DNA from: Polyangiaceae bacterium
GTDB lineage: Bacteria; Myxococcota_A; Polyangia; Polyangiales; Polyangiaceae
Direction: 5' to 3'
NCBI GenBank assembly: GCA_029261965.1
Contig: JAJDAH010000049.1
Span: 1 to 53,829, forward strand
DNA length: 53,829 nt
A model generated the notes under the pieces. The model was not told where the DNA came from. It saw only the letters and a list, made by a program, of their open reading frames with translations, and searched no databases. Position numbers and translations under genes: made by a program. Below, piece by piece: positions 1-53,829 of the stretch (its first letter is position 1; the number at the start of each line of letters is the position of its first letter).

Positions 1-1
1 C

Positions 2-868
2 GGTCCGCACCTACGCGACTCGACTCAGGTCGCAGCCATCCTCGACCAGGGGCTAGGAAAGCCGAAATTGCGAGAGGCCGTCGTTGCCCTCGTGCCGCGG
101 TCGGGGGACCGGGGGGCTTGGGTGAAGGGGGCGGGGCTTCCGGTGGCAACGGTTCACGCCGACCGCGCCGACCGGGTGTTTCTCATTGTCAACGATCGAG
201 TAGTGGTCATGGCGCCGCCGAGTGCGCAGGCCACCATCACCAAGCAGTTGGCTCAGGCCGGTCCGCGTTTTCGACTCAAGCCTTCGTCGGGTCCCGAAGC
301 GATGAGCGCGTACCTCGTCACTCCGGAACGCGCGGTGCGTGGACTGGGAGCGCCGATTACCGTTCCGAAATCCTTCCGGTGGCTGCGCGTAGAGGTGACG
401 ATCGTCGCCGAGGGCGTTGTGCTGCGGCTCGAGGCTGAAGATGAATCACCCGAAGCGGCGACGAAAAACGCCGAAGCGCTAACAGGGCAATTCGACGCCA
501 TCATCGCGCAGGTTGGGCTTCTCCAAGCCATCATAGGGAAGGTGGAGCGTGTGCAATTTCGGGCCAAGGGTTCGACGATCACGGCGACCGCTCGGGCCAC
601 CAACAAACAGCTCAAGCTCCTGATGACGTTTGCGGAGGAGGAAATCCGACGCTTCGACGAGCGCCGCCGCGCCGCCGAGAAGAAACGGCAAGAGGAGCGC
701 GATCGAGACGAAAAGGACGACGGCAAGCGGACGAAAAGTCAGCCGACCGATGGCGGCAGGGCCCAGAAGCCTGCGCCCGGCTCGCCGGATCCGTCCCCAC
801 CCAGCTCGCCCACGCCGCCGAGCCCACCCGCGCCGCCGAGCCCACCCGCGCTGCCGACACCCCCGTAG
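2..868 (+). CDS. Hypothetical protein, 5'-truncated by the window edge, Pro/Ser-rich C-terminal tail
   Basis: The reading frame is open from the first complete codon of the window, so the true start lies upstream and only 288 C-terminal residues are visible. The visible part has an alpha/beta-looking region, a charged Glu/Arg/Lys helix (EEEIRRFDERRR, then a long Arg/Glu/Asp stretch), and a tail made almost only of Pro, Ser, Ala and Thr. The DNA for the tail (about 795-866) is a short tandem repeat of CCGCCGAGCCCACCCG-type units. I do not recognise the family. The alternation of hydrophobic strands before the charged helix suggests a folded domain plus a disordered tail. It is convergent with the next gene, with a gap of about 8 bp. 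Confidence 0.6.
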   Translation, partial: GPHLRDSTQVAAILDQGLGKPKLREAVVALVPRSGDRGAWVKGAGLPVATVHADRADRVFLIVNDRVVVMAPPSAQATITKQLAQAGPRFRLKPSSGPEAMSAYLVTPERAVRGLGAPITVPKSFRWLRVEVTIVAEGVVLRLEAEDESPEAATKNAEALTGQFDAIIAQVGLLQAIIGKVERVQFRAKGSTITATARATNKQLKLLMTFAEEEIRRFDERRRAAEKKRQEERDRDEKDDGKRTKSQPTDGGRAQKPAPGSPDPSPPSSPTPPSPPAPPSPPALPTPP

Positions 869-876
869 CGCCGGTC

Positions 877-2016
877 TCAGCCGCGTTGGTGCTGTGTGGC
901 TTTGGCGATGCTCGTGAGCATCCGGTCCGCCTGAGCCGGATCGAGCGTGCCGACGGCGAGTGCCCGGCCTCTTCGCGGCTCGACGACGATCCGGCATCGG
1001 CCACGAACGGAATCGGAGAGTGCGGTCAATCCGAAGTCGACGACCAGACCCATGACGATGATGAGCGCGCCCATCCCGAGAAGCGACCCGGAGCCGCCAG
1101 GCACGCGCAGGCCGTCGACGAACAACCCCACGCCGAGGTAGCTGCCCAACACGAGCGCCAAGAGGCCGGCGTACAGACCCGCCCGCGCAAAACGCACCTC
1201 GCGGGTGACCCGGGCGAGGTTCTGAAGCGGTACGATCGTTTCTCGGTCGCGCAGCACTCGGCCCAAGAGCTCGGTCCGGTGCGCGAGCTCGAGCCCGCGC
1301 TCGGTGAGGCGTAGGGTGGCAGGGGTGCGATAGCGGAACGCGATTCGGCCGATGAATCGCAAGACGTGCAAAACGAGCACGATGCCCGTCAACGCGAGCA
1401 GCGTCGTCACGACCACGCCGCGAGGGGCTGGGGTCACTTCCCCGGACAGGTGATCCGTCGATTGGTCGCTCGTCCGCACGAGCGACCTGATGACGGCGTC
1501 GTCGGCGTGCTCGAGCAACCTTCGCGCATCCTTCGCCGCCGACGACTCGCTCGCTCGGAGCGCTCCAGCGGCGAAAACGCCATCCGCTCGGTCCAAACCG
1601 AGCAGCTCGGGCTTTCGGGCGACTTCTGCTACCGATTGCCAAAAGGAGGGCGCGTCATCGTCGAGCGCGGCATCGATGCCGCCGATTGCATCGCACCGGG
1701 TGTGCGCGGCAAGCCAGACGAGCTGGCCTGTTAGCTTCTCCCGCTCGGCATCCTCGCTCGGAAAGTTTCGTGCGACCCACAGGGCGAGAGTCGCGCCGAC
1801 TAAACGCGACTCGGCGGCCGTTCGTGCACCTTCGCTCGTGATGCGGGCGACATCGGAGGTGCCAGCCGCCTGACCGTCATCGGAAGCGGCCTCGCTCGGC
1901 TCGAGAAAACTCGCGTCGCGTCTGTCCGCGGCCGATAGCGCGGCCTCCGCGACCAAGTGTCCCGTCTGGTCGTCCGCGCCCAGCTCGCGGACCAGTTCTT
2001 CGTCCTCGCGCGACAT
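877..2016 (-). CDS. Hypothetical membrane protein, three predicted TM helices
   Basis: A 379-aa protein starting with ATG; GAGGA lies just upstream of the start. Residues 1-195 are soluble and Ala/Asp/Glu-rich. Hydrophobic segments sit at about 201-222, 279-301 and 311-331. Between the first and second segments is a basic stretch with strand-like sequence (TPATLRLTERGLELAHRTEL) reminiscent of a small cytoplasmic beta domain. It ends with a short soluble tail. I cannot assign a family. It lies 72 bp downstream of panD on the same strand and could be co-transcribed. The codon use (G/C at third positions) is typical of the window. Confidence 0.6.
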   Translation of the reverse strand: MSREDEELVRELGADDQTGHLVAEAALSAADRRDASFLEPSEAASDDGQAAGTSDVARITSEGARTAAESRLVGATLALWVARNFPSEDAEREKLTGQLVWLAAHTRCDAIGGIDAALDDDAPSFWQSVAEVARKPELLGLDRADGVFAAGALRASESSAAKDARRLLEHADDAVIRSLVRTSDQSTDHLSGEVTPAPRGVVVTTLLALTGIVLVLHVLRFIGRIAFRYRTPATLRLTERGLELAHRTELLGRVLRDRETIVPLQNLARVTREVRFARAGLYAGLLALVLGSYLGVGLFVDGLRVPGGSGSLLGMGALIIVMGLVVDFGLTALSDSVRGRCRIVVEPRRGRALAVGTLDPAQADRMLTSIAKATQHQRG

Positions 2017-2088
2017 GCGGTCCTCGCCTTATCCGAACGCCGGCGAGTCCGCCAGCATTCGCCTAATGCGGGCCGTCTTCGGCCGGAA

Positions 2089-2502
2089 TCAGGCGCTCGC
2101 CGTGGGGCCCGAGATCGAGTTCAGGACCCGCCCGGGCTGCTCTTCGACATGTGGGTCGACCACACGGTTCTCCCGGTCGACGAGCACCACCGTGGGTTTG
2201 TGTTCCCGGGCCTCTTCTCGGCTCATTTCCGCGAATGTCGCAATGATGACCAGATCACCCGGGTTGGTGAGATGGGCAGCGGCGCCGTTGACACAAATCG
2301 CCCGTGAGCCGCGTGGGCCTTCGAGCGCATAGGTCACGAGTCGGCCGCCACCGGTGACGTTCCAGATGTGAACCGCCTCGTTCGGCAAGATGTCCGCCGC
2401 ATCCATGAGGTCAGCGTCGATCGTGACGCTGCCTTCGTAGTCGAGGTCGGCGTGGGTGACAGTGGCCCGATGGAGCTTCGACTTGAAGATGTTCAGCTTC
2501 AT
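2089..2502 (-). CDS. panD: Aspartate 1-decarboxylase proenzyme
   Basis: A 137-aa pyruvoyl-dependent enzyme that converts L-aspartate to beta-alanine for pantothenate and CoA synthesis. It starts [20 protein letters not shown] and carries the self-cleavage site YEGSVTID (Gly-Ser), where the Ser becomes the pyruvoyl group. It also has the conserved [12 protein letters not shown] block. The frame is open for 24 codons upstream, but ATG 2502 is preceded by AAGGATGA at normal spacing and matches the family N-terminus. Length is typical for PanD. No other pantothenate gene is adjacent. The last ~20 residues are a less conserved tail. Confidence 0.95.
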
Positions 2503-2692
2503 TTTGTCATCCTTATGCGTCGCGTCATAGCGGCCCAATTTGACTCGGGTCCACTTGCGAGACGCTGAAAACATAGGCCCCGGGGACGCGGAGCGTCAAG
2601 GCGAGTGACACGGAATTTGGCCCCCGGCGGCCCTAACCGGTACCCAAAAATGGTGGCGCGGCTCAGTCGCGCCCGTCCCCTTCGGAGGAACC

Positions 2693-2944
2693 ATGACCAA
2701 ACGCACCAAGGCCGAGATGCTCGAAAACCTGCGGGTGATGCTCCGAGATGTCTTCAAGCTGCGTAGCGGCGGCGTGGCCTACGCGCGGTTGGCTAGGGCC
2801 CATGGGTACGTCGATGGGTACATGCGAGTCCTCTTGGACACCCAGGTGGCCAGCAAGAAGGAGCTGCTCGACCTCGTGGCCGAGGAGCGGCAGGGCACCT
2901 ACGGTCCAATGACCGCGACGCTAGAACCCGAAGTCGCGGCCTGA
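2693..2944 (+). CDS. Small hypothetical protein (83 aa)
   Basis: Starts ATG with an excellent CGGAGGA ribosome binding site 4-5 bp upstream. The predicted fold is all-helical: a basic N-terminal helix (MTKRTKAEMLENLRVMLRDV), a central Tyr/Gly-rich turn containing YARLARAHGYVDGYM that could be a helix-turn-helix-like pair, and a C-terminal acidic helix. It has no signal peptide or TM helix. It is divergent from panD across about 190 bp, and the following lipoprotein is convergent. The function is unknown; the HTH suggestion is weak. Confidence 0.65.
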   Translation: MTKRTKAEMLENLRVMLRDVFKLRSGGVAYARLARAHGYVDGYMRVLLDTQVASKKELLDLVAEERQGTYGPMTATLEPEVAA

Positions 2945-3042
2945 GAGATCTCAACCCACCGCGCCCGCCACCGATCAGGCGGCGGGGCGATCGCGACCGT
3001 GCGGTCTCGTGCGGCCGCTTGCCCTGGAAAGGCCGGCCCGCC

Positions 3043-4107
3043 TCAGGGAACGCACATCTGGTTGCTGCGGTCGAACGTGCCGTTGATCTTGAATCCGGCG
3101 AGCGCGATGTTGCCGGTCAGGCGCCACGAGTCGGTGCAGCTCGAGGTGTTGTCCGAGCACCAGTCGCCCTGGGGCAACCCGCCGGTGGTCATGAACCCCG
3201 GAGATCCGGCGCACTTGCCATCCGCCGTGTTCTTCCATCGCGCCGTGTCCTGGCTCAACAGCACGCAAAGCGACTGGTCGAGCGTGTCGATGCGCACCTC
3301 GTCCGCCTGCTCGACGGTGATGACGCCATCGAATGAACCGGCGGTCATGTCCCAGGGGCGCTCTCCACTCGCCGGCGCACAGCCCGAGGTCGGGGAGAGG
3401 TTCGAGGGATCGAACACGCCCACGCAGTTGTGGTCGGCTGACATCGTGAAGTTGTATTCGATGCGCACCGTCGGCAGGAGCGCGAAGTTGTCGAGGGTGT
3501 CGTCGATGTAGATGGCGATGGTGGCCGGGTTCGCCGGGTCGTCGAACACCATGTTTAGATCGAGCGTGCCGTCCGAGTTCTCGCTCATGGTGAACGGCGT
3601 GCTCGGGGCGTTGACCGTTACCCCCGACGCGACGAAGTCGTCGAAGCAGCTGCCGTCTTTCGGCGCGCCGATGATCGACTGCGGCGGCCCACCGCCGGAT
3701 CGCACCATGTTGTTTACGAAATCGAACGCGAACATCCAGTTGTAGCGAGCTTCGCCGCTCTGATTGCACTCGGGTTGGTTGATCGTGATCGCCGGCCGAA
3801 GCACGGAGTCTTGGAAGAAGGGTGTCACGAGCCCCGCTGGACCGGTCGTTTCGAGGCCGCGCACTCGCAATGTGGCTTCGTCGGCGCCGGTGTTGTCGTG
3901 CAACGCCAGGCACTCGGAACCCGGACCATCGGGTGCGGCGGCGAAGCAACTTGCCTCCGTCGGGACGCAGGGATTACCGCTCGACGTGGCGCCGCTTCCA
4001 CCGGTTCCACCGGTCCCGTCGCCATCACCGCCCCCGCAAGCTGCCGAGCCGATTACCAGAGCGGCTGCGCCCACCGAACCCAAGAGCCCATAAAAAGAAT
4101 GCTTCAT
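3043..4107 (-). CDS. Putative lipoprotein with Gly-rich linker
   Basis: A 354-aa secreted protein. The signal peptide ends in a lipobox (VIGSAAC, Cys about 24) followed by GGGDGDGTGGTGGSGATSSG, the linker style common to many lipoproteins in this window. The mature part has about ten Cys residues, probably disulfide-bonded, and beta-strand-like sequence. The start ATG 4107 has AAGGAG about 9 bp upstream. It has no recognisable enzyme motif and resembles in style the 392-residue lipoprotein at 17200-18375 (Cys, DNTGADE/TNPATG-type loops), so the two may belong to one envelope lipoprotein class. The role is unknown. Confidence 0.7.
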   Translation of the reverse strand: MKHSFYGLLGSVGAAALVIGSAACGGGDGDGTGGTGGSGATSSGNPCVPTEASCFAAAPDGPGSECLALHDNTGADEATLRVRGLETTGPAGLVTPFFQDSVLRPAITINQPECNQSGEARYNWMFAFDFVNNMVRSGGGPPQSIIGAPKDGSCFDDFVASGVTVNAPSTPFTMSENSDGTLDLNMVFDDPANPATIAIYIDDTLDNFALLPTVRIEYNFTMSADHNCVGVFDPSNLSPTSGCAPASGERPWDMTAGSFDGVITVEQADEVRIDTLDQSLCVLLSQDTARWKNTADGKCAGSPGFMTTGGLPQGDWCSDNTSSCTDSWRLTGNIALAGFKINGTFDRSNQMCVP

Positions 4108-4256
4108 CCGAGTATCTCCTTTTGGCCGGGCTGCCGCGAGGCGGCATCCAGCCCTCCTAAGCCAAGGGTACTTACTTTATTCCGCCGGCGAGCGCCATGC
4201 GAACTCGCCCGCCAGCGGCGCCGATTTCGAGCAGGTTCCGCCCGAAAAGGGGGCCG

Positions 4257-5179
4257 TCAGGCGTCGACGTGCACCAACCGCTTCAGCTCCTCGAGCCGCT
4301 CGGCGATGCGCTCGTGGCTCAGGGTCGCGACTTCCGTGGTCCCGACTCCCTCGACGCAGAAGGAGGCCACCGTCGCCGCCATCAAAAGGCCTCGGCGGAG
4401 GGACGAGCCGTCGAGGGAATCGTCGCGGGCCAAAAAACCCAAAAGGGCCCCCGCAAACGTGTCACCCGCGCCAGTGGGGTCGACTTCGGTCTCCAGAGGA
4501 AAGGAGGGCGCAAAAAACGCTCCGTGCTCATCGAAGAGCAGCGCCCCGTATTCCCCACGTTTTATGATGAGCCGCTTCGGGCCGCGGCGGAGCACGTCTC
4601 GAGCCGCCTTTCGGATGTTGTGCTCGCCGCTGAGCTGGCGAACCTCCTCGTCGTTGATGGCGAGGGTGTCGATGCGACCTAGCACGTCGTCGAGCGTCTT
4701 CGGCTCGCCTTCGATCCAGAAGTTCATCGTATCGGCGGCGACGAACCTGGGGTTTTCGATCTGATCGAGAACTTCCAGCTGGAGTGACGGATGGATGTTG
4801 CCGAGCAGCACGAACGGCGTACTGCGATACGCGATCGGAAGCTTTGGACGAAAGTCCGCGAACACGTTGAGTTGAGTGTCGAGGGTTTCGCGGCTCGCGA
4901 GGTTTGCCGAATAGCGGCCCGCCCAGCGGAACGTCTTGCCTGCGACGCGTTCGATCCCCGCGGTATCGGCGCCCCGGGAGGCGAGGTCTTCGAGCGTGGC
5001 TTCTGGAAAGTCGTCACCGACCACCGCCACGAGGCGCACCGGTGCGAAGAGCGCAGCGGCATACGCACAATAGGTGGCGGAGCCCCCGACGACGTTCTTG
5101 TTGCTACCCGACGGTAGCTCGAGGTCGTCGAAGGCCATCGATCCCACGATCAAAATGGGGTGGCGTGCTTTGGGCGGCG

Positions 5180-5183
<4 letters not shown>
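4257..5183 (-). CDS. PfkB-family carbohydrate/nucleoside kinase
   Basis: A 308-aa ribokinase-fold kinase that transfers phosphate from ATP to a sugar or nucleoside hydroxyl. The PfkB N-terminal signature region is VVGGSATYCA (about 31-40). The C-terminal signature DPTGAGDTFAGALLG (about 235-249) includes the anion hole GAGD, with Asp 241 as catalytic base. Its start overlaps the stop of the methylthioadenosine phosphorylase gene by 4 bp (ATGA), so the two are translationally coupled. That makes a nucleoside or a methylthioribose-related sugar a plausible substrate; adenosine kinase-like activity is the best guess, but the sequence does not decide it. Confidence 0.85.
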
Positions 5184-6043
<860 letters not shown>

Positions 6044-6076
6044 CGCGAGCGCCGTACCATGCGCCCGACGTGGGGA

Positions 6077-6718
6077 TCAACCGTGCTTGTTGCGCTTTGC
6101 GCTCTCGAAGCCGTGTTCTTCGCGCGTAAGCTTCACCGCCAGGGGTGCCGTCCTCGAGTGACGGCACTCTTCCGCCAGGAATATCGAAACCAGGCTCTGG
6201 GTGGCCTCGTCGATGTCGTCGTTGACGATGATGTAGTCGAACATCTGGTGTTGACGGATCTCTTCTCGCGCCACACTGAAACGGCGCTGAACCGTTTCGT
6301 CGTCTTCGCTCGCGCGACCCCGCAAACGTTCGAGCAACGTCTCCATACTCGGCGGGAGAATGAACACTCCGACCGCGTCCGGCTTGTGGCTCTTGACCTG
6401 TTTGGCCCCCTGGTAGTCGATGTCGAAAACGATGCCGCGCGCGTTCGGGTCGAGCTCGGTTCTGCTCGTGCCGTAGAAATTCCCGTGAACCTCGGCCCAC
6501 TCGAGAAACGCATCCTCCGCGATGAGCTCCTCGAACTTCGCGCGGTCGATGAAATGATATTCGCGGCCGTCTCGTTCGCCTGTCCGTGGCTGGCGCGTCG
6601 TGTGCGATACGCTGAACCTCAGCCCGGGTACCTGTTCGAAAAGCCGCTTGGTGAGGGTCGTTTTGCCGGCGCCGGACGGCGAAGACACGATCAACAGGAT
6701 GGGCTCTCTACTCGACAT
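6077..6718 (-). CDS. gmk: Guanylate kinase
   Basis: A 213-aa enzyme that phosphorylates GMP to GDP with ATP. The P-loop SSPSGAGKTTL is near the N-terminus, followed by the GMP-binding region with SHTTRQPRTGERDGREYHF and EWAEVHGNFYGTS, and a lid region rich in Arg (RLRGRASEDDETVQRR). I chose ATG 6718, which has AGG about 6 bp upstream; an in-frame GTG at 6733 would add five residues. Either start overlaps the end of yicC, giving coupled translation. The yicC-gmk pair is conserved in many bacteria. Confidence 0.95.
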   Translation of the reverse strand: MSSREPILLIVSSPSGAGKTTLTKRLFEQVPGLRFSVSHTTRQPRTGERDGREYHFIDRAKFEELIAEDAFLEWAEVHGNFYGTSRTELDPNARGIVFDIDYQGAKQVKSHKPDAVGVFILPPSMETLLERLRGRASEDDETVQRRFSVAREEIRQHQMFDYIIVNDDIDEATQSLVSIFLAEECRHSRTAPLAVKLTREEHGFESAKRNKHG

Positions 6719-7580
6719 TCTGGACCTGCTCACGAATCCGTTCGACGTCGGCTTTCAACTCGACGACCAAGTGCGCCACGCTGGCGTCCTGGATTTTCGA
6801 GCCTATTGTATTCGCTTCACGTGAAATCTCTTGGAGGAGAAAGTCGAGCTTTCGCCCGATGGGGCCCGCAAAACCGAGCAACTTACCGAACTGGTCGAAG
6901 TGCGACGCCAGGCGGACGAGCTCTTCGGTGATGTCGCTGCGTTCGGCGAGCAAGGCGACCTCCATTTCGAGCCGATTTGCATCGAGCTCTACGCCGGCGT
7001 CGAGCACTAGCCGGTCGAGCTTTTCCCGCAGCCGACGCCGATAGCTCTCGGTCACTGCCGGCGCATGGTCGGCAATCTGCTCGCGGCAGCGCTCGGCTCG
7101 CTCGAGCCGGAGTCGGAGCTCGGTTTCGAGAGCGTCGCCCTCGGACGAGCGCATGAGCGCGAGGCTCTCGAGTGCCTCGGTGAATGCAGCGCGCAGTGCG
7201 TTCCTGACTTGGTCGACGGTCCCCGTCGGGGCGCTCGCCACGACGTCGGGCAGCGACACGAGCGCAGAGATGGGCAGTTCGGTCCCCGGCGCGAGCTCGT
7301 CGCGAAGCTCGGCCAATGACGCGTAGACCGCCTTTGCGCGATCGAGCGATAGGGTAGGGGGCGGCATGGCCGCCCCCTCGGTCCGGACGCCGATGTCGTA
7401 CCGGCCGCGCTCGAGCTGCTCCCGGGCGAGCTGCTCGACGAAAAACGAATGCTCTCCCAGCTCCGGCGGGACGCGCACACGGACGTCGACGAAGCGGTGG
7501 TTCAGCGATCGAAGCTCGACGAGCAGGCGTCCGTCGCCCAGAGGCGCGGCGCCCAGCCCGAGTCCCGTCATGCTCTTCAT
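6708..7580 (-). CDS. yicC: YicC-family endoribonuclease
   Basis: A 290-aa protein of the YicC/YloC family, with known members acting as endoribonucleases in stress-related RNA turnover. It begins MKSMTGLGLG and has the N-terminal LVELRSLNHRFVDVRVRVP block. The C-terminal DUF1732 block reads GRKLDFLLQEISREANTIGS followed by VELKADVERIREQVQNVE, the strongest signature. ATG 7580 directly abuts the stop codon of the epimerase gene (TGAATG), and its 3' end overlaps gmk, so it lies inside a coupled operon. Confidence 0.93.
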   Translation of the reverse strand: MKSMTGLGLGAAPLGDGRLLVELRSLNHRFVDVRVRVPPELGEHSFFVEQLAREQLERGRYDIGVRTEGAAMPPPTLSLDRAKAVYASLAELRDELAPGTELPISALVSLPDVVASAPTGTVDQVRNALRAAFTEALESLALMRSSEGDALETELRLRLERAERCREQIADHAPAVTESYRRRLREKLDRLVLDAGVELDANRLEMEVALLAERSDITEELVRLASHFDQFGKLLGFAGPIGRKLDFLLQEISREANTIGSKIQDASVAHLVVELKADVERIREQVQNVE

Positions 7581-8534
7581 TCAACAGTTCCGCGCTTCGG
7601 CGAGCTGTTCGAGGAAGGGGAGTGTACGCCTCACGCCTTCTTCCCAGAAGACCGTCGGCTCGTAGCCGAGGAGCTCCTGCGCCTTCGAGACATCCGCGAG
7701 CGAGTCCCGAACGTCGCCAGGCCGCGGCTCGACGTGTGCGACGTCGAGCTTCTTCCCGGTCAGCCGAGCGATCTCGGCGATGAGCGCGTTGATGCTGACG
7801 CGCCGTCCGGTGGCGATGTTGACCACCCGACCGTCGAGCTTCTTCCCAGAGTTGGCGGCGAGCAAGTTCGCCTGCACCGCGTTGTCGATGAACGAGAAGT
7901 CTCGGGTCTGCTCGCCGTCGCCATAGACGGTGAGCTTTTCGCCGCGAAGCGCCGCCCAGCCGAATCGCGGGACCGCCGCAGCGTAGGCCCCGTCGGGTCG
8001 CTGGTTCGGCCCGAAGATGTTGAAGTAGCGGAGGCTGAGTGTCTCGATTCCGTAGACCTTCGAGAAAGCCTCCATGTAGTTTTCGCCGGCGAGCTTGCTG
8101 ACCGCGTAGGGCGACCGCGGGTTCGTCGGCATCGTTTCCCGCTTGGGGAGGGTGGGTGTGTCCCCGTAGGCCGAAGAGGAGGCGGAAAAAACGACGCGGC
8201 GCACGCCCGCGTGGCGGGCCGCATCGAGGACGGTGACCGTGCCTCCGACGTTGACGCTGTCGGTCCGGATTGGGTTCTCGACGCTGCGAGGCACCGAGCC
8301 CAATGCGGCCAGATGAAAAACGACCTCGACGCCTTCACACGCTTCGGCCATCACCGCGGCGTCGCGAATGTCACCTTCGACGACGTGGATGCGGTCCCGA
8401 ACCGCGGTGAGGTTTTCCCAAAACCCCGTCGACACGTCGTCGAGTACGCGTACCGACTCACCGGCATGGCACAGCGCGAGCGTGAGGTTCGAGCCGATGA
8501 ATCCCGCGCCGCCGGTGACGAGAAAGCGGCTCAC
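7581..8534 (-). CDS. NAD-dependent epimerase/dehydratase (UDP-glucose 4-epimerase-like)
   Basis: A 317-aa extended SDR enzyme. The nucleotide-binding motif GGAGFIG is at residues 8-14; the catalytic Ser is in SASSSAYGD and the catalytic YxxxK in SPYAVSK. RYFNIFGPNQRPDGAYAAAVP and VYGDGEQTRDFSFIDN are typical of UDP-sugar 4-epimerases of the WbpP/GalE-like group. It probably acts on a UDP-hexose for surface polysaccharide, but the exact sugar cannot be read from the sequence. It starts with GTG, has a weak ribosome binding site, and lies 7 bp after the DUF507 gene and immediately before yicC. Confidence 0.85.
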   Translation of the reverse strand: MSRFLVTGGAGFIGSNLTLALCHAGESVRVLDDVSTGFWENLTAVRDRIHVVEGDIRDAAVMAEACEGVEVVFHLAALGSVPRSVENPIRTDSVNVGGTVTVLDAARHAGVRRVVFSASSSAYGDTPTLPKRETMPTNPRSPYAVSKLAGENYMEAFSKVYGIETLSLRYFNIFGPNQRPDGAYAAAVPRFGWAALRGEKLTVYGDGEQTRDFSFIDNAVQANLLAANSGKKLDGRVVNIATGRRVSINALIAEIARLTGKKLDVAHVEPRPGDVRDSLADVSKAQELLGYEPTVFWEEGVRRTLPFLEQLAEARNC

Positions 8535-8541
8535 AGAGCGC

Positions 8542-9051
8542 CTACAGTCCGCGCCGACGCTTGAGGTCCTCCATCATGCGACGGTACTCGACTTCCCAGA
8601 GGTGCCCGCCCTCTTCGACGTGCTTCAGCTTGGCGCGAACTTCTTGCTCGAGCTTGGCTTCGTCCGCGATTTGTTTCCGGAGGGGCACACGCATCTTTCG
8701 GCGCATGTCGACGTCTTCGGCGAAAATCTCGTCGACGTTGTGAGAGTGCATCAACATCTCGAGCAGTTGATCCAGGAGGTAGTCGACAGCATCTTCCTCG
8801 ATCTTGATGTTCATCTCGTCGGCGATCGCCTTGCGCATTCGCCCGAGCTCGCTCCCCGGCAGCTTGCGTGCATTGAGTAGATCGCGAGCCCGCTCTCCGA
8901 CCGCCTGCTCGTCACGGACGTACTGGTTCAGCACGGCCTCGACGTCGGCCACGACCTCCTTTTTCGATTCGCACTCGATGTCGCCGCCCGAAACTAGCGC
9001 TTCGACCATCTCGGTCGCGATCGGGCCAATCTTGGCCGGGTAGAGCCGCAT
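8542..9051 (-). CDS. DUF507 family protein
   Basis: A 169-aa predicted helical protein. It begins MRLYPAKIGPIATEMVEALV, a typical N-terminus of the DUF507 family of deltaproteobacteria and related phyla. It contains the two DUF507-type repeats, each with a helix rich in Glu/Arg followed by IKIEEDAVDYLLDQLLEMLM. The function of the family is not established. It is the first gene of the minus-strand run that continues with the epimerase, yicC and gmk, which hints at a housekeeping role. Confidence 0.8.
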   Translation of the reverse strand: MRLYPAKIGPIATEMVEALVSGGDIECESKKEVVADVEAVLNQYVRDEQAVGERARDLLNARKLPGSELGRMRKAIADEMNIKIEEDAVDYLLDQLLEMLMHSHNVDEIFAEDVDMRRKMRVPLRKQIADEAKLEQEVRAKLKHVEEGGHLWEVEYRRMMEDLKRRRGL

Positions 9052-9134
9052 GGGGCGTTACTAGTGGGTTAGCGGAGCCATGGCAATTGGAACGTCGGAA
9101 ATTTACCGACAAAAAGCCCGCCTCGACCGGCCCC

Positions 9135-10139
9135 TCATTTTCGGCTGAGCGTCTTGGGGTCGGTCGGTTTGCGAGCTCCGAGCCGCAAGCGGCGAAACAC
9201 CGCGTCTTTCTGCCTTTGCTTGTAGGCATCGTGACTCGCCTGGCCACTCTCGTTGTTCGATTCGGTCTCCACGTCCAAGAGCTGGAACTCGCAAAGCATG
9301 AAGACGATCGGACCGAGCGATTGCCATCCCTCCGGGGCGAGCTCCACGGTGTGCGCCGGGAGTCGCACGGGCACGTCCGTCACGAACTGGATCACTCGGT
9401 AGTTCGGATCCGTGAACTTGTTGTCGCTCGGGTTCAGCTCGTCTTCGAAGTGACCTTGAAATTGATCCACCATCTTTCGGAGATGAGGGTGATCGTCGCA
9501 GTAGCTCCTGAAGTGGAACAACGTATTCGCCGACTCGCCTGGCACGATGTAGTTGAACGGGAACATTCGCTCGCTCAGGTAGAGCAAGACGGGCAGGATG
9601 TCGTCGCGACTCCGTGTCACGATTCTGAACCGGAGCTTGTCGTACACCGCAGACGCCGTGCTCTCGGCCTTCGACATCAGCTTGGTGTAGATGGAGTCGA
9701 GGTTTTTTCTCCCGCCGACGAACTCGGTGATGGGAAATCCTTCGCTCAGCATCGTCCCGACGATTCGGTAGACTTTTTCCTCGACGAGATGAAAAAGCTC
9801 TCGGTCGCTCAACGGGAGGCGAAAGAGCTGCTCTTTTCCGTTCAAGTGCCCGATGATTTGCATGGCTTTCAGGATCGTGCAGGCGCACTGCTGCCGATGG
9901 CCTTTGCCTGAAGCCATCGCAAGCAAGCCATCGAGGGTGGCTCGTTCCACCGGCTTGGGGATCGCGAAAGCAAAGTTTCGCCTCAAGTAGTCGATGGCCT
10001 CGGTCTTGACGTGCTCGAGGTAAGTTTCGTCGCCTTCGTCGTCGGGATCGAACTCCTGGTTCAGGATGAACCGACGCACCTCTTCGGGTCCCGTCAGGTT
10101 GAGGCGGTGCCAATCGATCACCGAGCCGCCGCGCAGCAT
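9135..10139 (-). CDS. TIGR04552-type protein with RelA/SpoT-like fold region (start uncertain)
   Basis: A 334-aa protein from ATG 10139. The middle part (STASAVYDKLRFRIVTRSRD followed by a Leu-rich helix) resembles the synthetase-like region of RelA/SpoT proteins and fits the conserved family TIGR04552 as I remember it; catalytic (p)ppGpp-synthetase residues are not evident. ATG 10139 has no Shine-Dalgarno. The same frame stays open upstream to about 10271 and reads FTLHDVEALRLMLRGGSVID across the ATG, which looks like one continuous domain, yet it contains no ATG, GTG or TTG. The true start may be a CTG (10146-10148), or the sequence may hold an error. Confidence 0.6.
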   Translation of the reverse strand: MLRGGSVIDWHRLNLTGPEEVRRFILNQEFDPDDEGDETYLEHVKTEAIDYLRRNFAFAIPKPVERATLDGLLAMASGKGHRQQCACTILKAMQIIGHLNGKEQLFRLPLSDRELFHLVEEKVYRIVGTMLSEGFPITEFVGGRKNLDSIYTKLMSKAESTASAVYDKLRFRIVTRSRDDILPVLLYLSERMFPFNYIVPGESANTLFHFRSYCDDHPHLRKMVDQFQGHFEDELNPSDNKFTDPNYRVIQFVTDVPVRLPAHTVELAPEGWQSLGPIVFMLCEFQLLDVETESNNESGQASHDAYKQRQKDAVFRRLRLGARKPTDPKTLSRK

Positions 10140-10240
10140 GAGCCGCAGCGCTTCGACGTCGTGGAGCGTGAACTCGTCGATCCGTTTGAGCGACGGCCTA
10201 GCGCCGGATTCTGACGGCGGTTCCGTAGCCGCCGCCTTCG

Positions 10241-10420
10241 TTAGCCGTGTCCGGGATTCGTCGTCGTGGCGTCACCAGCTGCGGGCTTCCGCAGGGACAC
10301 CGTGCCGAAGAAGATTCCGAGAGCGAGCCCGATGACCGCAAGCTGCGCCCCAACAGTCCCGCTGGCGAGGAGGAAGACAATCGGAATGGCGGCGAGCAGG
10401 TACCAGGGATTGGGCTTCAT
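10241..10420 (-). CDS. Small two-helix membrane protein (59 aa)
   Basis: MKPNPWYLLAAIPIVFLLAS followed by a second hydrophobic helix makes a predicted transmembrane hairpin, then a short polar tail. I chose ATG 10420 because AGGAG sits exactly 6 bp upstream of it; an upstream in-frame ATG at 10426 overlaps that Shine-Dalgarno, and the 71-residue version from 10456 has none. The family is unknown. It lies just upstream of the TIGR04552-type gene on the same strand, and may be co-transcribed with it. Confidence 0.55.
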   Translation of the reverse strand: MKPNPWYLLAAIPIVFLLASGTVGAQLAVIGLALGIFFGTVSLRKPAAGDATTTNPGHG

Positions 10421-10898
10421 CGACATCTCCTGCGAAAAGGGCTGGCTCGGGGCCATCGGCGCCCGTCGAGGGACCGATGTAGGATAAGGTAGGTTTAGGT
10501 AGGAGAGTGTGGCACAAGCCGTGACAGCGGGGCAATCATTACCCCGCCGCGGCCGGCTTCTTCAAGTGGGTCGTTAAGACCGTGACCACGATTCCAGAAA
10601 TCCCCGGTGACTCCAACGGGTTGCCGACGATCATCCCGATGGGCCTGAGCTCTGATCGCAATCGTCGCCGAAAAATCAAGCCACAATGTTTTCAAGATCC
10701 GGCCATCTTCGAGGACCGGGCATGAAATGGCGGCTGCTTGATTCTGCGACGAAGGGTTGCGGGGCCGTCTGCTCGACGATCGTTGCCCTGCGAATGCCTG
10801 CGATATGGCGGGGGTGGCTTGGTCCCGCTCGGCTCGGCCGCAGGGCCGCCCGAGGCGATGCCCTTTGTGAGACGGCGGCCCGTGATAATTTGCGCGCT
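10421..10898. other. Intergenic stretch without a supported gene
   Basis: About 480 bp between the minus-strand small membrane protein and the plus-strand lipoprotein. Overlapping reading frames exist on both strands but show no protein-like composition, no signal peptide and no good ribosome binding site. The stretch TAGGATAAGGTAGGTTTAGG near 10483-10502 is locally less GC-rich and may hold promoter elements of either divergent unit. I see no clear hairpin-plus-T terminator. Confidence 0.4.
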
Positions 10899-11378
10899 GT
10901 GCGTGGCCCCAAGATGCTCGCCGTCGTCGCCGTCGTGGTGATCGCGGGCTGTGAAACCATCGAACCGGGGCCGGATTTCCAGCAAGCCGAGGTGGTCTTC
11001 GACGAGAATTTCTTCTACTGCCGCGTCGAACCCGTGTTGTTCAATTCCGGCTGTGGACCTGGCGATCCCGCCATGGGGGATGCGGCCAACGGTTGTCACT
11101 TCAACGTGACGACGTTTCGCCTCACCGACTACCGCGCCGGTGGCACGCCTCTCGTGGCGGACAGCTGCGGCGGCGGCGTCGTACCAGGGGTGACCCCACC
11201 CGCCGGCGCGCAAGCGAACTACCAGAGCGCGCAATTGAACATGAGGCGAGATCCGGACATGGCGCCGCTGTTTCTGCGACCGACCGAAATCGCCGAGCAT
11301 CCGCGGCAGATTTTCCCCCAAGTGAGCCCGGAGACGGACGTGATCCGCGAATGGGCAACCCGGTTCTCGAGTCAATGA
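10899..11378 (+). CDS. Lipoprotein with cytochrome-like C-x13-CH motif
   Basis: A 159-aa protein from GTG 10899 (MRGPKMLAVVAVVVIAGC): a short basic n-region, a hydrophobic core and the lipobox VIAGC at Cys 18. ATG 10914 is the alternative start but would lose the basic residues. In the mature part Cys 52 and Cys 66-His 67 are separated by 13 residues (GCGPGDPAMGDAANGCHF) in a context like c-type cytochrome CxxCH loops, preceded by FYCRVEPVLFN, as in 'VxPIL' cytochromes. Haem binding is only a possibility. Its stop overlaps the next start (ATGA, 11375-11378). Confidence 0.6.
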   Translation: MRGPKMLAVVAVVVIAGCETIEPGPDFQQAEVVFDENFFYCRVEPVLFNSGCGPGDPAMGDAANGCHFNVTTFRLTDYRAGGTPLVADSCGGGVVPGVTPPAGAQANYQSAQLNMRRDPDMAPLFLRPTEIAEHPRQIFPQVSPETDVIREWATRFSSQ

Positions 11379-12139
11379 AGCGCCGAATTGCAGCGGCCAT
11401 TCTGAGTCTTTCTGCCGTCACGACACCGGCGTGGGCGCAGGAAGAAGATGTGCCCGACGTCGACGCGTTTGCACGGGTCATCGTCGGCGAAACCGAGCTC
11501 AGATCCGGTCCGGGTGTCTCCCATCGCGTCGTCAGCCGGGCCTCTCGAGGCGACACGCTGTTCATCCGTGGCCGTGAAGGTTCTGGATTTTGGCTTCAGG
11601 TTTCGCTTCCCGACGGCCGCACGGCATATGTGCTCGGCGATACGGTCGAGCCGATCGGCTTTGAGGAAGACGAGGTCGATCGCCCGAAGAAGCCCGGTTT
11701 TTTCGCACCGCCTGCGCTCGAAGAAGCGAATGCCGGATTCGCTTTGCTGGGCGGCATCTACCGCGAGAACGGCTACATCGAAGCCAAGATCGGCTGGGTC
11801 ATCGCACCGCCGATCGCGCTCGAACCCTACGTCGGCATCGCGCAGAACACCGACGGTCGCACCATCATCGTCGGAGGTGGGGGGACCCTGAGCTTGTTTC
11901 CCGATTGGCCGGCCACGCCGTACGTTCACATCGGCGGCGGGGGCCTGTTCCTCGATTCATCCGACGAGTTCATCGTCGAGGACCAGGAGTTCTTTCATGC
12001 CCGTGCCGGTGGCGGGCTTCTCGTCAGCTTGCGCTGGCGCATATTGGTGAGGCTCGAGGTGATGAACGTGACGCGCTTCACCCAGGAGCGATATGCGAAT
12101 TTTCAGTCCTACACGGGCGGTTTCGGAACCTATTTCTGA
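11375..12139 (+). CDS. Secreted SH3-domain protein with C-terminal beta-barrel-like region
   Basis: A 254-aa exported protein. The signal peptide MKRRIAAAILSLSAVTTPAWAQ is cleaved after AWA. Residues about 32-95 form a bacterial SH3 domain (ETELRSGPGVSHRVVSR, then a W-L-Q-V strand and GRTAYVLGD), a module that usually binds cell-wall peptides or mediates periplasmic contacts. Residues about 120-254 have alternating hydrophobic/Gly strands and end in an aromatic (TYF), as expected for an outer-membrane beta-barrel. Coupled to the upstream lipoprotein by an ATGA overlap and followed closely by DUF4266 and DUF3570 genes. Confidence 0.75.
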   Translation: MKRRIAAAILSLSAVTTPAWAQEEDVPDVDAFARVIVGETELRSGPGVSHRVVSRASRGDTLFIRGREGSGFWLQVSLPDGRTAYVLGDTVEPIGFEEDEVDRPKKPGFFAPPALEEANAGFALLGGIYRENGYIEAKIGWVIAPPIALEPYVGIAQNTDGRTIIVGGGGTLSLFPDWPATPYVHIGGGGLFLDSSDEFIVEDQEFFHARAGGGLLVSLRWRILVRLEVMNVTRFTQERYANFQSYTGGFGTYF

Positions 12140-12169
12140 CGGGCGAATGGTGTAGAGATGGAGACAAAG

Positions 12170-12391
12170 ATGGCGTCAAGACTGCGGGTGTTGCTCCTTG
12201 TGGGGGCGACCCTTCCGATGGCGGTGGGCTGCGTCACCGTTCGTCCCGAAGAGCGAGCCATTCTGGCTGATCCCGTCATGCAGTTCGACGGTGACCCGCG
12301 CGAAGCGGCAGCGACTCAGCACGTCATCGAGAATCGCGAAGGCTCCTACGGTGGACGCACGGTTCGTGGAGGCGGCTGCGGCTGCAACTGA
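12170..12391 (+). CDS. DUF4266 lipoprotein
   Basis: A 73-aa lipoprotein, MASRLRVLLLVGATLPMAVGC, with lipobox AVGC. The mature part contains VRPEERAILADPVMQFD and ends in GGGCGCN, the hallmark of DUF4266. GGAGA lies about 7 bp before ATG 12170; an in-frame ATG at 12158 would add MET-K. DUF4266 genes usually neighbour DUF3570 genes, as here: its stop overlaps the next start by one base (TGATG). The role of the pair is unknown; it is thought of as an envelope or outer-membrane system. Confidence 0.88.
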   Translation: MASRLRVLLLVGATLPMAVGCVTVRPEERAILADPVMQFDGDPREAAATQHVIENREGSYGGRTVRGGGCGCN

Positions 12392-13674
12392 TGCACCGAG
12401 CGGTCGACCGACGAGCTAGGCAGCGCGGCGCGAGGGCCGTGCTTGCCCACGTGCTCTCCATGCTGGCGCTCGTCGCGACGGTGCTCGTGGGATCTCTCGC
12501 TCACGCCCAGGTGGCCGACTTCGACGTCCGATCGACCCTGTTTCTCGAACCCTCGCCGGATAGCGACATGACGGTATTCACGCCGTCCGCCAGCGTGTCG
12601 GTCACGCCTTGGGATTTTCTGACGTTGGACGCCGGGTGGGAAGCGGACATCGTCAGCGGCGCGACCGAGGCGGTCAAGGCTGGGAGTGTCCAGCCAAATC
12701 CGGACATCGTGACGACCGCGAGCATCACGGACTTTCGAAACGTCGTGAGTGGCGGGTTCACGATCCGACGCGAGCAAACGACGTTCAGCGCGGCGTATTC
12801 GTGGGGCGACGAGAGCGACTATCGGTCGCAGGCCATCACCATTTCCGCCGGCGCCGACTTCTTTCAGCGGAACACGCAGCTCGTGCTTTCCTACTCACAC
12901 GCCTTCGACGAGGTCTGTAACGCTGGTTACGCGGACTCTCTCAGCCCGACTCTCCGTCAACCCCTCGACAGCTCCACCGACTGCTTCAAGAACGTCGACA
13001 ATCGGCGGGTCGACGACGTCGATCAGGACAACTTTCAAGGAGCTTGGACGCAGGCGTGGTCGCCGGTCTTCACGACCCAAGTCGTGCTCACGGGTTCGAT
13101 TCAGAACGGCTTTCTGGGCAATCCCTATCGAGCCGTGGTGATCGGACCCACCGGCGAAACCGCCCAAGAAAACCATCCGAACGACCGCGGGCGCGCGGCG
13201 GGCGCGGTCCGCGCGCGCCTGTACGTCAAGCCCATCAAGACGGCATTCGGCGTCGGTGGTCGCATCTATCGCGATACGTGGGACCTCACGAGCGGCACCG
13301 CGGAGGTCGAAGCCGAGCGCTACATGCTCGAATGGCTGAGGTTGAGGATCCGTGGCCGGTACTACCAGCAGTCGGAGACGCTCTTCTGGAGCGATGACTA
13401 CACCGGCGGAGAGCCGGACTTTGGTCCGCGTGGACAGTACTGGACTGGTGATCGCGAATTGTCCCCGCTCAGCTCGATTTCGCTCGGTGGGCGGGTGATG
13501 GCGTCCTGGCGCGGCGCGAAGGGCGACCGTATTGCCGGTATGTTCCTCGAGTTTCAAGCCGGCGGCGGTTTCGATTTCGTCGTCACGAATCTCGAGGAGT
13601 TCACCTGGGCGGGCAGAACGCCCAACGACACGACCGCACTTGTGACTCAGCTGAACGTGACAGCGCTTTTCTGA
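12391..13674 (+). CDS. DUF3570 outer-membrane beta-barrel protein
   Basis: A 427-aa protein with an Arg-rich n-region and a signal peptide ending at SLAHAQ (about residue 39). The mature part is alternating amphipathic strands (VSVTPWDFLTLDAGWEADIV, FTIRREQTTFSAAYSWG) and ends in the aromatic LNVTALF typical of outer-membrane barrels. Length and sequence style fit DUF3570, whose members normally follow a DUF4266 lipoprotein. It is the last gene of a four-gene overlapping operon (10899-13674) and faces the convergent FHA-sigma54 activator. Confidence 0.85.
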   Translation: MHRAVDRRARQRGARAVLAHVLSMLALVATVLVGSLAHAQVADFDVRSTLFLEPSPDSDMTVFTPSASVSVTPWDFLTLDAGWEADIVSGATEAVKAGSVQPNPDIVTTASITDFRNVVSGGFTIRREQTTFSAAYSWGDESDYRSQAITISAGADFFQRNTQLVLSYSHAFDEVCNAGYADSLSPTLRQPLDSSTDCFKNVDNRRVDDVDQDNFQGAWTQAWSPVFTTQVVLTGSIQNGFLGNPYRAVVIGPTGETAQENHPNDRGRAAGAVRARLYVKPIKTAFGVGGRIYRDTWDLTSGTAEVEAERYMLEWLRLRIRGRYYQQSETLFWSDDYTGGEPDFGPRGQYWTGDRELSPLSSISLGGRVMASWRGAKGDRIAGMFLEFQAGGGFDFVVTNLEEFTWAGRTPNDTTALVTQLNVTALF

Positions 13675-13735
13675 GCGGCGCCACCGGAAGCGTCGTCTGC
13701 CCGACCGGGCGCGTTGTCGCGGTTGCCGCCAGAGG

Positions 13736-15097
<1,362 letters not shown>

Positions 15098-15171
15098 AGG
15101 CGGGCTCTCTGGCTTCTCGGCTGTTTCTGCTGGCGAACAAGAGTCCGCAGCACTTCCGGGTTAGTTCCGGC

Positions 15172-15564
15172 TCACTCGGGCAGCAAGGGGACGACCGTTT
15201 CGTCCCCGGTGAGCGTAACGCGGCGAGAATACGTGGTCTCGGGGTCACCTCTCTCGCCCCGCAGGCGGATGGCGAGGGAGTAGTCACCGTTCGGAGACGA
15301 GAATTGGTGGCGCACGTGGCGGGGAGCGCGCTCGCGGAAAGTCAGCTTCACGCCACCCAGGGGCTCGCCGTGTCCCTCGCGGGTCCAACTCGCGTCCAGC
15401 TCGGTCACGGTTCGTTCGACTCGAAAAACGAGAGTCTGTTCCCTTGGCAGCTCCCGGAGCACGAGCGAAATGCAGAGCGCGAGCCCACCGAAGAAGAGCA
15501 CGCGAAGCGCGATCGGCCGCCAGGCGAAAGGTCTGTCCGCATTTTCATCGCCGGCTGGTGACAC
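15172..15564 (-). CDS. Small membrane-anchored hypothetical protein
   Basis: A 130-aa protein with a single N-terminal TM helix at about 18-36 (IALRVLFFGGLALCISLVLR) after a charged n-region. A mostly beta domain follows that contains LTFRERAPRHVRHQFSSPNG and a C-terminal RRVTLTGDETVVPLLPE. I recognise no family. It begins 9 bp after the cytochrome c lipoprotein gene and precedes the FHA-sigma54 gene by about 75 bp, so it is likely in the same minus-strand transcript as the cytochrome. Confidence 0.6.
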   Translation of the reverse strand: MSPAGDENADRPFAWRPIALRVLFFGGLALCISLVLRELPREQTLVFRVERTVTELDASWTREGHGEPLGGVKLTFRERAPRHVRHQFSSPNGDYSLAIRLRGERGDPETTYSRRVTLTGDETVVPLLPE

Positions 15565-15573
15565 GGCCGCGCT

Positions 15574-16113
15574 TCAGTCTGCCGGGGTCGAATCCGCCTG
15601 GCTGTCGGTCGACGAGTCGTTCGCACCGCCATCGTTCGGTGTCGCGCCAGCGTCACGCGGGGCGAGGCGCGCCAGGTTGAAGAGTCGGATGAGCTTGACC
15701 AGCCCGGTGACGGTCTTCTCTGGAAGGTCGAAAGCCGGCATGGCGTTTTTCCCTCGGCGAATCGATTCGGCGATTCTTTCGTCCGTCACCGAACGCTGCC
15801 ATGCGGGATCGGCGAGACTTTGCGCGCGCACCATCGGGCCTTGGGGACCGTCGCCTCGGCCCACGCGCCCGTGGCACTTCGCGCAGTTTCGTGTCCACGT
15901 GATGACGGTGACGTCGTCGAGACCGGGCTGAGGCGCGGCCTGCGCGGCCGCGGCGTCGCCAGTGGCAACCTGTGCGCGGTTCGGCACCGATGTGTTTTCG
16001 TGATCGGATGTTTTCCACTCGCGCAAGTCCGGCGCGGTCGGCTCACACGCGAGCACCGCTAGAAGCGCCGCGCAAAGGACTCCGGCGCTGCTCGCCCGTC
16101 GCTGGCGCTTCAT
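15574..16113 (-). CDS. Monohaem cytochrome c lipoprotein
   Basis: A 179-aa protein. ATG 16113 gives MKRQRRASS, a basic n-region and a lipobox (LAVLAC at 23); a GTG at 16134 would add seven residues. The haem site is CAKCH at about 77-81, and Met of NAMPAF (about 125) is the likely axial ligand, the typical class I cytochrome c layout. A disordered C-terminal tail rich in Asp/Ser/Ala follows. It probably carries electrons at the periplasmic face of the envelope; the partner is not identifiable. It lies downstream of the OmpA gene terminator on the same strand. Confidence 0.82.
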   Translation of the reverse strand: MKRQRRASSAGVLCAALLAVLACEPTAPDLREWKTSDHENTSVPNRAQVATGDAAAAQAAPQPGLDDVTVITWTRNCAKCHGRVGRGDGPQGPMVRAQSLADPAWQRSVTDERIAESIRRGKNAMPAFDLPEKTVTGLVKLIRLFNLARLAPRDAGATPNDGGANDSSTDSQADSTPAD

Positions 16114-16155
16114 GTGGCGTCGGGGGCTTGTCACGGGTGACCTTCTACCAGGCTC

Positions 16156-16196
16156 ACAAAAACACGCGAGCCGGCGGGCTTTTGGCCCACCGGCTC
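16156..16196 (-). terminator. Intrinsic terminator after the OmpA gene
   Basis: On the minus strand a GC-rich hairpin (arms 16168-16179 and 16185-16196, GAGCCGG/CCGGCTC plus GGGC/GCCC with one mismatch, five-base loop) is followed by a T-rich stretch at 16163-16157. It lies 25-60 bp beyond the stop of the OmpA lipoprotein gene, a standard factor-independent terminator. It separates that gene from the cytochrome c gene. Confidence 0.75.
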
Positions 16197-16221
16197 GGCG
16201 CGAATCGCCTCGGGACGGCGA

Positions 16222-16839
16222 CTACTTGAACACCTTTCCGCCGCGGGTCGGGTCCATTCCCATGAATTTGTTGCCGTCGAGCATCGCGATGTGGAACTCG
16301 GTGCGTCGGTTCTGCGCTCGGCCAGCTTCGGCGGCGTTGTCGGCGATGGGGCGGGTCTCACCGAATCCGGCGGCGAGCACGCGCTCTTCTTTTTCGCCCT
16401 TTTCGATGAGCCATCTCTTTATGGTCAGCGCTCGTTGCCCAGACAACTCGAGATTCGCCGCGGGCTTGCCCACGTTGTCGGTGTGTCCCTCGACGCGGAT
16501 TTGCGTCACTCGCGGGGTGTCGTCGAGGTACTGCTTGAGCTGCGTGAGCACTTCCTCGCTGCCGCCGCCGGCTTTGAGCGTCGCCTTGCCGGTGTCGAAC
16601 ACGATGTTGCCGGGGATTGAGATCTTGCCCTTGTCGACCGTGACCTTGCTGGCTTCCTTCACGGCCGGCTTCTCTTTCGGCGGCTCTTCAGCGGTCGGCG
16701 CAGGCGGCGGAGGGGGCGGAGGGGGCGGAGGAGCTTCTTCGCCCTCACCAGTCTTGGCTTCGCCGCCCGCGTGAACGACGCATCCCGCGGATACCGGGAG
16801 AGCCAGAGCCAAAGTTACAATCAATGCCTTACGAATCAT
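16222..16839 (-). CDS. OmpA/Pal-type lipoprotein
   Basis: A 205-aa protein: signal peptide MIRKALIVTLALALPVSAGC with lipobox, then a Pro-rich spacer of ten consecutive Pro, then an OmpA C-terminal domain (about 75-195). The peptidoglycan-binding core is visible: FDTGKATLK, RVEGHTDNVG, NLELSGQRALTIKRWLI and ETRPIADNAAEAGRAQNRRTEFHI (the GHTDN and NRR motifs that bind diaminopimelate). It tethers the outer membrane to peptidoglycan. AGGAG about 5 bp before ATG 16839 supports the start. Confidence 0.9.
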   Translation of the reverse strand: MIRKALIVTLALALPVSAGCVVHAGGEAKTGEGEEAPPPPPPPPPPAPTAEEPPKEKPAVKEASKVTVDKGKISIPGNIVFDTGKATLKAGGGSEEVLTQLKQYLDDTPRVTQIRVEGHTDNVGKPAANLELSGQRALTIKRWLIEKGEKEERVLAAGFGETRPIADNAAEAGRAQNRRTEFHIAMLDGNKFMGMDPTRGGKVFK

Positions 16840-17199
16840 TTTCCGCTCCTGTTTGTGGTGGTCGGGCTCCGTCTAGACACCCATGGGCTCAGTTGGACTG
16901 ACCGAACCGTTGTCCCCAGCGGCTCCAGCGGTAGTCCAACTCGATCGGCGTTAGCAAGGTCCGCGTGCGGAACCCTCCCTACGAAAAGCAACCGGCAGTG
17001 GGACGGGTCCCTCGGGCGTAATGTTCACTCCACCATGAGACGGCGGTCGAGAAAACCAAAAAACATCAGTCATTTCGAATGTTTTCAGGCTGGGGAGTTT
17101 TCCCGGCTTCGGTGAGTAGCACGCCTCCCTTCGACGCCTAGGGGGCGCCGAAGGGCTCAGATTTCGCCCACTTCTTTGCTCGGCGTTCCGACCAGGGGG
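16840..17199. other. Intergenic stretch without a supported gene
   Basis: About 360 bp upstream of the OmpA gene and downstream of the large lipoprotein (both on the minus strand). It should hold the OmpA promoter and possibly a terminator for the lipoprotein gene. A locally AT-rich patch around 17047-17095 (AACATCAGTCATTTCGAATG) is the best promoter candidate. No reading frame has protein-like features. Confidence 0.4.
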
Positions 17200-18375
17200 T
17201 CAGTTCGTCGTGGCGCAGGGGTCGGGCGACGGTGGCAGCTCAGGAGCCACAGCGCCCAGCTGAACCTCCTGCATATTGAAGCCGAGGCCGATGCTGATGC
17301 CGTCGCAAGTCGCGCCAGCGGCGTTCGAGCCGTCGGCCATCAGGTCGCTCGCGACGCGAATCTGCTGCGCAATGGCGTCGAACGTCATGCCGTCACACAG
17401 CGAGACGTCGATTGAGCCAGCGACGCGGCGCAAGCTGTCGATGAGCTCTTCAGTCACGAGCACGCCGGCGATCGTGCCGTTCGTGCCGGTTGCCGGCGAG
17501 CCGGACCGGTCGATGTCGACCGCCATGACGGCGTTCTTGATGTCGAGCACGAGCTCCACCCCCGAAATCGCGATGGTCAGCCGAATGGTGCCTTTGCTCC
17601 CGCTCACCCACTGGTCGTCGACCATGTAAGCCATCGGGAAGGTGACCTTCGGATCGGTGATGTCGCCGTTGTTCAACAACTCGAACTGCGACGGCCAGAC
17701 GTCGGAGCCGTCGAACGCGGGCGCCATGCCCAGCATGCCTCCGCCATGAAGCTCGGTGTCGATGCCCGTTTGAGTCGACTCTGGTCCGGGGTTCAACATG
17801 TGCAGCATCAACGTGAACTCGCCGTTTCGGATCGAGTCGTTGAGGGTCATGCCCGCGCCAGCAGCGACGCTGTTGATGATGGGGATCAACCCGGCTCCGA
17901 ACGAGTTGTCGATGCCCATGTCGCCGTCGGTCTTCACGTTGGCGGGGTTGGCTCCGGTGACCGGAGTGCAGTGGTTCGCGCCGTTGGGGGTGGAAATGAT
18001 GCCGTCGACGTTGAAGCCGATGCTCTTCCAAGCGTTCGCGTCCACCGCGCCGGTCGCCGGGTTCGTGTCTCCGATGAAGAGCTCGGAAATGGCCATCGTC
18101 AACGGGGTCGTCCCGCTCGCGGTGGGACTGCCCGGATCCGGTGGCGGGTTGGCGCCGGGCTCCACCGGGTCGTTGTTCCCCGTTCCGCCGCCCATGCCGG
18201 CTGCACCGCCGGCGCTCGTGCCGGCCGAACCGCCCGCCGAAGTTGCTCCGGTTCCGCCGGTCGCGGCGCCTCCGGTTCCGTCGTCGCTGCTGCCGCTGCC
18301 GCCGCACGCACCGATTCCCGAAAACAACAGCGGAGCAGCGATGAGAGCGCCCAGTCCAAGATTTCTATGAAGCAT
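17200..18375 (-). CDS. Large putative lipoprotein with Gly/Thr-rich linker
   Basis: 391 residues from ATG 18375, which has CAGGAGAG about 6 bp upstream. Signal peptide and lipobox: LLFSGIGAC (about residue 22), then GGSGSSDDGTGGAATGGTGA linker sequence. The mature region contains long beta-like segments (TTPLTMAISELFIGDTNPAT, GDMGIDNSFGAGLIPIINSV) and ends with three widely spaced Cys. I do not recognise the family; it is similar in style to the lipoprotein at 3043-4107. It is divergent from dnaE. Confidence 0.7.
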   Translation of the reverse strand: MLHRNLGLGALIAAPLLFSGIGACGGSGSSDDGTGGAATGGTGATSAGGSAGTSAGGAAGMGGGTGNNDPVEPGANPPPDPGSPTASGTTPLTMAISELFIGDTNPATGAVDANAWKSIGFNVDGIISTPNGANHCTPVTGANPANVKTDGDMGIDNSFGAGLIPIINSVAAGAGMTLNDSIRNGEFTLMLHMLNPGPESTQTGIDTELHGGGMLGMAPAFDGSDVWPSQFELLNNGDITDPKVTFPMAYMVDDQWVSGSKGTIRLTIAISGVELVLDIKNAVMAVDIDRSGSPATGTNGTIAGVLVTEELIDSLRRVAGSIDVSLCDGMTFDAIAQQIRVASDLMADGSNAAGATCDGISIGLGFNMQEVQLGAVAPELPPSPDPCATTN

Positions 18376-18584
18376 TTGAATCTCTCCTGAAAAGACAAAG
18401 CGATGCAGGGACCCGGCGGTAGATGCGCCTCGCGCGCGTTCGCCGTCCCCGACGCGACCGTCGTTAGGGCGCATCCTAGCGGGAAACGCCTCCGGCGCAA
18501 GACTCGGGGAGTGGACCTAGGGGGGGGCCCCGGCCGCTCGCCCGAGGGCTCGACGCCCACCGGGCGGGAGGTTAACGAAGCCTC

Positions 18585-21500
18585 GTGGCCGCCGAGTTCG
18601 CCCATCTGCACGTCCACACCCAGTATTCGTTCCTCGTCAGCACCGTCAAAGTCGCCGAGCTCGGACGGCGAGTGAGCGAGCTCGGCATGAACGCGGTCGC
18701 CATCACCGACCACGCGAACATGTTCGGTGCCATCAAGCACTACAAGGCGTGCCAGGCGGCCGGCGTACAACCCATCTTGGGGTGTGAGCTCAACGTGGCG
18801 CGTCCCGAGGGAGGCCGCGGCGTCGATCACCTCGTCGTTTTGGGCCGGAGCACAGAGGGGTACGGAAACCTGACACGACTCGTTTCCCATGGCCAAACCC
18901 GCTCCGTGACCGAGGATGCGCCGAGCGTGTCACTCGACGACATCGCCGCTCACAGTCGAGGTCTCGTGGCGTTGACGGCATGTCTCGGCGGCATAGCGGC
19001 GCAGCGGGTGTGCGAGCAGGGTCCGGACGAGGGAGAACGGGTGCTCGCTCAGCTCAAGGAGATTTTCGAGCCTGGGTCGTTGTTCGTCGAGCTGCAGGAC
19101 CATGGCTTCGCCGAGCAACCCGTCGTCAACGGGATCCTGGCCGAGTCGGCGCACAAGCTGGACTTGCCGCTGGTGGCCACCAACGACGTGCACTTCGTCG
19201 CGCGAGACGACGCCGAAGCTCAGCTCTTCCTCGATTGCGTGCGCCTCAATCGACAATACGCCGACGTGCGCCCGGGGCATCACGGTTCGAGTGAGATGTT
19301 TCTGAAATCCGCCGACGAGATGGCGCAGGCGTTCTCCGACTATCCGGAGGCGATCGAGAACACGCTCCGTGTCGCGGAGATGTGCCAGGGGCTGAAGCTC
19401 GAGCTCGACCGGCCGATGCTCCCACCCTTCCCGGTGCCCGAAGGCTACGACACCGACGGCTACTTCGAGCACGTCGCCCGCGAAGGCCTCGAAGCGAGGT
19501 TCTCCGAGTTTCGAGCCGTCGGGAAAAAGTTCGAGGAAGAGAAGTATCGCAAGAGCCTCGCGCACGAGCTCAGCGTCATCATCAGCATGAAGTACCCCGG
19601 GTACTTCCTGATCGTTTGGGACTTCATTCGAGAGGCCAAGGCGCGTGGGATCCCGGTCGGTCCGGGGCGCGGATCAGGCGCTGGGTCGTTGGTGGCCTAC
19701 TCTCTGGGCATCACCGCCATCGACCCGCTCGACTACGACCTGCTCTTCGAGCGCTTTCTGAACCCCGAACGGGTGAGCATGCCCGACTTCGACATCGACT
19801 TCTGCATGGCTCGTCGGGACGAGGTGATCGGCTACGTCGCCGACAAGTTCGGCCACGACAGCGTCGGGCAGATTTCTACGTTCCAGAATCTCAAAGCTCG
19901 AAGCGTGATCAAGGACGTCGCCCGCGTGATGGGTATCCCCGCGAACGAAGCCCAGCGGATCGCGTCACTGGTGCCCCCGAAAGGGCAGGGCCAAATGTGC
20001 ACGATCGACGAGGCGCTGAACGTCGAGCCCAAGCTCAAGAACCTCGTCGAGAGCGACCCTCAGGTTTCCGAGCTGATTACGCAAGCGCGCAAGCTCGAAG
20101 GGCTCACGAGGCACGCCGGAATGCACGCGGCCGGTGTCGTCATCAGCGAGGGGCCGCTCGAGAGTCACGTGCCGTGCTTCGCTTCTGATTCCGCCATCGT
20201 CACGCAGTACGACAAGGACGACGTCGAGGCTGCTGGGCTGGTCAAGTTCGATTTCTTGGGCCTGAAGACGCTCACCGTCATCGACATTTGCCAGAAGTTG
20301 GTCAACGCGCGCCCGGACCGGGAAAACCGTCCGCTCGACGTCACGACAATCCCTCTCGACGACCAGGCCACCTACCAATTGGTCTCGAGTGGCGACACCA
20401 CCAACGTATTCCAGCTCGAGTCGTCGGGCATGCAGCAGCTCTTGAGAAGCCTGAAGCCGGACACCTTCGAGGACATCGTCGCCGCGGTGGCGCTCTACCG
20501 ACCGGGGCCGCTCGGGACCGGAATGATCGACGACTATGTCGGGGGCAAACACCAACGGAAGAAACCCCGGCAGCTACACCCGCTGGTGGACGGTGTTCTC
20601 GCGCCCACCCACGGTGTGCCTGTCTACCAAGAGCAGGTCATGCAGATTGCCCAGCGCATGGCGGGGTACACCCTCGGCGGCGCGGACCTCCTCCGCCGCG
20701 CGATGGGCAAGAAGAAGCCGGCCGAGATGGCTCGCCAGCGGAAGATTTTCGTCGAAGGCGCCAAAAACAACGGCGTCAGCGAAGAGCAAGCGCTCTCGAT
20801 CTTCAAAGAGGTGGAAGGCTTCGCGTCCTACGGGTTCAACAAGAGCCACTCCGCCGCTTACGCCATGGTCACGTATCAGACCGCCTACCTGAAGGCGCAC
20901 TACCCGACCGAGTTCTTTTGCGCGGTCATGACTGCGGATCGAGACAAGATAGAAAAGGTCGTTCGCACGATCGCCGAAGCCCGCGCTTGGGGCGTGAGCG
21001 TGTTGCCGCCCGACATCGACGCTAGCGAAACCGACTTTACCGTATCCTACGAACACCCGGCCGGGGGGGGGCCGGCGCGAGGTCCGGGAAAGTTGCGGGA
21101 CCGCTACGGTCCGCAAATTCGTTTCGGTTTGGGGGCTGTGCGCGGCATCGGCGAGAGCGCTCTGGCGGCGATGTTCGAAGCGCGAGCGGAGGGCGGCGAG
21201 TTTCGAGACCTCTTCGATTTTGCCGCGCGCGTAGACGCCAAGAAATTGAACAAGGGCGTGCTGGAAGCACTCGTGCAGTGCGGCGCGTTCGACGGCGTGC
21301 TGCAGAAGATCGGAATCACCCGAGCCCGCGCTTTTGCCGCCGTGGACAGCGTTCTCGAGCGCGCGAGAAGCGCGAGTCGTGATCGCGAAGCGGGGCAGAC
21401 GACGCTGTTCGGCATGTTCGAGAGTGCCGCGAAAGAGAGCAACGCCAGCACGACGTTGGACGAGTATCCTGACGCCGAGCCCTGGGATCGCCTCGAGAGC

Positions 21501-22145
21501 CTTTCGCGGGAGAAAGCGGCGCTCGGCTGCTACGTCTCGGGACACCCGCTCTTGCGCTATGGCCGGAAGGTCGATCGGCTCGGAGTGACGCCGACGGACA
21601 AGGTTGGGGGAGGCGAGCCGTGGAGCGCGGTCACCGTTGCGGGCATGGTCGAGGACTACCAGGAGCGTCTTTTTCGGGGCGGCTCCGGCGGCAAGGCCGG
21701 TTTCTTCGAGATCGAGGACATGTTCGGTCGCGTCAAAGCCAAGGTGCGGGGCGATCGCATCGAAACCTACGCCCACATCTTGCGGTCGGGGGAGCCGGTG
21801 TTGATGAGCGGAAAGGTCAGCTACCCGATCACCGACGAGCCCGAAGAGAACCCAGAGCCGACGATTCTTCTCGACGAGGTGGTGCCCCTGTCGGACGCGG
21901 TGCGCCAAGCGACGAAGGCCATGTCGATACGGTTCGACACCGACAGGTTCGGTCGGCGAGAGCTCGAGGGGCTTAGAGAGCTGATTCGGCTGCACTCGGG
22001 CCCGTGTCCCGTCGAGGTGGTCCTTCAGTTGCCCGATGGAGCGCGAGCGATGTTGTCCGTCGAGGGAGCACGTGTCGACCCGAGCGACGCCATGCTTGGT
22101 GGAATCGAGCGGGTGTTCGGCGACACGGTCGCCGATCTGGTCTGA
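18585..22145 (+). CDS. dnaE: DNA polymerase III alpha subunit
   Basis: A 1186-aa replicative polymerase catalytic subunit of the C family. The PHP domain opens at HLHVHTQYS and continues with ITDHANMFGA; His and Asp residues of the PHP metal site look retained, unlike in E. coli DnaE. The polymerase active site is in MPDFDIDFCMARRDEVIGYV. RRAMGKKKPAEM and YGFNKSHSAAYAMVTYQTAY are conserved finger and thumb blocks. The C-terminal part has an OB-like region. GTG start with GGAGG about 13 bp upstream. It is adjacent to no other replication gene. Confidence 0.97.
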   Translation: MAAEFAHLHVHTQYSFLVSTVKVAELGRRVSELGMNAVAITDHANMFGAIKHYKACQAAGVQPILGCELNVARPEGGRGVDHLVVLGRSTEGYGNLTRLVSHGQTRSVTEDAPSVSLDDIAAHSRGLVALTACLGGIAAQRVCEQGPDEGERVLAQLKEIFEPGSLFVELQDHGFAEQPVVNGILAESAHKLDLPLVATNDVHFVARDDAEAQLFLDCVRLNRQYADVRPGHHGSSEMFLKSADEMAQAFSDYPEAIENTLRVAEMCQGLKLELDRPMLPPFPVPEGYDTDGYFEHVAREGLEARFSEFRAVGKKFEEEKYRKSLAHELSVIISMKYPGYFLIVWDFIREAKARGIPVGPGRGSGAGSLVAYSLGITAIDPLDYDLLFERFLNPERVSMPDFDIDFCMARRDEVIGYVADKFGHDSVGQISTFQNLKARSVIKDVARVMGIPANEAQRIASLVPPKGQGQMCTIDEALNVEPKLKNLVESDPQVSELITQARKLEGLTRHAGMHAAGVVISEGPLESHVPCFASDSAIVTQYDKDDVEAAGLVKFDFLGLKTLTVIDICQKLVNARPDRENRPLDVTTIPLDDQATYQLVSSGDTTNVFQLESSGMQQLLRSLKPDTFEDIVAAVALYRPGPLGTGMIDDYVGGKHQRKKPRQLHPLVDGVLAPTHGVPVYQEQVMQIAQRMAGYTLGGADLLRRAMGKKKPAEMARQRKIFVEGAKNNGVSEEQALSIFKEVEGFASYGFNKSHSAAYAMVTYQTAYLKAHYPTEFFCAVMTADRDKIEKVVRTIAEARAWGVSVLPPDIDASETDFTVSYEHPAGGGPARGPGKLRDRYGPQIRFGLGAVRGIGESALAAMFEARAEGGEFRDLFDFAARVDAKKLNKGVLEALVQCGAFDGVLQKIGITRARAFAAVDSVLERARSASRDREAGQTTLFGMFESAAKESNASTTLDEYPDAEPWDRLESLSREKAALGCYVSGHPLLRYGRKVDRLGVTPTDKVGGGEPWSAVTVAGMVEDYQERLFRGGSGGKAGFFEIEDMFGRVKAKVRGDRIETYAHILRSGEPVLMSGKVSYPITDEPEENPEPTILLDEVVPLSDAVRQATKAMSIRFDTDRFGRRELEGLRELIRLHSGPCPVEVVLQLPDGARAMLSVEGARVDPSDAMLGGIERVFGDTVADLV

Positions 22146-22258
22146 GCCGAAGCGCGAGCGCCTGCTTGGGCAGCCTGCCGTGGCCGACGACGCCCTCTGT
22201 TTCGCGAGGGTCAAGGGGCTTTTCCACCGTGTCACTGCGCTGTAGGCTCGTCCGTCCG

Positions 22259-23518
22259 ATGAAAGACGCGCGTGCCGAGCTGATCCGGATCGACGCCAAA
22301 GGCGAGGCTCACCCCATCGGCACGGTCGCCAGCCAGCGGATGCGCGCCCGGGAAGGCGCATTCCGTGTCCTACCGGCCCCCGCCCACGTCGTGTTCATGA
22401 GGTACACCGGCGAGGACGGTCGGCGAGACCAAGAGGATGGGGCGATCGTCAAGCTCGCCGGCGAGGTGACGGGTCCCGCGGCAATGTGCGACATCATCGC
22501 GATGATCGCCAGCGCGGGGTGGCGCGGCGAGCTGGTGGTGCTCGACGGGGTAGCGACCCGGTCGGTCTTTTTCGAGAGCGGAAACATCGTCGGCGCACAG
22601 ACGACCGTCGACGAAGAACGCCTCGGAATGATCATGTACAAGTTCGGCGCGCTCAACGCCGAGCAGCACGAGCTCGTGATGGACGCGATCGCCGAAGGTA
22701 AACGCTTCGGCGAGGCGTGTGTGGACCTCGGCTTGATGACCCAGGAAAAAGTTTACGGGTTCATCACGCGGCAAGTCGAAGAGGTGGTTTTCGCCATTTT
22801 CGCCGTGAGCGACGGCACGTTTTTCTTGCTCGAGGGGTTCGACGAGAGTCGATTGGTGTCGCGTCACACCGTCAGCGCCACCATGTTGCTGATGGACGGC
22901 GTCACGCGGCTCGACGAGATCAAGTACTTTCGCGAGCGGGTTCCGAACGCCGATCACGTCCCGGTCAGGGTCGAAGGCAAGGGTGATCCACCGAAAGAGT
23001 ACAAGGCCACCTACGACGCCGTCGATGGCCGCTTGAGCGTCGAGGAAATTGGTCGGCACACCGCGCTCGGCGAGTTCGACACGACCAAGCACGTCTACGC
23101 GTTGGCTCAATCCAAACACATCACGATCCACCCGCCGCGCATCGGCGGTGGCCCGACCGCTGTGGTGTCGACGGCGAACTCCGCTCTCAGGTTGATCCAC
23201 CAACAAGCGGACACCGCGGGAAAGGGCACCATGGTGCGAGACGGACTCGCCAGCTTCGCCGTGGGCGCGGGGGTCTACGACATTCTCTTTCGCAACGCCG
23301 GCCCAGACGCTCATGGCGCCCTCTTGCCCGACCAGGTGGCCGAGAACGCCGCGATTGTCGCGAGCGGAGCCGATCCCGAAGCCTTCCTCAAGCAGACTCT
23401 CCACGAGTACGTCAGCTTCGCGCTCTTCAGCGCCGGGAGCTCGCTCGGTTCGGAGAAGGAGGGCGAGATCGCCAGGCAGGTCAAGCCGTTCCTCGACCAG
23501 CTCAGGCCTCAAGGTTGA
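22259..23518 (+). CDS. DUF4388 (PATAN-type) domain protein
   Basis: A 419-aa cytoplasmic protein starting at ATG 22259. Residues about 60-190 match the DUF4388/PATAN pattern: WRGELVVLDGVATRSVFFES, GNIVGAQTTVDEERLGMIMY, a helical part, and a second module with ITRQVEEVVFAIFAVSDGTF. PATAN domains are common in myxobacteria and cyanobacteria in signalling and motility proteins. The C-terminal half is mostly helical and lacks an enzyme motif. Located 113 bp downstream of dnaE on the same strand, it may share a transcript with it. Confidence 0.75.
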   Translation: MKDARAELIRIDAKGEAHPIGTVASQRMRAREGAFRVLPAPAHVVFMRYTGEDGRRDQEDGAIVKLAGEVTGPAAMCDIIAMIASAGWRGELVVLDGVATRSVFFESGNIVGAQTTVDEERLGMIMYKFGALNAEQHELVMDAIAEGKRFGEACVDLGLMTQEKVYGFITRQVEEVVFAIFAVSDGTFFLLEGFDESRLVSRHTVSATMLLMDGVTRLDEIKYFRERVPNADHVPVRVEGKGDPPKEYKATYDAVDGRLSVEEIGRHTALGEFDTTKHVYALAQSKHITIHPPRIGGGPTAVVSTANSALRLIHQQADTAGKGTMVRDGLASFAVGAGVYDILFRNAGPDAHGALLPDQVAENAAIVASGADPEAFLKQTLHEYVSFALFSAGSSLGSEKEGEIARQVKPFLDQLRPQG

Positions 23519-23541
23519 GCTGGTCGGTCGGAGGCCCCTCC

Positions 23542-23617
23542 TGGTGGGTCGACAGGGATTTGAACCCAGGACCGTCGGATTAAAAATCCGCTGCTCTACC
23601 AACTGAGCTATCGACCC
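23542..23617 (-). tRNA. tRNA-Lys (anticodon TTT)
   Basis: Reading the minus strand gives a cloverleaf: acceptor GGGTCGA paired with TCGACCC, D-arm AGCTCAGTTGGTAGAGC, anticodon stem around loop TTTTTAA (anticodon TTT), T-arm with GGTTCAAATCC, discriminator A and an encoded CCA (23542-23544). It is 73 nt without CCA. The first pair of the anticodon stem is a G-A mismatch. It sits between two protein genes and is isolated from other tRNAs. Confidence 0.96.
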
Positions 23618-23685
23618 GTCCGCGCCTGCGCGCGGGGCAATCGTCTAACGCGGATCCTCCGTCGGCGCTAGCTCGGGGTTCGGCG

Positions 23686-24753
23686 TCAGACCGACGAGGC
23701 CGGCGACTTCGCCTTGCCGTCAGGCTTGGCCTCCGACGAGGGCTCGAAGTCGAGAAAGTCGTCTTCGTCGGCGGACTCGAAGTCCAGATCGTCATCCTCG
23801 TTGCCGTCGGTGTCGCTTTCGCCGTCGCCCTTGTCGGCGGCCGCTTCCGCCTTGTCGGACTTCTGCTCTTCGGACTTGGCGGACTCGTCATCCTTCTTGG
23901 GGAAGGGCACCTTCGGCACCGGGGGAAGGCCTTTCGACGACGCTTCCGTCGACTCGGCCGGCTTGTCGTCGGCCGACGCCTGTTCGTCTTCGGCAGCCGG
24001 ATCGCCTTCGGTCGATTCCTCCGCCTCGACGTAGCCGTGCTCCTGGGCGATCTTGGCGACGATGACTTTCTTGTAGAGATGGGGAAGGGGCACGTAGTCG
24101 ACGAGCACCTCCGGCGGCATCGCCGCGAGCAGGTCGCTGTCGCGAAACGGCGAATCTTTTCGGGAGTTTTCCAGGGCCGCAGCGATGATTTTGCCGAGCT
24201 CGGCTTTGGGCAGGCGAGCAGCGATTTCTGCCACCGTTACTCCCGCGACGACATCTTCATGGGTGACGAGCTTGTCGGTGAGCGCTCGGCTCAGCATGAA
24301 CGCCACGTTTTGCTTCGCGACTTTGAACTCGTCCTTGTTCGTTGGACTCGCGGTCCAGAACTCGCCCTCGATGACGTACGCCCAGAGCTCTTTGGCGTCG
24401 AGGTAGCGTACGCGGTCGTCCGGTTCGAACAGTGTGACGACGGACTCGGCGTCGGTCTCGCTCTCGTCGAGGGCGATCTGAAGATCTTCCGCGGCCGACG
24501 TCGCCGATTTTTTCAGCGCGATGCGTTGCTTCAGCCCGGTGGCCAGCACGAGAATGTTGGCGCGAAGCCTTGGCTGGTTCTTCAGCCCGGTCATGATCTT
24601 GTCCGGAGGAAAGTGGCGGATGAAGTCGTCGGCGGTCCGACGGCCCGTCGACAGCCCGAAGTCGAGCACGTGAGACAGGAATCGCTCGCGTCCGGCCGAG
24701 AGCTTGGATGTGAACTCCGGCGTGTCGTCTGATTCCTTCTGCTCGTCCGCCAT
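23686..24753 (-). CDS. Hypothetical protein with acidic, low-complexity C-terminus
   Basis: A 355-aa cytoplasmic protein; the start ATG 24753 is preceded by GGAGGAGG. Residues 1-235 look folded and helical (e.g. RERFLSHVLDFGLSTGRRTADDF and DDRVRYLDAKELWAYVIEGE); residues 236-355 are a Glu/Asp/Ser/Lys-rich disordered tail. I recognise no domain. A long acidic tail often mediates binding to basic partners or ribosomes/DNA, but that is speculative here. Its neighbours are tRNA-Lys and a divergent lipoprotein. Confidence 0.65.
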   Translation of the reverse strand: MADEQKESDDTPEFTSKLSAGRERFLSHVLDFGLSTGRRTADDFIRHFPPDKIMTGLKNQPRLRANILVLATGLKQRIALKKSATSAAEDLQIALDESETDAESVVTLFEPDDRVRYLDAKELWAYVIEGEFWTASPTNKDEFKVAKQNVAFMLSRALTDKLVTHEDVVAGVTVAEIAARLPKAELGKIIAAALENSRKDSPFRDSDLLAAMPPEVLVDYVPLPHLYKKVIVAKIAQEHGYVEAEESTEGDPAAEDEQASADDKPAESTEASSKGLPPVPKVPFPKKDDESAKSEEQKSDKAEAAADKGDGESDTDGNEDDDLDFESADEDDFLDFEPSSEAKPDGKAKSPASSV

Positions 24754-25275
24754 GGGGCTGCCTCCTCCGAGTTGCTGGGATTCGAGCGTCCGAATCGTCG
24801 GAACGCCCCGTAGAGAATCGCGCAGTATAGGGGAGCTCCCCCACGCCTTCTTCCGTTTTTTTTCGGAGGCGGAAACGGGCTCGAAGCGCTGACATCACAC
24901 GAGTTTGTGGTGTCGGCCGGCGGCAGCTCGGTCGCTCGGCGTGAGGCTCTCGGCGTCAGGATTCGGGTTTGGGCGGTCGGGGACCTCGGCGGTCGCTTGT
25001 CATGAAGCTAGCGGCAGGGCTGGCGCGAAAAGATGTACTAAATTGCACCATCTCACGCCTCGTTTTCGGGGCGCGGTTTGAATTTCTTTTTTTGAAGCAC
25101 CGGGACGCAAGTCCGTCCAATTACGTTGGATTGTGATGTGTCCGCCAAACCCGGTGGGCTCATCGACGAGGAGTTGGATTTGCTATTCGAAGTAGGCAAG
25201 CTAAGTTTTGCCACGGATCGCTTGGTCAGCTTGGCGGGTCGTGGTACACGGCCGCCGCGCTAGGAGGCTTAGAAA
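24754..25275. other. AT-richer intergenic leader upstream of the Cys-rich lipoprotein
   Basis: About 520 bp between divergent genes. The part 25020-25210 is clearly less GC-rich than its surroundings (GTACTAAATTGCACC, a T-run near 25086-25093, an inverted repeat CCAA-TTACG-TTGG around 25117-25129, and GGCAA...TTGCC around 25195-25212). This is a long leader for a lipoprotein gene and may hold promoters and RNA structure. The GGACGCAAG string near 25103 resembles part of a cyclic-di-GMP riboswitch core, but the rest does not fit (see rejected items). No coding sequence is supported. Confidence 0.45.
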
Positions 25276-26499
25276 ATGCGAAGAGGTATTCCCTGGGTGG
25301 TGCTTGGTTTGCTTACGGGCGCCATGGGCTCCAACTTTGGCTGCAGCAGCAGCAGTGACGACGGCAACGCCGGAACCGGCGGTGGTCTCATCGATGACGG
25401 CGGCGGAGGCACCGGCAATGTCGGTTTCCCGACCGGCGGCAACGGGGGGATGGGTACGGGCGGAGGCGGCGGGGCGACCCCGCAGATTCGCCTCGGTCGC
25501 GACTGCACGAGCGATGCCGAATGTGGTGAAGGCCTCTTCTGCCTCACGTCGGACTCGACGGATCTCGACGGTCAGGGTCCCGCGCGCGGGCTCTGCACGG
25601 CCGACTGCGCCGGAGACGCCGCGACCTGCGGTGACTTCGACGAGACGGCCATCTGCCTGTCTTTCGACAACGGCAACGCCTTCTGCATGGAGGGCTGCGA
25701 GTTCGGACCGACCGGGCTGACCTCGTTCGATGGCACCAAGTGCCACGGCCGATTCGAGGTGTCTTGCTCGCCTCTGACGGACGCGAACATGAACGTCATT
25801 CCGGCCTGCCTGCCCCAGTGCAACTCCGACGCCGACTGCGGCTCCAGTTTCTGTGATCCGGCGACTGGCTTGTGCGGACCCACCCAGAAGATGGGCGATG
25901 CTATCGGTGCACCGTGCACCGTGGTCGACCCGGACGCTGGTGGCGTCGATACTTGCCGCGGCACTTGCGGGAACTTCTCGCTCGGGACCAGCGGTGCAAC
26001 GACGTCGATGTGCGGCGAGCGCTGCACCACCGGTGCTGGCAACAGCGGTCAGGCCAGCTGCGGCTGGGCGGGGCCGGGTTCGGGCATCGCCGACGCATTC
26101 TGCCTGTTCACGTTCGGTGTGATCATCGACAACGGCGGTCCCGGCTTCGGCGACCTCGGCAGCTGCGCGCCCTTGTGCGACTGCAACGATGACTGTGCCA
26201 ACTCCGATCTCATCTGCAATCCCATCAACAACGCTCAGTTCACGATGGCCGTCGGTCGCCTCGGAGTCTGCAGCGACCCGACCGAGCAGGACGGCGCCCC
26301 GGCTGAGCAGCTGGTGTGCGGTGCTGGCGGCCAGGGTGGCCAGGGTGGTCAGGGCGGTCAGGGCGGCTCGGCCGGCACCGCCGGTACGGCCGGCACCGCT
26401 GGCACGGCCGGCACCGCTGGTACGGCCGGCACCGCTGGCACGGCCGGCTCGGGCGGCACCGCGGGTGCGGCTGGCAACGCAGGAGCGGGCGGCACCTGA
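25276..26499 (+). CDS. Cys-rich lipoprotein with AGT-repeat C-terminus
   Basis: A 407-aa exported protein: lipobox SNFGC (about 23), Ser and Gly-rich linker (GGGGTGNVGFPTGGNGGMG), then a middle region with more than twenty Cys in short loops such as CTSDAECGEGLFCLTSD and CNSDADCGSSFCDPATGLC, repeated four to five times and probably disulfide-rich. Residues about 350-407 are GGQ and AGT tripeptide repeats. The start has TAGGAGGC 8 bp upstream. Such architecture suits a surface or adhesion protein. I cannot assign function. Ends before a strong terminator. Confidence 0.75.
   Translation: MRRGIPWVVLGLLTGAMGSNFGCSSSSDDGNAGTGGGLIDDGGGGTGNVGFPTGGNGGMGTGGGGGATPQIRLGRDCTSDAECGEGLFCLTSDSTDLDGQGPARGLCTADCAGDAATCGDFDETAICLSFDNGNAFCMEGCEFGPTGLTSFDGTKCHGRFEVSCSPLTDANMNVIPACLPQCNSDADCGSSFCDPATGLCGPTQKMGDAIGAPCTVVDPDAGGVDTCRGTCGNFSLGTSGATTSMCGERCTTGAGNSGQASCGWAGPGSGIADAFCLFTFGVIIDNGGPGFGDLGSCAPLCDCNDDCANSDLICNPINNAQFTMAVGRLGVCSDPTEQDGAPAEQLVCGAGGQGGQGGQGGQGGSAGTAGTAGTAGTAGTAGTAGTAGTAGSGGTAGAAGNAGAGGT
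26325..26442 (+). repeat. In-frame tandem repeats encoding GGQ and AGT tripeptides
   Basis: 26325-26370 is a degenerate GGTGGTCAGG-type repeat; 26371-26442 is eight codon triplets of Ala-Gly-Thr, built from an alternating 18-bp DNA unit (GCCGGCACCGCTGGCACG and variants). Third-base changes between copies show the DNA repeat is kept mostly at protein level. Likely length-variable between strains. Confidence 0.75.
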
Positions 26500-26527
26500 G
26501 TCGGTAGCTCGAGACAAAAGCGCGAAG

Positions 26528-26563
26528 CGCCCGCTCGGGAAACCGGGCGGGCGTTAGCGTTTT
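26528..26563 (+). terminator. Intrinsic terminator after the Cys-rich lipoprotein gene
   Basis: An 11-bp GC stem (CGCCCGCTCGG / CCGGGCGGGCG, one G-T pair) with a GAAA tetraloop is followed by TTAGCGTTTTGTG. It begins 28 bp after the stop codon of the plus-strand lipoprotein gene. Confidence 0.75.
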
Positions 26564-26605
26564 GTGCTCTGAGCCGTTCTAGGGCGAACCGTTCTAGGGC
26601 GGCTC

Positions 26606-27103
26606 TCAGTCGAGGCTCTCGCCGCTCGTTTCGACCACCGCGCCGCGATCCACCCGAGGCGCGGGCGCGGCTCGGAAGGCCTCCGCGTCGAATCCGCCCC
26701 GCACATCGTCGCCGGCCATCGTGACGACGCCGATGGACCCGGTGGCGATTCGCGCGTCGATTTGACGACGCACCTGGTCGGCAATCCAGCGGCGAGACCA
26801 GGGGATGAGCAAGAGGAAGCCGGCTACGTCCGTCACGATACCCGGGGTGATGAGCAGAGTCCCGCCCACAAGCACTAGCAACCCGTCGAGGACGCCCTCA
26901 GACGGCGTTTCCGCCCTGGAGAGCGCTTCCTGCCAGGCCCGCCACACGCGCAGGCCCTCGCGCTTGGCGAGGGCGCTGCCGGCGATCGCCGTCATCAGGG
27001 TGATCCCGACCGTCGGCCAGAAACCGATGAGTCCTCCGAGCGCCAGTAGCAGGTACAGCTCGCCGAGCGGGACCACGACGAACAGCAGGACTAGGTAGCG
27101 CAT
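26606..27103 (-). CDS. fxsA: FxsA-family membrane protein
   Basis: A 165-aa inner-membrane protein beginning MRYLVLLFVVVPLGELYLLL. The FxsA/YtzA-type layout has hydrophobic helices at about 1-20 and 25-45, then the conserved block EGLRVWRAWQEALSRAETPSEGVLDGLLVLVGGTLLITPG... with the helix VAGFLLLIPWSRR. The C-terminal 50 residues are cytoplasmic. FxsA is known for overexpression effects in phage exclusion, but its normal role is not settled. The preceding plus-strand gene and this gene are convergent. Confidence 0.85.
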   Translation of the reverse strand: MRYLVLLFVVVPLGELYLLLALGGLIGFWPTVGITLMTAIAGSALAKREGLRVWRAWQEALSRAETPSEGVLDGLLVLVGGTLLITPGIVTDVAGFLLLIPWSRRWIADQVRRQIDARIATGSIGVVTMAGDDVRGGFDAEAFRAAPAPRVDRGAVVETSGESLD

Positions 27104-27188
27104 CTCAGTTCAACCTAGCCACTTGGGTCCCGACGTAAAGGCTCAGCGCCCGGTTTGCCGCGCTCAACCGCGCTTGGGTGGGGACTCG

Positions 27189-27233
27189 AAAAAACAAAAA
27201 AAGAAACGCGGGCGCACCTCTCGGGCGCCCGCG
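27189..27233 (-). terminator. Intrinsic terminator of the TSP3-OmpA lipoprotein gene
   Basis: On the minus strand a 9-bp stem (CGCGGGCGC/GCGCCCGCG, 9-base loop, 27207-27233) is followed by a T-rich run (27206-27189). It lies about 20 bp past the stop of the gene at 27253-28176. Confidence 0.8.
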
Positions 27234-27252
27234 TCGTTGCCGATTTTTTCGG

Positions 27253-28176
27253 CTACTTCTTGGGGCTCTTCATCTTCGTCGGAGCCGCTGCTGCCCCAGC
27301 CGGGGCCTTTTTGGCGGGACCCGTCGTCGGGGTCTTCCCCGCGGTCGGGGTTTTTTCGATCTTCTTTTCCGGAACCGGCTTCGGCTTCGGCAGTTTCTTC
27401 GGGATGATCTTCTTGGCGGCGGCTGCATCGCAGCCCCGCTTCTCACCCGTCTCTTTGCCGTCGCGATGCATGATGGTGAACTCGACGCGACGGTTCGCCT
27501 CGAGATCAGCCTCGCTGTCGCCCTCCTTGGTTGGGCAATAGAAGCCGTATCCTTGGGCGACCAGACGGCTCTTCTCGACCCCCGCGGTAACCAGCGCCTT
27601 GACCACGGCGTCGACGCGCTTTTGGGTCAGCGTGCGGTTGAAGAAGGCGTCGCCTTCTTTCGATGCATGCCCGGCGACTTCCACCAGGCCGATTTCGGGG
27701 CGATCCTTGAGAACCTTCGCCACCGCGTCGACGACGTTCTGGCTCTCGGGCTTGATCTTGCTCTTGCCCTTCTCGAAGAGGATCTTCTGGTTGATCTGCA
27801 CCTTTTGGCCGACGAGCTGGACGATGGGCTTCTTGTCCGGGCAGCCGTCGTCGTCTTCGAAACCGTTGACTGTTTCGGGCTCGGTTGGGCATTTGTCGGT
27901 CGGGACGGGGATCCCGTCGCCGTCCTCGTCTTTGTTCGGGCAGCCATCGCTCGGGTCCGGCGGCTTGCCGTCTTCGGCCTCCGCGGGGCACTTGTCGGCA
28001 TCGTTCGGGATGCCGTCACCGTCGTCGTCCGCCGGGGCCGGCGGGGGAGGCGGGGGTGGTGGCTCGGGCGTGCCGATTTGCAGATTCCCCTCGGCGGTAC
28101 AACCGGCCGCGGCCACGCCACCCAGGGCGCAAAGTACAAGAGCGCTAATCGAGATTACTCGTCCGGTTCCTCGCAT
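27253..28176 (-). CDS. Lipoprotein with TSP type-3 repeats and OmpA domain
   Basis: A 307-aa lipoprotein from ATG 28176, with GGAGGG upstream. Signal peptide and lipobox (GVAAAGC, about 26). A Pro run leads into a calcium-binding thrombospondin type-3 region: DDDGDGIPNDADKCP, then DEDGDGIPVPTDKCP. An OmpA-like domain follows (ILFEKGKSKIKPESQNVV; VEVAGHASKEGD; ANRRVEFTIM). The tail is Lys/Pro/Ala-rich. The canonical GHTDN is replaced by GHASK. It likely anchors the outer membrane to peptidoglycan. Confidence 0.88.
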   Translation of the reverse strand: MRGTGRVISISALVLCALGGVAAAGCTAEGNLQIGTPEPPPPPPPPAPADDDGDGIPNDADKCPAEAEDGKPPDPSDGCPNKDEDGDGIPVPTDKCPTEPETVNGFEDDDGCPDKKPIVQLVGQKVQINQKILFEKGKSKIKPESQNVVDAVAKVLKDRPEIGLVEVAGHASKEGDAFFNRTLTQKRVDAVVKALVTAGVEKSRLVAQGYGFYCPTKEGDSEADLEANRRVEFTIMHRDGKETGEKRGCDAAAAKKIIPKKLPKPKPVPEKKIEKTPTAGKTPTTGPAKKAPAGAAAAPTKMKSPKK

Positions 28177-28438
28177 GAGAACCCTCCTTCGAGGTCGTTC
28201 GAATTCCGTTGGTTTGCCGGTAATACACCGGCTGCGGGCGGGACCTTCCCACAGTCGTACGGAGAGGTACAAGCCGCCTTTTCGGCATGAGTAGCCGACG
28301 CACGAACGGCCGTTTTTGGCTCGCCGGCAATGTTCGTCGCGTGGGCTAGGCATCGGATTGCCGAATGGTACCCAGCACTTGAAGGTGTATTTTTCGAGCG
28401 CTTCTTGCGCCGAAATCAGCCGGTGGCGAGCGTCGATG

Positions 28439-29623
28439 TCACCTCAGCTCCCCGAACCGAAAGCCCAGAACGAAGCTCAGCTTTCCCGCTCGAGCTGGGC
28501 CGAAGGACACTCGACGAATCGCTGAGACGACGCACCGGCTGACCCGGCGATCGGGGAACCGGCTGTCATGTTCGCTGACGCCGAGCACCCTGCCATTTTC
28601 GTCCAGGTCGACCCGGATGGCGAGGCGACCCCAGAGCTGTGGGTCGTCGTGAAGTCCCTTGGCGTAGCACTTGCGGATGTGTTCGAGAGCGGGCGCAACA
28701 TTCTTGTCGATCGCCGCCCGGTCGAGCTGACCAGGGTTTTCCCATGTGTCGTCTGGCGGTCCGAGACTCGGCACCCGGGCGTCGCCCGGCCAGAGTTTGA
28801 TGGACAGCTCGACGTCCAGGCGTCTGGGCGGGGCAGGATCGTAGACGAGCTTTCGATGGTCGTTCGCCCGAGCGACCAGGCACTTGGCGACTTCGGGGGC
28901 GTTCTTGAAGTCGGTTTCCAGTAGGCGTGCCCCATGGATCCGACGGTCGCGCCCGATGCTCATCCGGATGAGCGTTCGACCCTTCAGCGCCTGATCCTTC
29001 CGGAGACCGTCTTCGAAGCAGATTCGAAACGGCCAATAGCCGTACTTGCGGGTGATTGTGGTGACCCGCCACTGGCTGAGCACGCTCTGGCGCTTGGATC
29101 GCGGGACGTACTCGGGGAGCTTGGCGTTGAGGATCTTGGTGTCGACGACCACCCGTGCACCGGGGTGATATCCGCTCCGGTTGGAGACGAAGCTCGGATC
29201 CCCGGTGCCGCCTTGGTTCCACCGTGCGAGCCGCTCGTCGTGACCGGCAGCGGCGACTTTGCCTTCGGGACGCGGGCGTTCGTACAGCTTGTGGGGCGTC
29301 TCGGCCGTGAAGACGAGCGTCGGCGGCTTGTTGCCGCTTTCGACGGGCGTCCGAGTTGGCTCGGGCGCGGACTCCGCGCCGGGTCCGGGCTCGGGCTTCG
29401 CGTCGGGCTCGGATCCCGCGCTTGCCGCCGCCCCCGGTACGGACGGTTCCGGCGCCGCGGAGGGGGCCGGGGTAGGCGCTGCTGGCGCCGCTGGCGCTGG
29501 CGCGACGGGCGGGCGGGCGGTGGCGAGCTGCGGTGTGGCCGAGCGTGGCGGTTTCGCTGGGGCAAGCGCCGTTCCGCCGCATGCCGTCAGCAAGTACGAG
29601 GCCAGAAGCCAGCGGCCGCCCAT
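28439..29623 (-). CDS. Lipoprotein with duplicated AgmX/PglI C-terminal-type domain
   Basis: A 394-aa protein: very short signal (MGGRWLLASYLLTAC, lipobox LLTAC), an Ala/Pro-rich disordered region to about 105, then a folded part. The last 85 residues match the AgmX/PglI C-terminal domain of myxobacterial gliding proteins: APALEHIRKCYAKGLHDDP, GRLAIRVDLDENGRVLGVSE, then RRVSRCVVSAIRRVSFGPA. An earlier copy looks related: FRICFEDGLRKDQALKGRTL, RMSIGRDRRIHGARLLETDF, VAKCLVARAN. It lies 23 bp after the interrupted VWA lipoprotein, in the same transcription direction. Confidence 0.75.
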   Translation of the reverse strand: MGGRWLLASYLLTACGGTALAPAKPPRSATPQLATARPPVAPAPAAPAAPTPAPSAAPEPSVPGAAASAGSEPDAKPEPGPGAESAPEPTRTPVESGNKPPTLVFTAETPHKLYERPRPEGKVAAAGHDERLARWNQGGTGDPSFVSNRSGYHPGARVVVDTKILNAKLPEYVPRSKRQSVLSQWRVTTITRKYGYWPFRICFEDGLRKDQALKGRTLIRMSIGRDRRIHGARLLETDFKNAPEVAKCLVARANDHRKLVYDPAPPRRLDVELSIKLWPGDARVPSLGPPDDTWENPGQLDRAAIDKNVAPALEHIRKCYAKGLHDDPQLWGRLAIRVDLDENGRVLGVSEHDSRFPDRRVSRCVVSAIRRVSFGPARAGKLSFVLGFRFGELR

Positions 29624-29646
29624 CTGCCTACGTCGGGACTAACCGA

Positions 29647-30918
29647 CTATGCGGGGATCGTCACCATCGTCGGACAACCGAGCACGATGTCGACGCGCGT
29701 GCTCGGCACCACCGCGTCTACACAAGGCTGGCCACACAGGATGATCTTGGTGTTGTTGTCGATGAACTGCCAGCCCTCGGCATCCACGTTGCAGTCGCGG
29801 GTTTGGTCCTGCAGGACCTCCACGCCGTTGATGGTCACGTTGACCTTGTTGAGGTCGACCTCCGTGCCCGCCTGCGATGGGCTAGGCACGTCGAACTCGC
29901 ATGTCAGGACGGTGCCGCTGATGGCGTTCAACGCGTCGGCCAGATCCGCCGAGAAGTTCTGCGTCGTCGTCATGTCGAAGTGGCAATCCCCCTGGTTGGC
30001 GGGTGCCGGATTGTGATTGCAGCCCGGCATGCGAGGTGTGCCGCCCGCGAAGGCGATCTGCGAGAGCAGCGCCCGCGCCGATTCGCTTCCGGGCACGCCG
30101 ATGACGAAGGTGCGGATGTTGACGAGCCGCGCGTTCGGCACGTCCATGTTGAGCAACTTCGGCAGCTCGGTGGCTTTGCAAGTCTCGGCACCATCGGTCA
30201 GCAGCACGACGAACTTGTTGCCGGGGTTGTTGAGCTGATTGTGCAAATAGTCGTAGGCGAGGATGGTCGCGCCGGCCAGCGGTGTGCTGCCCTCCGGCGC
30301 CACGGTATCGAGGAATGCGGAGATGCTCGCTTCGTGGCCGGTGTCGAGCAGCTGCACCGTGACGTCCGGCGTGTTTTTTACCGCGCACAGGTTGTCGGTC
30401 GGAAACATGACGATTCCGGCGCTGGAGTCTGGCTGCGTGGTGCGCAGCTGCATCATCGCGTCCTTGATGGCGGTGCGGGTGAGCTCCCACTTCGAGGGCT
30501 GGAACGGGTCCTCTTTCTGAGGGAACGCCTCGCACTCCTGGGACTTTTGCCCGTCTTAGGGGAGGTTGCAGTTCATGCTGCCGCTTCGGTCGATCACGAA
30601 GTAGAGGTTCGCGGGTAGCCGTTCGCCTTCGAGACTCGCTGTGGCGCAGCCCGAATCGGCCGTCAGGCCGCCGGTGCCGCCACCCGAGCCGGGGCCGCCG
30701 TCGGCGTTGAGCAGGCCGCCGGTGCCGGGGCCGCCGCCGGTACTGAAAATGCCTCCGCCGGTGCCCGTCCCCGCCGCGTCGCCGCCGCCCCCGTTGTTTG
30801 CGCCGCCCCCGAAACCGTCGTTGGCGTTGCCGTCCGTGCCGCCGCCGCCACACGCGGCCGCAGCAATCGAGGTTGAAAAGAGGACGATGCTGAATCGTCG
30901 AAGAAGGCCCAAGCGCAC
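29647..30918 (-). pseudogene. VWA-domain lipoprotein interrupted by an in-frame TAA
   Basis: The frame runs unbroken from ATG 30918 to the stop at 29647 except for one TAA at 30556-30558. The N-terminal piece has a lipobox (IAAAAC), a Gly-rich linker and YFVIDRSGSMNC, the DxSxS half of the von Willebrand A metal site; the TAA follows four codons later. The remainder (DGQKSQECEAFPQKEDPFQP onward) carries the other MIDAS residues (GSTPLAGA, LLTDGAETC). Codon-by-codon reading shows no frame change, so this is one gene with a single nonsense codon. A true pseudogene, a sequencing error or stop readthrough are all possible. Confidence 0.75.
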
Positions 30919-31132
30919 GTTGCTCTCCCTTGGTCGACCGGGGGCCGAATGATGCTCCCGCTGTTTTCTGAGTCTATCACGGATTTCCTGGCCGCAACGA
31001 CTTCGCCGAGTCGCGCCGGCGGGGAACCTCTCGGCACGGTCGCAGCGGTGTTGAACGTCGCGGCCAGCCGAGCGACGCTCCTGGGCTCAGCTGCCCCCGC
31101 TCGGGGGCGATACTTTGCAGGGAGCGCGACTC

Positions 31133-32626
31133 ATGTCCGAGCAAGAAGGCGCAACGACGGATTTTCAGCATGGCGACGACTTCGCAGCCGGAGAGGTCAC
31201 CGGTGGTCTCGCCCTCGGTCCACTCGAGATGCAGTACGAGGAGCTGTTCTCCGAGGCACTGGAGGACGGCGTCATCACCGCGGAGGAACGGTCGCGACTC
31301 GAGAAGGCCGCCGACAATCTCGGCATCGATGGTCGGAGACTGCTCGCGCTCGAGCGCGCGATGGTCGGCGCCTACGAATCCCGACACAAGGTCAAAATCA
31401 TCGAGCACTACGAGGAGCCGCGACCCTCGCTCGCGCCAATCAACGTCGAGGCCGCCGGCGACGCTGGCCGACAAGTATTGATCAAGCGCATCGAGCAGCT
31501 CGAGGCCCGGGTCCGCGAGTTGGAAGCCGAGCTGCTGCAGGCCCAAGCCAACATGAACGTCGAGGTCGACCTCAGCGACATCGAGAGTGCTGCCGAGGAC
31601 GCCTCGGAGGATCCTGAAGAGTGCTGGCGCCGAATTCGACGAGACCCGACGAAGGTCGAGAACCATCGAGCGCTTTACCGCGTCTACGAAGCAAAAGGGC
31701 AGCTCGACAAACAGTGGTGCGTGTCGCAGACCCTCGTTGCTCTCGGACATGCCAAGCCCGCCGAGGCAGAGCTTTTCGAAAAGCACCGTCAGCACGGGCT
31801 CATCGCTCCGAGGATGGCGGTCTCGCAAAATGCCTGGAGCGACTACCTGTTCCACCCCGAAGAAGAGATGTTGACCGGACAGATCTTCGCGATCATCGCT
31901 CCTGGGGTGCTCATCGGTCGCGTGACGACGCTTCGCCGCGACAAACAACTGCACCAACCCGCCGCGGACACGAAACAGGATCCCGACACGGCTACCGTGA
32001 CCGCCGTTCGCGCCCTCGTTTGGGCATCACGGGCCCTCGGCCTCGCGGTTCCCCCGGTCTACGTAGAGAAAGATCGCGACGTCGGGTTCGAGCATATCCC
32101 GGCGGTGCCGCCACTCACGGTCGTCGGAAAGGGCGTCTTGTCCGGGCGTTCGCAGCACGAAGTCGCGTTCCTGGCCGGGCGGCATCTCACCGGGTATCGG
32201 CAGGAGCATTACGTCAAGACGTTGTTCAGCGGCGTGCAAGACCTCGAGGATCTGTTCCTGGCGGCGCTCACCATTGGGAGCCCAGGGTTGCCTATCGCCG
32301 AAGACATGAAGCAGCGGGTCTCACCGATTGCATCGGCGATCGCCCCGATGCTCGAACCTGCGCAAGTCGATGCGTTGCGCGGCTACTTCCTGCGGTTCGT
32401 CGAAGAGGGAGGCCGCACTAACCTTCAGCGCTGGGCGTCGGCTACGGAGAAAACCGCGTGCCGGGTGGGAATGGTGCTCGGCAGCGACTTGAACGCCGCC
32501 CTCGGCGTGCTGGAAGCCGAAGAAGGCAAGCTCGGCGAGCTCGGCAAAGACCTGCTCTGCTTCGTCACTAGCCCCAGTTACTTTTCGCTGCGGAAGCAGC
32601 TCGGCATCGCCGTCGATCAGAACTGA
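31133..32626 (+). CDS. Hypothetical cytoplasmic protein, coiled-coil plus helical C-terminal domain
   Basis: A 497-aa protein from ATG 31133, with GGGAG about 9 bp upstream (a TTG 18 bp earlier is in frame). Residues about 35-90 are helical with an EF-hand-like start (ALEDGVITAEERSRLEKAAD). About 110-145 is a coiled coil (IKRIEQLEARVRELEAELLQ). The C-terminal 330 residues are mostly helical; LSGRSQHEVAFLAGRHLTGY resembles the position of a zincin helix but lacks a full HExxH. I cannot assign the family. The 3' end overlaps the convergent EI24-type gene by 10 bp. Confidence 0.65.
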   Translation: MSEQEGATTDFQHGDDFAAGEVTGGLALGPLEMQYEELFSEALEDGVITAEERSRLEKAADNLGIDGRRLLALERAMVGAYESRHKVKIIEHYEEPRPSLAPINVEAAGDAGRQVLIKRIEQLEARVRELEAELLQAQANMNVEVDLSDIESAAEDASEDPEECWRRIRRDPTKVENHRALYRVYEAKGQLDKQWCVSQTLVALGHAKPAEAELFEKHRQHGLIAPRMAVSQNAWSDYLFHPEEEMLTGQIFAIIAPGVLIGRVTTLRRDKQLHQPAADTKQDPDTATVTAVRALVWASRALGLAVPPVYVEKDRDVGFEHIPAVPPLTVVGKGVLSGRSQHEVAFLAGRHLTGYRQEHYVKTLFSGVQDLEDLFLAALTIGSPGLPIAEDMKQRVSPIASAIAPMLEPAQVDALRGYFLRFVEEGGRTNLQRWASATEKTACRVGMVLGSDLNAALGVLEAEEGKLGELGKDLLCFVTSPSYFSLRKQLGIAVDQN

Positions 32627-33441
32627 GGCGGGCCGGGTCGTGGCTCGCGAAGCTGCGCGGCCTGGAGCGCCAAGGCTTCAGGCCGGAGTGGGGGTAGCGC
32701 GTCGGGGTTTTTTTCGACGATCGTCCACAGGAGGCGCGTCGCGGCGGCCGACGCGGCCGGGAGCATCAGCACGCCGAAACATGGGATCAGAAAGAACACG
32801 GCAAACGCCGCGCCGAAGCCGAGTAGCTCGCGCTTGTGATTGAGCATGAACTCGAACCGCGCGCGCATTGGGATTGCGCGAAGGGTGAGGGGATAGTCCA
32901 GGAGGTTCCACGCGAGCCCGAGCGCGGTGATGACAAATTTGATGGGCGTCGTGACGAAGGTGGCGGGAGGGAAGAACAGGTCGACGATCATCAGGAAGAT
33001 CACCACAGGCATCGCGACCGTCCACCAAAACAGCTGGGCTCGGAGGCCGCACCAGATCTCGTTCAGAAAACCGATTGGTCGTCGCGGCGGGACGCCCAGG
33101 TCGTCCTCCTGGAGTGAGACGATTTTTTCGAGCGCCGGACCACTCAGTGGTTGGGTCACCCCGAGCGCGACGACCGCGAGCAACACGAACGACCCGAGCG
33201 TCACGAGGGTCTCGACGAACCACTCGGCGGCGTCGCCGAGCCAGGCGAGCCAGCTCGGGAGCGCTTCTCCCCAGCCACCGATGATTCCGTCGATCCACGG
33301 GTGCACCAGGCCGGTCACCATCAGGGTGACCGCGGTGAGTAGGACGATCAAAATGGCCGTAGGCACCAGCGCATAGGGCCAGGCCGCCGAGTTTCGACTC
33401 AAGAAGTCGAACCCGCGAAAGAACTGCCCGAATCCGCCCAA
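32617..33441 (-). CDS. EI24/CysZ-type integral membrane protein
   Basis: A 274-aa protein with five to six hydrophobic helices. The layout (N-terminal GFGQFFRGFDFLSRNSAAWP, the conserved LGVTQPLSGPALEKIV loop, LLGFGAAFAVFFLIPCFGVL, then LMLPAASAAATRLLW) matches the EI24 domain family, which includes CysZ sulfate transporters. The substrate is unclear. The start is a TTG with AGGA only three bases upstream; the frame extends back to about 33475 without ATG or GTG, so the N-terminus is tentative. Confidence 0.75.
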   Translation of the reverse strand: MGGFGQFFRGFDFLSRNSAAWPYALVPTAILIVLLTAVTLMVTGLVHPWIDGIIGGWGEALPSWLAWLGDAAEWFVETLVTLGSFVLLAVVALGVTQPLSGPALEKIVSLQEDDLGVPPRRPIGFLNEIWCGLRAQLFWWTVAMPVVIFLMIVDLFFPPATFVTTPIKFVITALGLAWNLLDYPLTLRAIPMRARFEFMLNHKRELLGFGAAFAVFFLIPCFGVLMLPAASAAATRLLWTIVEKNPDALPPLRPEALALQAAQLREPRPGPPQF

Positions 33442-33473
33442 AAATCCTGGGCGACTCGGCGCGTCCGACGACG

Positions 33474-34208
33474 CTACTTGCAGGTGCCCGCTACCCAGAG
33501 GAACAGGTCTCCATCGGAGATGGTGGTCGAGGCGTCTGGGTCGCCACTGAGTCCGACGACCCCCGCCTTGGTGATGTGAAATTCCGCGTCGATGGTGCCC
33601 GTGGCGTCCAGATCTTCACTGTGCACCGTGCCCAAGAGCTCGCTGTCCGTGGTCACCTGCCCCGCGCGGATCGTGATTTGACGTAGCGCGCCGTCGACTC
33701 GCATGAATCTGGAGATCGTGAAATCGAAAGCGTCGAACTGGTCGTAGGTGTCCGGGGGCGGGTTGGCATTGACCATGTCCGACCACCGAATGGCGACGGT
33801 GGTGCCGATCTCATTCGTTCGCTCGACCTCGAAACCCGGGCCGCACACGTCGGCCGGCCCCCCGGCGTCTTCACCCAAGTCGTAAGTGCCGGTCACGTCG
33901 ATTCCGTCCACGTGGCCGAAAAGCACCACCGAGAGCGGATCGGTCGCAATCGGACGTGCCGGAGCGTCGGCGAACGGGTCGACGGCAACGTCCATCACCA
34001 CGTCCCCGCCTACATCGATCGAAGCATCAATCGCCGCATCGGGGCCACCGCCGCCAGCTGCATCCGGCTGACCGCCGCCGCCCCCGCCTCCCGAGCCGCC
34101 AGCGCCGGTATCCGGGGCTGCCACTGCCGCGTCTGGCTCGCCTTCGGAGCTCGACGAGCTACAAGCCAGGAGCAAGGGGACCGCGAGGGTGGCGAGTAGT
34201 CGTCTCAT
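33474..34208 (-). CDS. Putative lipoprotein with Asp/Gly-rich linker
   Basis: A 244-aa protein: signal MRRLLATLAVPLLLAC with lipobox LLLAC, Ser run, then a linker GAGGSGGGGGGGQPDAAGGG and an Asp/Ala-rich part (AAIDASIDVGGDVVMDVAVD). The mature C-terminal half has a beta-like fold with two Cys (VCGPGFEVERTNEIGTTVAI and the terminal AGTCK). It resembles the other linker lipoproteins here; no family known. It ends about 30 bp before the membrane-protein gene and is divergent from the Ser/Thr kinase. Confidence 0.7.
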   Translation of the reverse strand: MRRLLATLAVPLLLACSSSSSEGEPDAAVAAPDTGAGGSGGGGGGGQPDAAGGGGPDAAIDASIDVGGDVVMDVAVDPFADAPARPIATDPLSVVLFGHVDGIDVTGTYDLGEDAGGPADVCGPGFEVERTNEIGTTVAIRWSDMVNANPPPDTYDQFDAFDFTISRFMRVDGALRQITIRAGQVTTDSELLGTVHSEDLDATGTIDAEFHITKAGVVGLSGDPDASTTISDGDLFLWVAGTCK

Positions 34209-34373
34209 CGTTCAGCCGACTTATCCAAGTTGGCGCTCCGCACCAAGGGGCAAGGCGCGCGTGGGGCTCGGCGGGCCAAGGTGCCGGGAAAATTGGAGGC
34301 TCCGAGGAGCCGGGGCCCCGCGTCGGTGGGTTCCGAGGAGGCGGCGCGCGCGCGATGTTACGCTCCGGCCAGA

Positions 34374-36224
34374 ATGGCAGAGGATGTTTTCGGCATCGTG
34401 GGTAGCGTCGTCGCCGGCGCCTACCAAGTCGAAAAGGTCGTTGCGGAGGGCGGCTTCGCGGTGGTGTACCGCGCCCACCACGCGGGGTTTCGCGCGCCCA
34501 TCGCGCTCAAGTGCTTGAAGATCCCGCAGCACCTCGGCTCGAAACGAGAGGCCGAGTTTCTCGAGCAGTTCCGTGGCGAGGCGGAGCTCTTGTTTCATCT
34601 TTCGGCCAGCATCACGAACATCGTCCGACCCCTGCACGTGGACGCGATGACCGTTCCAGACGGCAGCTTCGTGCCGTTCATGGCCCTCGAATGGCTCGAG
34701 GGCGAGACGCTCGAGCAAATCGTGCGTCGTCGCCAAACCGATGGTCGATCTCCGCTGACGCTGAAAAAGCTCATCCGTTTGCTCGAGCCAGTTGGGCGAG
34801 CGCTCGAGCGAGCGCACAATTTTCAGGGCCCCGACGGCGCGATTTCCATCGTGCATAGAGACCTCAAGCCGGAGAACATTTTCCTCGCTCGCGTTGCCGG
34901 AGAGGAGGTGCCGAAAATATTGGATTTCGGCATCGGCAAGGCGAAGAGCGTCGCCAGTCAAGTCGCCGGGCGGTCGAGCGCGCCTCGGGGAGAAGAAGTC
35001 ACCGCTTCTTTCACGCCCGCCTATGGCGCGCCAGAGCAGTGGTTGCCCAAGCGCTATGGTCAGACCGGACCTTGGACGGACGTCTGGGGCCTGGCGCTAA
35101 CGATGGTCGAGACGATGGTCGCCCGGCCGCTCATCGACGGAGATCACGCCGCGATGATGGGAACGGTTCTCGATGAAACTCGCCGACCCACCCCCAGGAC
35201 CGAGGGCCTGGAGGTGAGCGACGAGGTCGAGGCAGTTTTCGCTCGAGCGCTCGCGCTCGATCCGCGCGTGCGATATCCGGACGCGGGACTCTTTTGGAAC
35301 GAGCTCTTGGAAGCCGCTGGCATGTCGAGCGACAAGCTGGGTGGACGCCGTCGGGATCTGCGCGTCGATGGCAGCGCACCGCGCGAGGAGCAGATCGAGG
35401 CTGTGATGCCACGGACATCGCGGCCGGCGCCGGTGCTCGCGGCGCGCACCGCAGAGACCGTGGCGGCGGAGGCCGCGCCGCCGAGCAGTGCGGCGCCCAT
35501 GGACCCGTTCGGCACGCCGCTGCCGGTGCGCCCGTCGCGACCCGATCTCCGCGCTGTCAGACCGGCGGCGATCGAAGGGGTCGACCTGCAGCCCACGCCT
35601 GCAGCTGCGCCGCAAATCCCGGATCTGGTGCTCGCCGGCGCTCCGGCCGGCGCAGCACCCGCTTCGTTGGCGGCGGCAGCGGCGACGCCTCCCGCGTCAG
35701 CGTCACCGCCGACGGCGGAGACGGAACCCGCAGCCGAAGAGAGTGCACCCGAGAGCATCGACCACGGCAACCCATCGACGGACGGGCTGTATGGTGGGGC
35801 CCAGTTCCAGGCTCCGGCGGAAACGAACGCGCCCGGCATCGAGCTCGACTTGGCGCCGGGAGAGAGACCCGAGCAGCGCATGAGCTCTCCGGACCTCGAC
35901 GCGGCCGGGGGCGCGCTTCGGACCTCGACGACGCCGGCGACACACTCGCAACGACCGAACGGGAGGGGCGTTGCCACCAAGGCCCGCAGCCTTCCGTCGT
36001 TTCGACCACCCGCATCCGTCAAGGCGCAGAGCCCCATCCAAATCTACGTGGTGCCAGGAGCACTCGTCATCGCCGGGATCGTGCTCACCGTCGCGAGTCA
36101 GATCTACGCATCGTCCACCGGCGAGGTTTTCGCCCTGGGTCCGCTTACCGCCGGGATGTTTGCCGGGCCCTTGGTGTTGGCTGGGATCGGGCTGGCGATT
36201 TGGCGCACCCTGCAGAGCAGTTAA
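34374..36224 (+). CDS. Ser/Thr protein kinase with C-terminal TM helices
   Basis: A 616-aa protein from ATG 34374. Eukaryote-like kinase domain at about 17-285: glycine loop AEGGFAVVYRA, Lys 46 (APIALKCLK), catalytic HRDLKPENIF with Asp 163, DFGIGK with Asp 184, and APEQW. A long Ala/Pro linker follows, then two or three C-terminal hydrophobic segments (about 555-575 and 585-608), so the kinase faces the cytoplasm. No extracellular sensor domain is visible. Kinases of this type are abundant in myxobacteria and can target FHA proteins. Confidence 0.92.
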   Translation: MAEDVFGIVGSVVAGAYQVEKVVAEGGFAVVYRAHHAGFRAPIALKCLKIPQHLGSKREAEFLEQFRGEAELLFHLSASITNIVRPLHVDAMTVPDGSFVPFMALEWLEGETLEQIVRRRQTDGRSPLTLKKLIRLLEPVGRALERAHNFQGPDGAISIVHRDLKPENIFLARVAGEEVPKILDFGIGKAKSVASQVAGRSSAPRGEEVTASFTPAYGAPEQWLPKRYGQTGPWTDVWGLALTMVETMVARPLIDGDHAAMMGTVLDETRRPTPRTEGLEVSDEVEAVFARALALDPRVRYPDAGLFWNELLEAAGMSSDKLGGRRRDLRVDGSAPREEQIEAVMPRTSRPAPVLAARTAETVAAEAAPPSSAAPMDPFGTPLPVRPSRPDLRAVRPAAIEGVDLQPTPAAAPQIPDLVLAGAPAGAAPASLAAAAATPPASASPPTAETEPAAEESAPESIDHGNPSTDGLYGGAQFQAPAETNAPGIELDLAPGERPEQRMSSPDLDAAGGALRTSTTPATHSQRPNGRGVATKARSLPSFRPPASVKAQSPIQIYVVPGALVIAGIVLTVASQIYASSTGEVFALGPLTAGMFAGPLVLAGIGLAIWRTLQSS

Positions 36225-36283
36225 GTATTTGAAATAACCAGGCAAACGCTGCTCGCCGATGGCTCTCGGGTCAGGGCACGTAG

Positions 36284-36329
36284 CACTTTGTGATACAAAG
36301 TGGGTTGACATGTATCACGTCGTGACACA
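36284..36329. promoter_or_regulatory. Operator-like cluster of inverted repeats and TGTATCAC half-sites
   Basis: Three features overlap: a perfect palindrome CACTTTG-TGATA-CAAAGTG (36284-36302); half-sites GTGATACA (36290-36297, reverse of TGTATCAC), TGTATCAC (36311-36318) and TGTGTCAC (reverse, 36322-36329); and a 19-bp pseudo-palindrome 36311-36329 with 8 of 9 arm pairs. TTGACA at 36305-36310 could be a -35 element. The cluster spans the start region of the next gene, so autoregulation by its own ribbon-helix-helix-like protein is a reasonable guess. Confidence 0.6.
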
Positions 36330-36978
36330 TCTTCCCGGCGTGACCGAGGAACGACCGGCAAAAGACGATGTGGCGGGATCGAAACGAGGTTCGGAGCCCC
36401 CGCCGAACTCGCGGCCTGCGTCGAGTGGCGCGCCCGAGTCCGAGGCGCGGCCCGAACCAAAGCCGCGCGCCAAAAAAGAGCGGGTGCTGCACACGCGGAT
36501 CCCCGCCGTGCTCGAAGCCGAGCTCAAGGCGGCCGCGGGGACTCTTCGCATGCCTGTCTCCAACCTCGTGCGCACCATCCTCGAGGACGCTGTGGCCATC
36601 GCCGACAAGGCGTCGCATCGCGTCGAGGACGGTCTGCAGCGCGCCGTTCGTGCGACGAGTCGTGTCGAAAGCGGGCTGAGCCGCGTCGCCAAGGTCACGA
36701 GCACCGTCGAAGATGGACTCGATCGCGCTGCTCGTTCAGTCAACGAGGAACGCGAGAAAATGCAGCGATTGGTCAAGCCCGGCTCGTCGCTCAAAGACGT
36801 TCTGGCCTACCAGCCGGTGATCATCGCCGCGGCGACCGAGTGTCGAGCCTGCGGTGGGGGTCTCGAAGCTGGCGACGATGCCGCGCTTGGCGTGACCGAG
36901 CGCCCGGGCCCGAGAATCTTCGTGTGTGAAAACTGCATTCCCGGCGCTCGTGCCGGTCCCGAGGGGCCCACGCACTGA
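36310..36978 (+). CDS. Ribbon-helix-helix-like protein with 15-residue repeats and C-terminal zinc-ribbon-like pair
   Basis: 222 residues from ATG 36310; an upstream ATG at 36259 and a GTG at 36340 are in frame and none has a strong ribosome binding site. After a disordered Pro/Arg region the segment VLHTRIPAVLEAELKAAAGTL followed by PVSNLVRTILEDAV has the strand-helix-helix pattern of RHH/CopG DNA-binding proteins. Then come three 15-residue repeats (SHRVEDGLQRAVRAT, SRVESGLSRVAKVT, STVEDGLDRAARSV), a helical rod, and a C-terminal CRACGG...CENC pair. The function is unknown; the combination suggests a DNA-binding or scaffold protein. Confidence 0.6.
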   Translation: MYHVVTHLPGVTEERPAKDDVAGSKRGSEPPPNSRPASSGAPESEARPEPKPRAKKERVLHTRIPAVLEAELKAAAGTLRMPVSNLVRTILEDAVAIADKASHRVEDGLQRAVRATSRVESGLSRVAKVTSTVEDGLDRAARSVNEEREKMQRLVKPGSSLKDVLAYQPVIIAAATECRACGGGLEAGDDAALGVTERPGPRIFVCENCIPGARAGPEGPTH

Positions 36979-37096
36979 GGCGCGGCGCCCGAAGCTCGGG
37001 CGAATCGCGGATCGAAGAATCGGGATCGTGCTCGCAGCACGAAACCCAGAGGACAGCTCTGCGCCGTCGACACGGCGCTCGACAAAGGAGAAAGCC

Positions 37097-37360
37097 ATGA
37101 ATGAAAAAGAAGAAGAACTGAACGACGTGGTGGAAGAGGGTCAGCGATTGCTCGGGTCGCTTGCTCACATCGGGAGTGCTTGGGCGCGCTACGGCCTCGA
37201 GGTTGGACGCCTCGCCCTCGAAACCAGTGCGGAAACGCTGCAATCAACCGCCGAGCGGCTCGAGAGCTTGGCCGACGGTCTCGAACACGATGCGGAAGGT
37301 GCGCTCGATTCGGCCGGCCCAGACCGGTCTCGGCGGCGGGATGTGTTCGCATCGAAGTGA
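37097..37360 (+). CDS. Small all-helical protein (87 aa)
   Basis: Starts ATG 37097 with an excellent AAAGGAG 6 bp upstream. It begins MNEKEEELNDVVEEGQRLLG and runs as heptad-like helices (GSAWARYGLEVGRLALETSA, then ETLQSTAERLESLADGLEHD) ending in a basic tail. It has no Cys, no signal peptide and no TM. It resembles phasin- or apolipoprotein-like amphipathic helices. It follows the RHH-like gene by about 118 bp, past a 7-bp hairpin (36986-37002), and is followed by a strong terminator. Possibly a two-gene unit. Confidence 0.6.
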   Translation: MNEKEEELNDVVEEGQRLLGSLAHIGSAWARYGLEVGRLALETSAETLQSTAERLESLADGLEHDAEGALDSAGPDRSRRRDVFASK

Positions 37361-37430
37361 TCTCCAGCACAAGCTCGGCTTGTGAGCGGCGCGTGTCGCG
37401 TCGTGTTCAGACCCTGTGCTCTTCGACGGC

Positions 37431-37468
37431 AACTCGGCGGCCTCGCTCGGTAGGGGCCGCCGAGTTTT
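37431..37468 (+). terminator. Intrinsic terminator between convergent genes
   Basis: Perfect 12-bp stem AACTCGGCGGCC/GGCCGCCGAGTT (arms 37431-37442 and 37455-37466, 12-base loop), closing with TTTT. It ends the plus-strand small helical protein gene 70 bp downstream, and could also slow transcription from the convergent hydrolase gene. Confidence 0.75.
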
Positions 37469-37507
37469 GCAAGTGATCACAGATCCAGGGGAATGGCTGG
37501 GCTCGCG

Positions 37508-38602
37508 TTACACGACGCCGGTCATGAACCGCAGCAACTGGAATTTTTCCAGCCACGACGCCTCCCCATCCACTTCGACGTGATTGAGGAGCCGAGAGAC
37601 CAGCGTGTGCATTTGCCGAGCTCCCTCGAGCTTCGCCCAATCGACCTCGCTGGCGGGAATGACGCTGTCTCGAGAGCCGTGCAGCAAGAGCACCGGGGCG
37701 CGGATGTGCGCGAGCTTGCCGCGCGGCGAGAGCGCTTCGAGTTCCACCGTGCGCTCGGCAATCACGCGCTCGGCCACGTCGGCCAACTCGGAAAGACGCC
37801 CGGTCTCGACGAGGCGGAACAGACGGTCTCCCGCTTCCGTCGTCCGGCCAGAGGCAATGGCTACGGCGCGGGGGCGGTCCTCCTGAAGCCACGCGCGGAG
37901 GGCCTCGCGAAGCACACGACGGTCTTTCGCGGGCACGAGGCGGTCGACGTGCCCATAGGCGAACACCAGAAGACCGTATTCGTGGGCTTCGAATGGTCGC
38001 CGTCCGGTCGGGGTGTCGATTTCGTTGGTCACGAAGAAACGCAACACTCTTTCGAGATCGTGGTGTCCGCCGATGCTCGCCACGAACTCGAGTTGCTCGG
38101 CCACGGCCGGGCGTGATGCGGCAACGAGCGACAACCCGCCGGCGAAGCTGAAGCCCAAGAGGCCGACGCGCTCGCTGAAAACGAGATCTCGGCGGTTTCC
38201 GAGATAGCGCACGGCATCGACTAGCTGGTCGATTGTGTCTGGGGTGATGCGGTAGTCGGTGACGTCCGGAAGCTCTGGGGTCAAAACTACCCGACCGGAT
38301 CGAGCAAGAGCGCGAGCGAACGGGACCAACCGTCTCTCGTCGATCCCCTGATAGTGGACGCCGTGGGCCACCACGACGCCAGGACCGCGGGAGCCCGAGA
38401 GTCGATAGACTCGGCCCCGGATCGGGCCGAGTCTCCCGGGTATTTCGACGTTCTCCGTGTGCACCCGGTCCCCACCGGGGTCCGCACTGGCCAACTCGCC
38501 CAGCAATTGACCCGCCCGCCGCCACCGGCCGATTTCGGGGGCGGCGAGTGCCCAAGCCGCCACCATGACGCAAACGACGGCGAGCAGTCGGCCGAGTCTC
38601 AT
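37508..38602 (-). CDS. Alpha/beta hydrolase with N-terminal TM/signal anchor
   Basis: 364 residues from ATG 38602, preceded by GCAGGA and AGGAG. An N-terminal hydrophobic helix (RLLAVVCVMVAAWALAAP) suggests membrane anchoring or export. The fold is alpha/beta hydrolase: nucleophile elbow GFSFAGG (Ser at about 163), acid GSRDSVIP, and His in LNHVEVDG. The mid-part GVVVAHGVHYQGIDERRLVP supplies an oxyanion-type HG. It is probably a serine ester- or peptide hydrolase; the substrate is unknown. Divergent from the hybrid kinase across 67 bp. Confidence 0.8.
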   Translation of the reverse strand: MRLGRLLAVVCVMVAAWALAAPEIGRWRRAGQLLGELASADPGGDRVHTENVEIPGRLGPIRGRVYRLSGSRGPGVVVAHGVHYQGIDERRLVPFARALARSGRVVLTPELPDVTDYRITPDTIDQLVDAVRYLGNRRDLVFSERVGLLGFSFAGGLSLVAASRPAVAEQLEFVASIGGHHDLERVLRFFVTNEIDTPTGRRPFEAHEYGLLVFAYGHVDRLVPAKDRRVLREALRAWLQEDRPRAVAIASGRTTEAGDRLFRLVETGRLSELADVAERVIAERTVELEALSPRGKLAHIRAPVLLLHGSRDSVIPASEVDWAKLEGARQMHTLVSRLLNHVEVDGEASWLEKFQLLRFMTGVV

Positions 38603-38669
38603 TCCTGCAAAAACTCCTTCCCGCCCATAGTCATTCCTTTCAATCGGCGATACCCTCGCCGCCGAGGGG

Positions 38670-40586
38670 TTGAGGTTGGAAGGGTTTCTGGAAGCCGCCA
38701 ATGCGGGCAGTCCGCTCCAGACTGGAGCGGAGCTGGTCTGCTCGGCTTTGGATCACGTGCCCTTCGGAGTCGCGGTGATCGATCCGCACGGTCGCCGAGT
38801 TGCGGCGAATCGGCGCCTCGGCGATTGGGCGAGCGATGGCATTCTCGCGGCCACCGTAGTCGAAGAAGATCCGGCGCTGGTGGCCGCACTCGATCGAGCA
38901 CTCGACGGTGCGTCGAGCAACCTGCAATTGGCACGTGCCCCACTGGCGCACCGTTCCGGGGTGTGGCGCGTCGACGTCGCACCATTCGAGACCAACGGAG
39001 TCATCGTCGGTGCCATCGTCACGATTTCTGATGGCTCGGAGCAGCGCCGAGCCACCGACGCTTTCGAGGCGTCGCAGCGACGATTCCGCGTGCTCGTCGA
39101 CTCGGCAAGTGACGGGATCGCATGCTGCCGGGACGGCGTGCTGCTCTACGCCAATCCCGCTGGTGCGCGAATGCTGGGCTACGACGGGGGCGACGAGCTC
39201 GTCGGTCGCCGGCTGCTCGATTTCGTCGTGGAGCCCGAGCGGGCGCGCTTCGAAGACCGCGCGTCGAACGCGGAGGAGGCGACTTCCGCGCGGTTGCTCG
39301 AGTCGGTTTTCGTTCGGCGCGACGGAACGCAGTTGCCCGTCGAACTCTCGATCTCGCGGGCGACTCTCGACGATGGGCTCGCGAGCTTCGTTTTTTTTCG
39401 AGATGTCTCCGAGCGAATTCGCATGCGAGGCGATCTCGAGCGCGCGCAAAGGATGGACTCCCTCGGGCGGATGGCCGGCGGCATCGCTCACGACTTCAAC
39501 AATCTCATCACGGCGATCGCCGCGAGCTTGCAACTGGCGAGGCGCGCTGACGGCTCGACGTTGCACGAGGTGCTGAATCGCGCCGACGCCGCGGCGTTTC
39601 GAGCCTCGGACATGACGCAGCAGCTCTTGACGTTCAGTCGCGGGTCGACGGCGACGTGCGTGGCGGTGGATCCCAATCCGATCGTGGAAGAGGTCGTCGA
39701 CTTGCTCCAAGCGATGAAGAACCAAGACGTGCGCGTCGAGACTCGGCTCGACCCGCACGCCGGTCGCATCTGGATAGCGCCGTCGCAACTACATCAGGTC
39801 ATTTTCAACCTTCTGATCAACGCATGGGACGCCATTGCCGCGTCGGGGAACATCACCGTGGAAACGACGCGCGAATCGGGCTCTGACGGCGTCGAGCGTA
39901 TCCGCATTAGCGTGGCTGACACCGGAGTGGGCATAGATGCCAAAACCCGAGAACGGATGTTCGAGCCACTTTTTACGACCAAACCGGCGGGTGGGGGTAC
40001 AGGATTGGGATTGTCGACCGCTTACGGCATCGTGACACGCGCAGGGGGTTGCATCGAAGTCGAGACGGCACCCTCGGAGGGCACGACCTTCAACGTGAGC
40101 TTCCCCAAATCCGCCGAGAGCCGTGATAGCGCGCCGCCGGTGGACCGATCGCCGCCGGACGATTCGTCCGGGCCACGGGATTCAGGTCAGCGACCCCAAA
40201 AGGCGACAGTGCTCATTTGTGATGACGAGGTCCGCTTGGCGGTGCTGACCGCCGGCCTGCTCGAATCTCACGGCTATCGGGTGTTGACTGCGGATTCCGC
40301 CAACGCCGCTCTCGACGTTCTTCGTCGAGAGACCGTCGACGTGCTGGTGCTGGACGTGCACCTCAAGCCGAAACCGGCGGCGCAGCTGCTGCCTCTGCTC
40401 GTCGAGATCGATGGTGACCTTCAAGTGATACTCAACAGCGGATACGCTCGAGAGGACATCCCCGACGAGTTGCTCGACGATCCCCTGGTGGTCGGTTATC
40501 TCGCCAAGCCTTATCCGGTCGAAGAACTTGCCGAGATGATCCGCGGCGTGCTGCGCCCGTCCGAGGTCCGCCAGACGCCACGGTGA
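38670..40586 (+). CDS. PAS-PAS hybrid histidine kinase with receiver domain
   Basis: A 638-aa cytoplasmic two-component sensor. PAS-like regions at about 23-125 and 135-250; HisKA with phosphoaccepting His 274 (GGIAHDFNNLI); HATPase with NLLINAWDAI (N box), ADTGVGID (G1) and GGGTGLGLS (G2); receiver at about 512-630 with DD of ICDDE, phosphoacceptor Asp 562 (LVLDVHL) and Lys 613 (LAKPYP). No TM segments, so sensing is cytosolic. Start is TTG 38670 after GAGGGG; no ATG or GTG lies in this open frame, and TTG 38676 is an alternative. The partner regulator is not adjacent. Confidence 0.88.
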   Translation: MRLEGFLEAANAGSPLQTGAELVCSALDHVPFGVAVIDPHGRRVAANRRLGDWASDGILAATVVEEDPALVAALDRALDGASSNLQLARAPLAHRSGVWRVDVAPFETNGVIVGAIVTISDGSEQRRATDAFEASQRRFRVLVDSASDGIACCRDGVLLYANPAGARMLGYDGGDELVGRRLLDFVVEPERARFEDRASNAEEATSARLLESVFVRRDGTQLPVELSISRATLDDGLASFVFFRDVSERIRMRGDLERAQRMDSLGRMAGGIAHDFNNLITAIAASLQLARRADGSTLHEVLNRADAAAFRASDMTQQLLTFSRGSTATCVAVDPNPIVEEVVDLLQAMKNQDVRVETRLDPHAGRIWIAPSQLHQVIFNLLINAWDAIAASGNITVETTRESGSDGVERIRISVADTGVGIDAKTRERMFEPLFTTKPAGGGTGLGLSTAYGIVTRAGGCIEVETAPSEGTTFNVSFPKSAESRDSAPPVDRSPPDDSSGPRDSGQRPQKATVLICDDEVRLAVLTAGLLESHGYRVLTADSANAALDVLRRETVDVLVLDVHLKPKPAAQLLPLLVEIDGDLQVILNSGYAREDIPDELLDDPLVVGYLAKPYPVEELAEMIRGVLRPSEVRQTPR

Positions 40587-40599
40587 ACGTGGCGGTTTG

Positions 40600-42075
40600 A
40601 TGCGCCGCGCCCCCGGCGGTATGGCGCTCGGGATGGGCACGGCGAAGAAGAAGAAACGCGCGACGGCGAAGAGGACAGCGAAGAAGCGCACCTCGGTCAG
40701 CCGTCGACGACCCAAGGCGGGCAAACCCGAGGCGTCGGAGATCCTCGCGAGCCTCGAGCGTCAGGGGGCGCGGCACGCGAAAGTCGGCGGCTTCGACATC
40801 GACGGGATCCTCCGAGGCAAATACGTCTCGTTGAAGAAGCTTCGAGCCGCGCTCGAAAAGGGTTTCGGCTTCTGCGACGTGATCTTCGGGTGGGACGTCG
40901 CCGACATGCTCTACGACAACGCCGAGGTCACCGGGTGGCACACCGGCTATCCCGACGCGCACGCGGTTCTCGATGCCTCCACCCTTCGCTCGATTCCCTG
41001 GGAGCCGTCCGTCGCCGCGATGCTCTGTGATTTTCGGGACGCAAACGGGCGTCCACATCCGGCGTGTCCGCGTTCGCTCCTGAAAAAGATCGTAGCAAGA
41101 GCCGAATCGATGGGATTCGAACCCGCCTTTGGGGCGGAGTTCGAGTTCTTTTTCTTCCGCGAAAATCCGCAGACCCTCAGGGAAAAGAACTTCAGGAACC
41201 TGGAGCCGCTCGACCCGGGGATGTTCGGTTACAGCTGGGTTCGTGAGGGGCAGAGCAAAGAGCTCATGGCGGACATTCTGGACGGCATGGCCGCGTTCGA
41301 CATCGAGGTCGAGGGCCTGCACACCGAAACCGGTCCGGGAGTCTACGAGGCGGCGATCGCGTGGGACCTCGCACTTCGCGCCGCGGACAAGGCGGCCCTC
41401 TTCAAGACCGCTCTGAAGGAGATTGCTCATCGACACGGTCTAGCTGTGACGTTCATGGCCAAATGTAGCGGGGACCTGCCCGGGGCCAGCGGGCATCTGC
41501 ATCAGAGCTTGTGGAAGAACGGCAAGAACGCGTTTTTCGATTCCAAAGCGCGCCACGGCATGAGTCGAACGATGCGGCAGTACATCGCTGGTCAACTCGC
41601 GCTGATGCAGCCGCTCACGGCGATCTACTCGCCGACGATCAATAGCTACAAGCGCTACGTACCCGGACTTTGGGCGCCAATGGTCGCCGCATGGGGCGTG
41701 GACAACCGAACCTGTGCGGTGCGCGTCGTGTCCGCGGGCGACAGCTCTTCACTGCGCGTGGAATACCGGCAGACGGCGGCGGACATCAACCCGTATCTGG
41801 CCATCGCCGCGTGCCTCGGAGCAGGCCTCTACGGCATCGAGCAGGGTCTCTCTTTGCAGCCGGAGAGCCGCGGAGACGCCGGCACGGATGGACCGAACAA
41901 GCTACCGACCAGCCTGGGGGAGGCGACAGCGCTGCTTTCGAAGAGCCGCGCGGCCAAAGCGGTGCTCGGCGCACCGTTCGTCGACCACTACGTGCGGACG
42001 CGTGACTTCGAGGTGCGATCGTACGAGAAGGCAGTCACCAACTGGGAGCTCGAGCGCTACTTCGAGACCGTGTGA
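40600..42075 (+). CDS. Glutamine synthetase-family ligase with Lys/Arg-rich N-terminal tail
   Basis: A 491-aa GS-fold enzyme (start uncertain among ATG 40600, 40621, 40633). Residues about 12-45 are a Lys/Arg/Ala tail (TAKKKKRATAKRTAKKRTSV). GS motifs are present: AEFEFFF and TETGPGVYEAA (metal Glu), SGHLHQSLW (His), NSYKRYVPG and NRTCAVRVV, and VEYRQTAADINPYLAIAACL. The lack of classic GlnA landmarks and the company of an iron alcohol dehydrogenase suggest a gamma-glutamyl ligase such as a PuuA- or GlnT-like enzyme for amines rather than ammonia-assimilating glutamine synthetase. Confidence 0.85.
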   Translation: MRRAPGGMALGMGTAKKKKRATAKRTAKKRTSVSRRRPKAGKPEASEILASLERQGARHAKVGGFDIDGILRGKYVSLKKLRAALEKGFGFCDVIFGWDVADMLYDNAEVTGWHTGYPDAHAVLDASTLRSIPWEPSVAAMLCDFRDANGRPHPACPRSLLKKIVARAESMGFEPAFGAEFEFFFFRENPQTLREKNFRNLEPLDPGMFGYSWVREGQSKELMADILDGMAAFDIEVEGLHTETGPGVYEAAIAWDLALRAADKAALFKTALKEIAHRHGLAVTFMAKCSGDLPGASGHLHQSLWKNGKNAFFDSKARHGMSRTMRQYIAGQLALMQPLTAIYSPTINSYKRYVPGLWAPMVAAWGVDNRTCAVRVVSAGDSSSLRVEYRQTAADINPYLAIAACLGAGLYGIEQGLSLQPESRGDAGTDGPNKLPTSLGEATALLSKSRAAKAVLGAPFVDHYVRTRDFEVRSYEKAVTNWELERYFETV

Positions 42076-42105
42076 ACGAGCCCCCCTTGTTTAGGAACGT
42101 ACGCG

Positions 42106-43242
42106 ATGTCGTCAATCTGGAACTACCCAACGCGAGTTGTCTTCGGCGACGGAGCTTCGAAAAGCGTGGGCGAAGAGGCGAAGTCTCTCGGCGCCGCTCG
42201 CGTTCTCGTCGTCACGGATCCGGGGGTGGAGAAAGCCGGCCTTCATGAACGAGTGCTCGACTCCCTCGAGTCCGCCGGAATCAAGACGGCGGTCTACACG
42301 GGAGTCGACGGCAACCCGGTCGAGAGCAACGTGACCGGCGGAGCCGAAGCCTTCGCGGAGCATCGAGGCGACCTCGTGGTCGCCATTGGCGGAGGCTCGC
42401 CGATGGACGTCGGAAAGCTCGTCGCCGTGCGAGCGCGCACCGATCGAGCCTGGGAAGAGCTCGACGACGCAGCCGGCGGCTCGATCCACGTGCCGGCCGA
42501 CTTGCCGCCGGTCATCACGATTCCAACGACCGCCGGTACAGGGAGCGAGGTCGGGCGCGCCGCAGTCGTGATGGTCGAGTCGACGGGGAGAAAAACGGTC
42601 ATCTTCTCGCCAGCGATGATGCCGAAGGCGGCGATCTTGGACCCCGAGCTGACCGTGAGCATGCCGCCGAAGACGACCGCCGCGACCGGATTCGATGCGC
42701 TGACTCATTGTGCAGAGGCGTACTTGGCCGTGGGCCAGCACCCCATGGCCGACGCGATCGCGCTGGCAGGCATCGATCTCGTCAACAAACATCTCGTCAC
42801 GGCGGTCGAAGCCGGCGACGACCTCGAGGCACGGGGCGCGATGATGCAGGCCGCGATGATGGGCGCCGTCGCGTTTCAAAAGGGGCTAGGGGCTTGCCAT
42901 TCGCTGGCCCACCCGCTGTCGAGTGAGTGCGGTCTTCACCACGGCCTCGCCAACGCGCTGTGTCTGCCTGCGGTGCTCGACTTCAACGAAGCGGCAGTGG
43001 TCGAGCGGGTCGTACACATCGGACTTTTGCTCGACGGACAACCCGACCTCGGCGAATGTTCGAAGGCCGTACGCGAGCTCCGTGCAGCGCTGTTGCTGCC
43101 GAACGGGCTCGGCGAGGCCGGCGTCAAAGCAGCGCAGCTTCCCGCCCTCGCCGACCTCGCATTCGAAGATGCGTGCCACCGCGAGAATCCCCGAAAATGC
43201 ACTCGCGACGACCTTCTCGCGCTTTACGAAGCGTCCATGTGA
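42106..43242 (+). CDS. Iron-containing alcohol dehydrogenase
   Basis: A 378-aa group III dehydrogenase. NAD(P)-binding region VVAIGGGSPMDVGKLVAV; TIPTTAGTGSEVGRAAVV; metal ligands in GFDALTHCAEAY (Asp, His) and in GACHSLAHPLSSECGLHHGL (His pair). Oxidises primary alcohols to aldehydes, or the reverse. It follows the GS-like gene by 30 bp and precedes the TetR/alkB pair, so it may handle alkanol or amine-derived alcohol; the substrate cannot be read directly. Confidence 0.92.
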   Translation: MSSIWNYPTRVVFGDGASKSVGEEAKSLGAARVLVVTDPGVEKAGLHERVLDSLESAGIKTAVYTGVDGNPVESNVTGGAEAFAEHRGDLVVAIGGGSPMDVGKLVAVRARTDRAWEELDDAAGGSIHVPADLPPVITIPTTAGTGSEVGRAAVVMVESTGRKTVIFSPAMMPKAAILDPELTVSMPPKTTAATGFDALTHCAEAYLAVGQHPMADAIALAGIDLVNKHLVTAVEAGDDLEARGAMMQAAMMGAVAFQKGLGACHSLAHPLSSECGLHHGLANALCLPAVLDFNEAAVVERVVHIGLLLDGQPDLGECSKAVRELRAALLLPNGLGEAGVKAAQLPALADLAFEDACHRENPRKCTRDDLLALYEASM

Positions 43243-43277
43243 GTCGAGCCCGCAGGTGAGTCGAGCGCCGTAGCCCG

Positions 43278-43898
43278 CTAGTCGCTCGGGCGAATCATCT
43301 GCATCAGCGCGACCGAGCCCTTGTTGGCATCGAACGGCAAACCAACCTCCATTGCTTGATGTAGCCCGAGCGCGATCAAGACCAGCAGCGTCGCGACTTG
43401 TTCCGGATCGACGTCTCGACGCACCGACCCGGCTTCCTGTCCTTCCGTGACGGCGTGTGCGACACGTTGGAGCGCGTCGAGAACCAGCGACACGTAGCGT
43501 TCGCGAAGCTTCGTTGATCTCGAGGCGGCGGCGAGAAACTGATGTCCGGGGATCGATGCCTGAAAGGGGAACGTCCCGGTGTCGATGGCCATCACGAACA
43601 TGCGAACCGTGCGCTCGAGATCCAGGGCCGCGTCGCCGGTCGCGATGATGACGTCCACGAATTGACCCAGCACGTGCTCGACGACAGCGATGATGAAGTC
43701 GTCGCGGTCTTTGAAGTGCACGTAGAACGCGCCCCGCGTGAACCCAGCGCGGCTGCAAATCGCGTCGAGGCTCGGGTTGTCGAGTCCCTCTTCGCCGAAG
43801 GCCTCGATGCCGGCGTGAATGAGGGCCACTCGTGTCTCGCGTTTGGTCGTTTCGCGGACGGACTCTTTGGGGCTCGCTTGGGGGGTGGGCTCCGGCAT
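43278..43898 (-). CDS. TetR-family transcriptional regulator
   Basis: A 206-aa regulator. I chose ATG 43898; a GTG at 43943 lies inside an operator palindrome and would add 15 residues. N-terminal HTH at about 20-65: RETRVALIHAGIEAFGEEGL, then CSRAGFTRGAFYVHFKDRDDF, the classic TetR recognition helix. The C-terminal domain is the ligand-binding helical bundle (LRERYVSLVLDALQRVAHAV). Divergent from alkB with two matching palindromes between them, so it most likely represses alkB and itself; inducer unknown. Confidence 0.9.
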   Translation of the reverse strand: MPEPTPQASPKESVRETTKRETRVALIHAGIEAFGEEGLDNPSLDAICSRAGFTRGAFYVHFKDRDDFIIAVVEHVLGQFVDVIIATGDAALDLERTVRMFVMAIDTGTFPFQASIPGHQFLAAASRSTKLRERYVSLVLDALQRVAHAVTEGQEAGSVRRDVDPEQVATLLVLIALGLHQAMEVGLPFDANKGSVALMQMIRPSD

Positions 43899-43931
43899 GA
43901 CTTTTCGCGATTTCTTCGACGCTGGACCTTG

Positions 43932-43983
43932 ACATACCGTCACGTATGTGAAAAATCAAGCTCACATACCGCATCGTATGTGA
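43932..43983. promoter_or_regulatory. Twin palindromic operators between tetR and alkB
   Basis: Operator 1 (43932-43949) is ACATAC-CGTCAC-GTATGT, six-base arms; operator 2 (43962-43983) is TCACATAC-CGCATC-GTATGTGA, eight-base arms. Their centres are 32 bp apart, about three helical turns, on one face of the DNA. Arm sequence and spacer length are shared, indicating one regulator dimer per site, almost surely the adjacent TetR protein. Confidence 0.85.
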
Positions 43984-43998
43984 ATTGGAGGTCCCCCC

Positions 43999-45201
43999 AT
44001 GAGCGCCACGGCAACTACCCGCGAGCATTCCGTCGAAAAGCGACCCGAGCGAGCCAGCCGGCTCGGTGAGCCGGAGCCCGGGGCGCCGCTGGGGGTGTCG
44101 GGTCTAGCTGGGCTATGGGGGCTACACCTTTTGTGTTTGGTGGTTCCAGCCACCACCATCGCCTTCCTGTCGACCGGCCCCCACCCTTGGTACGTAGCGC
44201 TCGCGTTCGTCGGTGTGCTCGCCGGCTCCGTCGTGCTCGACAATCACGCGGGCCCGGCGCGGGCTCAGCCGGCAATCAACCTCCCGAGTTGGCCGTTCGA
44301 TGGTGTGCTCTATCTGCTCGTCGGCGTTCAGCTGGTGGTCGTGGCCCTCTTTACCCGGTCGGTCGCGGAGACTGGCCTTTGGTCGTTCAACGCTCTGGTC
44401 GGCCTACTCCTCGTGGGTACGAACTCCGGATACTCGGCGATCGTCGTCGCGCACGAGCTCATCCATCGAAAGCAAAAACACCTACAGGGCCTCGGGCGGC
44501 TGCTGCTCGCTACCGTGCTCTACGAGCACTTTTCGACCGAGCACGTGCGTGGCCATCACGCGCGTGTCGGAACGACGGAGGATCCGGCGACCGCGAGGTT
44601 CGGCGAAACGTACAACGAGTTCTTCCGTCGAACGGTTCCCGCGCAGTTTTGGAGCGCCTGGCGGCTAGAGAAGAAGCGCCTGGGGGACGCTGACATGAAG
44701 TGGAACGACCGCCGCATGCTCGTCAATCGAGTCGTGCACGGCCTCCTCGTGCAAGCCGCCTTGGTTACCGCGGTCGTGGCGCTGGCCGGTTGGCAGGCGG
44801 GCGCGGCATTCGTGCTCCAAGCGTTCCTCGCGATTCGCCTGCTCGAAGCGGTGAACTACTTCGAGCACTACGGCCTGTCCCGCGCGTCCAAGCGAGTACG
44901 ACCCGTGGATTCGTGGGACACCGAGTCCTGGTTCACGCTCTACACCCTCGTCGGTCTTTCCCGACACGCGGACCATCACGCGTTCGCTTCGCGCCCCTAT
45001 CAAAAGCTCCGTCATTGGGAGGTGAGCCCGAAGCTTCCCCGGGGTTATTTCGGCATGGTCCAGCTGGTGCTCGTGAACAACGAGAAGGCACGCCGGCTGC
45101 TCGGTGAAGAGCTCGAACGTCGCGAGCTCGGCCCCTTCGCCGAGTCCGAGGAGCCGCGGCGACTCGGCGCGCCCCGCGCCGAGCCCGCGCAGGCAGCGTG
45201 A
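43999..45201 (+). CDS. alkB: Alkane 1-monooxygenase, membrane di-iron enzyme
   Basis: A 400-aa membrane hydroxylase that uses O2 and reduced rubredoxin to convert alkanes to 1-alkanols. Four His motifs of the AlkB family: HELIH (152-156), EHVRGHH (181-187), NYFEHYG (286-292) and LSRHADHH (320-327). Hydrophobic helices lie between residues about 35-150 and 245-285. The start has GGAGG 6 bp upstream. No rubredoxin gene is in the window, so the electron donor must be elsewhere. TetR and the two operators sit directly upstream. Confidence 0.95.
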   Translation: MSATATTREHSVEKRPERASRLGEPEPGAPLGVSGLAGLWGLHLLCLVVPATTIAFLSTGPHPWYVALAFVGVLAGSVVLDNHAGPARAQPAINLPSWPFDGVLYLLVGVQLVVVALFTRSVAETGLWSFNALVGLLLVGTNSGYSAIVVAHELIHRKQKHLQGLGRLLLATVLYEHFSTEHVRGHHARVGTTEDPATARFGETYNEFFRRTVPAQFWSAWRLEKKRLGDADMKWNDRRMLVNRVVHGLLVQAALVTAVVALAGWQAGAAFVLQAFLAIRLLEAVNYFEHYGLSRASKRVRPVDSWDTESWFTLYTLVGLSRHADHHAFASRPYQKLRHWEVSPKLPRGYFGMVQLVLVNNEKARRLLGEELERRELGPFAESEEPRRLGAPRAEPAQAA

Positions 45202-45314
45202 GGGTGTGACACGAAAGTCGGGCCTCGCGACAACGCGCTGACGCCGGCGACCGCGGTGAGAATGACGGTCAGTGCTCGAGGTTTCGCTACAAAACGCCTG
45301 GCGGCACCCGAAAT

Positions 45315-45339
45315 GGCCTCGGCCCCTTGGGCCGAGGCC
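45315..45339. terminator. Strong 11-bp GC hairpin downstream of alkB
   Basis: GGCCTCGGCCC-CTT-GGGCCGAGGCC is a perfect 11-bp stem with a 3-base loop, about 115 bp past the alkB stop. It lacks a T-run, so it may be a Rho-assisted or weak terminator, or an RNA-stabilising hairpin. Confidence 0.4.
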
Positions 45340-45444
45340 GAGGCCGGTGGCACGCCCCTCGCATCAGGGCGGGGGAGCGAGACGGCGCAGAAACTTTTCC
45401 ATTACGGATCAGGCGTGGGAGACGCACTCGCTCCGAGAGGCACC

Positions 45445-45780
45445 ATGCGTCGAAATCAAAGCTCAGCCGACATCACCGACGAGACCCACGCCGAGGCGCT
45501 CGAACGACGAGCTCGGCGGCACCGCCGACGCGGCGAACAGCGCCGAGCGATGCTGGCGCTCCGAGAAGCGGCTCAGGGCGAGCAGGACGACGCACGTCTT
45601 TGGACGCTGTACGGCGTCCAGTGCGTGCGTGTCCGTCGTCTCGACGAGGCTCTCGAAGCCCTCGGGCACGCCGCTTGGCTCAGAGAACGCGCGCGCGACA
45701 CGGCGCGAGCGCGAGTGACTCACACGCTGCGCGCACAGCTCTCCGAGGGCGGACTCGCCAGCGCGCGGTTCGCCGCGTAG
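45445..45780 (+). CDS. Small TPR-like hypothetical protein (111 aa)
   Basis: Begins MRRNQSSADITDETHAEALE, preceded by GAGAGG. It is Arg-rich (RRRGEQRRAMLALREAAQGE) with repeated A-L-x-x-L helices (WTLYGVQCVRVRRLDEALEA, GHAAWLRERARDTARAR), compatible with two to three TPR-like helix pairs. It has no signal peptide. I cannot assign function. It is convergent with the small Cys protein. Confidence 0.55.
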   Translation: MRRNQSSADITDETHAEALERRARRHRRRGEQRRAMLALREAAQGEQDDARLWTLYGVQCVRVRRLDEALEALGHAAWLRERARDTARARVTHTLRAQLSEGGLASARFAA

Positions 45781-45787
45781 CGGCACT

Positions 45788-46033
45788 TCAGGCTTCGACG
45801 TAGGCCAGGCCGCCGGCGTCGAAGGAGCGCATCGTGTTCCTGTTGCAGAACGGGCAAAACCACGCGACGTCGAAGCGTGACTCGTCCGCGCCGATGCTGT
45901 GAGCGGGAGATGTCAGCGTTTTTCTGCGGCCGGTGTCCGTCGCCGTGCCCACCAAGACGTGCCTCTGCTCGTCGAGCTCGGCGGCTAGGTTTGCCTGACA
46001 CTCGCACACCGATCGAATCGTTGCTTTCTTCAC
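45788..46033 (-). CDS. Small Cys-containing hypothetical protein (81 aa)
   Basis: Starts GTG 46033 with AGGGTGA upstream. Contains CEC (residues 10-12) and CPFC (60-63), a possible zinc-binding set; the sequence between them is basic and unstructured (VGTATDTGRRKTLTSP). The 7-bp gap to the convergent plus-strand gene is tight. Function unknown; a small zinc-ribbon protein is plausible. Confidence 0.55.
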   Translation of the reverse strand: MKKATIRSVCECQANLAAELDEQRHVLVGTATDTGRRKTLTSPAHSIGADESRFDVAWFCPFCNRNTMRSFDAGGLAYVEA

Positions 46034-46407
46034 GTGCTCACCCTAGCAGGGCGTTGAAAAACTCCCCGCCCAGAAAAAATCATGCAGGCGCAGAAGTATC
46101 TGAACGAGCGAGGTTCATGAACCCCTCACTTCTGCGGGGTTCGGGAATCTCGCTTCGCAACATCTGGCGCCGTCGAGCATGTAGCAGGCCGTTTTTCAAC
46201 GGCCTCTCGTCGAGCTTGACCGGTGGCCGCGAACGGCTGAATAGGGGATGGCGCGCGCGCGGGTCAAGTCCGAAGGCGCGCCAGCCCACAACCGCTCGGC
46301 GCTTGCGCAAGAGGCGGAGTTTCGAGCGTCGATTCAGATCGATGACTGGCGCACGGAATGCCCGCTTTGCGCAACCAGGGCCCGGCGCTATGCTCGCTGC
46401 GCCCGCC
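46034..46407. other. Intergenic region holding the MITE-like element
   Basis: About 370 bp between the small Cys gene and tRNA-Gly. Positions 46048-46205 are the MITE-like element described separately. The remaining 200 bp to the tRNA contains no supported gene; a GC-rich stretch GGCGCGCGCGGGTCAAG (46250-46266) has no obvious function. Confidence 0.5.
46048..46205. mobile_element. MITE-like or IS-end remnant with 15-bp terminal inverted repeats
   Basis: A 158-bp segment bounded by inverted ends AGGGCGTTGAAAAAC (46048-46062) and GTTTTTCAACGGCCT (46191-46205): 14 of 15 bases match when one is reversed. Both ends carry TAGCAGG (46044-46050 and 46182-46188), although the right copy lies just inside the right arm. 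The interior has nested inverted repeats (GCAGAAGT...ACTTCTGC and GGTTCATGAACC). It has no coding capacity. Ends like GTTTTTCAACGCC are known from several IS families; the family is not determined here. Confidence 0.55.
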
Positions 46408-46480
46408 GCGGGGCTAGCTCAGTTGGTAGAGCGCAAGCTTCCCAAGCTTGATGTCGCCGGTTCGAATCCGGTGCCCCGCT
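46408..46480 (+). tRNA. tRNA-Gly (anticodon CCC)
   Basis: Acceptor GCGGGGC pairs with GCCCCGC (46473-46479); D-arm AGCTCAGTTGGTAGAGC; anticodon stem CAAGC/GCTTG around loop TTCCCAA (anticodon CCC); T-arm CCGGTTCGAATCCGG; discriminator T as in other glycine tRNAs. No CCA is encoded (TCAG follows). 73 nt. Confidence 0.96.
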
Positions 46481-46525
46481 CAGAACCGCTCCCAGCCGTC
46501 TGCGGTTGTGCTCGGGGCGGCTGTG

Positions 46526-46601
46526 CTCGGGGCAACGCTCTGCTCGGCACGCTCTGCTTGGCAACGCTCTGCTCGGCAACGCTCTGCTCGACGACGCTCT
46601 A
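46526..46601 (+). repeat. Five tandem 14-17 bp units downstream of tRNA-Gly
   Basis: Units CTCGGGGCAACGCTCTG, CTCGGCACGCTCTG, CTTGGCAACGCTCTG, CTCGGCAACGCTCTG and CTCGACGACGCTCTA follow one another without spacers. They begin about 45 bp after the tRNA. A minisatellite-like array. No open frame uses them as protein repeats with confidence. Confidence 0.65.
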
Positions 46602-46756
46602 CGCCACGTCGAAAGAAAGTTAAGACGCTCGCCCCACACTCGCGCGCGGGGCGATAGTCGGTTGAGCGAGACTGTCCCCGCAGACGAAGCTAGGAAAAGC
46701 TCGGGCCGGGGACAAGTGTTTGCTCGATTTGTTTTGTTTCGGTTTGGTATCGCGTC

Positions 46757-47266
46757 GTGATTTGGATCTTTGGATATGGCTCTCTCGTTTGGCGGCCCGC
46801 CTTCGACTACGTAGAAGCGAGGCCCAGCTTCGTGCGGCATTGGGCTCGTCGTTTCTGGCAGGCGTCGACGGATCATCGCGGGGTTCCTGGGGCGCCGGGC
46901 TGTGTAGTCACGCTGGTCCCGAAGCGCTCGGCGGTGTGTTGGGGAGTGGCCTATGCGCTCGATGCCCGCGCCGCCAAGACGGTGTTCGCCAAGCTCGATC
47001 ACCGAGAGAAGGGAGGCTACGAGCGGGTCGAAATCGAAATCGAAATGGGCAGAGAGCGACAAAAAGGGGTCACCTACGTGGCGGGTCCGGAGAACCCGAA
47101 CTACTTGGGTCACTCGACACTCCGTGAAATTGCGGAGACGGTGCGATCGGCCCGCGGTCCGAGCGGTGACAACGTCGAATACGTTCTGCGACTGGCAGCG
47201 GCTCTGCGCGCGATGGGCGCCGAAGACGCGCACGTCTTCGAGCTGGCGCGGCTCGTCGGGGAGTAG
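46757..47266 (+). CDS. ChaC-like gamma-glutamylcyclotransferase
   Basis: A 169-aa enzyme. Starts GTG, giving MIWIFGYGSLVWRPAFDY, the ChaC substrate-binding motif (YGSL). The catalytic Glu is in LDHREKGGYER (Glu 84). ChaC enzymes act mainly on glutathione, releasing 5-oxoproline and Cys-Gly. Length and motif spacing are typical. It is not coupled to its neighbours; a 3-bp gap separates its stop from the convergent acyl-CoA dehydrogenase gene. The 5' side is the repeat array after tRNA-Gly. Confidence 0.88.
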   Translation: MIWIFGYGSLVWRPAFDYVEARPSFVRHWARRFWQASTDHRGVPGAPGCVVTLVPKRSAVCWGVAYALDARAAKTVFAKLDHREKGGYERVEIEIEMGRERQKGVTYVAGPENPNYLGHSTLREIAETVRSARGPSGDNVEYVLRLAAALRAMGAEDAHVFELARLVGE

Positions 47267-47269
47267 CCC

Positions 47270-48436
47270 TCAGGCGTGGTCGAAGATTTCCGCCGCCAAG
47301 TGCCGGCGGTGGTGAAGGGCGTCACCCAAGGTGCCGCGACTCCACAGGGCGCGCTTGAAGTAGAAGTGCACGTCGCAGTCCCAAGTGAAGCCGAACCCGC
47401 CGTGTAGCTGGACGCCCTTTCGTGTGGCGTAGGCGAAGGTGTCGCTCGCGAGGGTTTTTGCCATGCGAGCGGCGGTGGGCGCTTTGCCGTCTTTCGCTTC
47501 GAACGCCGCCGCCGCGGCTAGCGCCTGGCTTCGCGCGAGCTCGAGGCCGCACATGATGTCCACGATGGGATGTTTGACCGCTTGGAAGGAGCCAATCTTG
47601 CGTCCGAACTGCTCGCGATCGGCGGCGTAGTCTCGAGTCAATCCGAGGGTGGCCTCGATGGCGCCGACCATTTCTGCCGCCAACATGGCCTGACCCTTTG
47701 CGAGCCAAGTGCCGAGCTCCGCGCGGTCCTCTCCCGCGAGACGGATGCTGTCGGCTCCTTCGAAAATGACACGCGCCGTCCGCCGCGTCGGATCGACGCT
47801 GACTTCCGGCTCGACGCGAACCGCGTCCTGGCCAGCTTTGACCAAGTACAGCCCGACCTGGTCCCCGGCTCGGGCGGGCACGACGAACAAGTCCGCCTGG
47901 CGCCCGAACAGCACGTGGGTCTTCGTGCCCGTCAGCTTGGCCGAATCGGGTGAGACCCGAGTCTGCACGTCGTTGGGCTCCCAGCTCGGATCAGGTTCGC
48001 TCAGAGCGACGGTGGCCAACTTCTCCCCCGAGATGATGCTCGGGCACCACTCGCGTTTCTGCGCGTCGCTCCCGGCCGATTCGATTCCCGCGAGAGCCAA
48101 CATCGTACCGAAGTAGGGGGAGGGGAGCAGACGCCTGCCCATTTCCTCGAACAAGAGTGCCAGGTGCAGTTGATCGAACCCGGCTCCGCCGTACTGCTCT
48201 GGCGAAACGAGACCGATCCAACCCAACTCGGCGATTTGTTTCCAGGTTGCCGGGTCGAAGCCGACGTCGTCCAGGGCTAGCTTACGCACTCGTTCGATCG
48301 AAGAATGCTCTTGAAGAAATCGGCGGGCCTGCGTCCGAGCCAGGTCGTGTTCTTCGGTGAACCCGAAATCGCTAGGAATCGTCGGGGCCTCGAGAATTGC
48401 GGTCAGGCCGTCGGCGTCTTCGTCGATGTTTTTCAT
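47270..48436 (-). CDS. Acyl-CoA dehydrogenase (second subunit of a pair)
   Basis: A 388-aa ACAD-fold flavoprotein. FTEEHDLARTQARRFLQEHS, GWIGLVSPEQYGGAGFDQLH, VALSEPDPSW, and a C-terminal QLHGGFGFTWDCDVHFYFKR are recognisable. The usual catalytic E-G-T is not present; the equivalent reads S-R-G-T. Start ATG 48436 has AGTGAGG upstream and lies 8 bp after the stop of the next ACAD gene. The adjacent pair looks like the two-gene alpha2beta2 dehydrogenases known in actinobacteria. Confidence 0.88.
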   Translation of the reverse strand: MKNIDEDADGLTAILEAPTIPSDFGFTEEHDLARTQARRFLQEHSSIERVRKLALDDVGFDPATWKQIAELGWIGLVSPEQYGGAGFDQLHLALLFEEMGRRLLPSPYFGTMLALAGIESAGSDAQKREWCPSIISGEKLATVALSEPDPSWEPNDVQTRVSPDSAKLTGTKTHVLFGRQADLFVVPARAGDQVGLYLVKAGQDAVRVEPEVSVDPTRRTARVIFEGADSIRLAGEDRAELGTWLAKGQAMLAAEMVGAIEATLGLTRDYAADREQFGRKIGSFQAVKHPIVDIMCGLELARSQALAAAAAFEAKDGKAPTAARMAKTLASDTFAYATRKGVQLHGGFGFTWDCDVHFYFKRALWSRGTLGDALHHRRHLAAEIFDHA

Positions 48437-48444
48437 GCTCGACC

Positions 48445-49665
48445 TCACTTGCTTTTCGGGAGCATGAGCACCCGCTCGCCGATGATGTTTCGCTGAATCT
48501 CGCTGGTCCCGCCGCCGATCGTCATGCCGAACGAGTTCATGTACCCGCGGGGCCACTCCGCCGCGTCGGGAGCATTCGGGTCGTCGAGCCACAACCCCAC
48601 ATCGGGCCCGAGCATTTCGCAGGCCAACTCGTTGAGCCGCTGGTTCCACTCGCTCGAAACGAGCTTGTTCATCAGTCGGACCCCCATGGGTCGATCGACG
48701 TTCAAACCATCGACGCCCGCTCGAGCCGCCGTGACCCCCATCGCCTGAGCTTCCGCCCAGAGCCCGGCCACGCGATCTCGAAAGAGGGGATCTTCCGCGA
48801 CGGATTTTCCGTCCCGTCGAGACTTTTTCGCCAAACGAACCAGCCGTTTGAGCTGGCCGACCAGCGCAGCCGCCCGTTCGCGTCCGGATCCTTCGCCCGC
48901 GCCGCGCTCGAACAGCAGGGTCGTCATCGCGACCTGCCATCCTTGGCCCTCCTCGCCGAGCAGCGCGGTCTTCGGCATCTTTGCGTTGTCGAACAGCACT
49001 TGATTGAAGCCGCCTTCGCCGGTCATCTTGACGAGCGGCTGAACTTCCACCCCTTCGGTTTGCATGGGGAACAGGAAGTACGAGAGCCCTTGGTATTTGT
49101 GTACGTCCGGGTTGGTTCGTGCGAGCAGGATCATCCATTTGGCGACGTGGGCTAGCGTGGTCCACACCTTGTGACCGCTGACTTGCCAACCATCGTCGGT
49201 TTTGACGGCTTTCGTGCGCAGGCTCGCGAGGTCCGAGCCCGCTTCTGGCTCACTGAATCCCTGGCACCATACTTCTTCGCAGCGGAGCATCGGGCCGAGC
49301 AGTTTCTTCTGCTCCTCCGTCCCGTAGGCCAGAATGGTGGGGCCCGCCCAATGCAGTCCGATGACGTTCACGAGAAACGGCGCCCGAGCGCGGTGCAACT
49401 CCTGCATCACGATGCGATGCCGATCGGGGTCGACTCCCTGTCCGCCGTACTCTTTCGGGACGTCGTATCCCAGCAGGCCGGCGTCGTAGACCAACATTTG
49501 CCAGTCGCGGAGGAACTCGAACTGTCGGTCGCTTTCGACCTCGAGAAAGCTTTGGGGGAGCTTGAACCCTGGCGGCTTCGGCTTGTTCTTCGCGACCCAG
49601 TCCCGCGTCTCGGTGCGGAACTTCGTCAGCTCTTCCGATTCTTCCGATTCGTTGACGTCACCCAT
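48445..49665 (-). CDS. Acyl-CoA dehydrogenase (first subunit of a pair)
   Basis: A 406-aa ACAD. EELTKFRTETRDWVAKNKPK, FSEPEAGSDLASLRT (substrate-binding region), MTGEGGFNQVLFDNAKMPKT, and the C-terminal GGGTSEIQRNIIGERVLMLP. The canonical E of E-G-T is G here (G-G-G-T), so the catalytic base must come from another position or from the partner subunit. Together with the downstream ACAD it likely forms a heterotetramer acting on an acyl-CoA; chain length unknown. Confidence 0.9.
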   Translation of the reverse strand: MGDVNESEESEELTKFRTETRDWVAKNKPKPPGFKLPQSFLEVESDRQFEFLRDWQMLVYDAGLLGYDVPKEYGGQGVDPDRHRIVMQELHRARAPFLVNVIGLHWAGPTILAYGTEEQKKLLGPMLRCEEVWCQGFSEPEAGSDLASLRTKAVKTDDGWQVSGHKVWTTLAHVAKWMILLARTNPDVHKYQGLSYFLFPMQTEGVEVQPLVKMTGEGGFNQVLFDNAKMPKTALLGEEGQGWQVAMTTLLFERGAGEGSGRERAAALVGQLKRLVRLAKKSRRDGKSVAEDPLFRDRVAGLWAEAQAMGVTAARAGVDGLNVDRPMGVRLMNKLVSSEWNQRLNELACEMLGPDVGLWLDDPNAPDAAEWPRGYMNSFGMTIGGGTSEIQRNIIGERVLMLPKSK

Positions 49666-49815
49666 GGTCGGGACATTTGTGCACGTGGCGCCGACCGAGG
49701 CACAGCAGCGTTCTTGCAGTGAAGCGCTGCACCGGCGCAGCGATTTCGAGCGCCCGTCCTAATGAACAAACCCCAAGCTATTGAGGCTAGAGTCCCACCC
49801 CGAAGGAGCCGAGAG

Positions 49816-51036
49816 ATGATCGAGTGGTCCGAACAGCACAAAACGATCCGCGACATGTTTCGCAAGTTCGTCGAGTCAGAAATCGTCCCCAATCTCGAGA
49901 AGTACGAGCACGGCGGGGAGCCTCCTTACGACGTCTTGCGAAAGATGTTCGCGACGTTCGGAGTCACCGAAATGGCCAAGGGGCGATTCGAGTCGCAGAT
50001 CCGACGTCACGAAAGTGGCGAAGAAGCCCCTCGGGATGACGAAGAAAGCGGTCCGAGCGGCGATGCGATCGCCATGCAGATGATCCCGGTCATCGAGTTG
50101 TCGAGATACAGTCCGGGCATGGTGACGGCGCTCGGCGTCAGCATGGGTCTGACGGCCAATGCGATCATGCGCAAGGGCACCCTCGAGCAGAAGAAGAAAT
50201 TCGGGCTGGAGCTCATGACGCTCGAGAAGATCGGCGCCTGGGCGATCACCGAGCCGGGTTCGGGCTCCGATGCATTCGGCAGTATGAAGTCCACTGCGAA
50301 GCGTGATGGGAACGGTGGCTACGTGCTGAACGGGCAAAAGACGTTCATCACGAATGGTCCGTTCGCCGACACCATCGTCTTCATCTGCAAGCTCGACGAA
50401 GGCAACGAGCCGCGCGTGCGGAAGGTCGTGAGCTTCGTCCTCGACAAGGGTATGCCTGGGCTGACCCAGTCGAAGCCGCTACGGAAGATGGGCATGCATT
50501 CTTCGCCGACGGGGGAGCTCTTCCTCGACGACGTGAAGGTGGGCAAAGATCGACTCATTGGCGGCACCGAAGAGACGACGGCCCGGTCCGGAGCGAAGGA
50601 CACCTTCACCTCCGAGCGCACCGGCGTAGCCGCCATGGCGCTTGGCATCGTGGACCGGTGCCAACTCTTGTGCACGGAGTACGCAAAGACCCGGGTGCAG
50701 TTCGGTCGCCCGATCGGTGAGTTTCAGTTGATTCAGCTGAAGATCGCCAAGATGGAAGTCGCGCGCATGAACATCCAGAACCTCGTGTTTCGGATCATCG
50801 AGCTCGGAGCTCAGGGCAAGAGCATGGGTTTGGCCGAAGCGAGCGCGTGCAAGCTCTACTGTGCGCAGGCCGCGATGGAGGTCGCCCTAGAAGCGGTTCA
50901 GCTGTTCGGTGGCAACGGTTACATGTCGGAGTACGGGGTCGAGCAGCTCTGCCGAGACGCCAAAGTCCTGCAGATCTACGGCGGCACCGACGAGATCCAG
51001 GTGTCCCAAATCGCTCGCACCCTGCTGGCGGACTGA
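49816..51036 (+). CDS. Acyl-CoA dehydrogenase
   Basis: A 406-aa ACAD from ATG 49816, preceded by AAGGAGCC; an upstream ATG at 49762 has no ribosome binding site. [20 protein letters not shown] and [16 protein letters not shown] are FAD/substrate motifs; [20 protein letters not shown] and [20 protein letters not shown] are typical ACAD helices. The C-terminus reads [16 protein letters not shown] (no E-G-T). A distinctive acidic insert ([20 protein letters not shown], about residues 62-81) sits between the first helices. Divergent from the paired ACAD genes. Confidence 0.92.
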
Positions 51037-51049
51037 CGGCTCGTGCCGG

Positions 51050-52528
51050 TCAGCCGGGGTCGGCGCTTCGGTCGCGGCGCGTCTTGGCGATGCGCAATCG
51101 GCGCTTCGCGGCCTCGAGCCCGCTCTGATTGGCTTGCCCCGCAGCGAGTTTTTCGTATCCGGACACTTCTTCTTCGATGGCGCGCACTTCGCCGTCGAAA
51201 TCGCGAAGGCGCCGAAGGATGTCCGCTTTGAGAGCGAGGTACCTCAGCCGCCGCGGACCGTAGCTCTTGGGCAGCGCGCGGTCGATCGCGGCCTTCGCTT
51301 CTTCGAGCTGGCCGACTTTCGAAAGCATCGATGCCAGACGGGCCGGCGGCTCGTAGCTCTCGGGCAGCTGTTTCTCTCTTTCGCGGAGCATTTTGATGGC
51401 GCGATCGGGCTTCCCGAGGGCGAGGTACGCGTTGGCGCGCGCATAGTCGTGAGTCTGGGCCACTTGCGGCGTCGGCGCTTCCGCCGCAGCTTTCTCCATC
51501 AGAGCGAGTCTGCGCTCGTTCGCCGCCTTCTGGCCGGCGTGGTCGCCGAGGGTTTCGCGCGTGTTGGCGAGGATGGAGAGCGCGTCGGCTCGGTCGTCCA
51601 CCGACGCGTCGGGGGGTGGCGATTCCGTGAGCTTCTCGAGGTGGGCGATGACCCCCCCGAGCGCGGCCTTGCGGTCCGGGCCCGGCTCGAACTTTTCGAT
51701 GCACGCGACGTAGTAGTGACAGAAGTCCGCCGGAATCGCCGATCCGCGGAGCTCCGAGAGGTGGTTCTTGCCGACGTTGACGCAAGCTTTCCACTCCTCG
51801 GCTCGATGGAGCGCCATGACCCAGCCGAGCAGGGCTTCGCTGCGACGTGGCCAAGTTGCGTCGACGGACGCGAGCAACTTTTCGTAGTGCGTCGCCGATT
51901 CGGAGAACTTTCCGGCCACTTGGGCGGCTTTTGCTGCCACCAATCGACCCAGGGGCGAGTCGTCGCCGAGCTCGCTCTTTCGGCGACGATCTAGGGCATC
52001 GAGCGACTCGTTGGCGAATTGCACGAGCTCTCGGGTGGACGCGGCACCGGGCCACATCCCGAGCACGGCACCGTCAGTCGGGTCGATGACGAAAAACGTG
52101 GGCCAGACGTTGACGTCGTACTTTTCGAGAAACGCACCGTTGTTTTCGTTGTCCGTGTCGATGGCGACGAACTCGAGGCGTTTGCCGAGCGGCGAAAGTG
52201 CCGCGTCGGTGAAGACGTAGCTCTTCATGCTGAGGCACGTGTGGCACCACGGCGCCCACGCATCCACGAACAGCGCCTTCCCATCCGAGGTCGCACGTTT
52301 TGTGGCAGCGGGGACATCGTCGTGGCTGAACGAAACCGCCAATTTCGGAGCCGCGGCCGCCCCGTCGGCTGTTGCGTTAGGACCTGCCGATGCTGCGAGC
52401 GCGGCGGAGTCTGACGTCGCCGGGCGCGCGTCGGTGGTTGGCTTCTTGCACGCCGTCAATGCGGTTGGCGCTGCCAACAGCACTGCCAACAGGCCGGCCT
52501 TCGTCGCTCGTCGAACCGGGGAGTCCAC
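51050..52528 (-). CDS. Thioredoxin-fold TPR lipoprotein
   Basis: A 492-aa exported protein: signal with lipobox LTAC (Cys 27), then Ala/Ser linker. Thioredoxin-like domain at about 65-175 with active site WCHTC (94-98) preceded by FVDAWAP and followed by VWPTFFVID. The remaining 300 residues are tetratricopeptide-like helix pairs (e.g. YARANAYLALGKPDRAIKML, ARLASMLSKVGQLEEAKAAI). Probably reduces or shuttles disulfides in the periplasm. Third gene after the PepSY protein and molybdoenzyme in one transcription direction. Confidence 0.85.
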   Translation of the reverse strand: MDSPVRRATKAGLLAVLLAAPTALTACKKPTTDARPATSDSAALAASAGPNATADGAAAAPKLAVSFSHDDVPAATKRATSDGKALFVDAWAPWCHTCLSMKSYVFTDAALSPLGKRLEFVAIDTDNENNGAFLEKYDVNVWPTFFVIDPTDGAVLGMWPGAASTRELVQFANESLDALDRRRKSELGDDSPLGRLVAAKAAQVAGKFSESATHYEKLLASVDATWPRRSEALLGWVMALHRAEEWKACVNVGKNHLSELRGSAIPADFCHYYVACIEKFEPGPDRKAALGGVIAHLEKLTESPPPDASVDDRADALSILANTRETLGDHAGQKAANERRLALMEKAAAEAPTPQVAQTHDYARANAYLALGKPDRAIKMLREREKQLPESYEPPARLASMLSKVGQLEEAKAAIDRALPKSYGPRRLRYLALKADILRRLRDFDGEVRAIEEEVSGYEKLAAGQANQSGLEAAKRRLRIAKTRRDRSADPG

Positions 52529-52546
52529 CGCGCCACCCTATCGCAG

Positions 52547-53125
52547 CTAGGGTCCCCCCGACCACACGATGTAGGCGATGGGAATCGCCGCTCCGAGCGC
52601 GGTGATGATCGCTCCGCGACCGATGAATCCCTTGCGACCCGGGATCATGAACAGCCCGCTCAGCGCCAAAAACAAGAGAAATATCGCGTAGCCGTCGGCG
52701 AAGACCGTCCACGCTTTTTTGCCCCGATTGAGATGGAGCCAGTTGGCAAGCCGGAAGAAAAAGCGCGGCTCCTGTCCTTCTTCGATCACTTTCTCCGTCG
52801 CCGTATCGAGGTGATACGTGCGGGTGTCGAACAGAATGTCGACTTGCGTATCGTCGACTCGGTACACCTCGGTCGGCTTCTCGGTTATTTCGAGGCGCGC
52901 GAGAACCTGTTTCGCGGCTTCTTGTTCGTCGTCGGGGAACGGTCCTGACACTACGTGGGTCCGCTCGATTTGATGGAAACTCGGGTCCCAGTGGGCGATG
53001 TGATTCACCGCGAGGCCACTGAGCGCGTAGATGATCGTGAGCCCGATGATGAAGTAGCCGATGTCGCGGTGCATCGCTCGCACCCAGGGTCGCCATCGGA
53101 CCTTTTTCGAGCGGGCTTCAGCCAT
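52547..53125 (-). CDS. PepSY-type transmembrane protein
   Basis: A 192-aa inner-membrane protein. TM helices at about 22-40, 140-161 and 170-188, with a periplasmic PepSY-like domain in between (IERTHVVSGPFPDDEQEAAK, TEVYRVDDTQVDILFDTRTY). His 19, 42, 45 and 131 (MHRDIGYFIIG, NHIAH, NWLHLNRGKKAW) sit near helix ends as in PepSY_TM proteins, several of which are electron-transfer or reductase partners. It follows the molybdoenzyme gene by 30 bp and precedes the thioredoxin-TPR gene by 18 bp. Confidence 0.85.
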   Translation of the reverse strand: MAEARSKKVRWRPWVRAMHRDIGYFIIGLTIIYALSGLAVNHIAHWDPSFHQIERTHVVSGPFPDDEQEAAKQVLARLEITEKPTEVYRVDDTQVDILFDTRTYHLDTATEKVIEEGQEPRFFFRLANWLHLNRGKKAWTVFADGYAIFLLFLALSGLFMIPGRKGFIGRGAIITALGAAIPIAYIVWSGGP

Positions 53126-53155
53126 GACTGCGTTGCCTCTCGAGCGGCAGTGGGG

Positions 53156-53829
53156 TCAGGAGTAGCGCTCTTCTTTCCACGGATCGGCGTGGTTGTTGTA
53201 GCCGCGGGTTTCCCAGTAGCCCGGCTCGTCACGCCGGACGAACTTGATCCCGGTCAGCCACTTGGAGCTCTTCCAGAAGTAGAGGTCCGGCACGACTCCC
53301 CGAACGGGTGCGCCGTGTGTTCGAGGCAGCGGGCGCCCTTCGAGTCGATGGGCGACCAGATTCTGAGGTGCCAGCGCCTCGTGCAATCGCACGTTGGCGG
53401 TGTAGCCATGCGCGGCCTCGAAGATGACGTGGCGGGCGGTCTTCTTCACTTTCGCACGCTTGGCGAGATCGCGAACGCGCACGCCTTTCCACTTCGCGCC
53501 GAGCACCGACCAGCCCGTGACACAGTGCACATCGAGCGAGACCTCGGTCTGAGGCATCTTCAACAGCTCCGCGAAGCCAATGGTGAAGGGCTTCTCCACT
53601 TCTCCGTGAACGCGGAGCTCGAAGGAGCCCGGGCTCGGGCTTCCCGGAGAGCCGCCCATGGGTTTCAGGCGCTCGAGGACCCGCTGACCGGGAGGCAGCC
53701 GAGGTCGCCCGTCCGTACGCTTCTGCGCTTGGGCAACTCGCGTCAGATCGTCGCTCAATACCCACAGCCCACCACCGAAGGCGACCAGGGCGGTGCCGCC
53801 AGCGGCCTTTTGGATGAATCGCCGCCGGG
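53156..53829 (-). CDS. Sulfite-oxidase-family molybdopterin oxidoreductase, Tat-exported, 5'-truncated
   Basis: The open frame reaches the window edge; it reads RRRFIQKAAGGTALVAFGGG, a twin-arginine signal, just inside the edge, so the start lies beyond 53829. The mature enzyme has GSFELRVHGEVEKPFTIGFA, VHCVTGWSVLGAKWKGV (Cys expected to bind molybdenum), ARHVIFEAAHGYTANVRLHE and GAPVRGVVPDLYFWKSSKWL, all typical of the oxidoreductase molybdopterin-binding domain (MsrP/SorT-like). It probably reduces or oxidises a periplasmic sulfoxide or sulfite; substrate not determined. Confidence 0.9.
   Translation of the reverse strand, partial: RRRFIQKAAGGTALVAFGGGLWVLSDDLTRVAQAQKRTDGRPRLPPGQRVLERLKPMGGSPGSPSPGSFELRVHGEVEKPFTIGFAELLKMPQTEVSLDVHCVTGWSVLGAKWKGVRVRDLAKRAKVKKTARHVIFEAAHGYTANVRLHEALAPQNLVAHRLEGRPLPRTHGAPVRGVVPDLYFWKSSKWLTGIKFVRRDEPGYWETRGYNNHADPWKEERYS

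Follow-up and report, generated by a model that had tools for sequence, protein, structure and literature searches.

Genes of the operon

The window analysed here is the whole stretch of 53,829 nt (positions 1-53,829, forward strand) of contig JAJDAH010000049.1 in assembly GCA_029261965.1, from a Polyangiaceae bacterium; the four-gene set described below is conserved in soil bacteria belonging to the Polyangia. As had been predicted, four genes encoding a lipoprotein, an SH3/barrel protein and members of DUF4266 and DUF3570 are present at 10899-13674. The genes and features are listed below, with residues of the lipoprotein counted from the GTG start and A1 denoting an alignment of 27 lipoprotein sequences.

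10899..11378, + strand: gene 1, cytochrome-c-like lipoprotein (P0001), C-x13-CH, GTG start
10950..10952, + strand: lipobox Cys (IAGC), aligned in homologues; predicted lipid anchor
11019..11021, + strand: C41 (FYC), invariant in 27 (C24 of A1); proposed disulfide partner of C90
11052..11054, + strand: C52, first Cys of C-xn-CH, invariant in 27 (C35 of A1) and in 37/37 homologues
11094..11099, + strand: C66-H67, the CH of C-xn-CH, invariant in 27 (C49 H50 of A1) and in 37/37; proposed haem attachment and proximal ligand
11166..11168, + strand: C90, at least 90% conserved in A1 (C73); proposed partner of C41
11298..11300, + strand: H134 (HPR motif), at least 90% conserved in A1 (H117); proposed distal haem ligand
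11375..12139, + strand: gene 2, SH3-barrel protein (P0002, 'SH3B'), with SH3_3 domain
12158..12391, + strand: gene 3, DUF4266 protein (P0003), Pfam match; predicted lipoprotein
12377..12385, + strand: CGC (CXC) motif at the DUF4266 C-terminus, which ends GGGCGCN
12391..13674, + strand: gene 4, DUF3570 protein (P0004), predicted flavinylated outer-membrane barrel
12655..12666, + strand: SGAT at site 1 of DUF3570, ApbE flavinylation motif (function of the motif from PMC8238504)

Alternative ATG starts lie at 10914 for gene 1 and at 12170 for gene 3. Genes 1 and 2 share an ATGA overlap (11375-11378) and genes 3 and 4 a TGATG overlap (12389-12393), whereas an 18-bp gap (12140-12157) separates genes 2 and 3. 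The original prediction that all four genes are joined by overlaps holds for two of the three junctions and, because of this gap, the operon is not fully overlapping.

The SH3-barrel protein matched Pfam SH3_3 (PF08239) over residues 41-91 with 39.2 bits (cut-off 27) and ends in a Phe that is invariant in 27 aligned copies; its sequence is predicted to combine the SH3_3 domain with a small outer-membrane beta-barrel. Matches to DUF4266 (PF14086) and DUF3570 (PF12094) scored 63.5 bits (cut-off 27) and 87.6 bits (cut-off 25), respectively. The C-terminal CGC is present in every listed DUF4266 copy except that of L044, which is cut by the contig end.

Conservation of the operon

The order lipoprotein, SH3-barrel, DUF4266, DUF3570 and the strand are kept in 27/27 loci (the window, L003 and 25 others), two of which are incomplete at contig ends; L033 and L044 lack DUF3570 because of such ends. 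Gene 1 was found in 26 of 59 related genomes, the window's own included, while L030 (G002:C181), judged a chance second match, was left out of the counts. Given the recurrence of gene 1 and the kept order and strand, the operon is more than a chance arrangement, and the proposal that the lipoprotein and SH3-barrel genes are new members of the DUF4266-DUF3570 neighbourhood is supported. Among 377 Myxococcota genomes, 42 gave a match to the SH3-barrel gene above 100 bits, once five weak partial matches had been dropped (G379, G181, G271, G288, G292). That DUF4266 and DUF3570 are known neighbours, as the original prediction had it, is borne out by their publication as a pair within ApbE/thioredoxin/DsbD clusters (PMC8238504). 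In the literature searched, DUF3570 and DUF4266 were both met in a single paper only, and none joined 'Polyangia' with 'flavinylation'.

Comparison of gene content with canonical loci

In 20 canonical loci, which were taken from the highest-scoring DUF3570 matches and are thus not a random draw, ApbE was present in 20/20, Trx in 18/20, DsbD in 14/20 and a cytochrome-like gene in 0/20; the next 20 loci (L177-L196) were hand-picked from the same list. At non-canonical loci, by comparison, a thioredoxin-like gene was present in 5/60 and DsbD in 0/60. In the 53.8-kb window there is no linked apbE and no match to DsbD, and a single weak Trx match is found some 37 kb away from the four genes. One ApbE is encoded on another contig (C363) of the same genome. 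A cytochrome-like gene stands beside 38 of 39 SH3B-linked DUF3570 genes, the 39th (L181) ending at a contig edge; it is present at 2/24 ApbE-linked loci, and none was seen at 7 of the 16 loci that lack both SH3B and a linked ApbE, which shows that it does not occur at every locus with an unlinked ApbE. All 42 genomes with SH3B encode an ApbE somewhere, versus 48/62 others of the class; since ApbE is found in 316 of the 377 genomes of the phylum, its presence gives weak support for flavinylation.

The lipoprotein and its C-xn-CH motif

Instead of the canonical CXXCH, the lipoprotein carries C52-x13-C66-H67, just as had been described, but the designation C-x13-CH is too narrow, for the spacer of homologues ranges from 9 to 13. 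Homologues without the second Cys or the His, which the original prediction had named as evidence against it, were sought, and all 37 close homologues (33 of a first set and four more; n = 9-13) retain C-xn-CH; all 37 also have a His 60-68 residues after the Cys of the CH. Exactly four Cys besides that of the lipobox are found in 29 of 33 close homologues, and the C52-C66 loop is variable in length. C41 and C90 are conserved and H134 is present in nearly all homologues, three residues that the original prediction had not mentioned. In relatives the outer Cys pair is shifted or missing while C-xn-CH stays (exception L187), which indicates that C52 and C66 are a separate pair. Besides C-xn-CH, the sequences of the family hold conserved His residues that are candidates for the proximal and the distal ligand.

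Searches of Pfam and NCBIfam gave no family above cut-off for the lipoprotein, and there was no sequence relative in the PDB; the long-spacer profile matched no PDB cytochrome, and no member gave a match to a curated cytochrome family above cut-off. DUF6480 was rejected as its family, with E-values of 0.012 and 0.0059, below cut-off, in 1/27 members only. Two structure models, for which the window protein and its L003 counterpart served as input, were of low confidence (pLDDT 41.1 and 27.8), so that the cytochrome and barrel folds stand as predictions.

Relation to CX4-7CH domains and length of the spacer

A second alignment, A2, was made of 14 CX4-7CH domains, most of them encoded beside other Myxococcota DUF3570 genes. 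When A1 and A2 were compared with hhalign, a probability of 99.2 and an E-value of 2e-19 were obtained for one pair; at the level of sequence, the lipoprotein domain is related to the CX4-7CH cytochrome-like domains. It has in common with the Myxococcota CX4CH domains a V.P motif, C-xn-CH, a downstream His and a C-terminal Trp, and differs from them in its spacer of 9-13 versus 4-7, in the C41/C90 pair at this position and in having HPR where many CX4CH domains have H.GG. The A2 profile found only three PDB chains at E <= 10, all of them c-type cytochromes aligned across the haem motif, with weak E-values (4rlr, 0.048; FoxE 5mab, 0.12; hydrazine synthase alpha 5c2v, 1.8). Domains of the CX4CH type also show a weak resemblance to PSCyt1 (L112) and to hydrazine synthase alpha.

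On the tree of DUF3570, a gene other than the one that encodes the spacer, the spacer grows roughly from 4 through 5-7 to 9-13, with 22 ordered steps versus at least 87 in 500 shuffles, as calculated for 47 loci after those without a readable cytochrome domain had been left out. The spacer labels came from a regular expression that did not parse every remote domain correctly: four rows read 'no match', the second domain of L111 was parsed as x14 but reads CX4CH, and L180 was labelled x4 by eye. One domain family offers a graded natural series of spacers (4, 5, 6, 7, 9, 10, 11, 12, 13) and, since the domain is small enough to express, haem binding across a long spacer is directly testable.

Proposed haem attachment and its alternatives

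From these sequences, haem attachment to the lipoprotein is likely. The predicted binding via C52 and C66-H67 has been strengthened by the retention of C-xn-CH in every close homologue and by the kinship to CX4CH domains, but it is unproven. As to the long-spacer haem c exceptions invoked in its favour, CX15CH is confirmed in the literature (PMC6976685, PMC7096707), whereas CX17CH was not met in the literature searched. It speaks against haem that the CX15CH site requires a dedicated haem lyase (PMC6976685, PMC7096707). When such a lyase was sought via Cytochrom_C_asm (PF01578) in the 59 relatives, no extra gene was seen in operon-bearing genomes, of which 25 of 26 gave three matches and one gave two, the same range as most others; three per genome is usual whether the operon is there or not. 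According to a 2014 survey, it had yet to be established whether haem can be bound covalently when over four residues separate the two Cys (PMC4245776).

The alternative that survives best, though we consider it unlikely, is that the lipoprotein, a relic of a cytochrome domain, carries no haem and has a C52-C66 disulfide, redox-active or structural, and a second one between C41 and C90; the protein would then act as thiol partner of the DUF4266 CGC in place of the thioredoxin found in canonical clusters. The drop in thioredoxin-like and DsbD genes from canonical to non-canonical loci, the set of four Cys, the variable C52-C66 loop and the lack of a visible dedicated haem lyase gene would all agree with such a relic; however, a disulfide leaves unexplained why a His invariably follows the second Cys and why another lies 60-68 residues on (37/37 each), and C52 and C66 behave as a pair separate from the outer Cys. 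Less probable still is that C52, C66, H67 and H134 bind Zn, Cu or Fe as a Cys2His2 site in a cytochrome-derived scaffold, in which case the operon would handle a metal on the surface of the cell. These two Cys and two His are indeed conserved together, and VIT1 iron transporter genes occur in 25 clusters of the DUF3570-type system (Meheust et al., PMC8238504), but the sole recognised PDB relatives of the related domains are c-type cytochromes, and no metal-transport gene was recognised among ten scanned proteins, eight of them window neighbours.

The flavinylation motif of DUF3570

In Chlorobium luteolum, flavinylation of DUF3570 has been shown at motifs of the [ST]GA[ST] type (PMC8238504). 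Of the two canonical motifs, the DUF3570 of the window has one, SGAT, its site 2 reading TTAS. The original prediction had not mentioned this SGAT, which alters what the operon is likely to do. In a survey of 79 DUF3570 loci, [ST]GA[ST] was present in 39/39 SH3B-linked copies, in 21/24 ApbE-linked copies and in 1/16 copies with neither, and 38 of the 39 SH3B-linked copies have a single FMN motif rather than two. Within the sequences surveyed, the GA motif co-occurs with the SH3-barrel gene, and the number of flavin sites (two, one or none) broadly goes with the kind of locus. There are exceptions: three of 24 ApbE-linked copies have no motif, the single motif of L193 lies away from site 1, and L186 and L199 have a GA motif and no SH3B gene in the stretch examined, the genome of L199 (G360, whose DUF3570 genes are outside the 79) showing no ApbE. 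The Fisher p value of 6.5e-4 takes no account of shared ancestry.

That the operon is a structural unit for envelope assembly, its SGA[ST] and CGC motifs structural and carrying no electron flow, would suit the SH3_3 domain of gene 2 and the unlinked ApbE, but we regard it as very improbable, the C. luteolum protein being flavinylated at such motifs (PMC8238504), the motif being missing in 15/16 copies without SH3B or ApbE and kept wherever SH3B is present, and cytochrome-like domains and CXXCH proteins recurring in neighbouring locus variants.

Proposed function

The explanation we prefer, to which we give about an even chance, is that the operon might form a hybrid flavin-cytochrome redox module of the envelope, a variant of the DUF3570/DUF4266 module. 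DsbD and the thioredoxin-like protein, the usual electron-input partners, and a linked ApbE are absent, and the cytochrome-like lipoprotein and the SH3-barrel protein would stand in their place. DUF3570 would be an outer-membrane barrel bearing one covalent FMN on the Thr of SGAT; a lipoprotein-like ApbE, encoded elsewhere, would attach the FMN in the periplasm. DUF4266 would be a lipoprotein whose C-terminal CGC may serve as a thiol site for redox chemistry or for a metal. The protein with C-x13-CH, presumably descended from a c-type cytochrome domain of the CX4CH kind by lengthening of the spacer, would hold one haem via C52 and C66, with H67 and H134 as ligands and C41-C90 as a structural disulfide, and could pass electrons to or from the DUF3570 flavin, while the SH3-barrel protein might anchor or assemble the flavin-bearing DUF3570. 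A bolder reading is possible but on balance doubtful: a Polyangia series of single-haem lipoproteins, with spacers growing from 4 to 13 within one family and matured by general Ccm without a dedicated lyase, might be coupled to a DUF3570 barrel with one flavin, the two making up a hybrid flavin-haem conduit for electrons in the outer membrane. In gene content, the loci show that modules have been swapped in a flavin-based redox system of the envelope that is itself uncharacterised, with DsbD, thioredoxin and ApbE on one side and the cytochrome-like and SH3-barrel proteins on the other.

Comparison with known systems

A long Cys-Cys spacer before CH, like that of the lipoprotein, is found in the MccA/SirA octahaem cytochromes (CX15CH, CX12NKGCH; PMC6976685, PMC7096707). 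Those are multihaem enzymes with a dedicated lyase, whereas the operon lipoprotein is small, has one motif and comes with no extra lyase gene that could be seen. The porin-cytochrome conduits (Pcc, Mtr) resemble the idea put forward here in that a barrel and a cytochrome lipoprotein are encoded in one operon, and outer-membrane cytochromes of Pcc also show atypical CX3-15CH motifs (PMC4245776); the operon differs in lacking a multihaem protein and in the flavin motif on its barrel protein, and no family relation has been shown. With the clusters of Meheust et al. 2021 (PMC8238504), it has in common a DUF4266 with C-terminal CXC adjoining DUF3570, and a DUF3570 family with [ST]GA[ST] at site 1. 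In contrast to these clusters, the window locus has no linked ApbE, thioredoxin or DsbD and one FMN motif versus two; its additional components are the SH3-barrel protein and the cytochrome-like lipoprotein.

Conservation of the four-gene operon

All four genes of the original prediction were found at 10899-13674, encoding a cytochrome-c-like lipoprotein, an SH3-barrel protein, DUF4266 and DUF3570 (genes 1 to 4). The overlaps claimed for the operon exist between genes 1 and 2 (ATGA) and between genes 3 and 4 (TGATG), while genes 2 and 3 are 18 bp apart. Homologues of gene 1 are present in 26 of 59 related genomes, its own included. Gene order 1-2-3-4 and strand were kept in all 27 loci compared (the window, locus L003 of a Polyangiaceae MAG and 25 further regions; L033, with two genes, and L044, with three, are incomplete at contig ends), which upholds the proposal that genes 1 and 2 are new members of the DUF3570 neighbourhood. 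Among 377 genomes drawn from across the phylum, the gene 1 profile gave 36 matches at E <= 0.01, the weakest being remote, and gene 2 scored above 100 bits in 42 genomes, with 47 at the threshold used.

Three further genes of the window were noted:
13739-15097 (-): regulator with FHA domain and sigma-54 activator, convergent with the operon
15577-16134 (-): Cytochrome_CBB3 match (39.6 bits), a cytochrome c protein with canonical CXXCH, some 1.9 kb downstream of the operon
51050-52528 (-): lipoprotein-like protein, distant from the operon, whose WAPWCHTC segment is of thioredoxin type

Proteins like the regulator were found in 9/32 loci, and proteins like the CXXCH cytochrome c in 8/32 operon loci.

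Conserved residues of the lipoprotein

In 27 aligned mature lipoprotein sequences, C41, C52, C66 and H67 (numbered from the GTG start) are invariant, and C90 and H134 are at least 90% conserved. When the second Cys and the His of the motif were checked in 37 homologues (these 27, six further loci and four more gene 1 profile matches), C-xn-CH was retained in every one, and a His always followed 60-68 residues past its second Cys. The 13-residue spacing originally singled out is not fixed, since n varies from 9 to 13: 9 at one locus, 10 at 15, 11 at three, 12 at one and 13 at 17. The defining feature is two Cys, a His and a second His, not the spacer.

The equivalents of C41 and C90 are both at other positions in seven CX5/CX7CH relatives beside SH3-barrel genes, and both are missing, with C-xn-CH remaining, in L177 and in six of seven parsed domains of L113, a tandem-domain locus. 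Because the two move or vanish together while C-xn-CH stays, we infer that C41-C90 is probably a disulfide and C52/C66-H67 a separate site; L187, which lacks the upstream Cys but has three downstream, is an exception to this pairing.

Partner genes and candidate flavin sites of DUF3570

Méheust et al. (PMC8238504) bear out DUF4266-DUF3570 as a known pair, in clusters with a thioredoxin-like protein, a DUF4266 with C-terminal CXC and in part DsbD, and report that Chlorobium luteolum DUF3570 is flavinylated by ApbE at [ST]GA[ST] motifs. Across the literature searched, a single paper mentions DUF3570 and DUF4266, and none mentions CX13CH. In 20 canonical, ApbE-linked loci (L157-L176, chosen from the top DUF3570 matches), ApbE was found in 20, a thioredoxin-like protein in 18, DsbD in 14, and a cytochrome-like or SH3-barrel protein in none. 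Sixty other loci had DsbD in none and a thioredoxin-like match in five, one of them in the window itself, some 37 kb away from the operon. The cytochrome-like gene accompanied 38 of 39 SH3-barrel loci (the 39th stops at a contig edge), 9/16 loci lacking both ApbE and SH3-barrel, and 2/24 ApbE-linked loci. ApbE occurred in 42/42 SH3-barrel genomes versus 48/62 others of the class (Fisher p 6.5e-4, which ignores ancestry); the window's genome has one, which lies on contig C363 and bears a lipoprotein-like signal.

Motifs were counted over 79 loci. ApbE-linked DUF3570 (24) had two in 18 cases, one in three and none in three; SH3-barrel-linked DUF3570 (39) had one in 38 and two in one; with neither partner, the motif was absent in 15/16. 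At site 1 the window protein has DIVSGAT and at site 2 DIVTTAS. In L193 the sole motif lies away from site 1. Three other copies deserve mention:
L107 5947-7864 (+), second copy in genome G396: no SH3-barrel gene and no motif Gly (SAAT)
L199 700-2469 (+), genome G360: TGAT motif, no SH3-barrel gene in the stretch read
L056 3-1160 (+), G000:C295, second DUF3570 of the window's genome: VTAAS instead of the flavin motif; no DUF4266 recognised on this 10.9-kb contig

L107, placed by the DUF3570 tree in the SH3-barrel clade, has lost its SH3-barrel gene as well as the motif Gly, and this joint loss suggests that they are functionally tied. The motif counts have exceptions in L193 and in L186 and L199, the latter two carrying a motif with no SH3-barrel gene in the stretch read. 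ApbE was not found in G360 (95% complete); L199 either breaks the motif/ApbE rule or reflects an assembly gap.

Origin of the long spacer

Remote gene 1 profile matches led to DUF4266 and DUF3570 loci with shorter spacers in the cytochrome-like protein: CX4CH in L110 and L111, CX5CH in L109 and L112, CX6CH in L107 and CX7CH in L108. In a single profile comparison, the long-spacer alignment matched that of 14 short-spacer domains, five of them from L113, with probability 99.2 (E 2e-19). Against all PDB sequences (177,635), the short-spacer profile found three chains at E <= 10, each aligned over the haem motif: 4rlr, a one-haem cytochrome c (E 0.048), 5mab, FoxE (E 0.12), and 5c2v, hydrazine synthase alpha (E 1.8). 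Each E-value alone is weak, but all three are c-type cytochromes, which argues for kinship. No curated family exceeded its cut-off for the cytochrome-like domain (PSCyt1 gave E 0.12 for L112).

On the DUF3570 tree (78 sequences, rooted on canonical ApbE-linked ones), CX4CH loci form a grade below the SH3-barrel clade. Within that clade, CX5/CX7 and a group made of CX6 and the 9-13 loci are sisters. Over 47 labelled loci, spacer length needed 22 ordered steps versus at least 87 in 500 shuffles, and 11 unordered changes versus at least 23. The order among long spacers is not fixed, since several inner nodes have low support.

Short-spacer loci included:
L113 9-2690 (+): 894-residue open frame with CX4-5CH cytochrome-like domains in tandem; the 8 kb read contain no recognised DUF3570
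L110 6027-10068 and L111 6387-9668: two CX4CH proteins and CXXCH proteins adjoining DUF4266-DUF3570
L111 6914-7747: CXXCH protein similar to the choice-of-anchor V domain (31.4 bits, below the cut-off of 42)

L110 and L111 are a larger, cytochrome-rich version of the DUF4266-DUF3570 cluster.

Haem binding

We put the probability that the lipoprotein binds haem at a little over one half. In favour are the invariant CH, the retained second His, kinship with CX4CH cytochrome-like domains, and the fact that long spacers can work. This last is known from the CX15CH of MccA, which is functional and needs a dedicated lyase (PMC6976685, PMC7096707). Against haem count the long and variable C52-C66 loop and the fact that no dedicated haem lyase was seen in related genomes.

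Comparison with known flavin modules

In our reading, the operon would be an envelope redox module with a different electron partner for the DUF3570 flavin, the thiol chain (DsbD, thioredoxin) of canonical clusters giving way to the cytochrome-like lipoprotein. Genes 2 and 4 have a predicted barrel fold and a putative outer-membrane location, judging from a C-terminal Phe and the sequence pattern. While the DUF3570/DUF4266 redox module is already known, the cytochrome-like and SH3-barrel partners and the single flavin site are new. Gene-cluster variability consistent with flavin/cytochrome redundancy is already reported by Méheust et al. (PMC8238504), and the CGC tail of DUF4266 is common to the canonical clusters and the SH3-barrel-type operon.
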